A stretch of 64,000 nucleotides of DNA from Vitis vinifera (Eukaryota; Streptophyta; Magnoliopsida; Vitales; Vitaceae), in assembly GCF_030704535.1 (NCBI RefSeq), contig NC_081823.1:2140501-2204500 (forward strand). Direction: 5' to 3'. Shown piece after piece: positions 1 to 64,000 of this stretch. Below the pieces are notes generated by a model that saw only the letters and a program-made list of their open reading frames with translations, was not told the origin of the DNA and searched no databases. Made by a program: the position numbers and the translations under genes. Each line of letters starts with the position of its first letter. The first letter of the stretch is position 1.

Positions 1-2800
1 ACCGTAATAGAACATGATCGAGGCCCAACCTAAGAGTCAATCTGAACCGTTACATAGTGTGACAATTGAAACGGCAGTGATTGGCTGGTAGCTCGTATGT
101 TTTTGGCGCCAAAGTTTTTGACGGTCAAGATTTTAGATTTCATTCTTTTATTCTTTGAACCGGAATACAAATCTGATGTTGTCCAAACATAACCCTAAAA
201 TTTCCATAAGTGAGATGAAATGGAGATGTAAAGGAAGCCTCAAAAAGAGACTTTGGTACTAAAGGCAACAAAAATCTCCCCAAAAGTAAAAAGAAAAATA
301 AAGGGGTTATCCAAGCTTTTAAAAGCCAAAAAAGTCCTATCAAAAATCAAAATGGGTCACTTTTATTGTCTAGGGTTTGGGACAAGGGCAAGGACAAGGA
401 GAGGGTACCCACACATGTGGGAGTATCCACTTGAAGTAGAGTGGGCCTTAGGGCTTTTTGGCCCACTTTCTCTCATTATCCTTGCATTTCTTTCAAGTGA
501 AGCTACATTCATTCCTCTTCACTCATTTCACACAATCTTGCATTTAAATCTTCTATTCATCTCAAGTATTTTTTTATTTTATTTTTGAAGGATTCTTATA
601 TTTTATTTTTATAATTAAAAATTTATTTAACTTTATATATTAATGAAGATGGGTGGAATGACACAATATCCGATATCGTTTCCGACTCTCCCTGAACCCG
701 TTTCTATATACACATAAATTATTTTATATTTTATAAATTTTTTATTTATGATTGAATTTGTCTTTAGCTTCTAGGTGAAGCAAAAATAAAAAATCAGCTC
801 CAATGCAACCTAAAATTTGAAAGAGGATCTTATTGTGTAAAATCATAACATAGGAACCAAAAATCCCAAATCCAACTAGGCTTAAAAATTTACCAATCAT
901 TTTCATCATTTATGTTAAGGGGGCTGTTTGGTTTTTATTTTTTCTTTACTACAAACTTTTCCTTTTGTAGTGTAGTGAAACAAAGAGAAGATTCTTAAAA
1001 TCTGTGTCACCAAACATGTTCCCAAGAAGCAACTCCAAATGAAAAAGAATGGAGAAGGGGCCAAGAACCCCATAAAGGAATAGACCCCAAAAGTTAAGTT
1101 GTGAAGATGGATTGTTTAGTTCATGGGTGTTTTTTCCTTTTTTGTTTTACTTATGTAAAATAATGAAAAAAAATATATTTATAATAATAAAAATTAAAGA
1201 AATTGTTTCTTGGGAAGGCCACAGTGTGTACACACTTTCATGTGATTATGACAGCATATCTATGGATATGATAACTAGATGGCATCATTGGCAAAGGTGG
1301 GTGCATTGGCCCAAGCTTTAGTGCATGTAGGGTTTTTGGGAAAATTTGATTTTTTTTTTTTGAAAATGAGGGTAAGTACAATATTTTAAGAAATCTTGAT
1401 TAAATAAATATTTATTTTATATTACATTGGAATATATATATATTTTCAAAATATGGTTAAATCTTATTAAAAAATATGGGATTATATTTAAAACTTCCAT
1501 CTCCAACGGATTTTTTTTCACTATTTTCTATTTGTTATATATATATATATTTTTTCAAAAATTTCAAGAATGAAATAATATTTATATCCGAATGATAGGA
1601 TTACCTTTTACTATGAAAATATTACATGTTGGCAAAAAAAATTCAATATTAAAATAAACAAATTAAAAAGAGAAAAAAGAAAATTTGGTTTGATTTGGAG
1701 AGTAACGTGTAGACATGTTATAAAACTACTATCGCCTCTCAATGTGTAAGTATTAACAGTCGATAATTGGGGATAGGAAAACTAACTTGACCATCGATAT
1801 TTCACTATGTAAGAAAAGAAGAAAATACCATAAATACAAAAAATTTAGGTTTTAGAGAATTAACATAATTCTGATTGATGCTCATAAATCCCAACCTAAC
1901 CAAAGTTTTAAACTCTATTTTATCAAAATCCCACCACATTTTTAAGCTTAAAATCGACGATAAGAGATTATTTTTGCACTTTTCATTTATTCATACTACA
2001 CTAATACTTTTTCATTTTCTTACTTGTCTTGGTCATGTTGAAAGTATCTTTTATACTTCCCTTAAAGGTATCAATCTCATGACATAACATTTGAGATGTC
2101 TTATGGTTATCTAAATCATGAACAAGGCTTAAATTAACATAAATTTGGCTCATCTTTATCATGACTTTGGCTTTGAAGATTTTGGTGGTTTTCAAATGAG
2201 AAATAATCATAATTCTAGAAGCTTTAGAGAATATTCATTATTTTCTTTGATCAACTTGTCTTCACTCTTTTACCAAATCATCTCACCACCAACCTAACTT
2301 AAAATTAAAACAATTTTTTAATCAACTATTTTTATTATTATGTTGGTTCTATGTATGATTCATCTTAAACAAGTGATTTCCATTTGATTAATCCTCCCTT
2401 TTGCAGCATTATAGTTTTAGAATCTTTTCCCATGTTGCTAGTAAAAACAAAGAAATAATTTGATTCTTGTCTACAACCCACCTGCATCAAAGCTTCCATT
2501 CAAAACATTCTTATCTCCAAACTAAAAGTTCCCCCCAATATAATAATGAGATACAACTAAGCTCAACAGCACTCTTGCCCTAAAAAACTTCCATGCAATC
2601 CATTCAAAGAAATATTAAAAAAAAAAGACCTAAAACCAAGTTGTCAATGTGATCAAAAGTGGAGTGCTCATGCATGGAACATGGACTTCAAGCCCAGGCA
2701 GCCATTTGAAGTTCTCATTTGTGGTCCTTCTCAGACATCACCTACTCCTTTAAAAAACACAATTTGAAAGCACCCTTTTGATCCACCCACCCCATTGTTG
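1..2800. other. AT-rich intergenic region, no gene recognised
   Basis: No reading frame here resembles a known protein. The longest open stretch (253-588, +) is rich in Lys and hydrophobic residues, has no recognised motif and lies in AT-rich DNA, so I do not call it a gene. Around 915-1020 a short segment has weakly inverted ends (a gctgtttgg-type left end and a ccaaacatg-type right end) and may be a decayed MITE. Near 1430-1440 and 1536-1550 there are short TA runs. Confidence 0.5.
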
Positions 2801-2805
2801 TGGGG

Positions 2806-2820
2806 TTATATATAATATAT
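2806..2820 (+). promoter_or_regulatory. Probable TATA region of the DUF599 gene
   Basis: A TATATAATATATA-type stretch lies about 75-90 bp before the chosen ATG at 2895, which suits a plant core promoter with a short leader. A (GA)n run at 2880-2894 directly precedes the ATG and would be in the 5' UTR. The role is inferred from position only. Confidence 0.5.
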
Positions 2821-2894
2821 ACCTAATGAAAAGCTTAAATCAACCATAATTTCTGTGAATCTACATACTTTGTTGTGTGTGAGAGAGAGAGAGA

Positions 2895-3841
2895 ATGGAT
2901 TGGGAGAAGGAATACTTGGATTTGATCTTGGTTCCAAGTGGGTTATTGATCATGTTTGGCTACTATCTCTACCTTCTCTACAGATGCCTAAAGCATACTG
3001 ATACAACAGTAATTGGCTATGAGAATCACATCAAGAGAACATGGATTGAGAGGATGTTGCAGGTTTGAATATACAACAAATCTCAGCTGAATTCAAGGTT
3101 TCATTTTAAGGGCTCAAAGTACTTCTGCGCTAGAAAGTGAAAGCGATCAAGAGAAGTGCTTTGAATATGCTATTTAAACTGTGTTCTACCTTTTGTACCT
3201 TGATAACTCTAATGGGTAAATTGCAGGTTGAACCAAAGGACAGAGGGCAAGCGATATCTGTGATCGGCAGCAACATGTCCGCGGCAACTTCCATGTCTTC
3301 AATATCCCTAACTCTGAGTTCTCTCATTGGAGCATGGGTTGGAAGCTCGTCCCAGAACATCTTCAAGAGTGGTTTTATCTATGGCGACACAAGCTCCTCT
3401 ACGATTTCCATCAAATACATCAGCCTTCTCGCTTGCTTCCTACTGGCGTTTGCTTGTTTTGTTCAGTCTGCAAGGTACTTTGTTCAGGTGAATTTCTTCA
3501 TAAGCATGCCAAACAGTGAGATACCTGTGAAATATGTGCAAAAGGCAATGTTAAGCGGTGGGGTTTTCTGGTCAGTTGGCTTAAGGGCTCTATACCTTGC
3601 TGTCACCTTGCTGCTGTGGATTTTTGGCCCCATACCAATGTTCGTCTCCTCTGTAATTCTGGTGGTGATTATGCATAATCTTGACACGAATTCAAATCCG
3701 CTCCATCAGTTTCAGCCCGCCAACAAACATAACCTGTTGAAGAAGATTGGTGAGGAAATATCTGCAGTTGCAAGCGCCATTGAACACCATGAAAGACCGA
3801 GTGAGAATGGATCAAGTGGAGCTTCAGATTCACAACACTGA
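2895..3841 (+). CDS. DUF599 family membrane protein (two exons)
   Basis: Exon 1 is 2895-3062 (56 codons). A GT-AG intron occupies 3063-3226, and exon 2 is 3227-3841. The intron is phase 0 and the product is 260 aa, a normal length for plant DUF599 proteins. Exon 1 begins MDWEKEYLDLILVPSG and holds a first membrane segment (about residues 8-29), followed by the family's Tyr-Glu-Asn-His stretch. Exon 2 opens with VEPKDRG, then has hydrophobic segments at about 72-96, 117-148 and 180-210, and a hydrophilic tail. This predicts an integral membrane protein; the biochemical role of the family is unknown to me. The upstream part of the exon 2 reading frame (3137-3226) is intronic. The start is the first ATG after the TATA region and gives the conserved N-terminus. 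The next gene converges on it about 1 kb downstream. Confidence 0.85.
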
Positions 3842-4880
3842 TGATCACCTGCATGATTAGAGAGGACAGAATCAAACACGTTAGAAATTCACCATGTTCA
3901 TAAGAAGCAAGTACAATGCAGGGTTTTCCATGTTTTGTCCAATTTCACCAAGTTCCCAACTTCAAATTAGCAGGACATCTATGTGGCTCCCAGTCCACAA
4001 AAGTCCTGTTTGCAAGCAAAAAACCCATGAGCAGGTCCAGCATGCTAATCCCAATTGCTGCAAAATTTTCTTTAGTTTGACAATTTTAACAGAACTGGGG
4101 AGACCAAAATTGTTTCTCCTTGTAAAAAAATTGGCCTCACTGGGGTCCATTGGTTGTACATTTCTTACCAATACAACTTACAAGAATTTCAGAATTCAGA
4201 TACGTAATCTCACCAATGAGATGGGGTTGACAAAATCTCGCCTATCACACAAAGAACACCATGAATAAATAACACTAGATGTAACATGTACGAATGGGAG
4301 AATCAAATGACAAAAAGAAGAGAACAAAAAAGGGTGGCTAGGGAGGGGGGTGCTCTGGAAGAACCAGTCAAGAGTCAAGATGATGATTTTTTTGGCTATC
4401 AATATAACAATGTTGAATAATCCTTCCAGCCAAACTTCACCCACAGCTAACAACCAAATTTTTGCCGAAGGGTGCTGCCATCGTTGAGGTTCTATCATCC
4501 TGCTTGAATGAAGAAAAGAACAAACAAAATAATGTTTCATCTGGATAGATAAAAGGCTAGGTGGGCAGCATTCTAGGTAAAAGTGTGGGCAAAAGTTCTG
4601 AACTTTCCAGAAAAATGGCGGCCTTTTTTAGTAGTTTAAACTTTTACTATATCATCCCTTCTTGATAAGCTTCAGAAAAAATAATAGACAAAGAACTTGT
4701 AGTAAAAAAATCTACATCTGCTGCTATAAACCATTCCGTATTATACAATAATAGGCTAGTAATAAAGGATGAATTGCACAGTGATCAAGGAAAAACACCA
4801 CGACCATGAGTTGCATGTGTAGAATCAATGAGAGATGTGGCTGAAACCTATTCCTCCAGTTTGATTTTGGTTCTCTTCCG
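3842..4880. other. Intergenic region between two convergent genes
   Basis: This stretch holds the 3' UTRs of the DUF599 gene (+) and the DUF3082 gene (-). Small open frames on both strands (for example 3894-4268 and 4196-4540) show no recognisable protein features. I see no RNA gene or transposon end here. Confidence 0.5.
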
Positions 4881-7800
4881 TTATTGCTCATCCTGTGCTC
4901 TTTGGTCCCCCTCACTGCTATTCAATTGGGTGCCATCAGGGGGACTGTCAGTCAATGTATTGGGTGTGCTTAACTGCTCTTCACCTTTAATTTGAGTTTC
5001 TTCACTTGTAGAACCTTCCATGAAGGAGTTGAGGGCTAGCTGACCAGAATAAAGGAATAAACCGACAGAGTTGATGCCAAAAACAAATGTAGCAAGGTAG
5101 CACAACCCGTTGATAATAGTCCTGCAGATGGTAGATCAGATTGAACCATGAATCTTTTATGCAAATTGACATCAATGTGTGAAGGAAAGAAGTAACCAAG
5201 GGGCTACCTTATGGTTATTGTTATTTGGCGCACCTGAAAAGCAAGAAAAAAAAAAAGGGAAAAATGAGTACTAGACAAATAAAACACATCAACCACCTTC
5301 GATATGTGAAATACATCAACCATCTTCAAGCAACCTTCAGACAAGCAAGGACACCAAGTTTTATGTTAAAACACCATGTTTTATGATAAAAATGGTGCAT
5401 CACAGTTTTCGGAAGTTGAAAATTTAAATTTTCCTAAATTTTAAAAGCTTATGTTTCTCTCATATATTTGGATATGAAAAGGGGGCAACAGAAAATAAAA
5501 TTTGGAACTAACATTCCAAAACCGAATGCCCCTGGATCTCTACAAATAACTTCTGGTGGTGAAGTCGGAGATGAACTTATTATCTATAGCAGTAAAGCCC
5601 CCATGGAAAGCAAGAGTGAAGCAACTAAAAACTTCAATTCCCACAAGAATCTTTTTTTTTCTTTTTTGATCAGTAAGTAATATGTATATTCAAAAGAGGT
5701 GCTAAAGAAGCGACTCAAATAGCTACAGTATAGAACAACTCACCCCCTTACAAAAGAACCCAAGCCACTATGAAAGCACAAAAAACCCTCTCCCTTAACG
5801 CATACACACCCATTCTATAAAATCTATTAAGGTTGAAGGACCATCTTTTATCCACAATTTGGTTTCCGACCATAGTAAATACACAAAAGAAATTTTCAGC
5901 TTTTGGAGGGACAACACCCCATCCTCAAAAGCAATAGAATTCCTAGCCTTCCAAATAACCCAAAACAAGCATAACGGTCCCAAATAACCCACAAGAATCT
6001 TAAAATGGTTGCAATGAACACCATAAGCATCATTGGAGGTGAACCTCATCCAAACTCTTCTCTGCTCCTTAGGATACATACACACACACACACACACACA
6101 CATATGTTCATGAAGAATGAGAGCTGAGCACAGTGCCAAGTGATAAACGGTGTTCAGTATCCCAAGACTGTTCACTAGAATTTGAACATTACTTAAAGCA
6201 CTCTGCAATTCATAAATCATGAGAGCACGCCAGCACGGGAGTAAGCATGTGCATGACTAATGTTAGGCAAATAAGAGCAGATTGTTTGGCTTATTTTGGA
6301 CACAAATTCCAGGGTCAGAAGAAATGGTTTGATCAATTTCCTAGAGATCTTGGTATTGCAATTGTGTAGGTATGTGAAACTGAAATCTGAGGGGCCTGTC
6401 TCTTAACCTTTCATCATACCAAAGAATTGAATAAGATCCCAAGCAGTAGCCCCAAATAATACTGCATGGTCCATCAATCATCAAATTGGTACCCCAACAA
6501 CAGAGGAGAGCTTGAAACAAAGGGAAGTCCAAACATATTTTAAACAACATTGTTACACTGCCAAGATATCATCCCCACAAATTTCACTTCATTAAGAGAC
6601 AGCATTTTGACTTTATTGTCCCTGTTGTGGGACAAGAAAGAAACAAAAACTGCAAGTGTCATGGTTTTCATGAATACAAAATGAGGAGAATTATAGTTTT
6701 ATCCTTACAATTTGTTAAGTTGCGTGATTTAACAGAAAATGGATAAACAGCATAAACACAAATAAAAAGTTGGGTGCCTAGGGACAAACCGAGAAATTGT
6801 CTGACACTGTCTGCCGATTAAGAGATGCCTCGATGGTAATAGTAAATTTATATAAGATAAGGGCGATCACCCCTGCTGTTATTCCACCCAATAATGCCTG
6901 AACAGGTGAAGGTGGTGCAGCTTTGACAGAACCTGACCCCATTGCCTTCAAACTATCCAATGCCTCCTCCTTCAATGTCTTCTTCACTCCTGAGGACCTA
7001 AATCTCTAAACCACCAAAATAACTTCCTCAAAATCAAATTTGACACAGAAGTACAAAAGATGCAAGACTGAATGTCACGGAAACATAATCTCACACATAT
7101 ATTGTGTATCCCATCAAAGCCTCACTTTCTCAGAGTCAATTTTGAAGTAAAATTACACATAATAGGGAAGAACGAGTGTATATGTGTTATACAAGAACTA
7201 AATCTCCTCAAAGTCAAATTGAACCAAATAACATAATGGAGATGTATCATAAAGAGAGAATAAATACATTAGTAAACCTCTAAACCCTCCAAAACCCAAT
7301 TCCACAAACAGCACATGAAAAATTCATAAGGTTAATAGTGTCTACAAGAGTAATTGGGATTCTACTAGACATAAATCTACAGAATGACCATTTAATCATC
7401 AAAATGAATAAAAATAGTATGATGGAGATTGCAGGGAGTAGTATTGGAGCGTAGAACAGGCCTAAACCTCTAAATCCACTTCCTCAAAAACAAAATTAAT
7501 CATAACAGCACACTAAAAGCACAAGACTGAGAGAGTCCATCAGAGCTCTCGGATTGTAGCAGACCATAATTTCTAAACCCACAAAGAACCACTTCCTCAA
7601 AAAATAAAACCTGAATCATACAAACACATAAACTAACGAAAGTACAATTGAGAATCAATAGGAGAATGATAAAGCTTATCTCAGACTTAGTCCTTTGACT
7701 TCACAAAAATTCACTTCCTCAAAATCAGAATTCAACCATGATAGCATACAGTTGGACAATTGAAACTGCATTACCAGACTTAAATCTCTGAACACCAAAT

Positions 7801-9007
7801 CCACTTCTTGAAATCAAAACACAATCATAAAAAGGATATCAATCGACAATTCAGTGTGTATGGAATATGGATAGGGGTTAAACCAGGCCCAAACCCCTAA
7901 AATCACCAAAGCCCACTTCTTTAAAACAAAAAATATAAACATAATAACACACGAACACCAGAGCAAACGGTTAGTAAGATCGAGAGTGCGTAGAAGTGGA
8001 ATGGGGGTTATACCAGACTTAAACCACTACTCACTAAAAACCTCACTTCCTTCAAATGATCCTTGAGCTGTAAAAATGCATAACAATGTACAGTGGAGAG
8101 TATATGGAAGAGGGATGAAGCTTATATCACATATACACCTTTAAACTCAATTCTTCAAAAGCCAAGTTGAACCATAACAGCACAGAAAAATTAAGCATTG
8201 AGAATGTATATCAGAGTATTGGGGAATGTACCATAATGGAGTTTCTTAACTCACCATCATCCACTTCCTCATTATCAGAATTGAACCATGGAAACACACA
8301 AACGCGCAAAAAGTGTCTATAAAAGGGTTCAAAACCCCTAAACCCACCAAAACCCAGTTCCTCAGAATCAAATCATAACAGCACATGGAGATGCAAGACA
8401 GGGAGTGTATAGCAGAGTAATGGGAATTGCAGAGGAGCAAAATTTCTAAACTGACCAACATTCACTTCCTCAAAACCAGAAATGAATCACACAAATGCAT
8501 CCAAACATACAATTGAGCATCTCTAGCAAATCCCCTGAACCTCTAAACCCACCAAGCCCACTCCCACAAAATCAAAATTCCCGACAGAGCCCCAAAATAA
8601 ATCCACAACGGAGAACCCATCAAGGAGAACCCATCAAGCAGGAAGAATGGCCATACCAGTTCTTTAGCTCGCTTTACACGACGTCGTATGGAGCGAAAGA
8701 GGAACACAGAGATGGCCCCAGTGAGGAGAACGCTGGTAGCCACTTGCAGAGGTGTAGGGTCATCATTGGTGGCGAAAATGGAGGACGAGGACGGCGGGAG
8801 TTCAATGGGTCCCTCCTCTGGGGCAGTGGTGGTGGTGTCTGGAACCTGGGCCAGCAACGGTTCCGCCCTGGTCCGAAGGTGGGCTGAGACAAGGTGGAGA
8901 GAGGTGGGTCTGGAGAGAGAGCAGAATGGAGGAGACAGACATGGGTTGTGTGAAGGAGAGAGAGGCAAGGAGAAGGAGGAGAAAAGGCGTTGAGAGGACT
9001 GCAACAT
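4881..9007 (-). CDS. DUF3082-type plastid membrane protein (four exons)
   Basis: Exons on the minus strand are 9007-8657, 7005-6790, 5233-5208 and 5121-4881. Lengths of 351, 216, 26 and 241 nt sum to a 277-aa product, and all introns are GT-AG. The N-terminus is rich in Ser, Leu and Pro and low in acidic residues, like a chloroplast transit peptide. Membrane segments lie at about residues 89-105, 153-171 and 204-224, followed by a Glu/Ser-rich tail. The second segment is preceded by the KKTLKEEALDSLKAMG stretch that I associate with this plant family. The exon 2 acceptor that keeps frame is the AG at 7007-7006; a second AG eight bases further in would break it. Intron 1 (1651 bp) is a decayed tandem array, and intron 2 (1556 bp) holds a LINE fragment and a CA run. 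Function is unknown; plastid location is inferred. Confidence 0.8.
5640..6001 (-). mobile_element. 5'-truncated L1-type LINE with 14-bp target duplication
   Basis: The body is 5654-5987, flanked by exact 14-bp copies of cccacaagaatctt at 5640-5653 and 5988-6001. On the minus strand the 3' end carries a poly(A) tail (a T run on the plus strand, 5652-5668, with one C). The coding remnant (about 5795-5987) is the last ~60 codons of the second ORF, with the Phe-Trp-x-Ile-Trp-Lys-Ala-Arg-Asn motif typical of the zinc-binding region after plant L1 reverse transcriptase. The rest was lost by ordinary 5' truncation. It sits in intron 2 of the DUF3082 gene in the sense orientation. The good target duplication suggests moderate age. 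Confidence 0.85.
6081..6102. repeat. (CA)11 microsatellite
   Basis: An uninterrupted CA run lies in intron 2 of the DUF3082 gene, about 80 bp outside the LINE. It is likely polymorphic. Confidence 0.9.
7000..8600. repeat. Decayed ~110-bp tandem array filling intron 1
   Basis: A motif like CTAAACCCACCAAAACCC followed by ACTTCCTCAAAATCAAA and often by CATAACAGCACA recurs about 15 times. Anchor positions are near 7021, 7123, 7201, 7280, 7475, 7590, 7705, 7800, 7913, 8043, 8148, 8262, 8350, 8462 and 8560. Most spacings are 80-130 bp. Units are diverged and differ in length, so the array is old. The unit nearest exon 2 contains the real splice acceptor. Read on the gene's strand, many other units also have a GGTGGGTTTAG-like sequence. 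The array covers nearly all of intron 1. Confidence 0.75.
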
Positions 9008-9593
9008 TGGGTTTTTGTTGGGGTTTCAGGGAGATACAATTATCTTGAGTGTGGCTCAAGTCCTAGGTTACTCCACCATCTGCTGCTTCTTCTCCTTCTT
9101 CTTCTTCTTCGTTGGAGTGGATATGGGAGCATGAGATGGATCTCTGTGGTCCTACCAAGTTTCTGATGTGAGCCATTGGATGTGTGGAAATTGGGTCATA
9201 GTTCACAGATTTTTATGGGAGAATTCTGAGGGTTTCCCCAAAAATCTTCTGAAATTGACTTTGGAATAGTCTGAATTGCAGAATTACTCTAGTTTCTTCG
9301 GTAAACAACTTTTTAATTTGAAGGGTTTATGCTAAGAACACTTGGTTCGGTGACTAGGAATAGAAATGGAAATTTAAGGGGGAATAAACATATTAATAGA
9401 CTTTTAGTTATATTTTAAATTTTTTTATTTTTCTAATTTAATTTAATTTTTACATTTTATAATTAAATAAGTTAAATTTTAAGTAAAAACCGATCATTTT
9501 TTATAATTTAAATTTATTATTTATTTTTCTCTTTTTGAAAGTAACAAAACTTTCAATAAAATAATTTTTTTATTTTTTTCAAAATACATTCGA
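9008..9593 (-). promoter_or_regulatory. Upstream region of the DUF3082 gene
   Basis: This is the 5' flank of the minus-strand DUF3082 gene. A CTT-rich stretch at 9085-9110 reads as a GAA/GAG purine tract on the gene's strand and may lie in the leader or core promoter. I see no clear TATA box. Confidence 0.35.
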
Positions 9594-12082
9594 TAGACCT
9601 AAAATTTATCTCATTTTTATTTTACATTGATTTTGATCTCAATTTTGCCTTTAAATTTTAAAGTATAATTCAACTATTTGCGGGATATACTTACACAATG
9701 GCCTAAAGGTTGCAAATCCTTTTTACCCTTTTAATCCCCTGCTTCATGGATCTTGATATGTTGGCTTCTTTCAGATTATTGTCCTATTTGTTTCCTTCTA
9801 TGCATGCTTTCCATGATTTTCTTTTATTGATTTGGCTCAACATTTACACCTCCGTATTTAAAGAATCATGCCTTCTCTTTTTTAGATTGTGTGTTAGATG
9901 GGTTTCTTGAGAATTATTTTTTTTTCTTCTTCTATGAGAATGTTTGTTTCAACAGAAAATACTTTGTGGACATATTTTCTGAAAAAAAAAAAAAACAGAG
10001 AATAAGATTCATAAATTAAGGCTTCATTTTTTATTATACTGAGCATCATGGAGCTAGGGGAATTTTTGTGGTGTCTTTTCCTGTTTGCTTTAGGAGAAAA
10101 TGTCACTTTATTTTTTAATTTTCACTTTTGCTTCAGAAAAATTCTGTAGATAATTTGTTTTGGAACCATGGAGCACAAGTGGCCATGTTTTAGATGCTTT
10201 CCTTTTCGAATTTTGCCACCAGATGCAGAAAAAAAAAAAGGACTTTTCCTTGTATTTTGTTTTACATTGTGATGACAATTTGTAATAGCTTTTCAACTTA
10301 GCACTAATGATTTGCCATTGATGTTTTTTTACTTTTTATTATTATTATTATTATTGATTTGTACAGTTTGTGATTTTAGGTTTAATTTATTTAATTTTTC
10401 GTTTATTAAATTGAGTTTGGTTTTGATTGTGAATTGGGTTAACATAGATTGGACTTAATTTTGATTGTGAAATTAGGTTTAAATTATGAGATATTAAATT
10501 TAGGCCTAATTGGAAATTTGGCAATATGATTATTGGCATGTAGATATTTTTGTTGAGTTATATTTGTTAATTTGAACCTGTTTTTAATTGGTGAAATTTA
10601 TGGGACTAATTTGAAATTGGAATTTGGGTTTGAATATTTGTTTGGAATTTTATACATCTCTGTATATTTTCATTTGTACTATTTTTGTTTTTGCATGAAC
10701 CCATTCTACAATCTTGTTGGCTGAATACGAATTGATGACACGTGGAGCTTATTGTAAGTTTATTTGGGTACATATTTTATTTCCTACTCTTATTTGGTTT
10801 GTTTTTGTAAATATTTATCTGTGTATATTTACTTATTATGTACAGAATTGAACATCGAATAAATTAGAAAATTTGTTTAAATAAGAGGAAGAATTCAGTA
10901 AATATGTTCTAATAAAATACTAATTTTAAAATATTATTTTTAATAAAATAAAGTTTTTTTTATTATTTATAAAAATTCAGAAAAATGTATTTAGAAAAAA
11001 AAATTGTTTTTAATAGAATTCGAAAATTTGTTTTTAATAAAATTTGTCAAAAAATTTCTTTGTTTAACAAAAATTTTCCAAATATTGTTTTGTAAATAAA
11101 GTTGTCCCAAAATTTTTTTTTTTAATAAAATCGTCCAAAAAAAATGTTTTTTTTAAATAAATTATTTTTACTTAATTAAAATTGGATTAAAAGTCATTTT
11201 TAGAAATAGATGATTTATTTATTTATTTATTTTATTTTTATTTTTATTTTTATTTTTTCCTTTTAATTAAAAATTCTTTTGTAAATAAATTTATGTCATT
11301 TTAAATAATTTATAAAAATCACTCTTTTTAATGAAAATGAATTTAAATATTTTTATAAATAAAATTGTAAAAATTCATTATTTTCTAGTAACAGCAAATA
11401 AAAAATAATTTTTGTACCCAAATTGAAATTTTGTAATAAATTCTTTGGATACAATAAGTGTAAATAGTTTTTTTTTTTTTAAAAAAAAAATTGAATACAA
11501 CTAAAATTGAGAAAATAAATTGTTTCTTTTTATAAGTAAATAAGTGAAAATCATTAATTCAAAATCATTTTTAATAAAATCCTTTTAAATTTCTTTAAAA
11601 CTTTTTTTAATATCTTTTATTTATTTAATTCAATAAATCATTTTGCATAATTCTTTTATTATTTATTTTGTATATTTTTGTAATCAGATTTCATCATTGT
11701 TCATATTAATTCTCACCATGACTTGTATATTGATTATTTTTCTTGGTATCCATAATTAATTAATTAATTACCACAATTTCCTCAATTTGTTTAGTAGAGG
11801 TCGTATGTATGCGGGCTTAAAGGGGTGCTACGGCTCACCACCGTAGCTTCCCAATAAATAACCTGACCCCTAGACCTAAACTTGGTTTTTCACAGACCCG
11901 TTTTTTCCTTCATGAGTCACACTTAGAGTTTTCTTTCTTATTTGGTTTTTCCCTTAAAAAAATAAAATAAAAATAAGTGACGACTCCAAATCTTTTTCTA
12001 AAAATCAAATTTTCATCAAATAAAATAAAAAACGAGTTTCACTTTCGAATGAGAACGGATCGAGCGAAGTGTGGGGTCCACA
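9594..12082 (+). mobile_element. Old LTR-like remnant (LTR retrotransposon, probably gypsy)
   Basis: The left edge (agacctaaaatttatctca) matches the start of another fragment at 31153. The right part (about 11800-12082) has the CTGACCCC, TTTTTCACAGACCC, GTGACGACTCC and GTGGGGTCCACA motifs that I associate with the 3' part of a common plant gypsy LTR. No protein remains are seen between the edges, so I read it as an old, decayed solo LTR. Its exact ends and target duplication are not clear. Confidence 0.4.
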
Positions 12083-13092
12083 CACTCTCAATAAAAATAA
12101 CTTTTTTTGGGTTCTCTTTTCATTCATATAGTTTTAAATAATATATGTTTATATAATTCCTCCCATTTTTTTAATTTAATTTTGCTTATATTTTAGAATT
12201 TTCATACCATATATATTATTATTATATGAAATAAAAAAATCATGTTGAAATCGTTGTTTTAAAAAATAATTTTAATATTTTTCTTTTGAAAAATAATTTT
12301 AATATTTTTATTTTGAAAAATAATTTAAAGTCATATAATTGAAATAAAATTTTCAAATTAAGATTTTACTTTGTACTTGGATTTAATCTATTTATTTTTA
12401 TCATTTTCAAAAAATATTTTAAAAAATATTCACTAAAAATTTAAAAGCCTAAAAATAGTAAGTAGGGTGTATTGTAGATGATATAAAATAGTCACATAAT
12501 ATAAATTCATTTTATATAATTTTTAGATCTTTTGAGATATTTTTGGTACTACGAGAAAATCATATTCTTTACCTCAATTTTACATCTTCTAAACATAATC
12601 ATCCCTTTGAAAAATTCTTCAGATAGTTTCAAAGTCACCAATCATAATATGATTATATTTTATTCCATACGTGTTATGTCAAATCAGGTTAGAATATATT
12701 ACGTGTGATTAAAAAAATTATTTTTCAATATCGAAGACGATTGAACTTACTAATAAGATTTTTCAAATGAAAGTTATCAATTATGAGCCAATAAAATGGT
12801 GCCACGTGACAATTTGTTGGTTTTTTATGGTAAGAAATTTTGTGACAAGAACATTCCATTAGTGTAATGTTGTCATCTACCTAAAACAGGTTTACCCATA
12901 TTTAGATAATGACATGTCTTAATTTTAGTAGATAAAATCCAAATTCTTGAGCCATATTATGTACTCGATAAGGTTAAACTTATCAACTAGTTATATCGGA
13001 ACATTTTTATGGTTATATCTCAACTTTTTTGTAATGATTCTAAGAAGCATTTTTAATATTTTTAAAATTAAAAAAATTTTAACATTCAAGTA
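12083..13092. other. AT-rich intergenic region
   Basis: There is no gene, RNA or clear repeat end here, only A/T runs and short imperfect repeats. Confidence 0.5.
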
Positions 13093-13265
13093 TTAGAGTG
13101 TGTTTAGTAGTGATTTTAAAAAACGTTTTTACTTTTTCAAACATTTGAATGATACAAAATTTTAAGTGTTAAAAATGTTAGAAATACTTTCTAAAATTAT
13201 TATCAAACGGACTCTTAAAAAAAGTTAAAAACGTTTCCTAAAATTATCATCAAATACACTTTTAG
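13093..13265. mobile_element. MITE-like inverted repeat element
   Basis: The ends are imperfect inverted copies of about 30 bp: AGTGTGTTTAGTAGTGATTTT on the left and, reversed, AGTGTATTTGATGATAATTTT on the right. Sequence between them is AT-rich and non-coding. The GTGTTTG-type end resembles hAT-like plant MITEs. I could not define a target duplication. Confidence 0.45.
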
Positions 13266-14381
13266 AGCACTTTTGATAGTAATATTAGAAAATATTTTTA
13301 ATATTTATAATATTTATAAAATTTTTATCTTTCAAATATTAAAAATACTAGATATGTTTCCTAAAATCATTGTCTGATTGAATTTAAAATCACATTTCTT
13401 TAAAAGGATAGTATTGTTATTATAAGAGTTAGATTAAATATGATATAACTTTTTACATAAATAAAAATATAGCTTTTACTTAGAAGTAATATTTATTGAG
13501 CACAATATTAAACTCTTTGAATCAAATCAATCAAAATTTTTATTGAGTTAAAAGAAAACGCTTTTATGCCCTGTTTGATATTTTAAAAATAATTTGTATG
13601 TCTACGGTTTATTTTTAATCATTTTACATATTTATATAATTATTTTTTAAAGAAAGTCTTTAAAAAATAAGTGCAAATAATCGAAAATAATTTAAAAATA
13701 TGATCTGAAGACACTTTTCTTTTTTTGGTTTTTAAAATAGAAAATAGAAAATAAAAAAACAATTTTCTTGCTTTTTTGTTATAAAGAACGAAAACCTGTT
13801 CTGCCAAACAAACCCTCAATTTTTTGAAAGAAAACAATTCCGGGCTGAAGCATGATACATTTCCTAAAAGCATTGAGAAGGGGATAAGAACTAAACAGGA
13901 TAAGACAAAGTTGGCAGCAGCTCTCTCTCATTTCCCACCTGAGCAGATGAAGATGAATCTTCCTTCCTTCCTTCCCCTCATAATGTGAGCACTTTTGCCT
14001 CAACTTGAGAGAAGTGCTTCCGTTGCCATTGATGCATAGGGACATTTTACACTCTTACATAGAACCCCACAAAAATATCTGGAACCCCACAAAGATATTC
14101 TCATTCAAAAAAAAAAGGACCATATACATAGGTTCAGAATTTGAGCAAAAAATGTGATTAATCCCAGAAGAGAGAAAGAATAGGTTGATTAATAGACAAG
14201 GGCCTAAGGCTAAAACTTGATCAATAGACAGATTATAGTCACAGACTTGGGTGTGATTAATCCTTGAATGGTAATTTGGGTGCCATTCATAACCTTATTC
14301 TAATGCTAAAGCTTGATTAATAGACAGATTATAGTAACGGACTAAGGTATTTCCCAAGCACTTAGAGAATTTCATGGTTGG
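13266..14381. other. Intergenic region with a weak second MITE-like segment
   Basis: From about 13568 to 13816 a segment begins GCCCTGTTTG and ends with the loosely complementary CCAAACAAACCCT, so it may be another small MITE. The rest is the 3' flank of the DUF1685 gene. No coding potential is recognised. Confidence 0.35.
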
Positions 14382-15733
14382 TCAGCACTCTTGGTGCACA
14401 TTGGAGGCCACAGCTCTTGCCCAAAACTTGATTTGTGCCTTCATGTCTTGTGCTGAACTTTTGCCAACCCAATTTGGGATTGGAGGAGCTGAGCACTGCT
14501 CAATCCATGCCTCAGAAAGGTAAGGCCTCCTCACACTGTCTTCCTCCACTGGGCCTCCTCTGTCCTTGACTTGTAGACCAGGCAGTATGTTCACCACACT
14601 TGGGCTTAAATCTTCTTTCTCAAATGTGAACCCCAAGTCCTTGAATCCTTGTACTTCTTCATACTCAAGATCGCTTAGACTCTTCCTTATCACATTGGTT
14701 TGATTGAGGTATCGACGCCTCATCTCCTTGGCTACGTTCATGGACATAGTCCCCTCTTCTTGTTTTCTGAGCAGTCGATGCCTTGGTGTGCCATAGTTTT
14801 GGGCCAAACCCTGCAATCCGATGATAAGCAACAAATCAAACTGAAAAGTTTCATTGACACATACTTTTTTTTTCTATGTGATTTTCAAGTGTTTGTGAAA
14901 ATTGAATCTATGGTATTATCCTTGAAGGAGCTAAAGGTGAAGGCATTTATAAATATACATACCTTAGAAGTGTGCTGTCGAGGCAAGATATCAGGAGGGC
15001 TAAGGGATGTTGTCCTAGTCAATTTGCTGCTTCTAGGATCCCTTTCTTTGTATTGAATCAGTCCTTCCCTCCCCACACAAGGTGGCATTGATGGGGCTCT
15101 AAGCAAACCTCGCTGCGACGATTTTTGAGTCAATTTGCCTGTTTCCAATCCGATTTCCCCTTCTTGGACTGCTCCTTCCTTCCTCCCTACACAAGGTGCC
15201 AGTGATGGTGCCCTAAGCAAATTAGGCTGCACCAAATCAACATCCTTCACTTGTATTTCTCCTTCCCTTCTCTCTACACTAGGCGGCAGTGACGGCGACC
15301 CGAGCAAATGATTCTGAGTCGACTTGCTCGGTCCTGAACCGGGTCCTTCCTCTTGGGTTGCCTCTCTCCTCCCTAAACAAGGCAGTGAAGGTGAAGTATG
15401 ACCAACACAATCATCTCCTTCGGGGAGTTTCTCTGGAGGGCTGCGATCATTGGCATATGAGTTCCTTACCATCATCTCTTGACAAAAGTTGGAAGAAGTG
15501 CAAGGATCTGAGTAACATCTAGACATCATTTTTCTCCTCTCAAGCAAGTTCTCAAAGAACCAGCACACTTCCAAAAGATCCACAGCCTCCACCTTCTCAT
15601 CCCTGATAGAAAAAGAGCCAAAAGGGTCATCTCCCATCACCGCCATAGCCACAAAGCTACCGAGATCTTGTGTTCTGGCCTTTTCATCTGTTATATTATC
15701 AATATCTGAACATGGCCTAACTGGGGCATCCAT
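14382..15733 (-). CDS. DUF1685 family protein (two exons)
   Basis: Exon 1 is 15733-14963 (257 codons), followed by a phase-0 GT-AG intron (14962-14811). Exon 2 is 14810-14382 with the stop. The product is 399 aa. The start at 15733 (MDAPVRPCSD) is chosen because the sequence upstream in the same frame is unlike the family. Residues 53-83 hold the conserved DLLEVCWFFENLLERR and SRCYSDPC blocks. The C-terminal DUF1685 core covers about 300-399, with SLSDLEYEEVQGFKDLGF, an acidic SEAWIEQ block and a final KAQIKFWARAVAS helix. In between, residues about 112-250 contain four to five copies of a 29-38-residue unit, each with an S/APS-x-x-P motif then Gly-Arg-Arg/Lys-Glu. The protein is soluble, probably cytosolic or nuclear; its function is unknown. 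Confidence 0.85.
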
Positions 15734-18600
15734 ATGTGAGATAAGGCACCATGTGCTGTGAGCTAAAAACACAATAAAATTTAGGTGGAGATGGGGCTTT
15801 GTGAAGGTGTTTGATGAAAATCCTCTGAGAAAAAAATGGGCTAAAACGTGGGAAAGGTGGGGGAGTGGTGCTGCATTTAATTCTAACAACTAAGAAATAT
15901 GAGGATTCTTAATATCCTAGTATGGGTTGAGGCAGATTAGGGATTACAGGGCCATGCCAGCGCACTGCCCATGTGATATCCTCTTTGCTTATGAAGCAAA
16001 AAAAAAAAGGGTCTTATGTGTTGTTTGTCATCCTCACCATGTGACAGCTAAGGTTAGATGTGTTACCATACTTGTAGGCTGAAAATAGGCCTCAAACTTG
16101 CGCTTAATTGCAGAGTCATGTCCTTTAGGGATTGGGATTTAAGCCAAATAGCATTTAACTTTGCCAAAAACAGTAGAAGCACAAATGGAAGTAATTGCTA
16201 CTAAATTACAATTGAATTTTATGTTTGGGAGAAGGGTAATTCTGTCTTTTTAAAAATTTTAATTAAGTAAAAAAATCTCTTTCTTTATTGGTCTAAGGTC
16301 TTCTTGGTATAAAATGCAATTTCAATCAACTTCAAAAAGTAATTAATAGATATTTGAATTTATTCATGTCGGGGCGATCTTGTTGATCCCCGTACTTTTT
16401 CAAACATTATAAACCGTTATTTTTTAATCATGATTCATGAGGTTAGTCAAATTTCATAGATTTTTCATAGGTTAGTCAAATTTTATAGGTTTTTCATTAG
16501 GGTATTAGATATTGATTGTTTTAAGTCCACTAATTTTCATAATTTTAAAGTAAGTTTATCTATAAGTATTATATGAATCGTTTTCATATTTGAAAAGACT
16601 CGTAGGATATCAAATTTTAACGATGCGTCTTATATGACACTTGTGACGAATCTATTGACCCTGGTATGATTTAGATGATGGGATTGATCAAGAATAAATT
16701 ACAGAGAAATGAGTGAGATTGAAACAATGGGGACAAGTCATTCATGTCATATTCTAATTTCCATTTGTCACCAAGCACCATTTTTGGCATTCTCGCTAGT
16801 GGGGCCTTAATGAGGATATGGATGAATCATTGAAGGAAAGACTGAGCCAACTGGTTTCTACTTACATCACTTTTTATTCTATACTTATCTTGTTTTCTAG
16901 TAACATCACTTTTTATTCTATACTTATCTTGTTTATAAAATAAATGAACATTTTATTTTTTTTAAAATTAAAAATATTTATTATTAATTTTTTATATAAT
17001 AAAATAAAATAAAATATTTAATAAAAAACTCTCTTTTAGTTGGAAACTATAGTGAATCAAGTTCTATTTCAATTGATTTTACTTAATTAATTTATAAGAC
17101 TTATTTTTTTATTAAAGGATTATAGAAAAAGGAGGGTATGCTTATATTTTTAAAAAATAATTTTGATAAAAAAATAAAAATGATGGTAAAATCAATTAAA
17201 TAATACACCACTTTTTATTTATTATGAATATTCAAGATTTTTTTCTTTCTTGATGCAATTTTTTATTCTAAAGTTTATTTTTATTGATTTTTGCACACAT
17301 ATCTATGAATACTAAATTTTCTAATTGGACCCATCTACCATAAAATCTAAAATATTGTCATACTTTCTCTTATTCATTTTCTTTTTTTGGCCATAAGCAT
17401 TTATTCAGCTTTTTGTTAAGGGGATATTGGTAAAAAAATAATAATTTTATTTACCTGCCTTCTAAATAAGATTTTAGTTCATCATCATGGTCCAATTTTG
17501 ATGCACCCAATTGATAAATAATTCTAAAGGTCCAATTTAAGAATCCTATTTGTTCCTCTATTAAATCCAATAAAAAATTGTTATAAAAAAAGCTCATGAA
17601 ATGTACTTGGTATGGACTTGAAAGCAACAATGTAAAAGGGGTATTTTTTTTTTTGAAAAATCTCATTCTATTATCCTTCAAGATTTTTTTTAGGTAAGAC
17701 ATCACATAATAATTGAAAATGGAAGTGGCATTTAATCTATATAAATTTGATGAGTATTTTTATTTATGGCTGTGATAATTTCCTTAATTTGAGGGAGAAA
17801 AAAAGGAAAATTTGGGTTATAAAAAAACCCAAATGGTAAGGAGATTTTATGTTATTTGACTTTACTTTTTAAATCTTTTTAAAACATTGGTAATAGGTAT
17901 TGAAAAATATCTTCTACTCTCTAATAAAATATAAATATAAGGTTGCAATTTGAGCTAACCTAACTTCATTCCTCTAAATTCATGTTAAATTCGAGTTGGT
18001 CTAGTTGATTGATTACATTATTATAAATCCATTTATGATATTTTAATTTTTTTTAATGTATTTATATAAAAATTTAAGTAATAAATAAGATAAAAGTTCT
18101 AGTAACAAGAAAATAAAAATAAATTCATATATTTTCTAAAAAATGAAAAAGTATATATATATATATATCAAGAATGTGATTAACATATGAAAACCCGATT
18201 GTGTCCTAAGATGCTAATAATGTCATTGAACATAAAAAAGTAATCAGATGCCAACAATTCGATCAAGTTGCAAAATTTTAGTATTGCATAATATAGTTCT
18301 ATAGAATTTTTATTAATTTCTTCAACTAACCAAATAAAACTAAAAATTTTCGGAATAGTTTTTTCTTTAGGTATAATAGAATTTGTTTTTAATAAAAATT
18401 TAATTTGAGGTGTAATTCAGTTGAGGGACTGGGTCAAAACCCCACCAAAAATTCTGTGAATTCAAAACTATCTTCCTCCTAGGGTACCCCACACTCTATG
18501 GGCTTCCTCTCTTCCCCCATGCCATCCATGTCTTCTCATCTTCCTCTTCCCTTGCACAATAAAATTAGTACCTTCCAATAAACCCTATCCCCAAACCAGA
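15734..18600. other. Intergenic region between the DUF1685 gene and the UGT cluster
   Basis: The left few hundred bases are the promoter side of the minus-strand DUF1685 gene. The rest is AT-rich with no gene recognised. At 16864-16934 a 32-bp sequence (acatcactttttattctata...) occurs twice with a 39-bp period. A (TA)n run lies near 18152-18168. Confidence 0.5.
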
Positions 18601-18601
18601 C

Positions 18602-18648
18602 CAGAGAAAAAAACGAAAAAAAAAAGAAAAAGAAAAAGAAAAAGAAAA
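18602..18648 (+). promoter_or_regulatory. Purine-rich leader of UGT gene A
   Basis: A nearly pure A/G tract with repeated GAAAAA units runs straight into the ATG of gene A. It is a likely 5' UTR with microsatellite character. Genes C and F lack this tract, so the leader of A differs from theirs. Confidence 0.5.
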
Positions 18649-20040
18649 ATGGCCATGGCCATGCCCAAAAGCCCAAAATTTCATGTAGCCATGTTCCCAT
18701 GGTTTGCCTTCGGCCATATGACTGCATTCCTCCATCTCTCCAACAAGCTTGCTGAGAGAGGCCATAAAATCACATTCATGCTGCCCAAAAAGGCTCAATC
18801 CCAGCTACAAACCTTGAATTTTCATCCTACTCTCATCTCTTTCCATCCCCTCTCCATCCCCCATGTTGATGGCCTTCCTCCCGGGGCTGAAACCGCCTCT
18901 GATATCCCCATCTTCTTGACCCACCTTCTGGCCACTGCCATGGACCGCGCCACCGACCAACTTGAAGCAGCTCTCCGGGCATCGAATCCTGACTTTTTGT
19001 TCTATGATTGTAGCCATTTGGCTCCGGTTTTGGCATCGAGATTAGGCATCAAGGCCATATGCTACAATGTGGTTTGCGCAGCTTCCATTGCCATTGCCCT
19101 TGTCCCAGCTCGTGGAGTTAGCAAGGACAGGCCAGTTACAGAGGCTGAACTGGCTGTGCCGCCATCTGGGTACCCTTCTTCGACGGCGGTGTTCCGCCGC
19201 CATGAAGGTCGGGCTTTGCAGTTCATATCTGCACCGTTTGGGGACGGCATAAGCTTCTACGAACGCACCACCACTGCCATGAAAGAATCCGATGCAATTT
19301 CTATAAGAACCTGTAGAGAAATTGAAGGAAACTTGTGTGACTACATTGGAACCCAGTATGGAAAACCAATCTTCCTAACCGGCCCGGTACTGCCTGAGCC
19401 TTCACCGACCCCACTGGAGGACAGGTGGGCTCAGTGGCTAGGTGGGTTCAAGCCCGGCTCGATAATATTCTGCGCATTTGGAAGCCAATACATCCTTGAA
19501 AAGGACCAGTTCCAGGAACTGGTTCTAGGGTTAGAGCTAACAGGCCTGCCATTCCTAGTAGCTCTAAAGCCACCAACCGGAGCTGCAACCATTGAAGAGG
19601 CCTTACCAGAAGGGTTCAAAGAAAGGGTTGGAGGGAGAGCAGCGGTTCATGGAGGGTGGGTGCAACAGCCATCAATCCTGAGCCACCCATCAGTGGGGTG
19701 TTTTGTGAGCCACTGCGGGTTTGGATCAATGTGGGAGTCCCTCATGAATGACTGCCAAATAGTGCTGGTACCCCATCTTGGTGACCAAATATTGAACACT
19801 AGGGTTTTGGCTGGAGAGCTTCAGGTTGCAGTGGAAGTTGAGAGGGAAGAGAATGGGTGGTTTTCAAAGGAGAGCTTGTGCAAAGCCATTAAATCAGTGA
19901 TGGATGAAGAGAGTGAGGTGGGTGGTTTGGTGAGGAAGAATCATGCTAAGTGGAAGGAGACCTTCGCGAGGCCAGGCTTTATGAGCAATTATGTTGATAA
20001 ATTTGTTGGCCAATTGCAAGGACTTTTGGACCATAATTGA
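18649..20040 (+). CDS. UDP-glycosyltransferase, UGT79 type (copy A, intact)
   Basis: A single 463-aa exon, full length for plant UGTs, which in this group usually lack introns. It transfers a sugar from a UDP-sugar to a small acceptor. Relatives in UGT79 mostly extend the sugar of flavonoid or anthocyanin 3-O-glycosides, in the cytosol. The catalytic His is H23 (Phe-Gly-His) and the likely Asp partner is D120. The 44-residue donor-binding PSPG box is residues 337-380, ending Asp-Gln. It begins Trp-Val-Gln-Gln where C, F and B have Trp-Val-Pro-Gln, and it has His-Cys-Gly-Phe-Gly rather than the His-Cys-Gly-Trp-Asn of many glucosyltransferases. Several ATGs are clustered at the start; the first is used. 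It is the most diverged intact copy in the cluster. The acceptor and donor sugar cannot be told from sequence alone. Confidence 0.9.
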   Translation: MAMAMPKSPKFHVAMFPWFAFGHMTAFLHLSNKLAERGHKITFMLPKKAQSQLQTLNFHPTLISFHPLSIPHVDGLPPGAETASDIPIFLTHLLATAMDRATDQLEAALRASNPDFLFYDCSHLAPVLASRLGIKAICYNVVCAASIAIALVPARGVSKDRPVTEAELAVPPSGYPSSTAVFRRHEGRALQFISAPFGDGISFYERTTTAMKESDAISIRTCREIEGNLCDYIGTQYGKPIFLTGPVLPEPSPTPLEDRWAQWLGGFKPGSIIFCAFGSQYILEKDQFQELVLGLELTGLPFLVALKPPTGAATIEEALPEGFKERVGGRAAVHGGWVQQPSILSHPSVGCFVSHCGFGSMWESLMNDCQIVLVPHLGDQILNTRVLAGELQVAVEVEREENGWFSKESLCKAIKSVMDEESEVGGLVRKNHAKWKETFARPGFMSNYVDKFVGQLQGLLDHN

Positions 20041-21344
20041 AAATTAATAGTGAAATAGTTTAGAATCAGAATTAATATTGGACATGTTTCAGTATTCAGC
20101 ACACATACAGTGGCAGTTTTCATTTAAGAAAGATGTACTTTGTAATTTTATTTGACCCAATTAGGGTCATTAATAGTTTAATACCGATGGAAAATCCCTC
20201 CCTTTACTTCTCTTAAATCTTTTGTTTACTAAGGGTATGTTTGGATATACTTTCTATTTTTTTTGGTTTTTATCCATATATATTTGTTTTTATGCTTATG
20301 AATTTGTTTATTTTTCTTTTTATTGTACTATATATGTAGTGGTGGATTTCAAAGAAGTATAAATAATTAGGGGTGAATTTGAGAATTCTTTTTAAACCTA
20401 CATTAGGTTTGGAGTGAGTCCGAGTATTACCTTATTTCATTCCACTCTCTCCCATGGTATATAAATTAAATAAAAACAATATAATTTTTTGTTTCATTTT
20501 CCCTTGTTTGATGCATATAAAATAAAAATTTACATCTTATAATGGACAAGTATTATCATATCCTTAGTATTACCTTATATCATTCCACTCTATCCATGTC
20601 ACAATATATAATTAAATAAAAATAATATATATAATTTTTTTCCATTTTCCCCATTTTTAATTCATACAAAATAAATTCTTACATCTTATAAAAGAAATTG
20701 TAGAGTTTATAGCAATAAGTTTTTTTTTTTTTTAAAAAAAATCTCTGGCTAAAATCTCTCTTTTTATAGGAATAAATTTATTTGAATAGTTAAATAAGAT
20801 GGAACCTAACAAGCAATAAACTCTCTCCCTTCTTAAAATCTCTTACTAATATGAATATCATCAATATTTTTATATTTTCAGGTTGTGAATAATGGTAATA
20901 ATATATAGCTTCTTGATATATAATAATAATAATAATAATAATAATCATTATAATAATATTATTATGATTATTATTATATAATTTTTGATTTTTTCATATC
21001 TTGTCGTTATAAATAATAATAATTAATATTTTGATGGTGGAGTAGGGTTGAAACCTCCTATTGATTTGATCTTTATATTTGGGTGTGACGAATGACAATA
21101 AAGTTTTTGGATGAGACACAAGTAATATCAAGTGTACCTCCCATTCCATTTTGGATACAGAAATAATAGTGATTAGTAAGAACTGATCTTTTGAACGTTG
21201 AATTGTGGGTTTCATCAAGTGTCCTATTTCCCACATTTTTCTAGAAGATTGTTTAAAATGAGGCTAGTGGGGTATGGGTATGCCCCTATACATGCTTCAA
21301 GTGATCAAGTGGGCTCCCCCTTGATCTGTTTAAAATGAGGAAAA
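20041..21344. other. Intergenic region with tandem AT-rich repeat
   Basis: After gene A's 3' flank, a repeat occurs twice (about 20385-20560 and 20560-20700). It carries a TTCCACTCT-ATCC motif followed by AATTAAATAAAAA and CATTTTCCC, and a related copy lies at about 60408-60600. An AT-rich trinucleotide run (ATA/TAA) spans 20925-20985. A short GTTTAAAATGAGG sequence occurs at 21251 and again at about 21328, next to the left edge of pseudogene B, where the B homology starts abruptly. Confidence 0.5.
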
Positions 21345-22363
21345 ACACCAGGTTGAAGCAGCCCTACGTGCCTTGAAGCCCGACTTTTTGTTTTATGATA
21401 TATGGCCTATTGGGCTCCCCCTTTGGCATCCAAACTAGGCATCAAGTCAATAATCTACAGTCCAGTATGTGCAGCAGCCCTTGCCTACAACCTTCAACAA
21501 ATCAGAAAAGACAGGCAAATTGCAGCTGGGCCTCCCCCTGGTTACCCCTCCTCAGCGGTGGTGCTCCGGCCCCATGAAGCTCGCTTGCTTCACTTCTTGT
21601 CATTTCCAGTTGGGGAAGGCCTCACCTTCCACGAGCGCTTCACCGCCGCCATGAAACGCTGTGATGTAGTCTCTATATGGAAAGACAGTTGGGAAAACCA
21701 GTGCTCCTAACGGGCCCCGTTTTATCTGAACCTTCACCGATGGCGTTGGAGGAGCGGTGGGCGCGGTGGCTAGGCGGGTTCAAGCCTGGTTCAGTAATAT
21801 TCTGTGCATTTGGGAGCCAAAATTTCCCCGAAAAGGACCAGTTCCAAGAACTACTCTTGGGGTTTGAGCAAACAGGCCTGCCCTTCCTAGCAGCTCTAAA
21901 ACCACCACTAGGAGCTGCAACCATTGAAGAGGCCTTGCCGGAGGGGTTCCAAGAGAGGGTTGGAGGGAGAGGAGTGGTTCATGAAGGGTGGGTGCCTCAG
22001 CCCTCAATCCTGAGCCACCCATCAGTGGGGTGTTTTGTGAGCCACTGTGGGTTTGGATCAATGTGGGAGTCCTTGATGAGTGACCCCCAGTTAGTGCTGG
22101 TACCAGAGCTTTCTGACCAAACCTTCAACGCTAGGCTATTGGCAGAAGAGCTTAAGGTTGCAGTGGAGATTGAGAGGGAAGAAAATGGGTGGGTTTCAAA
22201 GGAGAGTTTGTGCAAAGCCATTAAGTCAGTACTAGATGAGGAGAGTGAGGTGGGTTGTTTGGTGAAGAAGAATCATGCAAAGTGGAAAGAGACCCTGATG
22301 AGCCAAGGCTTTATGAGCAATTACATTGATAATTTTGTTCGCCAACTTTTAGATCTCAAGTGA
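21345..22363 (+). pseudogene. UGT79-type pseudogene (copy B)
   Basis: Homology to genes A, C and F starts abruptly at about residue 102 (Gln-Val-Glu-Ala-Ala-Leu), so the N-terminal third with the catalytic His is absent. A frame change lies near 21400. A deletion of roughly 40-50 bp at about 21675, removing the Arg-Thr-Cys-x-Glu-Ile-Glu-Gly block, shifts the frame again. From 21677 to the stop the frame is open for 228 codons with a complete PSPG box. Gene B converges on gene C. It shares the Asp-Tyr-Met-Glu-Arg-Gln-Leu-Gly variant region (in part) and the 3' UTR with fragment E, so B and E derive from one plus-strand ancestor. It cannot make a normal enzyme. Confidence 0.9.
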
Positions 22364-22539
22364 TTTCTAGAGATGGAAACTGCAGTGTTTATTGAAAAAT
22401 GTTTTAGCATCTTTATTGTGCAGAGCCATTTCAATCTCTAAAGAAAACTAGAGTAAGCAGTATAGGGAAAGAATCCTTAAAATTGTGCCCTACACTTTGT
22501 AATATTTGAATGCTATGACTTTGTGAATTTTTTTTGCTA

Positions 22540-23150
22540 GGGTTGATTCATTATTCTAATCAATTTATATTCATATTAAATAAAATAAAACTACATATTG
22601 TCAAATTTATTAGTGTAAAAAGGTGTGAATCAATTAATGTTTAGAGAAAAAAAATTAGTTGAATTGGCATATTTAATTTATACTTAAATAAAAACCCGAA
22701 TCGATCTTCTAGTGAAGAAGAAAAATCAAATTAAACCAATTTTATTTAAGATCAATTTAGTTTAATTTAAACAATCAGAGTGGATGGAGGTTAATTTCAA
22801 AGTTAAGTTTATTTTATTTTAAAAATTAATTAAAATCAACTTGGTTTTAAAATATTGATTTGATTTAACTTTTATTGATTAGAGAGATAAAAAAGTTCGA
22901 ATCTCCAAGATTTTTCAAACCTAATCCACCTTTCTATAGTTGTTGAAAATCAAATCTACTTGATTGATTTTGGATGGATTAGATTAATTTTATTGATTTT
23001 TTTTTTTTTAATTTTTACTTGCTCCTTTTTCAAATTTTGAGCTGGTTACTTTTTATATTTTGTTATGTATACCAAATACATATCAAATAAGTGGTCTTTA
23101 TATTATATTACCTATCAAGTGATCAATAAAAAGATACTCTCCGATGTCTT
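22540..23150. repeat. Cluster linker repeat, copy L1
   Basis: An AT-rich, non-coding repeat starts in the 3' flank of pseudogene B (TTCTAATCAATTTATATT), has an AAAACCCGAATCGA motif, then GATTGATTTTGGATGGATTAGA, and ends near AAGATACTCTCC. Related copies are at 31797-32450, 43230-43792, 44340-45110, 47930-48520 and 48960-49149 plus 59498-59640. All lie inside or beside the UGT cluster. Confidence 0.7.
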
Positions 23151-24057
23151 TTGCAATAACTTTAGGTTTTGGCAAAAGTCTTTTCCTCACCAACTCATTT
23201 TCCACGTCATTAAATCATTTTCATCAACTTGCACAAAATAGTCTATTAAAAATTTATCACCAATCTTACAATATATCCTTCTTAGTCGGGGAAGAAGAGT
23301 TCTTTGGGACTTGAATATGCATACAAATGGCTATATATATATTGTTACAAAATAACGAGACAATAAGAAATAAAATATGATTAGAACACAGATTTACGTG
23401 AAAAATTGAAAAACTATGAATAGAGGAGAAGGAAATTCATCATGTTAAAATTTGATACAAAAGGGGAGATGTGTAAGAGGCTACTGCATAGACATAATCA
23501 TCATAACTCTAAATCTTATACATTATATATATATATATTTCTTATATATGTTTCATAGGGTGCCTTTCATTTATTTCTTATATATGTTATTTTAATTTTA
23601 TACATTTTTTTTTTCATTTTATAGTGTAAATTATTTATAAAGGTATTTTTAAAATTTTATTTTATTCAATTTCAAAAACTAACTAATACAGAAAATCTAT
23701 CATGCCATATTTTCTATCAAAAAAATATTATTTTAAAAATTAGATTTTGAATATAATTAAGAATTTGATGCATTTTCCAACCATATTTACCATATCTCTA
23801 ATCTATAATCCAATAAGTCTCATTTATGAATGATTTTTTTCTTTTTGAAAAAAAACAGAGGATGGAAGCAAAAAAAAAAAGTAATACTAAATTGAACATT
23901 TTCAAAACATGAAACTACTCTCCTTATTAGTTGGGGAGTTAAAAGGAGAAATATTTTCTGAACAATACTAGAGTCTCCATTGCTATATTTCTACTTCAGA
24001 AACATACTTTTCTGCAACAATATTTCTTTTAAATCAAGAAAGATCTCCGGCGATTGA
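23151..24057. other. Convergent spacer and 3' flank of gene C
   Basis: This is AT-rich sequence. The last ~190 bp (from GATGGAAGCAAAAAA at about 23862) is nearly the same as the 3' flank of gene F (45772-45972), so the duplication that made C and F includes their 3' ends. A short TA run lies at 23526-23538. No gene is seen. Confidence 0.6.
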
Positions 24058-25434
24058 TCATTTTTTATCCAAAAGTTGTTGCAGTTGCTGGACAAAATTA
24101 TCTATGTAATTGCTCATAAAGCCCTGGCCTGTCAAGGTCTTCTTCCACTTAGCATGATTCTTCCTCACTAAACCACCCACCTCACTCTCTTCATCCATCA
24201 CTGATCTGATGGCTCTGCACAAGCTCTCCTTTGAAAACCACCCATTTTGTTCCTTATCAATCTCCACTGCAACTTTTAGCACTTCCGCCAATAGCCTAGT
24301 GTTCAATATTTGGTCAGGGAGTTCCGGTACCAGCACTATTTGGGGGTCACTGGTCAAGGACTCCCACATTGATCCAAAGCCACAGTGGCTCACAAAACAC
24401 CCCACTGATGGGTGGCTCAATATTGACGGCTGCGGCACCCACCCTCCATGAACCACTCCTCTCCCTCCAACCCTCTCTTGGAACCCCTCCGGTAAGGCCT
24501 CTTCAATGGTTGCAGCTCCTGTCGGTGGTTTTAGAGCCACTAGGAATGGCAGGCCTGTTAGCTCTAACCCCAGGAGCAGTTCTTGGAACTGGTCCTTTCC
24601 CGGGAAATTTTGGCTTCCAAATGCACAGAATATTACTGAACCAGGCTTGAACCCACCCAGCCACTGAGCCCACCGGTCCTCTAATGGCGTGGGTAAAGGT
24701 TTGGGCAATACGGGGCCTGTTAGGAGCACTGGTTTTCCATACTGGCTTGCAAGGTAGTCACAGAAGGGTCCTTCGATTTCTTGACATGTTCTTATAGAGA
24801 TGGCATCGCAGCCTTTCATGCCGGTTGTGAGGCGTTGGTACAAGTTGACGCCTTCCCCGAATGGTGCAAACAGGAATTGCACCATCCAAGCTTCATGGGA
24901 GCGGAGCACCACCGTTGGGGAGGGGTAACCAGGCGGGGGCACATCTGTAGTCAGAGTACTGTCTTTGCTAACTTGTCGACCAGGGGGAGGGTGGTGGGCA
25001 ACGGCCGATGCACAAACTGCGCTGTAGTATATCGACTTGATGCCTAGCTTGGAAGCCAAAGCCGGAGCCCAATAGGGAAAATCAAAGAAAAAAAAGTCTG
25101 GCTTCAAGGCACGTAGGGCTGCTTCAACTTGGTCAGAGGTGCGGTCCATGGCGGTGGCGAGAAGGTGATGAGAGAAAAAGGGCACGTCGGAAGCAGTTTC
25201 AGCTCCGGGAGGGAGGCCATCAACATGGGGGATGGTGAGGGGATGGAAAGTGATGAGAGTAGGATGAAGATTCAGGTGCTGTAGCTGGGATTGAGTCTTT
25301 TCGGGCAAAATGAAGGTGATCTTGTGGCCCCTCTCAGCAAGCTCGTTGGAGAGATGGAGGTAAGGAGTCAGATGACCAAAAGCAAACCATGGGTACATGG
25401 CTATCTGAAATTTTGTGTTCCTGGCCATGGCCAT
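24058..25434 (-). CDS. UDP-glycosyltransferase, UGT79 type (copy C, intact)
   Basis: A single-exon 458-aa enzyme, with the same predicted activity class as copy A: transfer of a UDP-sugar to a small-molecule glycoside, probably a flavonoid type, in the cytosol. Catalytic His is H21 in Phe-Gly-His and the paired Asp is D118. The PSPG box covers residues 332-375, starts Trp-Val-Pro-Gln, has His-Cys-Gly-Phe-Gly and ends Asp-Gln. It is very close to copy F over its whole length and shares 3' flank and start context (MAMAR). The start is the first ATG in a GGAAAATGGCC context; no in-frame ATG lies just upstream. A TATA-like box lies about 45 bp upstream, and a Copia element in the same orientation begins 187 bp upstream, which may alter expression. 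Confidence 0.92.
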   Translation of the reverse strand: MAMARNTKFQIAMYPWFAFGHLTPYLHLSNELAERGHKITFILPEKTQSQLQHLNLHPTLITFHPLTIPHVDGLPPGAETASDVPFFSHHLLATAMDRTSDQVEAALRALKPDFFFFDFPYWAPALASKLGIKSIYYSAVCASAVAHHPPPGRQVSKDSTLTTDVPPPGYPSPTVVLRSHEAWMVQFLFAPFGEGVNLYQRLTTGMKGCDAISIRTCQEIEGPFCDYLASQYGKPVLLTGPVLPKPLPTPLEDRWAQWLGGFKPGSVIFCAFGSQNFPGKDQFQELLLGLELTGLPFLVALKPPTGAATIEEALPEGFQERVGGRGVVHGGWVPQPSILSHPSVGCFVSHCGFGSMWESLTSDPQIVLVPELPDQILNTRLLAEVLKVAVEIDKEQNGWFSKESLCRAIRSVMDEESEVGGLVRKNHAKWKKTLTGQGFMSNYIDNFVQQLQQLLDKK

Positions 25435-25475
25435 TTTCCTTCTTCTTGGTTGTTTATGTTTGAAGATTTTGGTTG

Positions 25476-25488
25476 CAACTTATAAAGA
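25476..25488 (-). promoter_or_regulatory. TATA-like box of gene C
   Basis: On the minus strand, CTCTTTATAAGTTGCAACC lies about 45-50 bp before the ATG. The same sequence precedes fragment D (about 41280-41289). A TATATATAAGTTGCAACC version precedes gene F. Conservation across three copies supports a core promoter role, with a short leader. Confidence 0.55.
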
Positions 25489-25620
25489 GGTGCTCGTTTC
25501 CCCTTCCTGATCAGGAGGGTGGAGATAAGTAGATGACAAATCCAATAATGGGGAGCATGTGAAGCAGATAAATCACATGGGGTTGTTCTAAAAGCGCTGC
25601 TTCATTCAGGGTGTGCAATG

Positions 25621-25899
25621 TCTTCAAATTGATGAATGGTAGTTTTTCATTTATACTTTCATTCGTTCATGTACAGAGTATATATAGAGGGTAATCACCA
25701 TTCTAAGAATGGGAAAGGATGATACAAGGAAAGAATAATATAAGGAAATAATAACTAATATCCTAATATCTCAACTTTTCTAATATCTCAATATTCTTAA
25801 TACCTCAATATTCCTAATATCTAAACATTCCTAATATCCCAACATTGAATGACATAAGGAAAGAATGATATAAGGAAATCATTCCTAATATCTCAACAC
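25621..25899 (-). repeat. 3' LTR of the copia element
   Basis: 279 bp. It lies between the element body and gene C, in the same orientation as gene C, so its promoter region faces the gene. Confidence 0.88.
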
Positions 25900-28671
25900 T
25901 CCCCCTCAAGTTGGTGCATAGATGTCACACATGCCCAACTTGTCTAAAAATTTTGAGAATACTTGACTTGAGACAGATTTGGTGAGGATATCGGCCAATT
26001 GATCTTCTGATCGAATCTTAGGCAATTCCACAATCTTATCATCCAACTTTTCTTTAATGAAGAATCTATCCACCTCGACATGTTGTACTGGATTATGAGC
26101 AATGTCACATGTGGCTTTATTGTTACAAAACAATCGGATTGGTTGCCTAGATAGGTAACCTAAATCCTGTAAGAGGAGTCTTAACCATAATGTCTCACAA
26201 AGTCCTAGAGCCATACCTCTAAATTCCGCTTCTGCACTTGAACGAGCGACGACATTCTGTTTCTTACTTTTCCATGTCACAAGATTACCACCTACAAAGG
26301 TAAAGTAACCAGATGTAGATCGCCTATCGTCCACAGCACCAGCCCAATCAGCATCAGTATATACTTCTATACTCTGATGATCAACATTTTTAGCGAACAA
26401 AATTCCCTTCCCAGGAGCATTCTTCAAATACCTCAAAATACGCATAACTGCATTCATATGTTGCTCTCCAGGATTATGCATGTATTGACTCACTACACTT
26501 AATGCATAAGCAAGATCTGGTCTTGTATGGGCTAAGTACATTAATCTCCCCACAAGTCTCTAGTATCTTCCCTTATCGGTTGATACTTGATTAGACTCAA
26601 CATACAATTTCAGACCTTCTTCTATTGATGTATTAACAGGTTAACATCTCGACATTCCAGTCTCCTATAAAAGATCTAAGGCATACTTTATTTGAGACAA
26701 AAAATTTCTTCACTTGATCGAGAAACTTCAATCCCAAGAAAGTATTTTAGAGGACCTAGATCTTTCATTTTGAATTCTCTTGATAGATAATTTTGCAGAG
26801 CTTTTCTTTCTTCAGGATTATTTCCTGTAACTACCATGTCATCCACATATACGATGAGTGTCGTAATCTTACCATGTTGCTTTTTCAAGAACAAAGTGTG
26901 ATCTGAATTACTTTGACGATAGCCAAAAGCTCTCATTGACTTTGTGAACCTTCCAAACCATGCTCTCGGGGATTGCTTCAACCCATACAATGACTTCTTC
27001 AATTTGCACACCTTCTGACACCATGCATCCTAGTGGAAGATCCATATATACTTCTTCAGATAACTTGCCATGCAGAAAGACATTTTTCACATCGAACTGT
27101 TGTAATGACCAATCTAGGTTTGCAGCTAAAGACAGTAATACTCGAACTTTGTTGATCTTAGCTACATGTGCAAATGTCTCTGTGTAGTCAATTCCATAAG
27201 TTTGAGTGTACCCTTTTGCTTTAAATCGTTCAATACTACCATCTGCCTTGTACTTCACAGTATAAATCCAACGACACCCAACTAGCTTCTTTCCTGGTGG
27301 ACATTCTACGAGTTCCCATGTTTCATTCTTCTACAATGATTTCATCTCTTCATTCATGGCTGCTTTCCACCTTGGATCAGCTAAGGCTTCCTGCACACTG
27401 TTAGGAATAGCTACAGTAGATAATTGATTTACAAATGACTTATTTGATTCAGACAAATGATGGTTAGACACATAGTTGCTCATGGGATATTTGACTTTGG
27501 TAGACAATTCAGGTTCATATGTGGGTTTAGAAATACCTTTATTATGACGGTGTGGTAACCGTTTCATGAATGGATCAGGTTCCAAATTAAGATCACCCTC
27601 AACAGACGACGATTGGTTTGGTATTTCAGTGAAGACATCTTCAAACCCAAATTGTTGACCACTCATATTCAACTCACCCGCTTCCTGGTTCACTAGTTTA
27701 GATTGTCCAGATTCCTCATTCTCAGAGATATGATAATCATAATCGAGACTCTGAATTTCCTTATGGTACTCCCCCTGAAGTTCAGACTCAGATGAAAAAT
27801 ACATCGAATCTTCATGAAACACCACATCCATTGTAATAAACATTCGCCGAGTTGGAGGATGGTTGGTCTTGGATTGGTCCTGCCAATTTCGAGTTGATTG
27901 TTGTCGGACTACCATAGCTGAGGTGTCAGGGTTGTCAGATTCTGCTTTCATACTAGCATGACGTACTGCCTCTCGTCGAATCAGTGCATAACATTCTTCC
28001 AAATCGGGAAGAGGATCTTTGCGTAGAATCTCTCCTCGAACTTGCTCAAAATCACCACCCAATCCAGCAAGAAAGATGTGCACCCGTTGTCGTTCAATGG
28101 ATTTCCGATATGCTGCAATGTCCTCAGGGTCTTTCATGACTACCTTATCCCGATGATCCAATTTGCAAAAAATTTCAGTTAACTCTCCATAATATTCAAA
28201 AAGAGACCTGCTGTTTTGTTTGGTAGTGAAGGCTTTTTGATTCAAAGTGAAAACTTGTAATTCATCACTTCCATCATAGAAGGCCTTTGATAATGCACTC
28301 CAAATTTCTTGAGCGGTGGGTAAGCGTAAGTAACGCTTCATAATTTCTGGACTCATGGACATTAACAACCATTTCTTCACCTTTTGATTCTCAGCATACC
28401 ATTTTTCATATCCATCTTTTGACTCTTTTGGTAGATTTGTCTTACCTCGAATGTAGGAAAGTTTTTCCCGTTCGACAATATGCATCTCCACAAGTTGTGA
28501 CCAAACATCATAGTTTGATTTAGTCAAAATAATTCTTGGATTGAAAGTACCTTTAGATTGAAAAACAATAGTATTTTTTTCACTCATTTTTTTTTTCTCT
28601 CGCAAAGGAGGGACAATGGTTAGCCTTACCAACAAAATATCCAGGATTTCAGTTCCATGGCTCTGATACCA

Positions 28672-28949
28672 TCTTCAAATTGATGAATGGTAGTTTTTCA
28701 TTCATACTTTCATTCATTCATGTACAGAGTATATATAGAGGGTAATCACCATTCTAAGAATGGGAAAGGATGATACAAAGAAAGAATAATATAAGGAAAT
28801 AATAACTAATATCATAATATCTCAACTTTCCTAATATCTCAATATTCTTAATATCTCAATATTCCTAATATCTAAACATTCCTAATATCCCAACATTGAA
28901 TGACATAAGGAAAGAATGATATAAGGAAAACATTCCTAATATCTCAACA
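28672..28949 (-). repeat. 5' LTR of the copia element
   Basis: 278 bp, next to the Met-tRNA primer site. It is near-identical to the LTR at 25621-25899. Confidence 0.88.
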
Positions 28950-28954
28950 CAATG

Positions 28955-29897
28955 TTCATATATGTGCGTATTATATATATATATATGCCGTCATGGGGTT
29001 GAAAGAATTGTGTTGTTGTTTGGTTCACGAGAAAGAAAGATCTCTTCTCTTAGCAAGTAATTGAGAATATCTTCTTGTTATTTTTAGCTTTTAATGTGCA
29101 TAACAGATGCTTAATTTTGTGCCCTACAGTGCTACAGAAATAGAAGAATGGTAGTTCTCATTTGTGAATTCATCTAGTGGTAGGCTGGTAGCTGCACTTC
29201 CATTATTGAAAATACTGAATGATGTTGTGATTCCATGTCATGTGAGAGAAAGGGACATTTTGTGTTTAAATAAACACAGCAAAGAAAATGTTTTTATTTA
29301 GGGTAGGTATAGAAAAGAGACCCCTGATTAGGTGGTGTGAGATGCTTATTTTTATTATCATAGTGCTTTATTTGTATGATTGTACTTTCATTAGTTGTTT
29401 GTGGGGCCTTCCACGATAATAACCACCTCTTAATAATAATAATAATAATTTTAAAAGATAAAATATAACATAGAAAAACCCTTCAAATTGTGGTAAAATA
29501 TCACGAACAAAATTTATTCAATTTCAATAAAATAAGGATACAAATAATCAAGTCTTCACTAGTTTCTTCACTTTGAAAACTTATATAAATATATCTTCAT
29601 ACTTGATGTGAAAATCCATTACTCCATGAAACAATGAATAGAAAGAGATTAGGAAGAAATCATACCATATAGATTTCCCCAAAAGATTGATAAAAGAACT
29701 TGTAACTTCACCCATGAGCCTTAAAACATTGCTTAAAAAAAAATCTTAATTTTCTTTCATTTTCTCAAGTAACCCATTCTCCGTTCATATCAAAGCCCTA
29801 ATACTATTTATATTTGGGCTTAAGGAATACCCAAATATAAAATAGTCTAAAACATGGGCTCATGGGCTAGACAAACTTAGCCCAACAATCTTCCCCT
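28955..29897. repeat. Upstream flank repeat of gene C
   Basis: This sequence continues the promoter flank of gene C beyond the Copia insertion. It matches the flank of fragment D (about 41430-42406), and in part that of gene F (47403-47830). Shared landmarks are GTCATGGGGTTGAAAGAATT, CTTCCATTATTGAAAA and the TAATAATAATAAT run. The order is the same in C and D. No gene is seen. Confidence 0.7.
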
Positions 29898-29906
29898 AAC
29901 AAACAA

Positions 29907-30881
29907 AGGAAACTTAGGTTTTGGGCTGTTAATATCTAAATATTTATGAAAACCAAAAACCCATTTTTACCATTTTTAATTTTTCAATATTGAACCCAAA
30001 ATATTTTGGGTTTCATGCACTTTGGGTTGAGCTAGTTTTGAATACCTAATATGCCCTTTCTTCCCTGTCAAGTCAACCTTCACATATTAAAAAAAAAAAA
30101 AAAAAATGAAAAAACATAAAACATTTTGCCTAAAATTTTCCATCTACTCTGCTCCATTTCGAAACCCAAATTCCAAAAAAACCTAACCTCTTCGAGTCTC
30201 TCTCTCCTCCCTACCTTCATCCATGTCTCTCCCGCAACTTCTCACACTTACAACTAGCATGCTTCCTCTCCCAATTTACTAAGTCTCAGCCATTTGCTTC
30301 TTATGACGAGGCCTGCAACCAGGGAGTGGAAGATAGGAAAGGAATTTTGGTGTCGTTTGTCTCCAACAGTTCCTCTCACCTCCTACATTCGGTTCGCCCT
30401 GCACCACAAATGCATATCTGTCTGAATGGTGTGGGTCGAGACGCCGATTCTCATACCCAATATGCTAGTTCTACAGTATGGCTTCGACACCGTTTCGGGA
30501 TCAGGGGAGACGTTGATGCAGTACATAGAGTCAAGGTTCCCTCGGTCGTCGCTGGTGATGAGTCGCAGAGGTGACTGAGATGACTCGACAGTGGAGAGTC
30601 TGCGAATAGAGGTGAAGAAGTTTGGGAGGAGTTATGGTCATCTAGTGAGGTGATGCTGGAGATGGAAGAAAACCATTTTTTTTTCCATGTGTGGAGGTTG
30701 ACCTAGCAGAAAGAGGAGGGTATATTGGACATTAAAAAATAGCTCAACTCAAAGTGCATGAAACCCATATTATTTTTGGGATTAGAATAGTTATATTAAA
30801 AAAAAAAAAAAAAAATAATCAAAAGTTGGGTTTCCAAACTCATAATATTTTGATATTACCCGCCCCAAACACAAGTTTCCC
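29907..30881. mobile_element. Non-autonomous Mutator-like element with 9-bp target duplication
   Basis: The 975-bp element has identical 9-bp direct repeats aacaaacaa at 29898-29906 and 30882-30890. Its ends are long imperfect inverted repeats of about 150 bp (29907-30057 against 30881-30727), starting (A/G)GGAAACTT. Both contain GGGTTTCATGCACTTTG and an A-rich tract. The paralogous flank of fragment D lacks the insertion: the site there reads acaaaacga once (42407-42415). Nine-bp duplications with long terminal inverted repeats are the Mutator hallmark. No transposase is present. The interior (about 30130-30700) is clearly richer in G+C than its surroundings and may be captured gene sequence (Pack-MULE type). 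Confidence 0.85.
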
Positions 30882-31152
30882 AACAAACAACCCTAATTTT
30901 CTTTCCTTTCCTAAATCACCCCTCCTCCCTTCACACCAAAGTCTTGATGCCATTTATATTTGGGCTTAAAGGAAAACCCAAATATGGGCAGGACAAACTT
31001 AGGCCATTAGTTTTTAATCTCATTTGATGGGATAAATCTTATCATATTATTCAATAATGCGAATTTGAAGTTATTATACAAGAATACAAGTATATAATAT
31101 GAGAATATAGACAAATAAATTATAAGTTGTTATATAAGGTTACAAACATACG
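30882..31152. repeat. Upstream flank repeat, continued
   Basis: After the Mutator-like element the C-side flank resumes and matches about 42407-42700 on the D side, until ACAAACATA, where an LTR fragment begins. Confidence 0.6.
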
Positions 31153-31796
31153 TGTAGACCTCAAAATTTATCTAAATTTTATTTTTACGTTGATTTTAAG
31201 CTAAATTTTATCTTTAAATTTTAAATCCCATTACACTTAATTTTTTTACCCATTCATACCCTTTAAATATTAATTTTTGTGATTATTATTTTCTTTGTAT
31301 TTTGTATTTTATATTATATTATATTTAAGTTTAATTATTTTATTTTACTTTTCTTTCTTTTTCTTTTCCATTTCTTTCCTTCATTTTTTCTTTTCTTTTA
31401 TTTTTTCCTTTTTCTCACTTTCCCATACCTACCCCAATCTCCTCCTACCCATACCTCCCACGTCAAAAGGACCCATGCTTCCCCTTTCTCATTGGTTTCC
31501 TCTCTTTTCTTTTTTATTTTTTTCCTTTCTTCTGCTACTTTTTTTTTCTTCCAATTTGTCCCCCATTTGCTCCTTCTCTGCTTCCTCCCTCCACGACTCC
31601 TACACTTCCAGCTTTACCACCTCACCCACACCCTCCACCCAACTTCCAGCAGACTCACCACTCCCACCCTCACGACCCCATTTTTTTCTCTCTTCCTCCA
31701 TTTCTCTCCTTCCTTCCTCCTCACAAACTCTCCACGACCACACCCATTGAAAAAGCACATTGCCACATGTCCCCCTCTTCCATTTCTTTCCTTCAC
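31153..31796 (+). mobile_element. Truncated LTR fragment
   Basis: It starts TGTAGACCTCAAAATTTATC, matching the left edge of the LTR-like remnant at 9594, and has a long pyrimidine-rich stretch (31330-31790). It ends where linker repeat L2 starts. It is an old fossil with no coding part. Open frames inside the pyrimidine tract are low-complexity artefacts. Confidence 0.45.
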
Positions 31797-32450
31797 TGTT
31801 CTAATCAATTTATATTTATATTAAATAAAATAAAACTACACATTATCAAATTTATTAGTGTAAAAAGGTGTGAATCAATTAATTTTTAGAGAAAAAATTA
31901 TTCCAACTGACATGTTTAATTCATACTTAAATAAAAACCCGAATCGACCTTCTAATGTTGAAGAAAAATAAAATCAAATCAATTTTATTTAAGATTGATT
32001 TAGTTTAATTTAAATGATCATAGTGGATGCAAGTTAATTTAAACATTACGTTTATTTTATTTTTAAAATTAATCAAAATCAACTTTGTTTTAAAATATTG
32101 GTTTGATTTAGCTTTTATTGATTAGAGAGATCAAAAAGCCAATCTGCTCCAAGATTTTTGAAACCTAAATCACCTATCTATAGTAGTTGAAAATCAAATC
32201 TATTTAATCAAATCTATTTGATTGATTTTGGATGGATTAGATTAATTTTATTTTTAATTTTTACTTGCACCTTTTCAAAATATTTGAGCGGGTTACTTTA
32301 CATTTTGTTATATATATTTATTTACCAAATATATATAAAATAGGTGGTCTTGAGAGAAGTGATTAGATAGTTCATATTATATTATATTATATTACCTGTA
32401 TATAGATCAATAAAAAGACACTCCATTGCAATAACTATATGTCTTGAAAA
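31797..32450. repeat. Cluster linker repeat, copy L2 (orphan)
   Basis: This is a close copy of L1 (22548-23150), which in module 1 follows pseudogene B. Here no UGT precedes it, only the LTR fragment, so a plus-strand UGT copy has probably been lost. Landmarks are TTCTAATCAATTTATATTTA, AAAACCCGAATCGACCTTCT and GATTTTGGATGGATTAGA. Confidence 0.75.
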
Positions 32451-33427
32451 AAACCTTTTGGGAAATCATGTAATCATACACCAATTATAAAAAATATGAC
32501 ATTTTAAAACATTATTTTTTTCTTTTTAATTTTAGTGTAAAATAGGAAAGTATTGTCTTTTTATGCACTCCAATAGTATTTTCAAATTTGTTTCATAATT
32601 ACTCTCAAAAGTAAAGGACAAATTACACGCTACTTTAATATCATCTATTGACAAATACATGTCATTTATTTTTATTATTTCTCACACATTAATATATCTC
32701 CCTTACCGCTCGTTACATTCCCACTCTTTTTTTTTTTTTTCCTTTTATTTTCCTTTCCTACCACTATAATCCATTGTCACTTATTATAGTTATTATTATT
32801 ATTTTTCCCTTTTCCCTTTATATTTTTTTTAATAAGCTCATGTATTTTCTCATAAAACTTCTTTAATTTTAATTTTTTTTGACTCTCTAATTTCTCCATA
32901 TTTATTGATTTTAATTATTTTTTGACATATTAAACTTAAAATGATAATACATAATAAATAGTTAATATAAAAAATTAAATAAAAACAAAAATATAAAAAT
33001 AAAAATATTCCCACAAATAATATACTTGATGATTTTAAATATTAATTCTAATAATATATTTTATAAATTAAGGTTTAAATTTAAAAATTCTATTTTATTA
33101 TTTAGAAGTTTATGATATAAGATTTTTTTATATTAATACTAAACAAAATATTTATTTATTTTCTAAATTCTATCACATGTAAAAGTAAAATATCTTTGTA
33201 ATACTATTTTATTATTTGCATTATTTTTCTTTTAATTTTCATTTTAAATTTATTATATCAAAATCACAATAAGTGATAGTGCTTTTATTATTTTTCTTAT
33301 GATTTTAATTTGATTGTGGATCTAACTTTTCTTTGGTTAAAATCTTTAATTTTTAATTAAAATAAAATATATTTTTCATAAAAAATTGTATTTAACCTTT
33401 TATATTAATTTCTTAAAACCCATTTCC
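32451..33427. other. AT-rich spacer
   Basis: This is very AT-rich sequence with homopolymer runs. No gene, RNA or clear transposon end is recognised. Confidence 0.5.
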
Positions 33428-34740
33428 TATGTACCTTCGGAAGCTCCTCAACCCGGTCACAAGTCCTTGGCCCTTTGCACAGTAGGGAATGGACATAGTC
33501 GACCCTTTGCCCATTGGAGCAGCACAAAAGAAGTTTTTGTTTGTTGCAACCGACTACTTCAACAAGTGGGTAGAGACAAAAGTCTATGCTAGCTTCAAAG
33601 ACAAAGATGTCTTCAAGTTCGTCTGGAAAAATATCGTATGCCGATTTAGAATTCTACAAGCAATTATTACAAATAATGGGCCCCAGTTTGACAACGCCGT
33701 CTTTCGAACTTTTTGCTCAAAGTTAAATATCAAGAATTTATACTCAACACCCTGCTATTCACAAAGCAACGAACAAACGGAGGTGACAAATAAAACCCAA
33801 TTGAATGTACTAAAGAAAATGTTAGAATGAGCAAAAGGGAAATGGGTGAACGAGTTGCCCAGAGTATTATGGGCCTATCGGACAACATCCAAATAGCCAA
33901 CGGGAACCACTCCATTCGCCCTTGCTTATGGGATGGAAGTCATCATTCCAATCGAAATTGGCATGCCTACTGCTAAAACAATCGTGCAAAATCAAAGGGA
34001 CAATACTCATAAGATAATTGGATTAGGAAGACAAAAAGCGAGGAGATGCAGTTTATCCGGATAGCTTCTTACCGTCAAAGGACAATCATTCAGTACAACA
34101 CAAGGGTACGACCAAGATTTTTTTTAGGCATGATCTTTGGTTCTTAGAAGAGTCTTCGAAAACACAATTGAAATAAGAGCTAGAAAGGTACAAGCTGATT
34201 GGGAAGGACCTTACGTTATAATTAAGGCAGGAGACTCGGGGACATACCATTTCTAAACATTAGACGATGTGCCTTTGCTCCACCCATTGAATGTAACCAA
34301 CTTGAAGCAACACTATCAATAAAAGTTGCTTATGAAAATAATGTAGCAAGAACAAATAGTTAAGGCAAAAACACTTAGAAAAAAAAATGTAGTGACATTG
34401 AAAAAAAAAACTTAAAAGAGCAGTCATTATATTTACACGTCTAAAAGTCAAGGCCACAATTGGCTAAAGAAAAAATAAATAAAAATTAAGCCCACTCGCC
34501 AGGGGAACCACCCTCAACAAAAGTTTCGTCTCCTTGGGCAGGACAACCCAAAAACTCATCTTCATCATCAGAAAGGAAGTTGGGAGTATAATGGGCAATG
34601 TCATGCTTCTTCATACAACATCGATAGCCATAGAAGAATATGTCATCCACCTACTTTTGGTAGTCTGCCTCCAAGTCTTCTTTTTGAGTGGCAAACCCTG
34701 CCCGGAGATTTTGTAGCTCCCATCTTAGCTGGACAACTTC

Positions 34741-36915
34741 TTATTTATCCTTCTCATTTTCCGCCGCTATAATCGTCTTCTCCTCAACCAATTGGTAAGC
34801 CTCAGCTTGAGATGCTTCCTTCTCATCCTTGACTTTCTTCAGCAGACCAACACCTACTTCAACTAACTTTCGGGTAGCAGTAGCCTCGCTTTTCGTCGTC
34901 TCCAAGCTAGTAAGGAGATCTTCATTTTCATTCATGTTATGGGCAATGTATGCCGTCATGGTTTTGGTTGCTTCTAGTTACTGGACAATATGTGCTTGCT
35001 ACTGCATGAGAATATGAACTCTGGCTACCATTTGGGGGCAATAAAAATCATTATGAGATGAGAGACTACAGGAAAGACGAGAAAAGTCACAAACGAAAAA
35101 GAATTAGACGACCTACCATTTCCGTTGTCTCAAAAGTTGTGTAGTCCTGCATATAAAGGATACAAACAATATTAGTGTTTGGAGTATCGTACAGAAGTCG
35201 TGCCATGAAAGATCGGCTAGGGTTTTCGTCCACCTCGACTGGGATTCGCTGAGTAACCGGAAAGAGCACCCCCATGTTCCACACTAGAGGCTCTCTTTCG
35301 ATGAAGAAAGGGATACAACTCAAAAGCTTAGATATCTTCTCCCAACTGAGGACATAAGTTAGCTTTGGACGGGGAGGAGAAGAGTTCAGACACTCGAATG
35401 ATTCTTCACTGATGTTCTCCAGGACAGTGACAGGTTTCCTTGTCTTGTGATAGGAAATGTCGTTAGTTGATGAAGGTTTCTCATTCGGCCTCGAAGTGAT
35501 AGGTGCAACAATAGTCGACGGTGCTGACTTAGATGGAGGATTGGGGACAGGTTTTAGGCAGGTTTTTTTAGAATGAGAAGGATTAATAGCCATGGATTCG
35601 GACAGGTGCTTACGCTGCTTCTCGTGCAATCTAACCCTCTAGTTGGAAGTCATCTCCTCCTCTTATTTCTCATTCTCACAAATAATAGGGGACATTAACC
35701 GGCTAACCCCTGCTTTTGGTTCTTTGGTGGAGGACGAATATGACGAAGATGATGAAGAAGATGAAGCCCACGATGAAGAAGGGAAGACAGGAGGTGGAGT
35801 CCTCGCTCTTTAAACAGGACAAGCTGTAATTTTTTTCTTCTTTTGAGCAAAAGAATGGACAGCGGAGCTGGAAGACAGATGACCAGTAGCTGGAGCTTGC
35901 CTCAATGTCCCCTCCTGGCGGTTTTTTTCCCGTTCTTCTAGACAAGCTTGGTGTGCCTCAAAATTTGCCAAACAAAAAACCTTGCAGGAAGACAAATCCT
36001 TCAACATAAAGTGTTCATCAAGTACCAGAGACGAATGAGCTAACCGGGAAAACACAGGGATGATAAACAGCTTGGGATTTTCAATCAGCGCCAACAGGTT
36101 CTTATTTGATAGGAGAACATTGTAAACTTGGTTAGCAACGTCTATTTCGAACAACTTGTTGAGTCAGGCGAATGAAGTCTTTTCCACCCACTCTATAAGG
36201 CGTCCTAGCCTTTTCTTACCTGTATTAGACGAACATAAAGATTGTGAGTGGATTCGCAACAAGGAGGAAATAACAACAAGACAGAAAAAAAGTAAAAGAA
36301 ATACAACCTACTCAGAATCTCTAGCGAACATTGCGGAGAAAAAACTCCGTTTGGACCCTTAGATGAACCATTCCAAGGACTGGACACTAAAACATGCCCC
36401 TTGACCCAACCTTTGCACAAATCCGGAAGACTAGTCACCAATTGGAGGGAAGGTATATGAGCGAACAAGCTGAACCTCTCCTTTTGATTCATCTTGATAG
36501 TATAAATGAACAAGAATTCCAACAGGGAAAGATCTAGTTGGAAAAGCATGTCTAACACACTGCATCCCATAGGTATCCAGACGATGTTCAGATGAAGAAA
36601 GGCCAGAGGGATTTGAGTGAAATGAAGATATTGTTTAAAGAGGGAAAGAATGGAAAGATCAGCGGATGATAGAACCTCGTCGTCTGTTAGTTGAATTGGG
36701 ATGATGTCGGAAATACGAAAACGAGCCCGAAATTCCCACTTGGACAAAACACCAATTGGATGCTCCGATCTGAGGCACCTGACTCTAGTATTTTTTCGTC
36801 CACTTCGTTGAGGTATTTCGCTGGTAAAAGTAACTCTTTCTCTTTCCATTAGACTAAGTGGATTTGGTCCATGTGGAAACCTGCACGGATCAACGCAATT
36901 ATCAGAACCAATCAC
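34741..36915 (-). mobile_element. Antisense accessory gene remnant of the old gypsy element
   Basis: This region runs opposite to the integrase. Translated stretches at about 36205-36915 resemble the antisense unit of the young element: both have a Met-Gly-Cys-Ser motif followed by Leu-Asp-Leu-(S/T)-Leu-Leu-Glu and an Ala-His-(I/L)-Pro-Ser-Leu-Gln block. The far end (34741-34959) is Lys/Glu-rich, like a coiled coil. It is a fossil with several breaks. A TATA box homologous in position (TATAAATAGCG, minus, 39058-39048) survives beyond the nested LTR. Confidence 0.65.
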
Positions 36916-37400
36916 TCGACCTATCCGTCGTTCAGCATTGCCTTAACAATATAAAAAAATGGTAGAACTTAGATGGACTATAATCCAAGCCTAGATGGAT
37001 TTGGCTATAGAAACTTGCATAACAAACTTTTTGATCGATAATAGGGGAAAAGTAACGTCCATCGCCCCATTGCGGTGACAATAAAAAATGTGAATCAACA
37101 ACATAAACACAATGACGACACAAAAGCAAGTAGGGAGACAGAAAAACCCTAGATCTGGACATCAATACACCCATTTTCTCCCCCAAACAAGCAATAGGAA
37201 CGGTCAAGGAAATAAAAAATCTAGAATCTGGACATTGGTATGTCCATTTTCGCTCCAAACAAACAAGAACTACGTAATCTATGAAGCAATGACAAGCATA
37301 ACGGAAAAATGAACGGGAGATAGAAAACTTACTGAAGCCAAGGCTGAAACGCTCCCTAGCGAAGAAAAGATCCTTTGATGGCAAACTGGTCATCAGTGAC

Positions 37401-38928
37401 TGATCGCTTGGATTTTTATTGTATATTGGATCAAAACAAAATTTATAACCTAATTCACTATTCTATAGCAGTTTGTACCCGATCAAAAAGTGGTTTTAGT
37501 ACAAACTACTATAGTATAATGATTTTTTGGTATCGTCCACAAGGATGGATTATTCTTGGTAATCAAGGCTTGAATGAGAGGAGAATAAATGATTGAGATC
37601 AAATGAAAATGATTTGACAATTCATGATTAAAGTTCAAAATAACAATAATTTCAAATTGAGAGGAAAATGAAATGTAAAATAGAAGAAAATTAATAGAAA
37701 ATGAAATTCTCAGAGTTAGGATTTTCTAGAAAACAATTTCCATGGTGAATAGAAGTTGAGATATAATTTTCATCAAGTTATATTGAAAACCTAAATTTTC
37801 ATTTAAACCAATTTTTGATTTAGCTTTAGGTCTAGATCTAATTTATCTTCAAATTAGGTCATCTAATCCAAAAGATTAATTCAAATCATATATTCAATTC
37901 ATCTTAAATTATCTTCCAATGATTCACACAATGCAACTATTCAATCTCATCAAATCTAGCATTAAGAATTTGATGAATCTCCCTAGCTTGCATGGTAGTA
38001 ATCATCCAAGACAATTTGAAGAGAAAAATCCCCAAATTTCAATTAATCAATCAATTGGATCAAATTACCTTTGCAATTCAAGCTCATTTCTCTAATTCAC
38101 TATAAATCTTGCCTCTAGATCCTCCATTCTCCAAGAAAAACGAGATTTAGCCACTCATGCTTGGAGATTCGGTCTCACAAGACATGTTTGACTAGCGAGA
38201 AAATGAAGGAAAGTAGAATATTCTATGGAGAGAGGAAATCTGGAAAATTCTACAATTAGAAAGTGTATGTATCTCTCCCAAAATGAGTAAATCAAGTTTC
38301 TATTTATAGGCCAAGGTCAAGTGGACACTTGGCATCATCTAAGAGGTCTTCCGGAGGCTTTTTCACCAAAAAAATATGGAAAAATACAATTTCGCATGAG
38401 CTCTAACAACTTCGCACAGTGGAAAATGCATCAGAACCAATTTCGCCTTCCTGGAGCATTTCGTAAGACTGTGCAAAATTTTCGCATGGCCATGCGAAAT
38501 CAATTTTCATTTTTCCCTTTAAGTTGTAGCCAAATTCATTTCTGGTCCATTTCGCACGACTGTGCGAATTTTCCGCATGTTCATGCGAAATGGAAAAACA
38601 TAGTTTTTCAACTCCTTTTTGCCATTTCTCCCATTTCTTTCTTTTGAATCCACCTCAACCACCTTCAATTCAACTCCAAAACTTGGTCCAAGTGCATTGC
38701 TTTTTCCTCATCATCCACATTGTTTACCTTTATCGATTCCATTTTGCTTTTGTCGCTCAATACTTCAAAAATCACCTTGAAATATCTCCAAAACTTCACA
38801 AAAACCATTAGTATCTCTTGTAAGGGTAGCAATGTATTACTTGAGCATATTAGGCATAATTACTACTCAAAAGGTATGAAACTCATGAGAATTATTATAT
38901 AAAATATGTACTTTTTGAGTAGTAATCA
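37401..38928. mobile_element. Solo LTR nested in the old gypsy element
   Basis: 1528 bp with TGAT...ATCA ends, flanked by gtgac (37396-37400) and atgac (38929-38933), a 5-bp target duplication with one mismatch. No coding part. It contains the TTTGGTATCGTCCACAAGGA motif typical of some plant LTR elements. Several TTTCGCA/TGCGAAA palindromes lie around 38390-38595. It is younger than its host fossil. The orientation is not decided. Confidence 0.7.
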
Positions 38929-39287
38929 ATGACGGTGAAAGAAAAAAGGAGCAATCGATGGAAAACGTAGTGACGACGAAAGAGAAATGCGGGCAAGATA
39001 ACTCTAAGCGGGAGAAAACCAAAAGGTGACCCAAAAGTGTAGAGCCTCGCTATTTATAAGGATAAAAAACCTAGGCATCCCAAGGGACACTCCGCTTGGA
39101 AATGCTTTTCAAGGCCAAATAAAGAGACACGTTACCTAATAGCCAACCTCGATTGATATGACCCATCATTAAAGCCCCAAATGACACACGTCCTTTGGAG
39201 CCCAAAAACTTGAAAAAATAGATAATTTGTCCTGCCTTAACCCGTAAGCTACCTTATTGAACAAAGACAAAAGGATTATGGGGCATT

Positions 39288-40501
39288 ATGATGAGCTTCC
39301 CTCCACGTGGCATTCCCAAACTTAAGACCCTTTGGCTGTCCAAGTCAAGCAGATAACCTATCTGGGATCAATCCATCTAGACCAAGATAAACTCCGTCTG
39401 GTGCAAGAAGTGAAAGATTTTTTTTTTGGCGATGCCAGATGAAATGGACAGACCAAGCCGATTGGGGCTTTCAAACATGCAAACCAACCCAACCAAAGTT
39501 CTTAGGTATTGAACAGATGATTAATCATACTTGATGTCTGAGCGATGAACTAGACAACATTTACACACAAAAATCAATGTCAATTAGTTATTACACACAA
39601 TTAGTGACCTTAACAAACGTAAATGCATAGTCAACTATATGGTCCGAGATTCTTGCATGACAACCAACAAATGACACCAATAAGCAATCCTTGCTTGATA
39701 TGATTGCCCGACCCGTATTGAAATGATGGCGTTGACTGTCTCAATAAGGCTTATTATCCTCCCTGATGACAAACATCACCACAAGAAGGGCATTGTTGGT
39801 ATTGTACAAACTAGATATAGGTCTGTTTAGCTTCACCGGAGTTGGATGGACTTCTTTCTTGCACAAAAGGGTGTTCGGATAGGTGGTTCGGGCACGCTTC
39901 TCCAAAGCTTAAGTCATAAATCAATAAGGATGAATCCAATAGTTTTTTTAATGGCTATGTACGTGCGTACCTTTTTCATGTTTTTTAAGGGGGTTTTATA
40001 GAGCAAATGGCACCATTGTGCATTCATGCCATTCTTGCCTTATTAAGACATTCAATGCCATCATTTTAGTATGGATATGGTAATCTACTAAGCAAGGGTT
40101 GCTGATTGGTGTCATTTGTTGGTTGTCGTGCAAGAATCTCATACCATATAGTTGAATGTGCAGTTACGTTCGTCAACGTTGCTAATTGTGTGTAACGACT
40201 AATTGACACTGATTTTTGGGTGTAAATGTTGTTTAGTCGGTCGCTCAGACATCAAGTATGATTAATCATCTGTTCAATGTCTGAGAACTTCGGTTGGGTT
40301 GGTTTGCTTGTCTGAAAGTCCTAACTGGCTTGGTATGTCTGTTTCATCTGACATTGCGGAAGAAGGAAATTTCTAACTTCTTATGCTAGACGGAGTTTAT
40401 CTTGGTCCAAACGGATTGATCCTAGATGGGTTATCTACTTGCCTTGGATAGCCAAAGGGTCTTGAGTTTGGAAAGGCCACATGGAGGGAAGCGCCTCACA
40501 G
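39288..40501. repeat. Inverted pair of LTR copies
   Basis: The left arm (about 39288-39770, +) and right arm (40501 down to about 40030, -) are imperfect inverted copies. Shared blocks include TGA-G-GCTTCCCTCCA, AGACCCTTTGGCT, AGATAAACTCCGTCT and GAACAGATGATTAATCATAC. The right copy appears to extend further, to about 39796 (TGTTGGTATTGTAC), and carries a CTATAAAAC box. The arms lie tail to tail around a spacer of roughly 250 bp. This reads as the 3' LTR of the old element plus a second, reversed copy. Confidence 0.7.
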
Positions 40502-41236
40502 TTTAGGCAATATGACGCCTATTAAGAGTACTAGTTTTCCATACTGGCTTACAATGTAGTCACAGAAGGGCCCTTCGATTTCTTAACATGTTCTTATAGA
40601 GATGGCATCACAGTCTTTCAGGCCGGTAGTGAGGCGTTGGTACAAGTTGATGCCTTTCCCAAATGGTGCAAACAGGAATTACACCATCCAAGTCTCATGG
40701 GAGCAGAGCACCACCGTTGAGGAGGGGTAATCAAGCGATGACTCATCTGTAGTCAAGAGTACTATCTTTGCTAACTTGTTGACCTGGGGGAGAGTGGTGG
40801 GCAGCGATCGATGCACAAATTGTGATGTAGTATATGGACTTGATGCCTAGCTTGAAAGCAAAAGTCGAAGCCTAATAAGGAAAATCAAAGAACAAAAAGT
40901 CTGGCTTCAAGGCACGTAGGACTGCTTCAACTTGGTCAGTGGTGTGGTCCATGGCAGTGGCGAGAAGGTGATAAGAGAAAAAGGCATGTCAGAAGCAGTT
41001 TCAGCTCCAGGATGAAGACCATCAACATGGGGGATGGTGAGAGGATGGAAAGTGATGAGAGTAGGATGAAGATTCAGGTACTGTAGCTGGGATTGGGTCT
41101 TTTCGGGCAAAATGAAGGTGATCTTGTGGCCCCTCTCAGCAAGCTTGTTGGAGAGATGGAGGTAAAGAGTCAGATGACGAAAAGCAAACCATGGGTACAT
41201 GGCTATATGAAATTTTGTGTTTTTGACCATGGCCAT
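40502..41236 (-). pseudogene. UGT79-type pseudogene (copy D, 5' part only)
   Basis: The start (MAMVKNTKFHIAMYPWFAF) and about the first 245 residues resemble copy C. The reading frame is open for 109 codons, then shifts near 40980 (one base missing after Ser-Asp-Met-Pro-Phe). Further downstream at least one stop and other changes occur. The homology ends at 40502 exactly where LTR sequence begins, so the donor-binding half is gone. The catalytic motif is Phe-Arg-His instead of Phe-Gly-His, though the His remains. Its promoter flank (TATA-like box and beyond) keeps the order inferred to be ancestral. It is non-functional. Confidence 0.9.
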
Positions 41237-42720
41237 TTTCCTTCTTCTTGGTTGTTTATGTTTAAAGATTTTGGTTGCAACTTATAAAGAGGTACTCATT
41301 TCCCCTTCCTGATCAAGAGGGTAGAGATAAGTAGATGACATCCAATAATGGGGAGCACATGAAGCACATGAATCACATGGGGTGTTTTATGGGAGTTCTA
41401 AAAGCATTGCTTCATTCAGGGTGTGCAATATTCATATATGTACGTATTATATATATGCAGTCATGGGGTTGAAAGAATTGTGTTGTTGTTTGGTTCATGG
41501 GAAAGAAAGATCTCTTATCTTAGTAGGTAATTAAGATAATTAATTGAGAATATCTTTTTGTTATTTTAAGCTTTTAATGCGCATAATAGATGCTTAATTT
41601 TATGCCCTACAGTGCTACAGAAATAAAAGAATGGTAGTTCTCATTTGTGAATTCATCTAGTAGTAGACTGGTAGTTGCGCTTCCATTATTGAAAACACTG
41701 AATGATGTTGTGATTCCATGTCATGTGAGAAAAATGGACGTGTGTTTCCCTATGGTGCTTGAAGTGTATTAATTTTTTTATTATTATCATAGTACTTTAT
41801 TTGTATGATTGTACTTTCATTAGTTGTTTGTGTTGAGAAGTTAATGGGGGAGTTTTAGAGTACTAAGTTTAAAAGATTCTTCCATGATGATAAAAACCTC
41901 TTAATAATAATAACAATTTTAAAAAATGAACAATAATAATTCAAGAACATTCAACCGAAAAGAGGCATCAAATATAACGTGGAAAAACCTTCCAAATTGA
42001 GGTAAAATATCATCGACAAAATCTTCCAATATTTCAATAAAATAGGGATACAAATAATCAAGTCTTCACTAGTTTCTCTACTTCGAAAACTTATATAAAT
42101 ATATTTCTATACTTGAGGTGAGAATTCATTGCCCCCAAAAACAATGAACAGAAAGATATTAGGAAGAAGTCATATCACAGAGACTTTCCCAAAAGATTGA
42201 TGAAAGAACTTGTAACTTCACCCTTGAGCTCTAAAATAGTGCTTCAAAAACAACCCTAATTTTTTTTCTTTTTCTCAATTACCCATTCTCCCTTCATATA
42301 AAAGCCCTAATGCTATTTACATTTGGGTTTAAAGAATACCCAAATACAAAATAGTCTAAAACATGGGCTCATGGGCCAGACAAACTTAGTCCAACAATAT
42401 CCCCCCACAAAACGACCTTAATTTTCTTTCATTTCCTAAATCACCCCTCCTCCCCTTATACCAAAGTCCTAAGGCTATTTACATTTGGGCTTAAGGAACA
42501 CCCAAATATAAAATAGTCTAATACATAGACTAATGGGCTAGACAAATTTAGGCCATCAAATTGTACTCTCATTTGATGGCATAAATCTTATCATATTATT
42601 CAATAATCCCGATCTAAAGTTATTATACAAGGATACAAGTATATGATATGAGAGTATAGACAAACAAATTATAGGTTATTATATAAGGATACAAACATAT
42701 AATATCAAAGTATAAATAAA
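41237..42720. repeat. Upstream flank of copy D
   Basis: This corresponds to the C flank (25435-25620, 28950-29897, 30882-31152) without the Copia and Mutator-like insertions, so it shows both empty sites: GTGCAATATTCATAT near 41426 and acaaaacga at 42407-42415. An internal partial duplication (TTTGGGCTTAA-GGAA-ACCCAAATA) occurs twice, near 42323 and 42485. No gene is seen. Confidence 0.7.
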
Positions 42721-43229
42721 TGAATTATGAGATGTAAGTAGGGTATAAAGTAACGAAACCAAATTATATACATAATATGTTATAAGAGGTATTGATGGGA
42801 TAAGAACCCTTAATGTAAAAAGTCATTATAATAATGAAATTGAGTCAAAAGGTAAGAGAGATATTTGGAAAATTTGAATAAGATTTTGAAAAAACAAACT
42901 CTTTGATTATATTTTGTGGAAAATTAGAAGATCATTGATACATTTGAAAATGTTTTTGAAAAATATTTTAAAGATATAATTATTTGAAAATGGTTCTTAA
43001 GAAGAGTTATCAATTGTTTTCAAGAACGAAACTTTATTTAAGAACTCAAATATGATGAGTAGTTTCTTATGCTTATTCTCTACAAATGTGTTGTACATTT
43101 ATGTATAATATAAAAGTTTTCAAAATATTTTATATATTTTCAATTAATTAGAACACCCTACCAAAAACAATGGAAAATATCTCAAATTTGTTCTTAAAAA
43201 TAACTTATTTATCAAATGATCAATTGGGT

Positions 43230-43792
43230 TAATTTAAAATAATTTAATCAAATTATTTTAAAAGTAATCAAAATCAACCTAGATTTAAAATTTAAATTAT
43301 ATTTAATATTTCTAACTCAAAATATAATAAATGCATTTAAAAAATAATTTGAACATAATTAATGACTTTAATAAAATATATAAAAATGTATATGACCATA
43401 AATATAAAAAAACTTATTAATCATTAAAACATTATAAATTACAAAAGATAGAATTCTTTAAATATTGATTTGATTTAGCTTTTATCCATTAGAGATAAGT
43501 AAACCAAAAACCAAAAATCAAAATTTAAAATTCTCAAACCTAATCCACTTTGTATGGTTGTTGAAGCTTTAGTCAATTTGATTGATTTTGGTTGGATTGG
43601 ATTAATTTTATTGATTTTATTTTATTATTATTATTATTATTATTATTTTTTACTTGTATCCTTGCTCAAGTCAATGGGCTGGTTGCTTTATATTTGCATG
43701 ATTCACGAAATATATATCAAATAGGTGGTCGTTGGAGAAGTGATCAGATATTTTAAATTACATTACCTGTCAAGTGATCAAGAGATGAGATA
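43230..43792. repeat. Cluster linker repeat, copy L3
   Basis: This lies directly before UGT fragment E. Landmarks are AAGTAATCAAAATCAAC, TTTAATAAAATATATAAAAATG and GATTGATTTTGGTTGGATTGGA, then CAAGTCAATGGGCTGGTTGC. Close copies are L5 (47930-48520) and L4 (44340-45110). A TTA trinucleotide run sits at about 43620-43650. Confidence 0.65.
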
Positions 43793-44295
43793 ATCTCTGT
43801 AAGAACATGTCAAGAAATCGCAGTACCCTTTTGTGACTACATGGAAAGACAGTTAGGAAAACCAGTGCTCCTAACGGGCCCCGTTTTGCCTGAACTTTCA
43901 CCGATGGAGTTGGAGGACCGGTGGGCGCAGTGGCTAGGCGGATTCAAGCCTGGTTCAGTAATATCCTGTGCACTTGGAAGCCATAATTTCCCCGAAAAGG
44001 ACTAGTTCCAAGAACTACTCCTGGGGTTTGAGCTAACAAGCCTGTCCTTCCTAGCAGCCCTAAAACCACCATTAGGAGCTGCAACCATTGAAGAGGCCTT
44101 GCCGGAGGGGTTCCAAGGGAGGGTTGGAGGGAGAGGAGTGGTTCAAGGAGGGTGGGTGCCGCAGCCCTCAATCCTGAGCCACTGGGAGTCCTTGATGAGT
44201 GACCCCCAGATAGTGCTGGTACCAGAGCTTTCTGACCAAATGTTCAGAGCTAGGCTATTGGCTGAAGAGCTTAAGGTTGCAGTGGTGGTTGAGAA
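43793..44295 (+). pseudogene. UGT79-type pseudogene (copy E)
   Basis: Homology starts near residue 215 (Ile-Ser-Val-Arg-Thr-Cys-Gln-Glu-Ile) and stops inside the C-terminal domain at about 44295. There it joins 3' UTR sequence (TTGTGCCCTACA-TTT) also seen after pseudogene B. It has one in-frame stop near 44003 and an exact 45-bp (15-codon) in-frame loss inside the PSPG box: Ser-His is followed at once by Trp-Glu-Ser-Leu, so the conserved His-Cys-Gly centre is missing. It faces gene F tail to tail, as B faces C. It is non-functional. Confidence 0.9.
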
Positions 44296-44339
44296 TATTG
44301 TGCCCTACATTTTACAATATTTGAATGCTATGACTTTAT

Positions 44340-45110
44340 GAAATTTATTCACTATTTCTATTCAATTTATATTTATATTAAATAAAGTAAAATTGTTTTC
44401 AAATTTCTTAGTATAAAAAAGATGTGATTCAATTCAATCAATTTTTAGAGAAAAAAAATAATGGAACTGATATATTAAGTTTATTTCTTGAATTAAAATT
44501 GAATTGACATATTTCAATAATGAAGAAAAACCAAATCAAATCAGGTTTGTTTACGATTAATTTAGTTTAATTTAGTTCAAATGACTGATGACATTATTTT
44601 TAAAAGTAATTAAAATCAACTTGAGTTTAAAATCTAAAATTTCTAACTCAAAATATAAAAAAATGCATTTAAAAAATAATTTAATCATAGTATAACAATA
44701 ATAAATTGCTTCAATAAAATATATGAAAATGTATATGATCATAAATATTAAAAAACATATCAAACATTGAACAATTATAAATCATTAAAGATAGGAGTCT
44801 TAAAATATTTGATTTAGCTTTTATCATTTGGAGACTAGTAGATCAGAAAGCAAGTTTATAATATTTTTAAAACCTAATCTATTTAATTGATTTTGGATGG
44901 ATGTGATTTATTTGTTTATTTTTTATTTTTTCTTGCACCTATCGTTGAGCTGGTTACTTTATATTTTGTTATATATATATATTTATTGTCACATGATTTA
45001 TAAAAAATATATCAAATAGGTATTGGGAGAAGTGACGTGATATTTTATATCATATTACCTATCTTGTAATCAATAAAAAGATACTCTCTATTGTCTTTTG
45101 CAATCACTTC
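44340..45110. repeat. Cluster linker repeat, copy L4
   Basis: This follows fragment E as L1 follows B. Landmarks are TTCTATTCAATTTATATTTA, TTTTTAGAGAAAAAAA, GATTTTGGATGGATGTGAT and AAAAAGATACTCTCTATTGT. The last motif is repeated at about 45186-45220. Confidence 0.65.
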
Positions 45111-45972
45111 AGGTTTCATTAGATTATTTAAAGTTAATATCACTTGAAAGAAATCTTTTCCTCACCTACTTGCTTATTTTCCTATCTTGTAATCAATAAA
45201 AAGATACTCTCTATTGTCTTTTATTTAATATGATATAACACAATTTTAAATTAACAAGTTTGACATATATTTTTTTAAATTTTAATAATTGATTATTTAG
45301 AAAGAAAGAGTTATTGTTAATGTTTAAATATTTTTTTGATATAAAATAAGGGAGAGATGATGAGATGGTCGTATCTTTGTTCAATCACAAATTTCTTTCT
45401 TACTAATGTCTACACGTTGATGTATCACAAACCTCAAAATAATTTTTGTTTTTTGTTGCATAAGGTGTCTTTTAATTATTCCTTATAAATGAGGGATATA
45501 TGAAGGATTTTCATTTTACACCTTTGTTTTACCTTTTATAACTAAAAATATTTATAAAGATATTTTAAATATTTTATTTTATAATTTAATTTCAAAAAAT
45601 AACAATATAGAAAATCTATCATGCCATATTTTCTATCAAAAATATTATTCTAAAATTAGATTTTGAATAAAATAATGAATTTGATGCATTTTTCAACCAT
45701 ATTTAATTACAGTATCTCAAATCTATTATCCAAATAAGATTTAAAAAAAGAAAAAGAAAAAGAAAAAGAGGATGGAAGCAAAAAAGGTAATACTAAATTG
45801 AATATTTTCAAAACATGAAACTACTCTCCTTATTAGTTGGGGAGTGAGAAAATTGAAGGAGAAATATTTTCTGAACAATACTAGAGAGTCTCCATTGCTA
45901 CATTTCTACTTCAGAAACATACTTTTCTGCAACAATATTTCTTTTTAATCAAGAAAGATCTCCTGCAATTGA
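45111..45972. other. Convergent spacer and 3' flank of gene F
   Basis: AT-rich. The final 200 bp (from about 45772) match the 3' flank of gene C. A short AAAAAG repeat lies at 45745-45769. No gene is recognised. Confidence 0.55.
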
Positions 45973-47346
45973 TCATTTTTTATCCAAAAGTTGTTGCAGT
46001 TGCTGGACAAAATTCTCAATGTAATTGCTCATAAAGCCTTGGCTGGTCAAGGTCTCCTTCCACTTAGCATGATTCTTCCTCACTAAACCACCCACCTCAC
46101 TCTCTTCGTCCATCACTGATCTGACGGCTCTGCACAAGCTCTTCTTTGAAAACCACCCATTTTCTTCCTTCTCAATCTCCACTGCAACTTTTAGCACTTC
46201 CGCCAATTGCCTAGTGTTCAATATTTGGTCAGGGAGTTCCGGTACCAGCACTATTTGGGGGTCACTGGTCAGGGACTCCCACATTGATCCAAAGCCACAG
46301 TGGCTCACAAAACACCCCACTGATGGGTGGCTCAGTATTGAGGGCTGCGGCACCCACCCTCCATGAACCACTCCTCTCCCTCCGACCCTCTCTTGGAACC
46401 CCTCCGGTAAGGCCTCTTCAATGGTGGCAGCTCCTGTCGGTGGTTTTAGAGCTACTAGGAATGGCAGGCCTGTTAGCTCTAACCCCAGGAGTAGTTCTTG
46501 GAACTGGTCCTTTTCCGGGAAATTTTGGCTTCCAAATGCACAGAATATTACTGAACCAGGCTTAAACCCACTCAGCCACTGCGCCCACCGGTCCTCTGAT
46601 GGCGTGGGTAAAGGTTTGGGCAATACGGGGCCTGTTAGGAGCACTGGTTTTCCATACTGGCTTGCAAGGTAGTCACAGAAGGCCCCTTCGATTTCATGAC
46701 ATGTTCTTATAGAGATGGCATCACAGCATTTCATGCCGGTGGTGAGGCGTTGATACAAGTTGACTCCTTCCCCAAATGGTGCATACAGGAATTTCACCAT
46801 CCAAGCTTCATGGGGGCGGAGCACCACAGTTGAGGAGGGGTAACCAGGGGGTGGCCCAGCTGTAATTGGCCTGTCTTTGCCAACTTGTCCACCCGGGACA
46901 GGGTGGCGGGCAAGGGCTGCTGCACAAACTGCACTGTAGTATATGGACTTGATGCCTAGTTTGGAAGCCAAAGTGGGAGCCCAGTAAGGAAAATCAAAGA
47001 GCAAAAAGTCTGGCTTCAAGGCGCGTAGGGCTGCCTCAACTTGGTCAGCGGTGCGGTCCATGGCGGTGACGAGAAGGTGATGCATGAAGAAGGGCACATC
47101 GGAAGCAGTTTCAGCACCGGGAGGGAGGCCATCAACATGTGGGATGGTGAGGGGATGAAAAGTGATGAGAGTAGGATGAAGATTCAGATGCTGCAGCTGG
47201 GATTGAGCTTTTTTGGGCAAAATGAAGGTGATCTTGTGGCCCCTCTCAGCAAGCTCGTTGGAGAGATGGAGGTAAGGAGTCAGATGACCAAAAGCAAACC
47301 ATGGGTACATGGCTATATGCAATTTTGTGCTCCTGGCCATGGCCAT
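45973..47346 (-). CDS. UDP-glycosyltransferase, UGT79 type (copy F, intact)
   Basis: A single exon. From the Met at 47346, which gives the same MAMAR start as copy C, it is 457 aa. A further in-frame ATG at 47391 would add 15 residues, but that stretch overlaps the TATA-proximal leader, so I prefer 47346. The predicted role is the same as for C: a sugar-extending glycosyltransferase on flavonoid-type glycosides. Catalytic His is in Phe-Ala-Phe-Gly-His (residue 21). The PSPG box is residues 331-374 and identical to that of C. Most differences from C are scattered, with a cluster at about residues 145-170. It faces fragment E. Its promoter lacks about 170 bp present in D and, apart from the insertion, in C. 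Confidence 0.92.
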   Translation of the reverse strand: MAMARSTKLHIAMYPWFAFGHLTPYLHLSNELAERGHKITFILPKKAQSQLQHLNLHPTLITFHPLTIPHVDGLPPGAETASDVPFFMHHLLVTAMDRTADQVEAALRALKPDFLLFDFPYWAPTLASKLGIKSIYYSAVCAAALARHPVPGGQVGKDRPITAGPPPGYPSSTVVLRPHEAWMVKFLYAPFGEGVNLYQRLTTGMKCCDAISIRTCHEIEGAFCDYLASQYGKPVLLTGPVLPKPLPTPSEDRWAQWLSGFKPGSVIFCAFGSQNFPEKDQFQELLLGLELTGLPFLVALKPPTGAATIEEALPEGFQERVGGRGVVHGGWVPQPSILSHPSVGCFVSHCGFGSMWESLTSDPQIVLVPELPDQILNTRQLAEVLKVAVEIEKEENGWFSKKSLCRAVRSVMDEESEVGGLVRKNHAKWKETLTSQGFMSNYIENFVQQLQQLLDKK

Positions 47347-47387
47347 TTTCCTTCTTCTTGGTTGGTTTATGGTTGAAGATTTCGGTT

Positions 47388-47402
47388 GCAACTTATATAT
47401 AT
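47388..47402 (-). promoter_or_regulatory. TATA-like box of gene F at a deletion junction
   Basis: On the minus strand the gene-proximal TATAAGTTGCAACC is shared with C and D. Directly upstream the sequence jumps to TATATA and ATGCCA-type sequence that in C and D lies about 170 bp further away. The core box is kept while the proximal flank is gone. Confidence 0.55.
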
Positions 47403-48527
47403 GGCATCATGGGGTTGAAAGAATTGTGTTGTTTGGTTCACGGGAAAGAATGATCTCTTCTCTTAGCATGAAAGATAATTAGTTCTCATTTGTTAAGTCA
47501 TCTACTGGTAGACACCGTAGCTGCACTTCCATTATTGAAAATAGTGAATGATGCTGTCATTCCATGTCATGTGAGAGAAAGGGCCAAAAATCAAACAAAT
47601 AACGCATTTCCATCTTCTTGTTTTGTGTTTCCATGTGGTGCTTGAAGTGGTTGGGGTTTAAACAAACAGCGAAGAAAATGTTTTTATTTTGGGTAGGCAT
47701 TGAAAAGAACACCCCCCATTATTGAAGTGCTTGAAGTGGTGCGAGATGCTTATATATTTTTTAAGTCCTATATATATATATATATATTTAATTATCATAG
47801 TGCTATTTATTTGTATGATTGTACTTCCATCCACTTGTTTCTACTCTCATTTGATGGCATAAATCTTGAATAATCCGGATTTGAAGTTATAATACAAGGA
47901 TACAAGTGTATGATGCAAGCATAGGTATAAACAAATAAATTAATCTAGGTTGGATGCCAGTCAATTTAATCGTTTGGTTTATTCTATTTTTAAAAGTAAT
48001 CAAAATCAACGTGGATTTAAAATTTAAAATATATTTAATATTTTAACTCAAAATATAATAAAATACATTTAAAAAATAATTTAAACGTAATGTAATTATA
48101 ACGATTGACTTTAATAAAATATATAAAAAATGTATATGGCCATAAATATATATATATATATATATAAACTTATTAATTATTGAACAATTATAAATTACAA
48201 AAGGTAGAAGTCTTTAAATATTGGTCTCATTTAGCTTTTCTCTTCATTAGAGATAAGGAAATCAAAAACCAAATCGATAAAATCAATTTTTAAAATTCTT
48301 AAACCTAATCCACACTTTGTATAGTTGTTGAAACTCAAGTTAATTTGATTGATTTTGGTTGGATTAGATTATTATTATTTTTTCTTTTACTTGCACCCTT
48401 GCTCAAGTCAATGGGCTGGTTGCTTTATATTTGCATGATTTATGAAATATATATCAAATAGGTGGTCGTATGAGAAGTGATAAGATATCAAGTGATTAGT
48501 ACAAAGATACTCTCCATTACTTTTAAG
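47403..48527. repeat. Upstream flank of gene F and linker repeat L5
   Basis: 47403-47830 matches the upstream flanks of C and D (GGGGTTGAAAGAATTGTGTT, CTTCCATTATTGAAAA). 47930-48520 is linker copy L5, closest to L3. TA runs lie at 47769-47787 and 48147-48166. No gene is seen. Confidence 0.6.
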
Positions 48528-48826
48528 GTTATGTTTAATTGTTGGAAAATTTGAAGGAAAATATGAGAGAAAGAAAAGAAGAAAAGAAAAAGTGAAAGAA
48601 ACTAAAAAATAAATTTAAAGTATTAACTACTTCAAATTCATTTAACTTATTTTATTTATTTAAAATAAGGATTAAATAATTTAAAAATAAATAAATTTAT
48701 AACTAATTTTAATTTATATTTTATTTTCTTTGATATTTTTCATGATACAATCAAACATGAAAAAAAAAATCATTTTCTTTAATATTATTTTCTTTCATTT
48801 GTACTTCCTGATAATCAAACATAACA
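48528..48826. mobile_element. MITE-like element inside linker sequence
   Basis: The ends are inverted: GTTATGTTTAATTGTTGG on the left and, reversed, GTTATGTTTGATTATCAGG on the right, about 300 bp apart. The insertion interrupts sequence that is continuous in L4 (TTTAAAGTTAATATCA near 45128). It is non-coding and AT-rich. The target duplication is not clear. Confidence 0.55.
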
Positions 48827-48959
48827 TAAAGTTAATATAATTTGATAGAAATCTTTTCCTTTCCTCATTTTCCATATCTCTAAATCACTTTCATCAACTT
48901 GCCCAAATCATTTCTTCATGCAATGAAAATTAGTTTGTTCAAAAGTATCTTCATCTCCA

Positions 48960-49149
48960 TTTGTATAGTATAAAAAAAATTAACAAACATTGAAGAATTA
49001 TAAATCGCAAAAAAATGGGAGTGTTAAAATATTAATTTGATTTAGTTTTTATCAATTAGAGACCAGTAAATCAACAAGTGATAAAATCAAAATTTAAAAT
49101 TCTCAAAGTCAAACCAAATTTGTTCTGTTGTTGAAAACCAAATCAATTT
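48960..49149. repeat. Cluster linker repeat L6, left half
   Basis: The right half resumes at 59498 after the gypsy element. Landmarks are GAAGAATTATAAATCGCAAA and GTTGTTGAAAACCAAATCAA, then TTGATTGATTTTGGCTGGATT on the far side. Confidence 0.65.
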
Positions 49150-49965
49150 TGTTGCTACCTGAGTCTTTGAGGATCCACGTAGTCGCCAGATGGATGGACG
49201 CGTGATTTCAACTTATACAGGTTCTTGATCCAGTCGTTATACCTGCAAGAAGGCATCCGGACAGGGTGTCCGGACACACCCTCCGATGGTTTTGTTAGCC
49301 ATGGACCGAGAGAGGTATAAATCAGTTTGCCTTTTTTCAGGTATCAAGAAGTTACCAGGGGCCTCTTTTCTTCGTGTGAAGGCATATATATATACAGCTT
49401 CAGGGGTACTGTTCCTCTCATTAATGGCGAGGAGATATTTTATGTTTGTCATGATGACATTCGGAGGCAGTATGGCCATCACCACCCTACTGGCGGCTGT
49501 CAGAAACCGTGGTAGGTGATGCTGCTGTCTAGATATCATAGGAAGTGAGCATGTAGAATGATCGTGGGAAGTGACCAGTTGTCACTTCGACCCGTCCTTT
49601 CACTCTGCAGATGATGGGACGTGGGCCATGGCTGATTGTCGTGATAGCGTGTAAGACTCGCTTTACTTTAATTGATGATCCGGACGATTATGTCCGGGTG
49701 GCACGTACTAATTGCCCGGATGCATTGTGGAGCGGATGCATCATGAAGGTTGTCCGGATGTCTGTGTTTTGCCAGCGACGTTTGCTCTTCCTTGGATAGG
49801 AGAAGTTGAAACGTCATTTGCCTTTCCTTGAGGCGGTCCGGATGGGAGAATTGCCTCACACATATCTTTAGGGGAATCCGGATGGTGGTGGTTTGGATGA
49901 TGATGTGTGCCACGTGTCACTGTGAGGTGCGTGCCACGTGTTTCCCAGAGGGAGGGGTCCCTACA
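49150..49965 (-). repeat. 3' LTR of the Gret1-like element
   Basis: 816 bp with TG...CA ends on the plus strand (TGTTGCTACCT to GGGTCCCTACA). It is near-identical to the LTR at 58679-59497 and rich in the TCCGGA motif. Confidence 0.92.
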
Positions 49966-50197
49966 TTGCCCCCCTTTTTAACTTGCCTATTTTACCAAAA
50001 AATGGGCGGGTTAAAAAAATAACTGTCTTTTTGAAATTTGAAGAGGTCTCTTCGTCTGACTGGGCCACGTGGCGAGTGGGGGTGCGGAGGCCAAAAAAGG
50101 TCTTTATGACGAGCCGCCGACTCTGGGTATTCCCAGGCAGCATGTCGTTTCAATGATAACTTGTTTGGACGTTTGGCTTTCCGAGGGCCTGTCCCCC

Positions 50198-53055
50198 TAT
50201 AAATAGCGTACTGTACCTTCTTTTTCATTTTTTCTACTGCATTTTCCTGAGAGCCTTTCTTCTTCTTGCTTTTGCTGCGTCCTTTGCTTTTTCTGAGTAA
50301 AGAAACTCGAAAACACTTTTGTACCGGTGATTTTGTGTCGCGATACTCGTTTGCTGCTGGTGTTCTTATATCGAAACAACGATCTTTCTTCTTCAGAGCT
50401 TCATTTGGTACGTGTACTTTTGCTATTGCTGTTCCTTTTGTTGCGTTTTGTTGGTTCTTTGGTTTTGGTTTCTGATTTGTTTGGGTTAGGGTTTGTGTAT
50501 TTTCTGGGTTACTTGTGTTTTACCCATTGCATTTCTTGTGTGTAGGTTTGGGTTTGTGGTAAGAAATGGCTACAAAAAAGGCTGTTTCATCTTCCCGGGC
50601 TAGCGAAGTTTGTGGAAAGGCGATAGATAAGCTGGATGCGCAGGAATTCCGGGAACGGTTCTGTATCCCGGATAACGTGGCTATCGAACTGCTGAATGGG
50701 AGGGTGCTTGTGCCCTCCGAGAAAGCAGAAGAAAAAACTATCATCTTCTCGAAGGAACAATTCAATGCGGGGCTTCGGTTCCCTTTGCCAGCGTTGTTCA
50801 AGGAGTTCCTCCACTTCACCAAGATTCCGCCCGTCTTCATTCACCCCAACATTGTCCGGGTGCTGATGGGATGCAGCATCATAAACATGCTGTACAACCT
50901 CGATCTCACGCTGCTGGAGGTGTTTTTTGTGTATTCTTTGAAGAAGGTAAAAAATGACATCTTCAGCATGTCCGCACACCTGCCCTCCCTCCAAATGGTG
51001 ACGGAGTTGCCAGATTCGACAAAGGGAGGGGCGACGGGACACGTGGTGGTCCGGGGTGCATGGGCGGGGCTTTTGGAGCATCCGGCGAGGCCTTTCTCTC
51101 CCAACTACTCCTTGGTGGTTCCAGGTAGGTTTGCTTTGTGACTATTGTCCGGATTTTACTTTGTTGATTTTTTGTTGACTCTTTCGAATGATATTCTCAT
51201 CTTTTTGTTGCTGTTAATATAGGTCCGGAATTGAGGGGCCACCTTGTGGATTGGGTGGAAAAGGCATCTTTTGACCGTCTCAGCAAACTTTTTGAGGTAG
51301 ACGCCAAGAAGAGGCGATGTAAGACGCTGCTAATTGCGCAGAACCTAACGGCGATCGTCCGGGAGCCCCAAGAGTACATCATCAATATTCTCCCCAGGAA
51401 GATGCCGAAGGAGGTAGTGCCTGGGGAGCATTATATTGTGAAGGACCTCCCAATTTACGAGGCGTCAAAAGAGGCTGATGCTGAAAAACGCCGACTTCTC
51501 CTAGAGGATCGGGAGAAGAAGAAGAACGAAGGGACCCTTCGGAAGGCTCTCGGACAGAAACGCGACGTAGATTCTCCTTCAAATAAAACTCCAGCGAAAA
51601 GGAGGAAGCTGGTGAAGAAGCATGGGAAGGATGTGAAGGAGCCCACTCCTCCCAAGGAATTTGCTCCTCCGCCCATCATTCATGAGGCGGAGGTAATGAT
51701 AGAGGAGCCAGTGAACCCTGCCCCTCATTCCATCTCCAGCGGATCCGGACACCTTGTGGGGCTGAACCACTCAAGCACCTCCTTGGCAGCGGTTGCGCAT
51801 CTAGCGAATTTGGCAGAGGAAGCTGCGTCTGTTAACCATCCGGACTCCCGCAACCCGGATGCTGATGCAGCTGAGGCCGTTTATGCAACCCCTATGGAGG
51901 AAGCGGGAGCAGAAAGTCAGAGTCAGCCCTCTGACGATCATGACCGGCTGGCTCTTGTTCTGGTGACGGGGCCATTCTCAAAGAAGCCTCGCTCGGTGCG
52001 CAAGCAAGAGATTGAAGTCAGTTGCTCAACCGCCCACGATGCTCATCCGGAGGGGGGTGAAGTGGGGATGCAAACTGAGATTGCAGCTGTCCCGGAGGTG
52101 ATCCCGACTGAGGTTACACCCGGGGAGGACGATCCGGACGTAAATGTTGAGGTTCCAAATCCAGAACAAGAGTCATCTTCTCGTGCCTCATCGGAGGGGA
52201 ATCCTGTTAATGACGCATCTTGCACCTCTGCTAGCCCTTTTAGCTATGCGGAGTTGGAAGAGAAGCTAAAACAGATTCCACCCGGATTGCCCCTTGTCAA
52301 GTCTTCAGCCCAGATGTTCGAGATGGTGGAAACGGTAAAACTGTTTTTGTGCTTTTTGATTGTCATTCTGATGTGTGATTTCTAACTTTGCTTTTCTTGC
52401 TTGGCTATTTGTTTGCAGCTGGTGAGTGGTCTCCGTGGCATGGCCAATCAATATGATCTTTTCACTGACCTGCTGCGGACCACTGATTATATGAGGGTCT
52501 TCGCCGCTCGGCGCAAAGATGCTGAAGATCAGTTGCGCCTGAGACTGGCGGAGGCTGAAGCCAGCGTATCCGCCGCCCGGAGGGAGAATGAGTCCCTCCG
52601 GGCAGATTTGGCTGACGCAAAGGTCCGGGAGGAATCAATGGATGCCCGTCTGCTTGAGGCAGCAGATGAGATGGCTGGTCTGAGGGGGGAGGTGAGGCAA
52701 CTTCGGACAGAAGTTTCTATCGAAAAGAAACAGAGGGAAGATTTGCAGCTACGCTTGGTTGCACAAAAAGAGGAGCTAGAACAGGAGTTTGCTGCAGAGA
52801 GGGAGGAAATTGAAGCAGAATATCAAAAACAAGTGGATGATACGTTCATCTTTGAGTATCGGTGCTGCATGAAGAAGAACGGTATCAAGCGGGACGTGCC
52901 TTCAATTCCTCCGGGTGAAGAAAAGAAACTTTATGACAAGCCTGCTCCCTGATAGTTTATCTCTTTTTGTAACTTTTTCTGTAATCTTCCTTCTGTATTT
53001 TTTTTGTGGTCCGTAGACCTCCTTGTACATATTTTTAGCTATATCAATAAAAATA
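50198..53055 (+). mobile_element. Antisense accessory gene carried by the Gret1-like element
   Basis: A gene-like unit runs opposite to the element, between integrase and the 3' LTR. A TATA box (CTATAAATAGCG, 50197-50208) precedes a long leader and an ATG at 50566. Three coding blocks follow (about 50566-51124, 51223-52334 and 52419-52952), separated by short gaps with GT...AG edges. AATAAAA lies at 53044-53050. Block 1 holds a Met-Gly-Cys-Ser-Ile-Ile-Asn-Met motif. Block 2 is basic then acidic and low in complexity. Block 3 is a long Ala/Glu/Arg-rich coiled coil. It resembles the plant transposon-associated proteins often mis-annotated as host genes. The old element at 33428 carries a homologue in the same place. 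Function is unknown. Confidence 0.65.
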
Positions 53056-53088
53056 TTTCTTTTTTCATCTGAACTTGTCTTGGCTTTC

Positions 53089-54053
53089 TTATTGATAATA
53101 CTGCTTTAAATTCGACACATTCCACGGTCTAAGTAACGGAGTTCCGTCCAACTTTTGTAAATGATAGGCTCCATTGCCATTTGCTTTAGACACTATATAA
53201 GGTCCTTCCCAGTTGGCTTGGAACTTCCCTGCACCCACTTCAGTAGTATTCTCAAAAACTTTTCTAAGGACTAGCGTACCATTTTTGAAGCTTCTTGGTC
53301 TCACTTTGCGATTGTAATGTGCTGATGCCCTTTGTTGGTAATCTGCCATTCGGATGGCCGCGCTTTCCCGCACTTCATCCGTCCAATCCAAATTTCTTCT
53401 GAATTCTATGTTAGCATCACTTTGTTTTGCTGCGTCGGTTCGGATAGTAGGGAGACCTATTTCGGTAGGAATGACTGCATCCATTCCATATGCAAGAGCG
53501 AAAGGAGTATTTCCTGTTGGCCGTCCGGGTGTGGTTCTGTAGGCCCATAGGACACCGGGTAGCTCTTCCACCCACTTCCCTTTAGCTTGCTCAAGCCTTT
53601 TCTTTAGGGCATTGATTAGGGTTTTGTTTGTGGCTTCTGCTTGCCCGTTGCTTTGAGGATACCGTGGTGTGGAGTATGAGTTCCGGATATTCAGCTCCGA
53701 ACAGAAATTTCTGAATGCAATGCTATCAAATTGTAGACCATTGTCGGCTATGATGGTTTGGGGGATTCCAAAACGGCAGATAATATTTTTCCATACAAAC
53801 TTGGTGACATCCTTGTCTTTGATGCTAGCATATGCTTCAGCTTCTACCCACTTACTGAAATAATCTGTGGCGACAAGCAAAATTTCTTTTGGGCAGGTGC
53901 AGCTAGGAGAGGTCCCACTATGTCCATGCCCCACTGTGCGAAGGGCCATGGACCTGAGATTGATTTTAACGTTGTTGATGGCATATGTGGAATGGGAGCG
54001 TGCCTTTGACATTTATCACATCTTTTGACATATGCTGCCGCGTCTTTCTTCAT
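53089..54053 (-). mobile_element. Integrase region of the Gret1-like element
   Basis: A zinc-binding start with Cys-x-x-Cys and the integrase core (Asp-Tyr-Phe-Ser-Lys-Trp-Val-Glu-Ala, then Asp-Asn-Gly and the Asn-Gly-Gln-Ala-Glu stretch) are visible. It ends with a Trp-Glu-Gly-Pro-Tyr motif typical of gypsy integrases. It is described here as a fossil part only. Confidence 0.85.
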
Positions 54054-54101
54054 TGTTGGCCAATAGTATCCTTGTGAATGGGCTCTATGTGCCAGAGATC
54101 G

Positions 54102-56174
54102 TCATCCCGAATGATTTCCGCATACTCCCTCATGTAACTCGGCCAACACATATTGGGCCTCTAGGTGTCCTAGGCACCGAAGGTATGGTCCCGTGAAAGA
54201 TCGCTTGTACAGGTGTCCCCCAATTAAGGTAAAACGGGCAGCCTGCACCCGTGCTTTGTGTGCCTGTTTGGGATTTCCGGGTAGAATTTCTGTCCGGATA
54301 TATTCTGTGATGTCATTCATCCATTCTTGCCCGTCCGCTTGGGGTGCCTCAATGGTATTGTAGATTGAAACTTCCGAGACGGAGGGGTTGGTTTGCACAT
54401 GTATGGGCAGAAGAATGGCTTCCTTGATAGGGAGGGAGGCAGCTATGCCGGCCAAAGCGTCAGCGCGCCTGTTGTCAGCTCGCTTGATTTTTTCGATTGT
54501 CCATTCAGTGAATTGCTGCAAAGTGTTTCTTACTTTAGCTAAGTATCGTGCCATGCGTGCGTCCTTAGCCTCATATTCCTCCTGGACATGTTTTACCACG
54601 AGTTGTGAGTCGCTGAAGATCCGGAGTTTGGAGACGGATAGGGCAAGAGCGAGGTCCAATCCGGACAAGATAACCTCATATTCTGCCTCATTGTTAGAGG
54701 CAGAGAATCCCAGCTGGATGGCTTGTTCCAAATATTCCCCAGTTGGGGATTGCAATAAGAGCCCGACTCCAGAGCCTGATGAACGTGAGGCTCCGTCAAC
54801 TCGTAGAGTCCACCACTCTTTTTTACTTGATTCTTCATGCTGGCCAGGTTTTCGGGAATATTCTAGCACGAAGTCAGCCATTACCTGGCCTTTCATGGAC
54901 AACCTTGGTTGGAATTCAATTCCAAACTCGCTTAATTCGATGGCCCATTGTAGCATTCTCCCGGTTAAATCTGGCTTGTGCAGAATATTGCGAAGGGGTT
55001 GATCAGTCAACACGATCACTGGGTGGGCTTGAAAATAGGGCCGGAGCTTTTGGGCAGTGTTTCGAAGGGCTAAGGCTGTTAGCTCCATTTTTGAATATCT
55101 GGTTTCTACGTCTGCCAATGCCCTGCTGACATAATAGATGGGCTTCTGCTCCTTAGGTGATGGGCAGCGGAATAGAACGGCACTGATTGCCCATTCTGAC
55201 ACTGCCAGATACATGTATAATTTCTCCTTTGGGATGAGGCTGCTTAAAATGGGTGGTTGCATAAGACAATGCTTAATCCTTTCCAAAGCGCTTTGACAAC
55301 TGTCCGTCCACCCATGCGCTCCAGCCTTTCGTATTGCCAAGAAGAAGGGTCGCAACTCATCAGTAAAGCGGGCTATGAAACGTCCTAACGCAACGAGCTT
55401 GCCTGTGAGGCGTTGTATCTCCTTTTTGTTCCTGGGAAGAGTTGTTTCCATAACTGCCTTGACTTGATCCGGGCTGACTTCTATGCCCCTTTGGCTGACC
55501 ATAAATCCTAGAAATTTTCCGGCACTTACGCCAAAAGCGCATTTAGAAGGATTTAGCTTCATGCCATACCTTCGTAAGAGGTGAAAAACTTCTTGCAAAT
55601 GAAGGATATGCTGTTCTCGAGTTTTGCTTTTAACCACGATATCGTCAATATATACCTCTATTGAGTGGCCTATCAGAGGTTTGAAGATTTTAGTCATCAA
55701 TCTTTGATAAGTGGCGCCAACATTTTTGAGTCCGAATGGCATGACTTTATAGCAATATAGGCCGTGTGGCGTTATGAATGCTGTTTTTTCCTCGTCATCC
55801 GGGGACATGGGGATTTGATGATATCCGGAGAAGGCATCCAAGAAAGAGAGCATCCCCTGCCCGGAAGTGGAATCCACAATCTGATCTATTCGCGGCAAGG
55901 GAAAACTGTCTTTTGGACACACATTGTTGAGATTGGTGTAATCTACACAAACTCGCCATTTTCCTTCTTTTTTGGGTACCACGACTACGTTTGCCAACCA
56001 ATCTGGATAAGAAACTTCTCTAATGAATCCGGCTTCGAGCAATTTGTCAATCTCATTCCGGATGATTTTTTGTCTCTCCAGGTGAAAGCGCCTAATCCTC
56101 TGCCGGACGGGTCTGGCAGTTGAAAAGACGTTAAGCCTGTGAGATGCAATGGAGGGAAGAATGTGCCCACGCAA
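54102..56174 (-). mobile_element. Reverse transcriptase and RNase H region of the Gret1-like element
   Basis: The gypsy reverse transcriptase has Pro-Phe-Gly-Leu-Lys-Asn and Tyr-Ile-Asp-Asp-Ile motifs, followed by the usual RNase H. A second RNase H-like domain has Arg-Val-Asp-Gly-Ala-Ser, then Asn-Asn-Glu-Ala-Glu-Tyr and Asp-Ser-Gln. The extra RNase H is a trait of the Tat lineage. Confidence 0.85.
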
Positions 56175-56334
56175 AGATGTCGTGGTTCTGTCTGAGGATA
56201 TTTTGCATGTCCTGAGTTTCTTCTTGTGTCATGAGGGAACTGATGTTCGTGAGGTGATCGCTTTCCTCCGAAATTTGGATTGTTTGTAAGGGATCTACTG
56301 CCGGGGGATCTTTGTCCGCCGGACCCAATAATTG

Positions 56335-58647
56335 CTATTGGTCACGCGCAATGCTGGGTTCAGGGGGAGATGCATCCTCCTGGTTAGCCCCTGCTTCACG
56401 TGCTATTTGATAGCATTGGCGAGCGGCTAATTGGCTGCCATATAGGTCGATTTGGCCCTCGTTGGTGAGAAAACTCACCATTTGATGATATGTAGAGGGG
56501 ATAGCCTTCATGTAGTGGAGCCATGTACGCCCCAAAATGACATTGAAGGGTGATAACTCCTGTACTACTGAAAACTGAACGTTGAGAGTGACTGGGCCAG
56601 CTTGGACTGATAGTATGATATCTCCTAAGGATGTGGTTGATGATCCGTTGAATCCGGATAAGATTCGTCCGGGGTTTTCAAGGCCCGCGAGACTATGTCC
56701 CATGCGGCCAACGACTGATGCTTGCACCAGGTCGGCCGAACTGCCTGGGTCAACCAAGATACGCCGCACATCGAAGTCCCCAATTTCTAGGGACAAGATG
56801 AGGGCGTCGCGATGTGGTTGTAGTGTCCGGGTGGGATTCACTGGTGGAAAAATTATTGTTCCATCTATGGGGCGAGGGCCCTCCCCAGTTAGACCCGGCC
56901 GGATGGAATTAATGCGTTCGCGTATTGATGCAGCTCGCAACAATTTCTGCCTTTTCCGCCTGGAGTCATACTCCTCGTCAGATGGTCCTCCGGTAATATA
57001 GTTGATAATGGCCTTGGAGGCAACTGGGACCCTAGGGACTCCAGGGTTGTTGTGCTTGGAAACGTCCCTTCCTCCAGTATCCGTGCGGAGGTATTGCTTC
57101 AAATGCCCAGCTTTTATGAGTCTTTCGACCAAATACTGGAAAGATCGGCACGTCTCTGTTGTATGGCCATGATCTTTGTGGAAGGCACATTTCCTGCTAC
57201 GATCCCTTGTAGATGGGTCCATTGCAATGGGTCTAGGCCACTTGAAGTCGGTCAAGCCTTGGATCATTGGGAGAAGTTTCTCATATGATATAGAAAGAGG
57301 TGTGAGAGGCGGCATTTCCGGGCGACTTGGCCCTTCCTGCCTTCGGTCAGACGACTTTGGCCGATCCGGAGGTTTGGTATTTCTCTCTGTATTACTTCCG
57401 GATGGTCGTCCGGCAACCAAAACTTGTTGGGTGGCTGCACGTACGTCATCTTCCAGTATTGAGTATTTGTTGGCTCGTCTGAATAAGTCGTCCATTGTTG
57501 TAGGAGGTTTTTTGGCCAGTGATTCGAAAAATGGAGTGCCTGGACAGATGCTTCGTTTGAAGATCTGTAGAACAGCATCCATACTGCAAGCTTCCACTTG
57601 AAGTACGGCTTGGCCAAACCGCTTCACAAATTCCCTTAAGGATTCGTTATCTTGCATCTTTATGTTCTACAAGGTGCTGATATTTTGCTTGTGTCGGGCG
57701 GAGCATAAGTATTGTCCCACGAAAGCTTCGGATAGGTCCCTGAAATTGCCAACAGAGTTGGGAGGTAGGCGATGAAACCATGAGAGGGCCTGTCCCTGTA
57801 GGCTGGCGGGAAATACTTTGCATAGCAGCGCATCGTTGCCAATATCGAGCGTCATGAGCTGTCGATAATGCATGATGTGATCGAAGGGATCGTTGGTTCC
57901 ATCGTATGTGGAAAATTTTGGTACGAGGAATCCCCTTGGGGGCTCGTAGTTAATGATATGAGAGCAGAAAGGCGTGGAGAGCATGTCATCCAGCCTTTTG
58001 CTGATGGAGCCAGTGGGTGGCCCGTTTGGGATGCTTCTCCCAGTTGGCTGTTCCGCTGGGTGCAAATGAACGTTCCGCATCACGAGAGTGACTATGGGGT
58101 CACGATGCGGGTGAACGTTCTGCGCCATGGGGGTTGTCATGGGGTCAGGGCGTGGTGCCCAGGTTGTGACCATAGGTGGCCTTGATCTTCTAGGCTCTTG
58201 CGGGCCTAGTCTTGCGCGCATCGAATTTGACAACTGTGACTTTTTATCACGTTGCCTTTTTGCTGAAAAGTGAGTAGAGTCTGAGCTTTCCTCATAGGGA
58301 GCTCGAGGCATAGGCGTGCGTGGCTCATGAGGCCTCACGTTGCATGCCCCTGGGATTGCTCCTGTTGTCCCAGGGTATATTGACTCTGGTTCTTGCTGAG
58401 GCCTTGAGTTTGCTACTTGGCCTCTCGAATATTGACGTCGAGGAGGCCCTGATGTTGAAGCCTGGATGCGTAACACAACGTTTTCTTCTCTCAATCTCTC
58501 TGTCTCCTGGAGGAGAGCTTTTAGCTGCCTTTCGCTTGCTAACTGTCTCCTTTCGATGGCTAGGCGCCATTCAAAATTATCATTCTCTCCCCTACCAGAT
58601 GACCGACTTTGGGAAGGTGTGGCCATCTTTCTTAGTGACTGAATCAA
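56335..58647 (-). mobile_element. Gag and protease region of the Gret1-like element
   Basis: The N-terminal part is Arg/Gln-rich, followed by the retrotransposon gag domain (Phe-Ser-Thr-Tyr-Asp-Gly-Thr-Asn-Asp-Pro, then Leu-Ser-Trp-Phe). A His-x-x-Asp-His-Gly-His-Thr-Thr-Glu-x-Cys stretch and the aspartic protease site come after. Part of the near-whole element. Confidence 0.85.
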
Positions 58648-58678
58648 AGTAAAGAAAACTTCCCACAGACGGCGCCAA

Positions 58679-59497
58679 TGTTGCTACCTCGCGTCTTTGA
58701 GGATCCACGTAGTCGCCAGATGGATGGACGCGTGATTTCAACTTATACAGGTTCTTGATCCAGTCGTTATACCTGCAAGAAGGCATCCGGACAGGGTGTC
58801 CGGACACACCCTCCGATGGTTTTGTTAGCCATGGACCGAGAGAGGTATAAATCAGTTTGCCTTTTTTCAGGTATCAAGAAGTTACCAGGGGCCTCTTTTC
58901 TTCGTGTGAAGGCATATATATATACAGCTTCAGGGGTACTGTTCCTCTCATTAATGGTGAGGAGATATTTTATGTTTGTCATGATGACATTCGGAGGCAG
59001 TATGGCCATCACCACCCTACTGGCGGCTGTCAGAAACCGTGGTAGGTGATGCTGCTGTCTAGATATCGTAGGAAGTGAGCATGTAGAATGATCGTGGGAA
59101 GTGACTAGTTGTCACTTCGACCCGTCCTTTCACTCTGCAGATGATGGGACGTGGGCCATGGCGCTGATTATCGTGATAGCGTGTAAGACTCGCTTTACTT
59201 TAATTGATGATCCGGACGATTATGTCCGGGTGGCACGTACTAATTGCCCGGATGCATTGTGGAGCGGATGCATCATGAAGGTTGTCCGGATGTCTGTGTT
59301 TTGCCAGCGACGTTTGCTCTTCCTTGGATAGGAGAAGTTGAAACGTCATTTGCCTTTCCTTGAGGCGGTCCGGATGGGAGAACTGCCTCACACATATCTT
59401 TAGGGGAATCCGGATGGTGGTGGTTTGGATGATGATGTGTGCCACGTGTCACTGTGAGGTGCATGCCACGTGTTTCCCAGAGGGAGGGGTCCCTACA
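58679..59497 (-). repeat. 5' LTR of the Gret1-like element
   Basis: 819 bp, directly next to the primer site (58678-58661 region). It differs from the other LTR by a few substitutions and one small length change. Confidence 0.92.
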
Positions 59498-59640
59498 AAT
59501 TTGATTGATTTTGGCTGGATTAAATTTATTTTATTGATTTATATCTTTTTCTACACCTACTCATTTTCCATATCCTTAAATGACTTTCATCAACTTGCTC
59601 AGATCAATTCTTCATGCAGTGAAAATTAATCTAATCTCAT
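59498..59640. repeat. Cluster linker repeat L6, right half
   Basis: This continues the linker broken by the gypsy insertion (TTGATTGATTTTGGCTGGATT, then TCATTTTCCATATCC). Confidence 0.65.
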
Positions 59641-59822
59641 AATCAATATTATAATATACATGCATGAAAAGAGTTATACTATTTATTTCAAAATAGTGTT
59701 TTATCTAACTTTGGATTTAAAATGAAAATCTTCTTCTTAGTTTGGGGAAGGGTAATGACCGGCTTTGAATCTAAGGGGTTCTCATGATTTTAAAAGATAT
59801 ATATGCACATAGTTAAGAGAAA

Positions 59823-59866
<44 letters not shown>

Positions 59867-62071
59867 CTTTTTCGTCTATTGGATATGATATATCATAATT
59901 ACTTCATGCAACGTTCTTGTTGTCCTATAAGATTCTGGGGATAAACAGACATATAATTCATATAATTATAGAGATTTTGAAAGTTTGAGGTAACTTTCTC
60001 AATGACGAGAAAGGAGTTGGATTGAATCTTCCTAAAAAATACCTGATTTCTATAAATCCATACATTCTACAAGATAATGGAAAATTTTTCCATAGAATGC
60101 TTGAAAATTTTGCAGTTAATTTTATAGTTTTCATATACCATTTCAAACCAAGATAAGAACTCACATTTATAAAAGAGAGGTATAAAACAATTATGCTTAA
60201 TGCGATTCTAAATTCCTTGAACAAAAAGGCAATAATTAAAAATATGATTTCAATATTTTGTCTACAAAGATGACATATGTTTGTAATAAAATATGACAAT
60301 ATTTTCAATATGTTAATATATAATATGAGACTATGTGTTCTTCATTCACAATTAGGATGATAATGGTATTTTTAGATACCCACGCGTCCCATCACCCCAT
60401 TTTATAACCCCTAGGACAAATTTTGAAGAAGTATATTTGAGAATTTTTTAACCCATATTGGGTTTGGAATGATTTTGAATCTTACCTCATCCCATTCTAC
60501 TCTATCCCATAATATATAATTAAATAAAAATAAGATAATTAATTTTATTTTCATTTTCCCCATTTTTAATACATATAAAACAAAAATTGACATCTTAGGG
60601 ATAGTTGTCTTTGATACAACACTCACTTATTCTTCTTAATGAATCATCTCAAAACCATATTGAAACTTATTTGATTAAATTACTAATCCTTACCTTTCTA
60701 ATTAATTAAAAAGACTTTTTAAGAGCCTTTTTGAAAGGTTTATAAGAACTTTCATATTAAGAGTTTATCATTATTTTTTAGAATTTACTATCAAAAGTAT
60801 TTGGATTTGGCTAATATAGAAGTGTAATTTTCTTATAGCTATAAAAAATATATCACCAATCAAGTGATGTCATATAAACATTTATAGATTTCATTTTTTG
60901 TACCCTAATTCTATTTATTTGTACCCTAATATCTTGGTTACATTCATTTATACCTTTTTTCAATGGTTTAGATGATATTATATATATTTAATAGCCCAAA
61001 TCTTTTAATCGATAGGTATCACTATGGTACCTTAGCATTTTTCTAAATATTTTTCTTTTGTTTTTGTATGCAAACACTTTAGTCATGTGTATGAAAACCC
61101 TATTATTAGAAAATTACAAATTTTAATTAGGGTCTTATAATTTTTTTGAGAGGAAAAAAAATTCATACGGGGGCTTTTAGCATTCCATGTTGGATATTAG
61201 ACTGTCCGATTAGGTTTCCTTTGTTTTGCACTGGGAGTTGACTAAATCACCCATGATTACTTTTAAGCATCTTCTATTCACCTTTTCAACTTTTATGCAA
61301 CTAAAATTCACTTTCAAACCATTACTTTGGCCCAAATTCAAGCTTATAATCATATAATCATATATAAAATATACCTACTCGAGTCTTCAACTTAATCTTC
61401 GAGATTTGTAACTCTTATTAGAAATTATTGACTTATTTGACAACTATTTTTTAGAACAATTTTCTATTCTTCAAAATAAAAAATAAGGAAAACGTGTTTA
61501 ACAACTAAGAATTGTTTACTATTTTTTGTTTTTAAGAATAGAAAATAAAATAAAACATTTTTAGAAAACATCTTTTAATTATTTTTACTTATTTTTCGAA
61601 TATTGTTTTACAAAATAAGTATATAAACATATAGAATGATTAAAAATAAAATACTAGACATAAAAATTATTTCTAAACATATTTTAAAATATTAAAAATT
61701 TGTTAAAAACATTTCATATTTTCAAACAGATTTTTATTTTATAGAATAGTTTTTAAAAACTGTTTTTAAAAACAGTTGCCAAATAGACCCTAAATATTTT
61801 TGAATAAGTGATTTTTAAAACAAAACTAGCACTATATCAGCATACAAGATACAAATTAACAACTTAAAACTCAAAGTGATAAGGACAAAACACATGGCTT
61901 TAGGGGTGTTGTAGGGGAGAATGCCCTTTGATTCAAGAAAATGAAGTAGCAAAGGAAAGGCAAATAAGATGATAACAAGAGTAGGATGCAAGAAGTCCTT
62001 ATACGAAAGAGATTTTTCATATAAATAAATGTGAAGATATATCTAGAAATGTTATTATTGGAATGGGAATG
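59641..62071. other. AT-rich intergenic region
   Basis: No gene is recognised. A long (TA)n run lies at 59825-59856. A repeat at about 60408-60600 matches those at 20385-20700. From about 61430 to 61800 an AT-rich segment has weakly inverted ends and may be a decayed MITE (ends with AAACAGTTGCCAAATAGACCCT). Confidence 0.5.
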
Positions 62072-62074
62072 TAA

Positions 62075-63441
62075 GGGCCTGTTTGTTTAGTGTTTTCAAG
62101 AACTGTTCTCTGTTCTTGAAAACAAAAAACACCAAAAACTCGTTTGGTTGAGAGAGTGATTTTTGTTTTTGTTGTTTCCCGTGTTCTCAAAATGACACTG
62201 TTTAGAGAACAACAAAATCTTGTTTTCCCCGTTTTTTTACTGTTCACAGAACAAAATTAAACAAAAAAAAACAATCTGTTTCCGTGTTTTTTTTTTTCTT
62301 CCCGTTTTTATCTCTTCTCCAGCACAGTGGCTCGCCTCTTCTTGATTTTTCCCGTTTCTCAGTTTTGATTCAAGGTTCGTGAAATTTAAATCCAATCGCA
62401 CAATAGCAAAGAGACCCCTAAAACGGATCCAAAAAACACAGGGAGCAAAAGAAAATCCATTTTTTTTGTTTTCCTTGGGGTTTTTGCTTGGATTTTCTCG
62501 GAAATCAAACGAGGATGAATTTTCTCGGAAATCGAATGGGGGATGGGTTTTCTTGGGAATCAAACGGGGGTTGCAGGGTTTTTGCTTGGATTTTCTCCGA
62601 AATCAAACGAGGATGAATTTTCCCGGAAATCGAATGGGGGATGGATTTTCTTGGGAATCAAACAGGGGTTGCAGGGTTTTTGCTTGGATTTTCTCGGAAA
62701 TCAAACGAGGATGAATTTTCCCGGAAATCGAATGGGGGATGGATTTTCTTGGGAATCAAACGGGGGTTGCAAAAAAAATAATAATAATAATAACATGATT
62801 AGATTAGTACCTGTGAGGATTGAGAGTGGCAGAGGAAAATAGGGCCTTTTACGGATTCTCTCGGCTGGAGGGCAACTTAGAAAAGGGCTTCTTGATGCCC
62901 GATGAGAGAAGTGGGTGGCATTTTGAATTTTAGATTTAGTAGAGATAAAAAAAAATTAACATCATGAGAACAATTTTATCTCAACTTAATAAAATATGCT
63001 ATAATTTTTAATAAAGTTAAAGATTAAATAAAAAAATATTAATAAAAATAATTTTATTATGTTTCATTTATTTTTTAAAAAATATAAAAAATATTTTTAT
63101 TTTTAAATTAATAAAATAAATAATTTTTTTTAATTTAAATTAACTATATATCTAAAAATTATTTATAAATTTATAATATAAAATTACTTGAAGAAAATAT
63201 TTTATTAATTAGAAAAGAAAAAAAAATCTTTCAAACATGTTTTTTGTTTTATTTGTTCTAAATTTTTTTTTTTATTAACTCAACCAAACATGTTTTTTTG
63301 TTTTTGAGAACAAAAACTGTTTTTCAAAATTCAATTCCCAAACACAATTTTTAAAAAAAAAACACCAAAAACTGTTCTTAAAAACTGTTCTCAAAAATTG
63401 TTTTCCAGAACAGTTTTCAAAAACAGCAACCAAACAGGCCC
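62075..63441. mobile_element. PIF/Harbinger-like non-autonomous DNA transposon
   Basis: 1367 bp with 3-bp target copies taa (62072-62074, 63442-63444) and inverted ends GGGCCTGTTTG(T/G)TT, the end type of PIF/Harbinger and Tourist elements. The outer ~80 bp on each side also share related GAACTGTTCT and CAAAAACACCAAAAACT stretches in inverted order. No transposase is recognised. A 98-bp tandem repeat lies inside. Confidence 0.75.
62480..62772. repeat. 98-bp minisatellite, about three copies
   Basis: TGCTTGGATTTTCTC starts at 62485, 62583 and 62681, an exact 98-bp period. Each unit itself holds three related blocks (TTTTCTCGGAAATCAAACG, then TTTTCTCGGAAATCGAATGG, then TTTTCTTGGGAATCAAACG), a higher-order repeat. 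The third copy ends at an AATAATAATAATAA run. Confidence 0.9.
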
Positions 63442-63444
63442 TAA

Positions 63445-63733
63445 ACTTCACTCCTCTAATTCTCACGTATTTTTATATATGAAACATGAATTTCATATTA
63501 TGTTACCATTTTCGCCCTCTAAATGAGAACTAATTTCTTTCATCTCCTTTTAATTGATGTATGATTTTCTACTCCGAATCTTGTGGTAGACAATTTTATA
63601 AAAAAATTAGAATTATTTGACAATATTATAAAAAAATAGTTTTGGAGAACGGTTGATCATAAAAATAGCTTTTAATTATTTTTTTTAAGAACAAAAAACC
63701 TACTCTTAACTTACCAATATATCTTTATTAAGC
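63445..63733. other. Short AT-rich spacer
   Basis: Nothing is recognised here. It ends abruptly at the start of UGT homology. Confidence 0.5.
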
Positions 63734-64000
63734 TCCTGTCGGTGGTTTTAGAGCTACTAGGAATGGCAGGCCTGTTAGCTCTAACCCCAGGAGTAGTTCT
63801 TGGAACTGGTCCTTTTCCTGGAAATTTTGGCTTCCAAATGCACAGAATATTACTGAACCAGGCTTGAACCCACCCAGCCACTGAGGCCACCGGTCCTCTA
63901 ATGGCGTGGGTAATACGGGGCCTGTTAGGAACACTGGTTTTCCATACTGACCTCCAATGTAGTCACAGAAGGGCCCTTCAATTTCATGACATGTTCTTCT
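63734..64000 (-). pseudogene. UGT79-type fragment (copy G), cut by the window edge
   Basis: The minus-strand sequence covers about residues 215-300 of copy F (Arg-Thr-Cys-His-Glu-Ile-Glu-Gly to Lys-Pro-Pro-Thr-Gly-Ala). It is almost identical to F at the nucleotide level over the first ~110 bp. Relative to F, 12 bp (Lys-Pro-Leu-Pro) are missing after Gly-Pro-Val-Leu-Pro, in frame. The 3' end stops at 63734 before the PSPG box, so this is at best a 3'-truncated copy. The 5' part lies beyond the window. Confidence 0.8.

Follow-up and report, generated by a model that had tools for sequence, protein, structure and literature searches.

Does a gene-like unit that runs opposite to gag-pol inside a grapevine retrotransposon constitute a real gene, and what would its product do? 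The unit lies in a 64,000-nucleotide stretch of Vitis vinifera DNA (contig NC_081823.1), referred to here as the window; the searched genome comprises 495.6 Mb in 21 contigs. A preliminary description of the window had recognized a TATA box, a leader, three coding blocks with intron-like gaps and a poly(A)-type signal, all opposite to a young gypsy element, and had suggested a real protein rather than noise. Antisense ORFs, as that description noted, are known in some Tat-lineage elements, and the Retand precedent is published (PMC11963269, PMC7264820).

The element and its antisense unit

The host is a Ty3/gypsy element of 10,348 bp (49150-59497, minus strand). Its LTRs differ at seven positions and two gaps (98.8% identity), and AATTT was found at both outer flanks by eye, so that "young" is a fair term for it. 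On the minus strand, Pfam domains appear in the order gag, protease (a weak match), reverse transcriptase (RT), two RNase H domains and integrase. Within the RT ORF, PF17917 is found at 315-417 and PF13456 at 459-575, the latter being a second, acquired RNase H of the kind that PMC5348765 gives as a feature of Tat elements, where it follows the Ty3/gypsy RNase H. The region between pol and the 3' LTR, about 3.1 kb (53089 to 49966), houses the antisense gene; the range published for this region in Retand, where it carries an antisense ORF, is 2,933-6,566 bp (PMC11963269). Its size and those of the LTR and the internal region all fall inside the ranges given there. The features are as follows.

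49150..49965, minus: 3' LTR, 816 bp
49256..49882, no strand: six TCCGGA palindromes in the 3' LTR, at 49256, 49269, 49679, 49753, 49837 and 49877
50198..50206, plus: TATA box, TATAAATAG
50230..50407, plus: non-coding first exon, its start set by the spacing from the TATA box
50408..50545, plus: 5'-leader intron, 138 nt, GT..AG
50566..51124, plus: coding exon 1, with the TRP28-like domain
51125..51222, plus: intron 1, 98 nt, phase 1
51223..52334, plus: coding exon 2, with a conserved N-terminal part, a basic stretch and an acidic linker
51588..51629, plus: basic, nuclear-signal-like stretch, TPAKRRKLVKKHGK
52335..52418, plus: intron 2, 84 nt, phase 0
52419..52952, plus: coding exon 3, with a long helix or coiled coil (modeled), a conserved C-terminal motif and the stop
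53046..53051, plus: AATAAA, poly(A)-type signal
53089..54012, minus: integrase ORF, PF00665
54102..56174, minus: reverse transcriptase and two RNase H domains, PF00078, PF17917 and PF13456
56335..57657, minus: gag end and protease, PF13650 under its cut-off
57667..58647, minus: N-terminal part of gag, PF03732
58679..59497, minus: 5' LTR, 819 bp

Because gag-pol is on the minus strand, the plus-strand unit is antisense to it, between pol and the 3' LTR. All the parts named in the preliminary description were found; the leader is among them, with an intron (50408-50545) that had been overlooked. From the ATG at 50566, phases 1 and 0 join the three coding exons into 734 codons. Between the AATAAA and the end of the integrase ORF lie 37 bases, and the antisense gene and pol thus meet tail to tail. 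In the window copy, a stop near 57667 cuts gag, and the pol frame is broken after the second RNase H and again inside integrase (53089-58647, minus strand); the antisense gene is fully open. Rfam at gathering thresholds gave no match across 49000-59700.

The element presumably resembles vine Gret1, which is about 10.4 kb long with an LTR of about 824 bp. Gret1 served as a Retand query in PMC11963269, and PMC9097378 describes it as transcriptionally active in callus, with the full-length transcript not seen.

Conservation of the gene and selection on its protein

Copies were collected by a protein search with exon 1, in which the best 150 of 836 candidate places were scored; 140 of these 150 matches have no internal stop. 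We aligned 49 distinct units, made up of the window and 48 of the first 50 loci (L001 is the window, and L020 duplicates L037). The units were chosen by protein similarity, seven by long open frames, and are thus not a random sample. TATAAA and the ATG are each present in 48/49 copies. Intron 1 keeps both GT and AG in 49/49, and intron 2 keeps GT in 44/47 and AG in 46/48 of the copies with letters there. For splice-site identity, four truncated or rearranged copies were dropped; among the 45 that were left, the splice dinucleotides are as in the window in 44 or 45 copies in all three introns (98-100%; for the leader intron, donor 45/45 and acceptor 44/45), compared with a mean identity of 0.74-0.79 in the intron interiors (0.74 in the leader intron). 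Counting against this, 4/121, 3/81 and 8/67 interior dinucleotides are conserved like the donor. AATAAA is present in 16/18 units, namely the window copy plus those 17 longer loci, out of 20, whose stop context was recognized. The signals for promoter, splicing and polyadenylation are thus conserved across copies.

Exon 1 is intact in 45/49 copies, exon 2 in 31/49 and exon 3 in 11/49, although 28 of the 49 loci end before the exon 3 stop. The 18/49 copies broken in exon 2 count against the gene; even so, exon 2 varies in length and yet is in frame in 43/49. We also observed that intron 2 is of another sequence type (72-73% identity or no match) in L003, L004, L011, L020, L024, L025, L027, L029 and L030, and since this occurs despite exon 1 being more than 90% identical, it suggests recombination between subfamilies.

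Intron 1 extends to more distant families. In L061, L064 and L065 (57-70% identity), exon 1 ends at the same place, with Pro and a split Gly codon before GT; the AG before exon 2 is kept in L061 and L065, and L064 either lacks it or has it one base away. The leader TATA and donor were found in L065 and not in L061 or L064. Relatives of 32-41% identity also have intron 1 at an unchanged place: L058 keeps GT..AG, L055/L056 (a single place) keeps AG with a GC donor, and L057 is degraded. A position common to relatives 32-70% identical argues that intron 1 predates the divergence of the families. Next to the L055 relative is an ORF (L055:3250-3999) that we take to be Ty1/copia-like, so that this copy may be nested or broken. 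Intron-less copies were considered as a proof of splicing and rejected: the pattern for junction 1 gave 11 matches vs 48 for its reversed control, and that for junction 2 gave none. The seven exon-1 copies with open frames of more than 600 residues all still have about 100-150 bases separating exon 1 from exon 2. Three exon-3 copies have frames that run to 483-604 residues, and the one of them that was checked retains intron 2. We found no description of the conserved introns of this antisense TRP28 gene in the literature searched.

The ratio dN/dS, which the preliminary description had proposed as the check on a selected protein, is well below 1: overall, in intact copies, it is 0.240 for exon 1, 0.278 for exon 2 and 0.209 for exon 3. 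In contrast, the same DNA gives 0.90-1.64 in the other two plus frames, 0.92-1.47 in two antisense frames and 0.33-0.40 in the antisense frame sharing the wobble position, so that every wrong-frame control is above the true frame. Among intact copies, pairs with dS >0.4 give 0.20-0.25 in all three exons, and the most similar pairs (dS <0.05) give 0.48, 0.51 and 0.14 for exons 1-3. By region, constraint is tightest in the C-terminal motif, at 0.105, and in the TRP28 stretch of exon 1, at 0.121, and loosest in the acidic linker (0.402), with 0.306 in the basic stretch. The integrase core was compared in 11 of 21 units examined, those in which at least 240 residues matched with no stop. At dS >0.4, it gives 0.07, and the antisense exons of these copies give 0.21-0.23; the antisense protein is therefore constrained, but less than integrase. 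In a simulation of neutral substitution at 15% divergence, the exon 2 frame stayed open in 36/2000 runs. Open exon 2 at a divergence of at least 15% was seen in 11 of the 30 intact copies measured besides the window, a set that comes from the protein-similarity search and excludes broken copies.

The antisense unit is a real gene in its anatomy and the conservation of that anatomy, and it encodes a protein under purifying selection. The low dN/dS and the conserved signals bear out the earlier suggestion of a real protein rather than noise, although neither the TRP28-like domain nor the scattered TCCGGA motif, both described next, had been noticed there.

Protein architecture and a dispersed TCCGGA palindrome

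The predicted product has 734 residues, with a TRP28-like domain, a basic nuclear-signal-like stretch, an acidic linker and a coiled coil. Exon 1 scores 16.7-17.0 bits against PF04195 (Transposase_28, TRP28), under the cut-off of 26.2; 22/24 copies match at E <=0.1 (best 5.8e-4), and no other family matches. Across the genome, with 150 of 195 candidates scored, PF04195 has one place at E <=0.001, C18:12056087 (30.8 bits), which is outside the family studied here; its alignment to exon 1 of the window copy covers 139 aa at 41% (E 5e-30). Since the window match is sub-threshold and this relative aligns with it, we call the domain TRP28-like. Folded alone, exon 1 gave an unusable model (pLDDT 38.4), and DNA binding thus gains no structural support from it. 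The basic stretch in exon 2 is basic in 14/14 aligned copies. A coiled-coil end had been proposed earlier, and a confident single-sequence model backs a helical exon 3, with one helix at residues 2-153 (mean pLDDT 86.6); the heptad pattern of residues 31-135 was equaled by 55 of 5000 shuffles. A Cys-Cys motif is conserved at the protein C-terminus. Against solved structures, the exon 1 profile had one match at E 0.76 and the exon 3 profile none at E <=0.01, and no relatives were found in viral contigs.

The six TCCGGA sites of the 3' LTR belong to a wider enrichment. In the LTR, CCGGA/TCCGG has a density of 17.2 per kb, followed by exon 2 with 12.6, the protease ORF with 9.1 and RT-RNase H with 8.7. 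The part of the window preceding the element, 49.1 kb, gives a background of 0.55 per kb, and neither 49966-50565 nor the N-terminal gag ORF contains any. No sequence among 1000 from a first-order Markov model reached the LTR count of six TCCGGA. Codon choice was controlled by synonymous shuffling. Exon 2 of the window has 13 motifs vs 4.4 in the shuffles and RT-RNase H has 18 vs 6.1 (0/2000 shuffles reach either count), and the protease ORF has 12 vs 3.9 (1/2000). The excess is weak in exons 1 and 3 (reached by 14/2000 and 48/2000) and absent from integrase (849/2000 reach its count) and the gag N-terminal ORF (none observed). In seven other copies, exon 2 was above all 500 shuffles in six and above all but 14 in the seventh.

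The sites are also retained. In 27 other LTRs (L003-L027, L029 and L030; L002, partial, L028, with none, and later loci were left out), the window LTR's TCCGGA sites persist in 146/162 site-copies (90%) vs 48% for other 6-mers and 50% for other CG-containing 6-mers. LTRs of about 70% identity keep high counts, as in L065 (12 in 574 bp) and L073 (7 TCCGGA). The more distant TRP28 families (seven loci: L055, L057-L061 and L064) have 0-3.6 per kb, with L061 and L064 the highest and above the 0.55 background. The motif thus tracks family descent, which leaves its tie to the antisense protein a candidate one. In the TRP28 family at 57% identity, no other dense motif stood out upstream of the two members inspected.

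Genome-wide, three TCCGGA with two gaps of <=30 bases occur 1563 times vs 27 for the reversed pattern, a control without CG. Some of these clusters lie in 48-bp tandem arrays; the one stretch examined has no detectable similarity to the element. It holds eleven copies of a TCCGGA-rich 48-bp repeat (L070:3047-3571), and similar-looking matches recur on contig C1. The motif is dense and family-specific in the element, and a stretch with no similarity detected to the element carries it too. A tandem-repeat artefact was rejected for the window LTR, which has only five short two-copy repeats. TCCGGA may be tied to LBD-type host factors; literature matches listed for LBD factors contained no TCCGGA, and of those for TCCGGA in plant retrotransposons, none was judged relevant from the title and the start of the abstract.

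Possible roles of the antisense product

We regard it as likely that the unit is an accessory gene, functional and spliced, that belongs to a Ty3/gypsy retrotransposon of the Tat/Retand type; for this gene we infer transcription, splicing, nuclear location, dimerization and action on element DNA or transcription. Transcription by RNA polymerase II would begin at the TATA box, which is immediately internal to the 3' LTR, and run antisense to gag-pol; the three introns would be removed, and the transcript would end at the AATAAA shortly before the end of pol. Antisense orientation can let a retroelement retain introns through its RNA stage: being opposite to the genomic RNA strand, they should stay unspliced in the replication intermediate and be inherited intact by new copies. 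The product would dimerize through its coiled coil, enter the nucleus and act on the element's own DNA or transcription, with the dispersed TCCGGA palindrome as its candidate target. The most likely function is that of a nuclear protein that acts on the DNA of its own element; a VANC-like anti-silencing role, in which the protein would bind TCCGGA and remove methylation, is possible.

Several other readings deserve weighing. That the frames are a neutral fossil, open since the copies are young, is barely credible: the near-identical window LTRs and the many broken copies would suit it, but the frame-specific dN/dS already contradicts it, the ratio being low at dS >0.4 and frames being open where neutral ones would mostly be lost. 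The same frame specificity, with the strongest constraint in the TRP28 stretch and the C-terminus, makes it very unlikely that the unit matters as an antisense RNA, which would bind the genomic RNA in its 3' part and adjust copy number via double-stranded RNA, the protein being a by-product. The primary transcript would indeed match about 2.8 kb of genomic RNA in complementary sense, and PMC7264820 discusses such a double role, yet exon 2 keeps its frame while varying in length. Alternatively, the protein may act not on DNA but in the cytoplasm or the particle, where its coiled coil would tie it to Gag and its task might be, for example, structural, that of a chaperone or one in transport. The long helix and the Cys-Cys motif suit protein-protein contacts, and the DNA-binding claim for TRP28 is given in PMC11963269 as a prediction; we consider this reading improbable, however, as the nuclear-signal-like stretch is basic in every aligned copy and the Grande product is reported as nuclear (PMC7264820).

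The meaning of the palindrome is a separate matter. Chances are about even that TCCGGA is a host transcription factor site or reflects another DNA- or RNA-level need, unconnected with the antisense protein. The motif follows family descent and recurs in the 48-bp array, both of which fit a host factor; its enrichment in coding exons and RT-RNase H beyond codon choice is unusual for a simple enhancer site. We think it rather unlikely that the antisense TRP28 protein works as a dimer with sequence specificity, reading TCCGGA in the LTRs and coding DNA of its own element and so marking the family for de-repression or protection. If true, it would be an LTR-retrotransposon self-recognition system, VANC-like in logic, and a palindrome would suit a coiled-coil dimer.

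Returning to the accessory gene that we favor, antisense TRP28 genes are already published as typical of Retand, and what is added here is the conserved introns, the ancient position of intron 1 and TCCGGA. Recently active Retand clusters all have antisense ORFs, with TRP28 in 97% (PMC11963269, Vicient 2025), and PMC6317226 reports Transposase_28 in 23% of Retand elements. The window gene shares with the ORFs of PMC11963269 the antisense orientation, the place between pol and the 3' LTR and a TRP28-like N-terminal domain; it differs in being multi-exon and in its sub-threshold PF04195 score, and the word "intron" is absent from the main text of that paper. Maize Grande gene23, likewise an antisense accessory gene, is described in PMC7264820 (after Gomez-Orte 2013) as having its own promoter and a nuclear product; the promoter is reported there and predicted here from a conserved TATA. 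The same source urges the examination of antisense and spliced transcripts. The locus contributes a full gene model with predicted splice sites, selection at the protein level and a candidate DNA target, TCCGGA.

Two further systems are likened without a claim of homology. VANC of the VANDAL transposons (PMC5735166) also pairs an element-encoded protein with a short motif that is dense in that element and specific to its family. However, the VANC21 motif is described as non-palindromic, mainly non-coding and often in tandem repeats, whereas TCCGGA is palindromic and also found in coding DNA; protein-motif binding is shown for VANC, and the pairing of the window protein with TCCGGA is a candidate only. 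HTLV-1 HBZ (PMC11963269, PMC7264820) is another antisense retroelement gene, with a nuclear product where ours is predicted to be nuclear; the HTLV antisense promoter is inside the 3' LTR, and the one predicted here is just outside it. PMC12786077 and PMC10606437 added nothing decisive.

Around the element, the window holds a cluster of presumably glycosyltransferase-like genes and fragments in both orientations at 40496-47391 and 63731-63998, one of them open at 45973-47391 (minus strand). Between the element and the second of these groups, a 98-bp repeat is present in three head-to-tail copies that are 96-100% identical (62478-62771).
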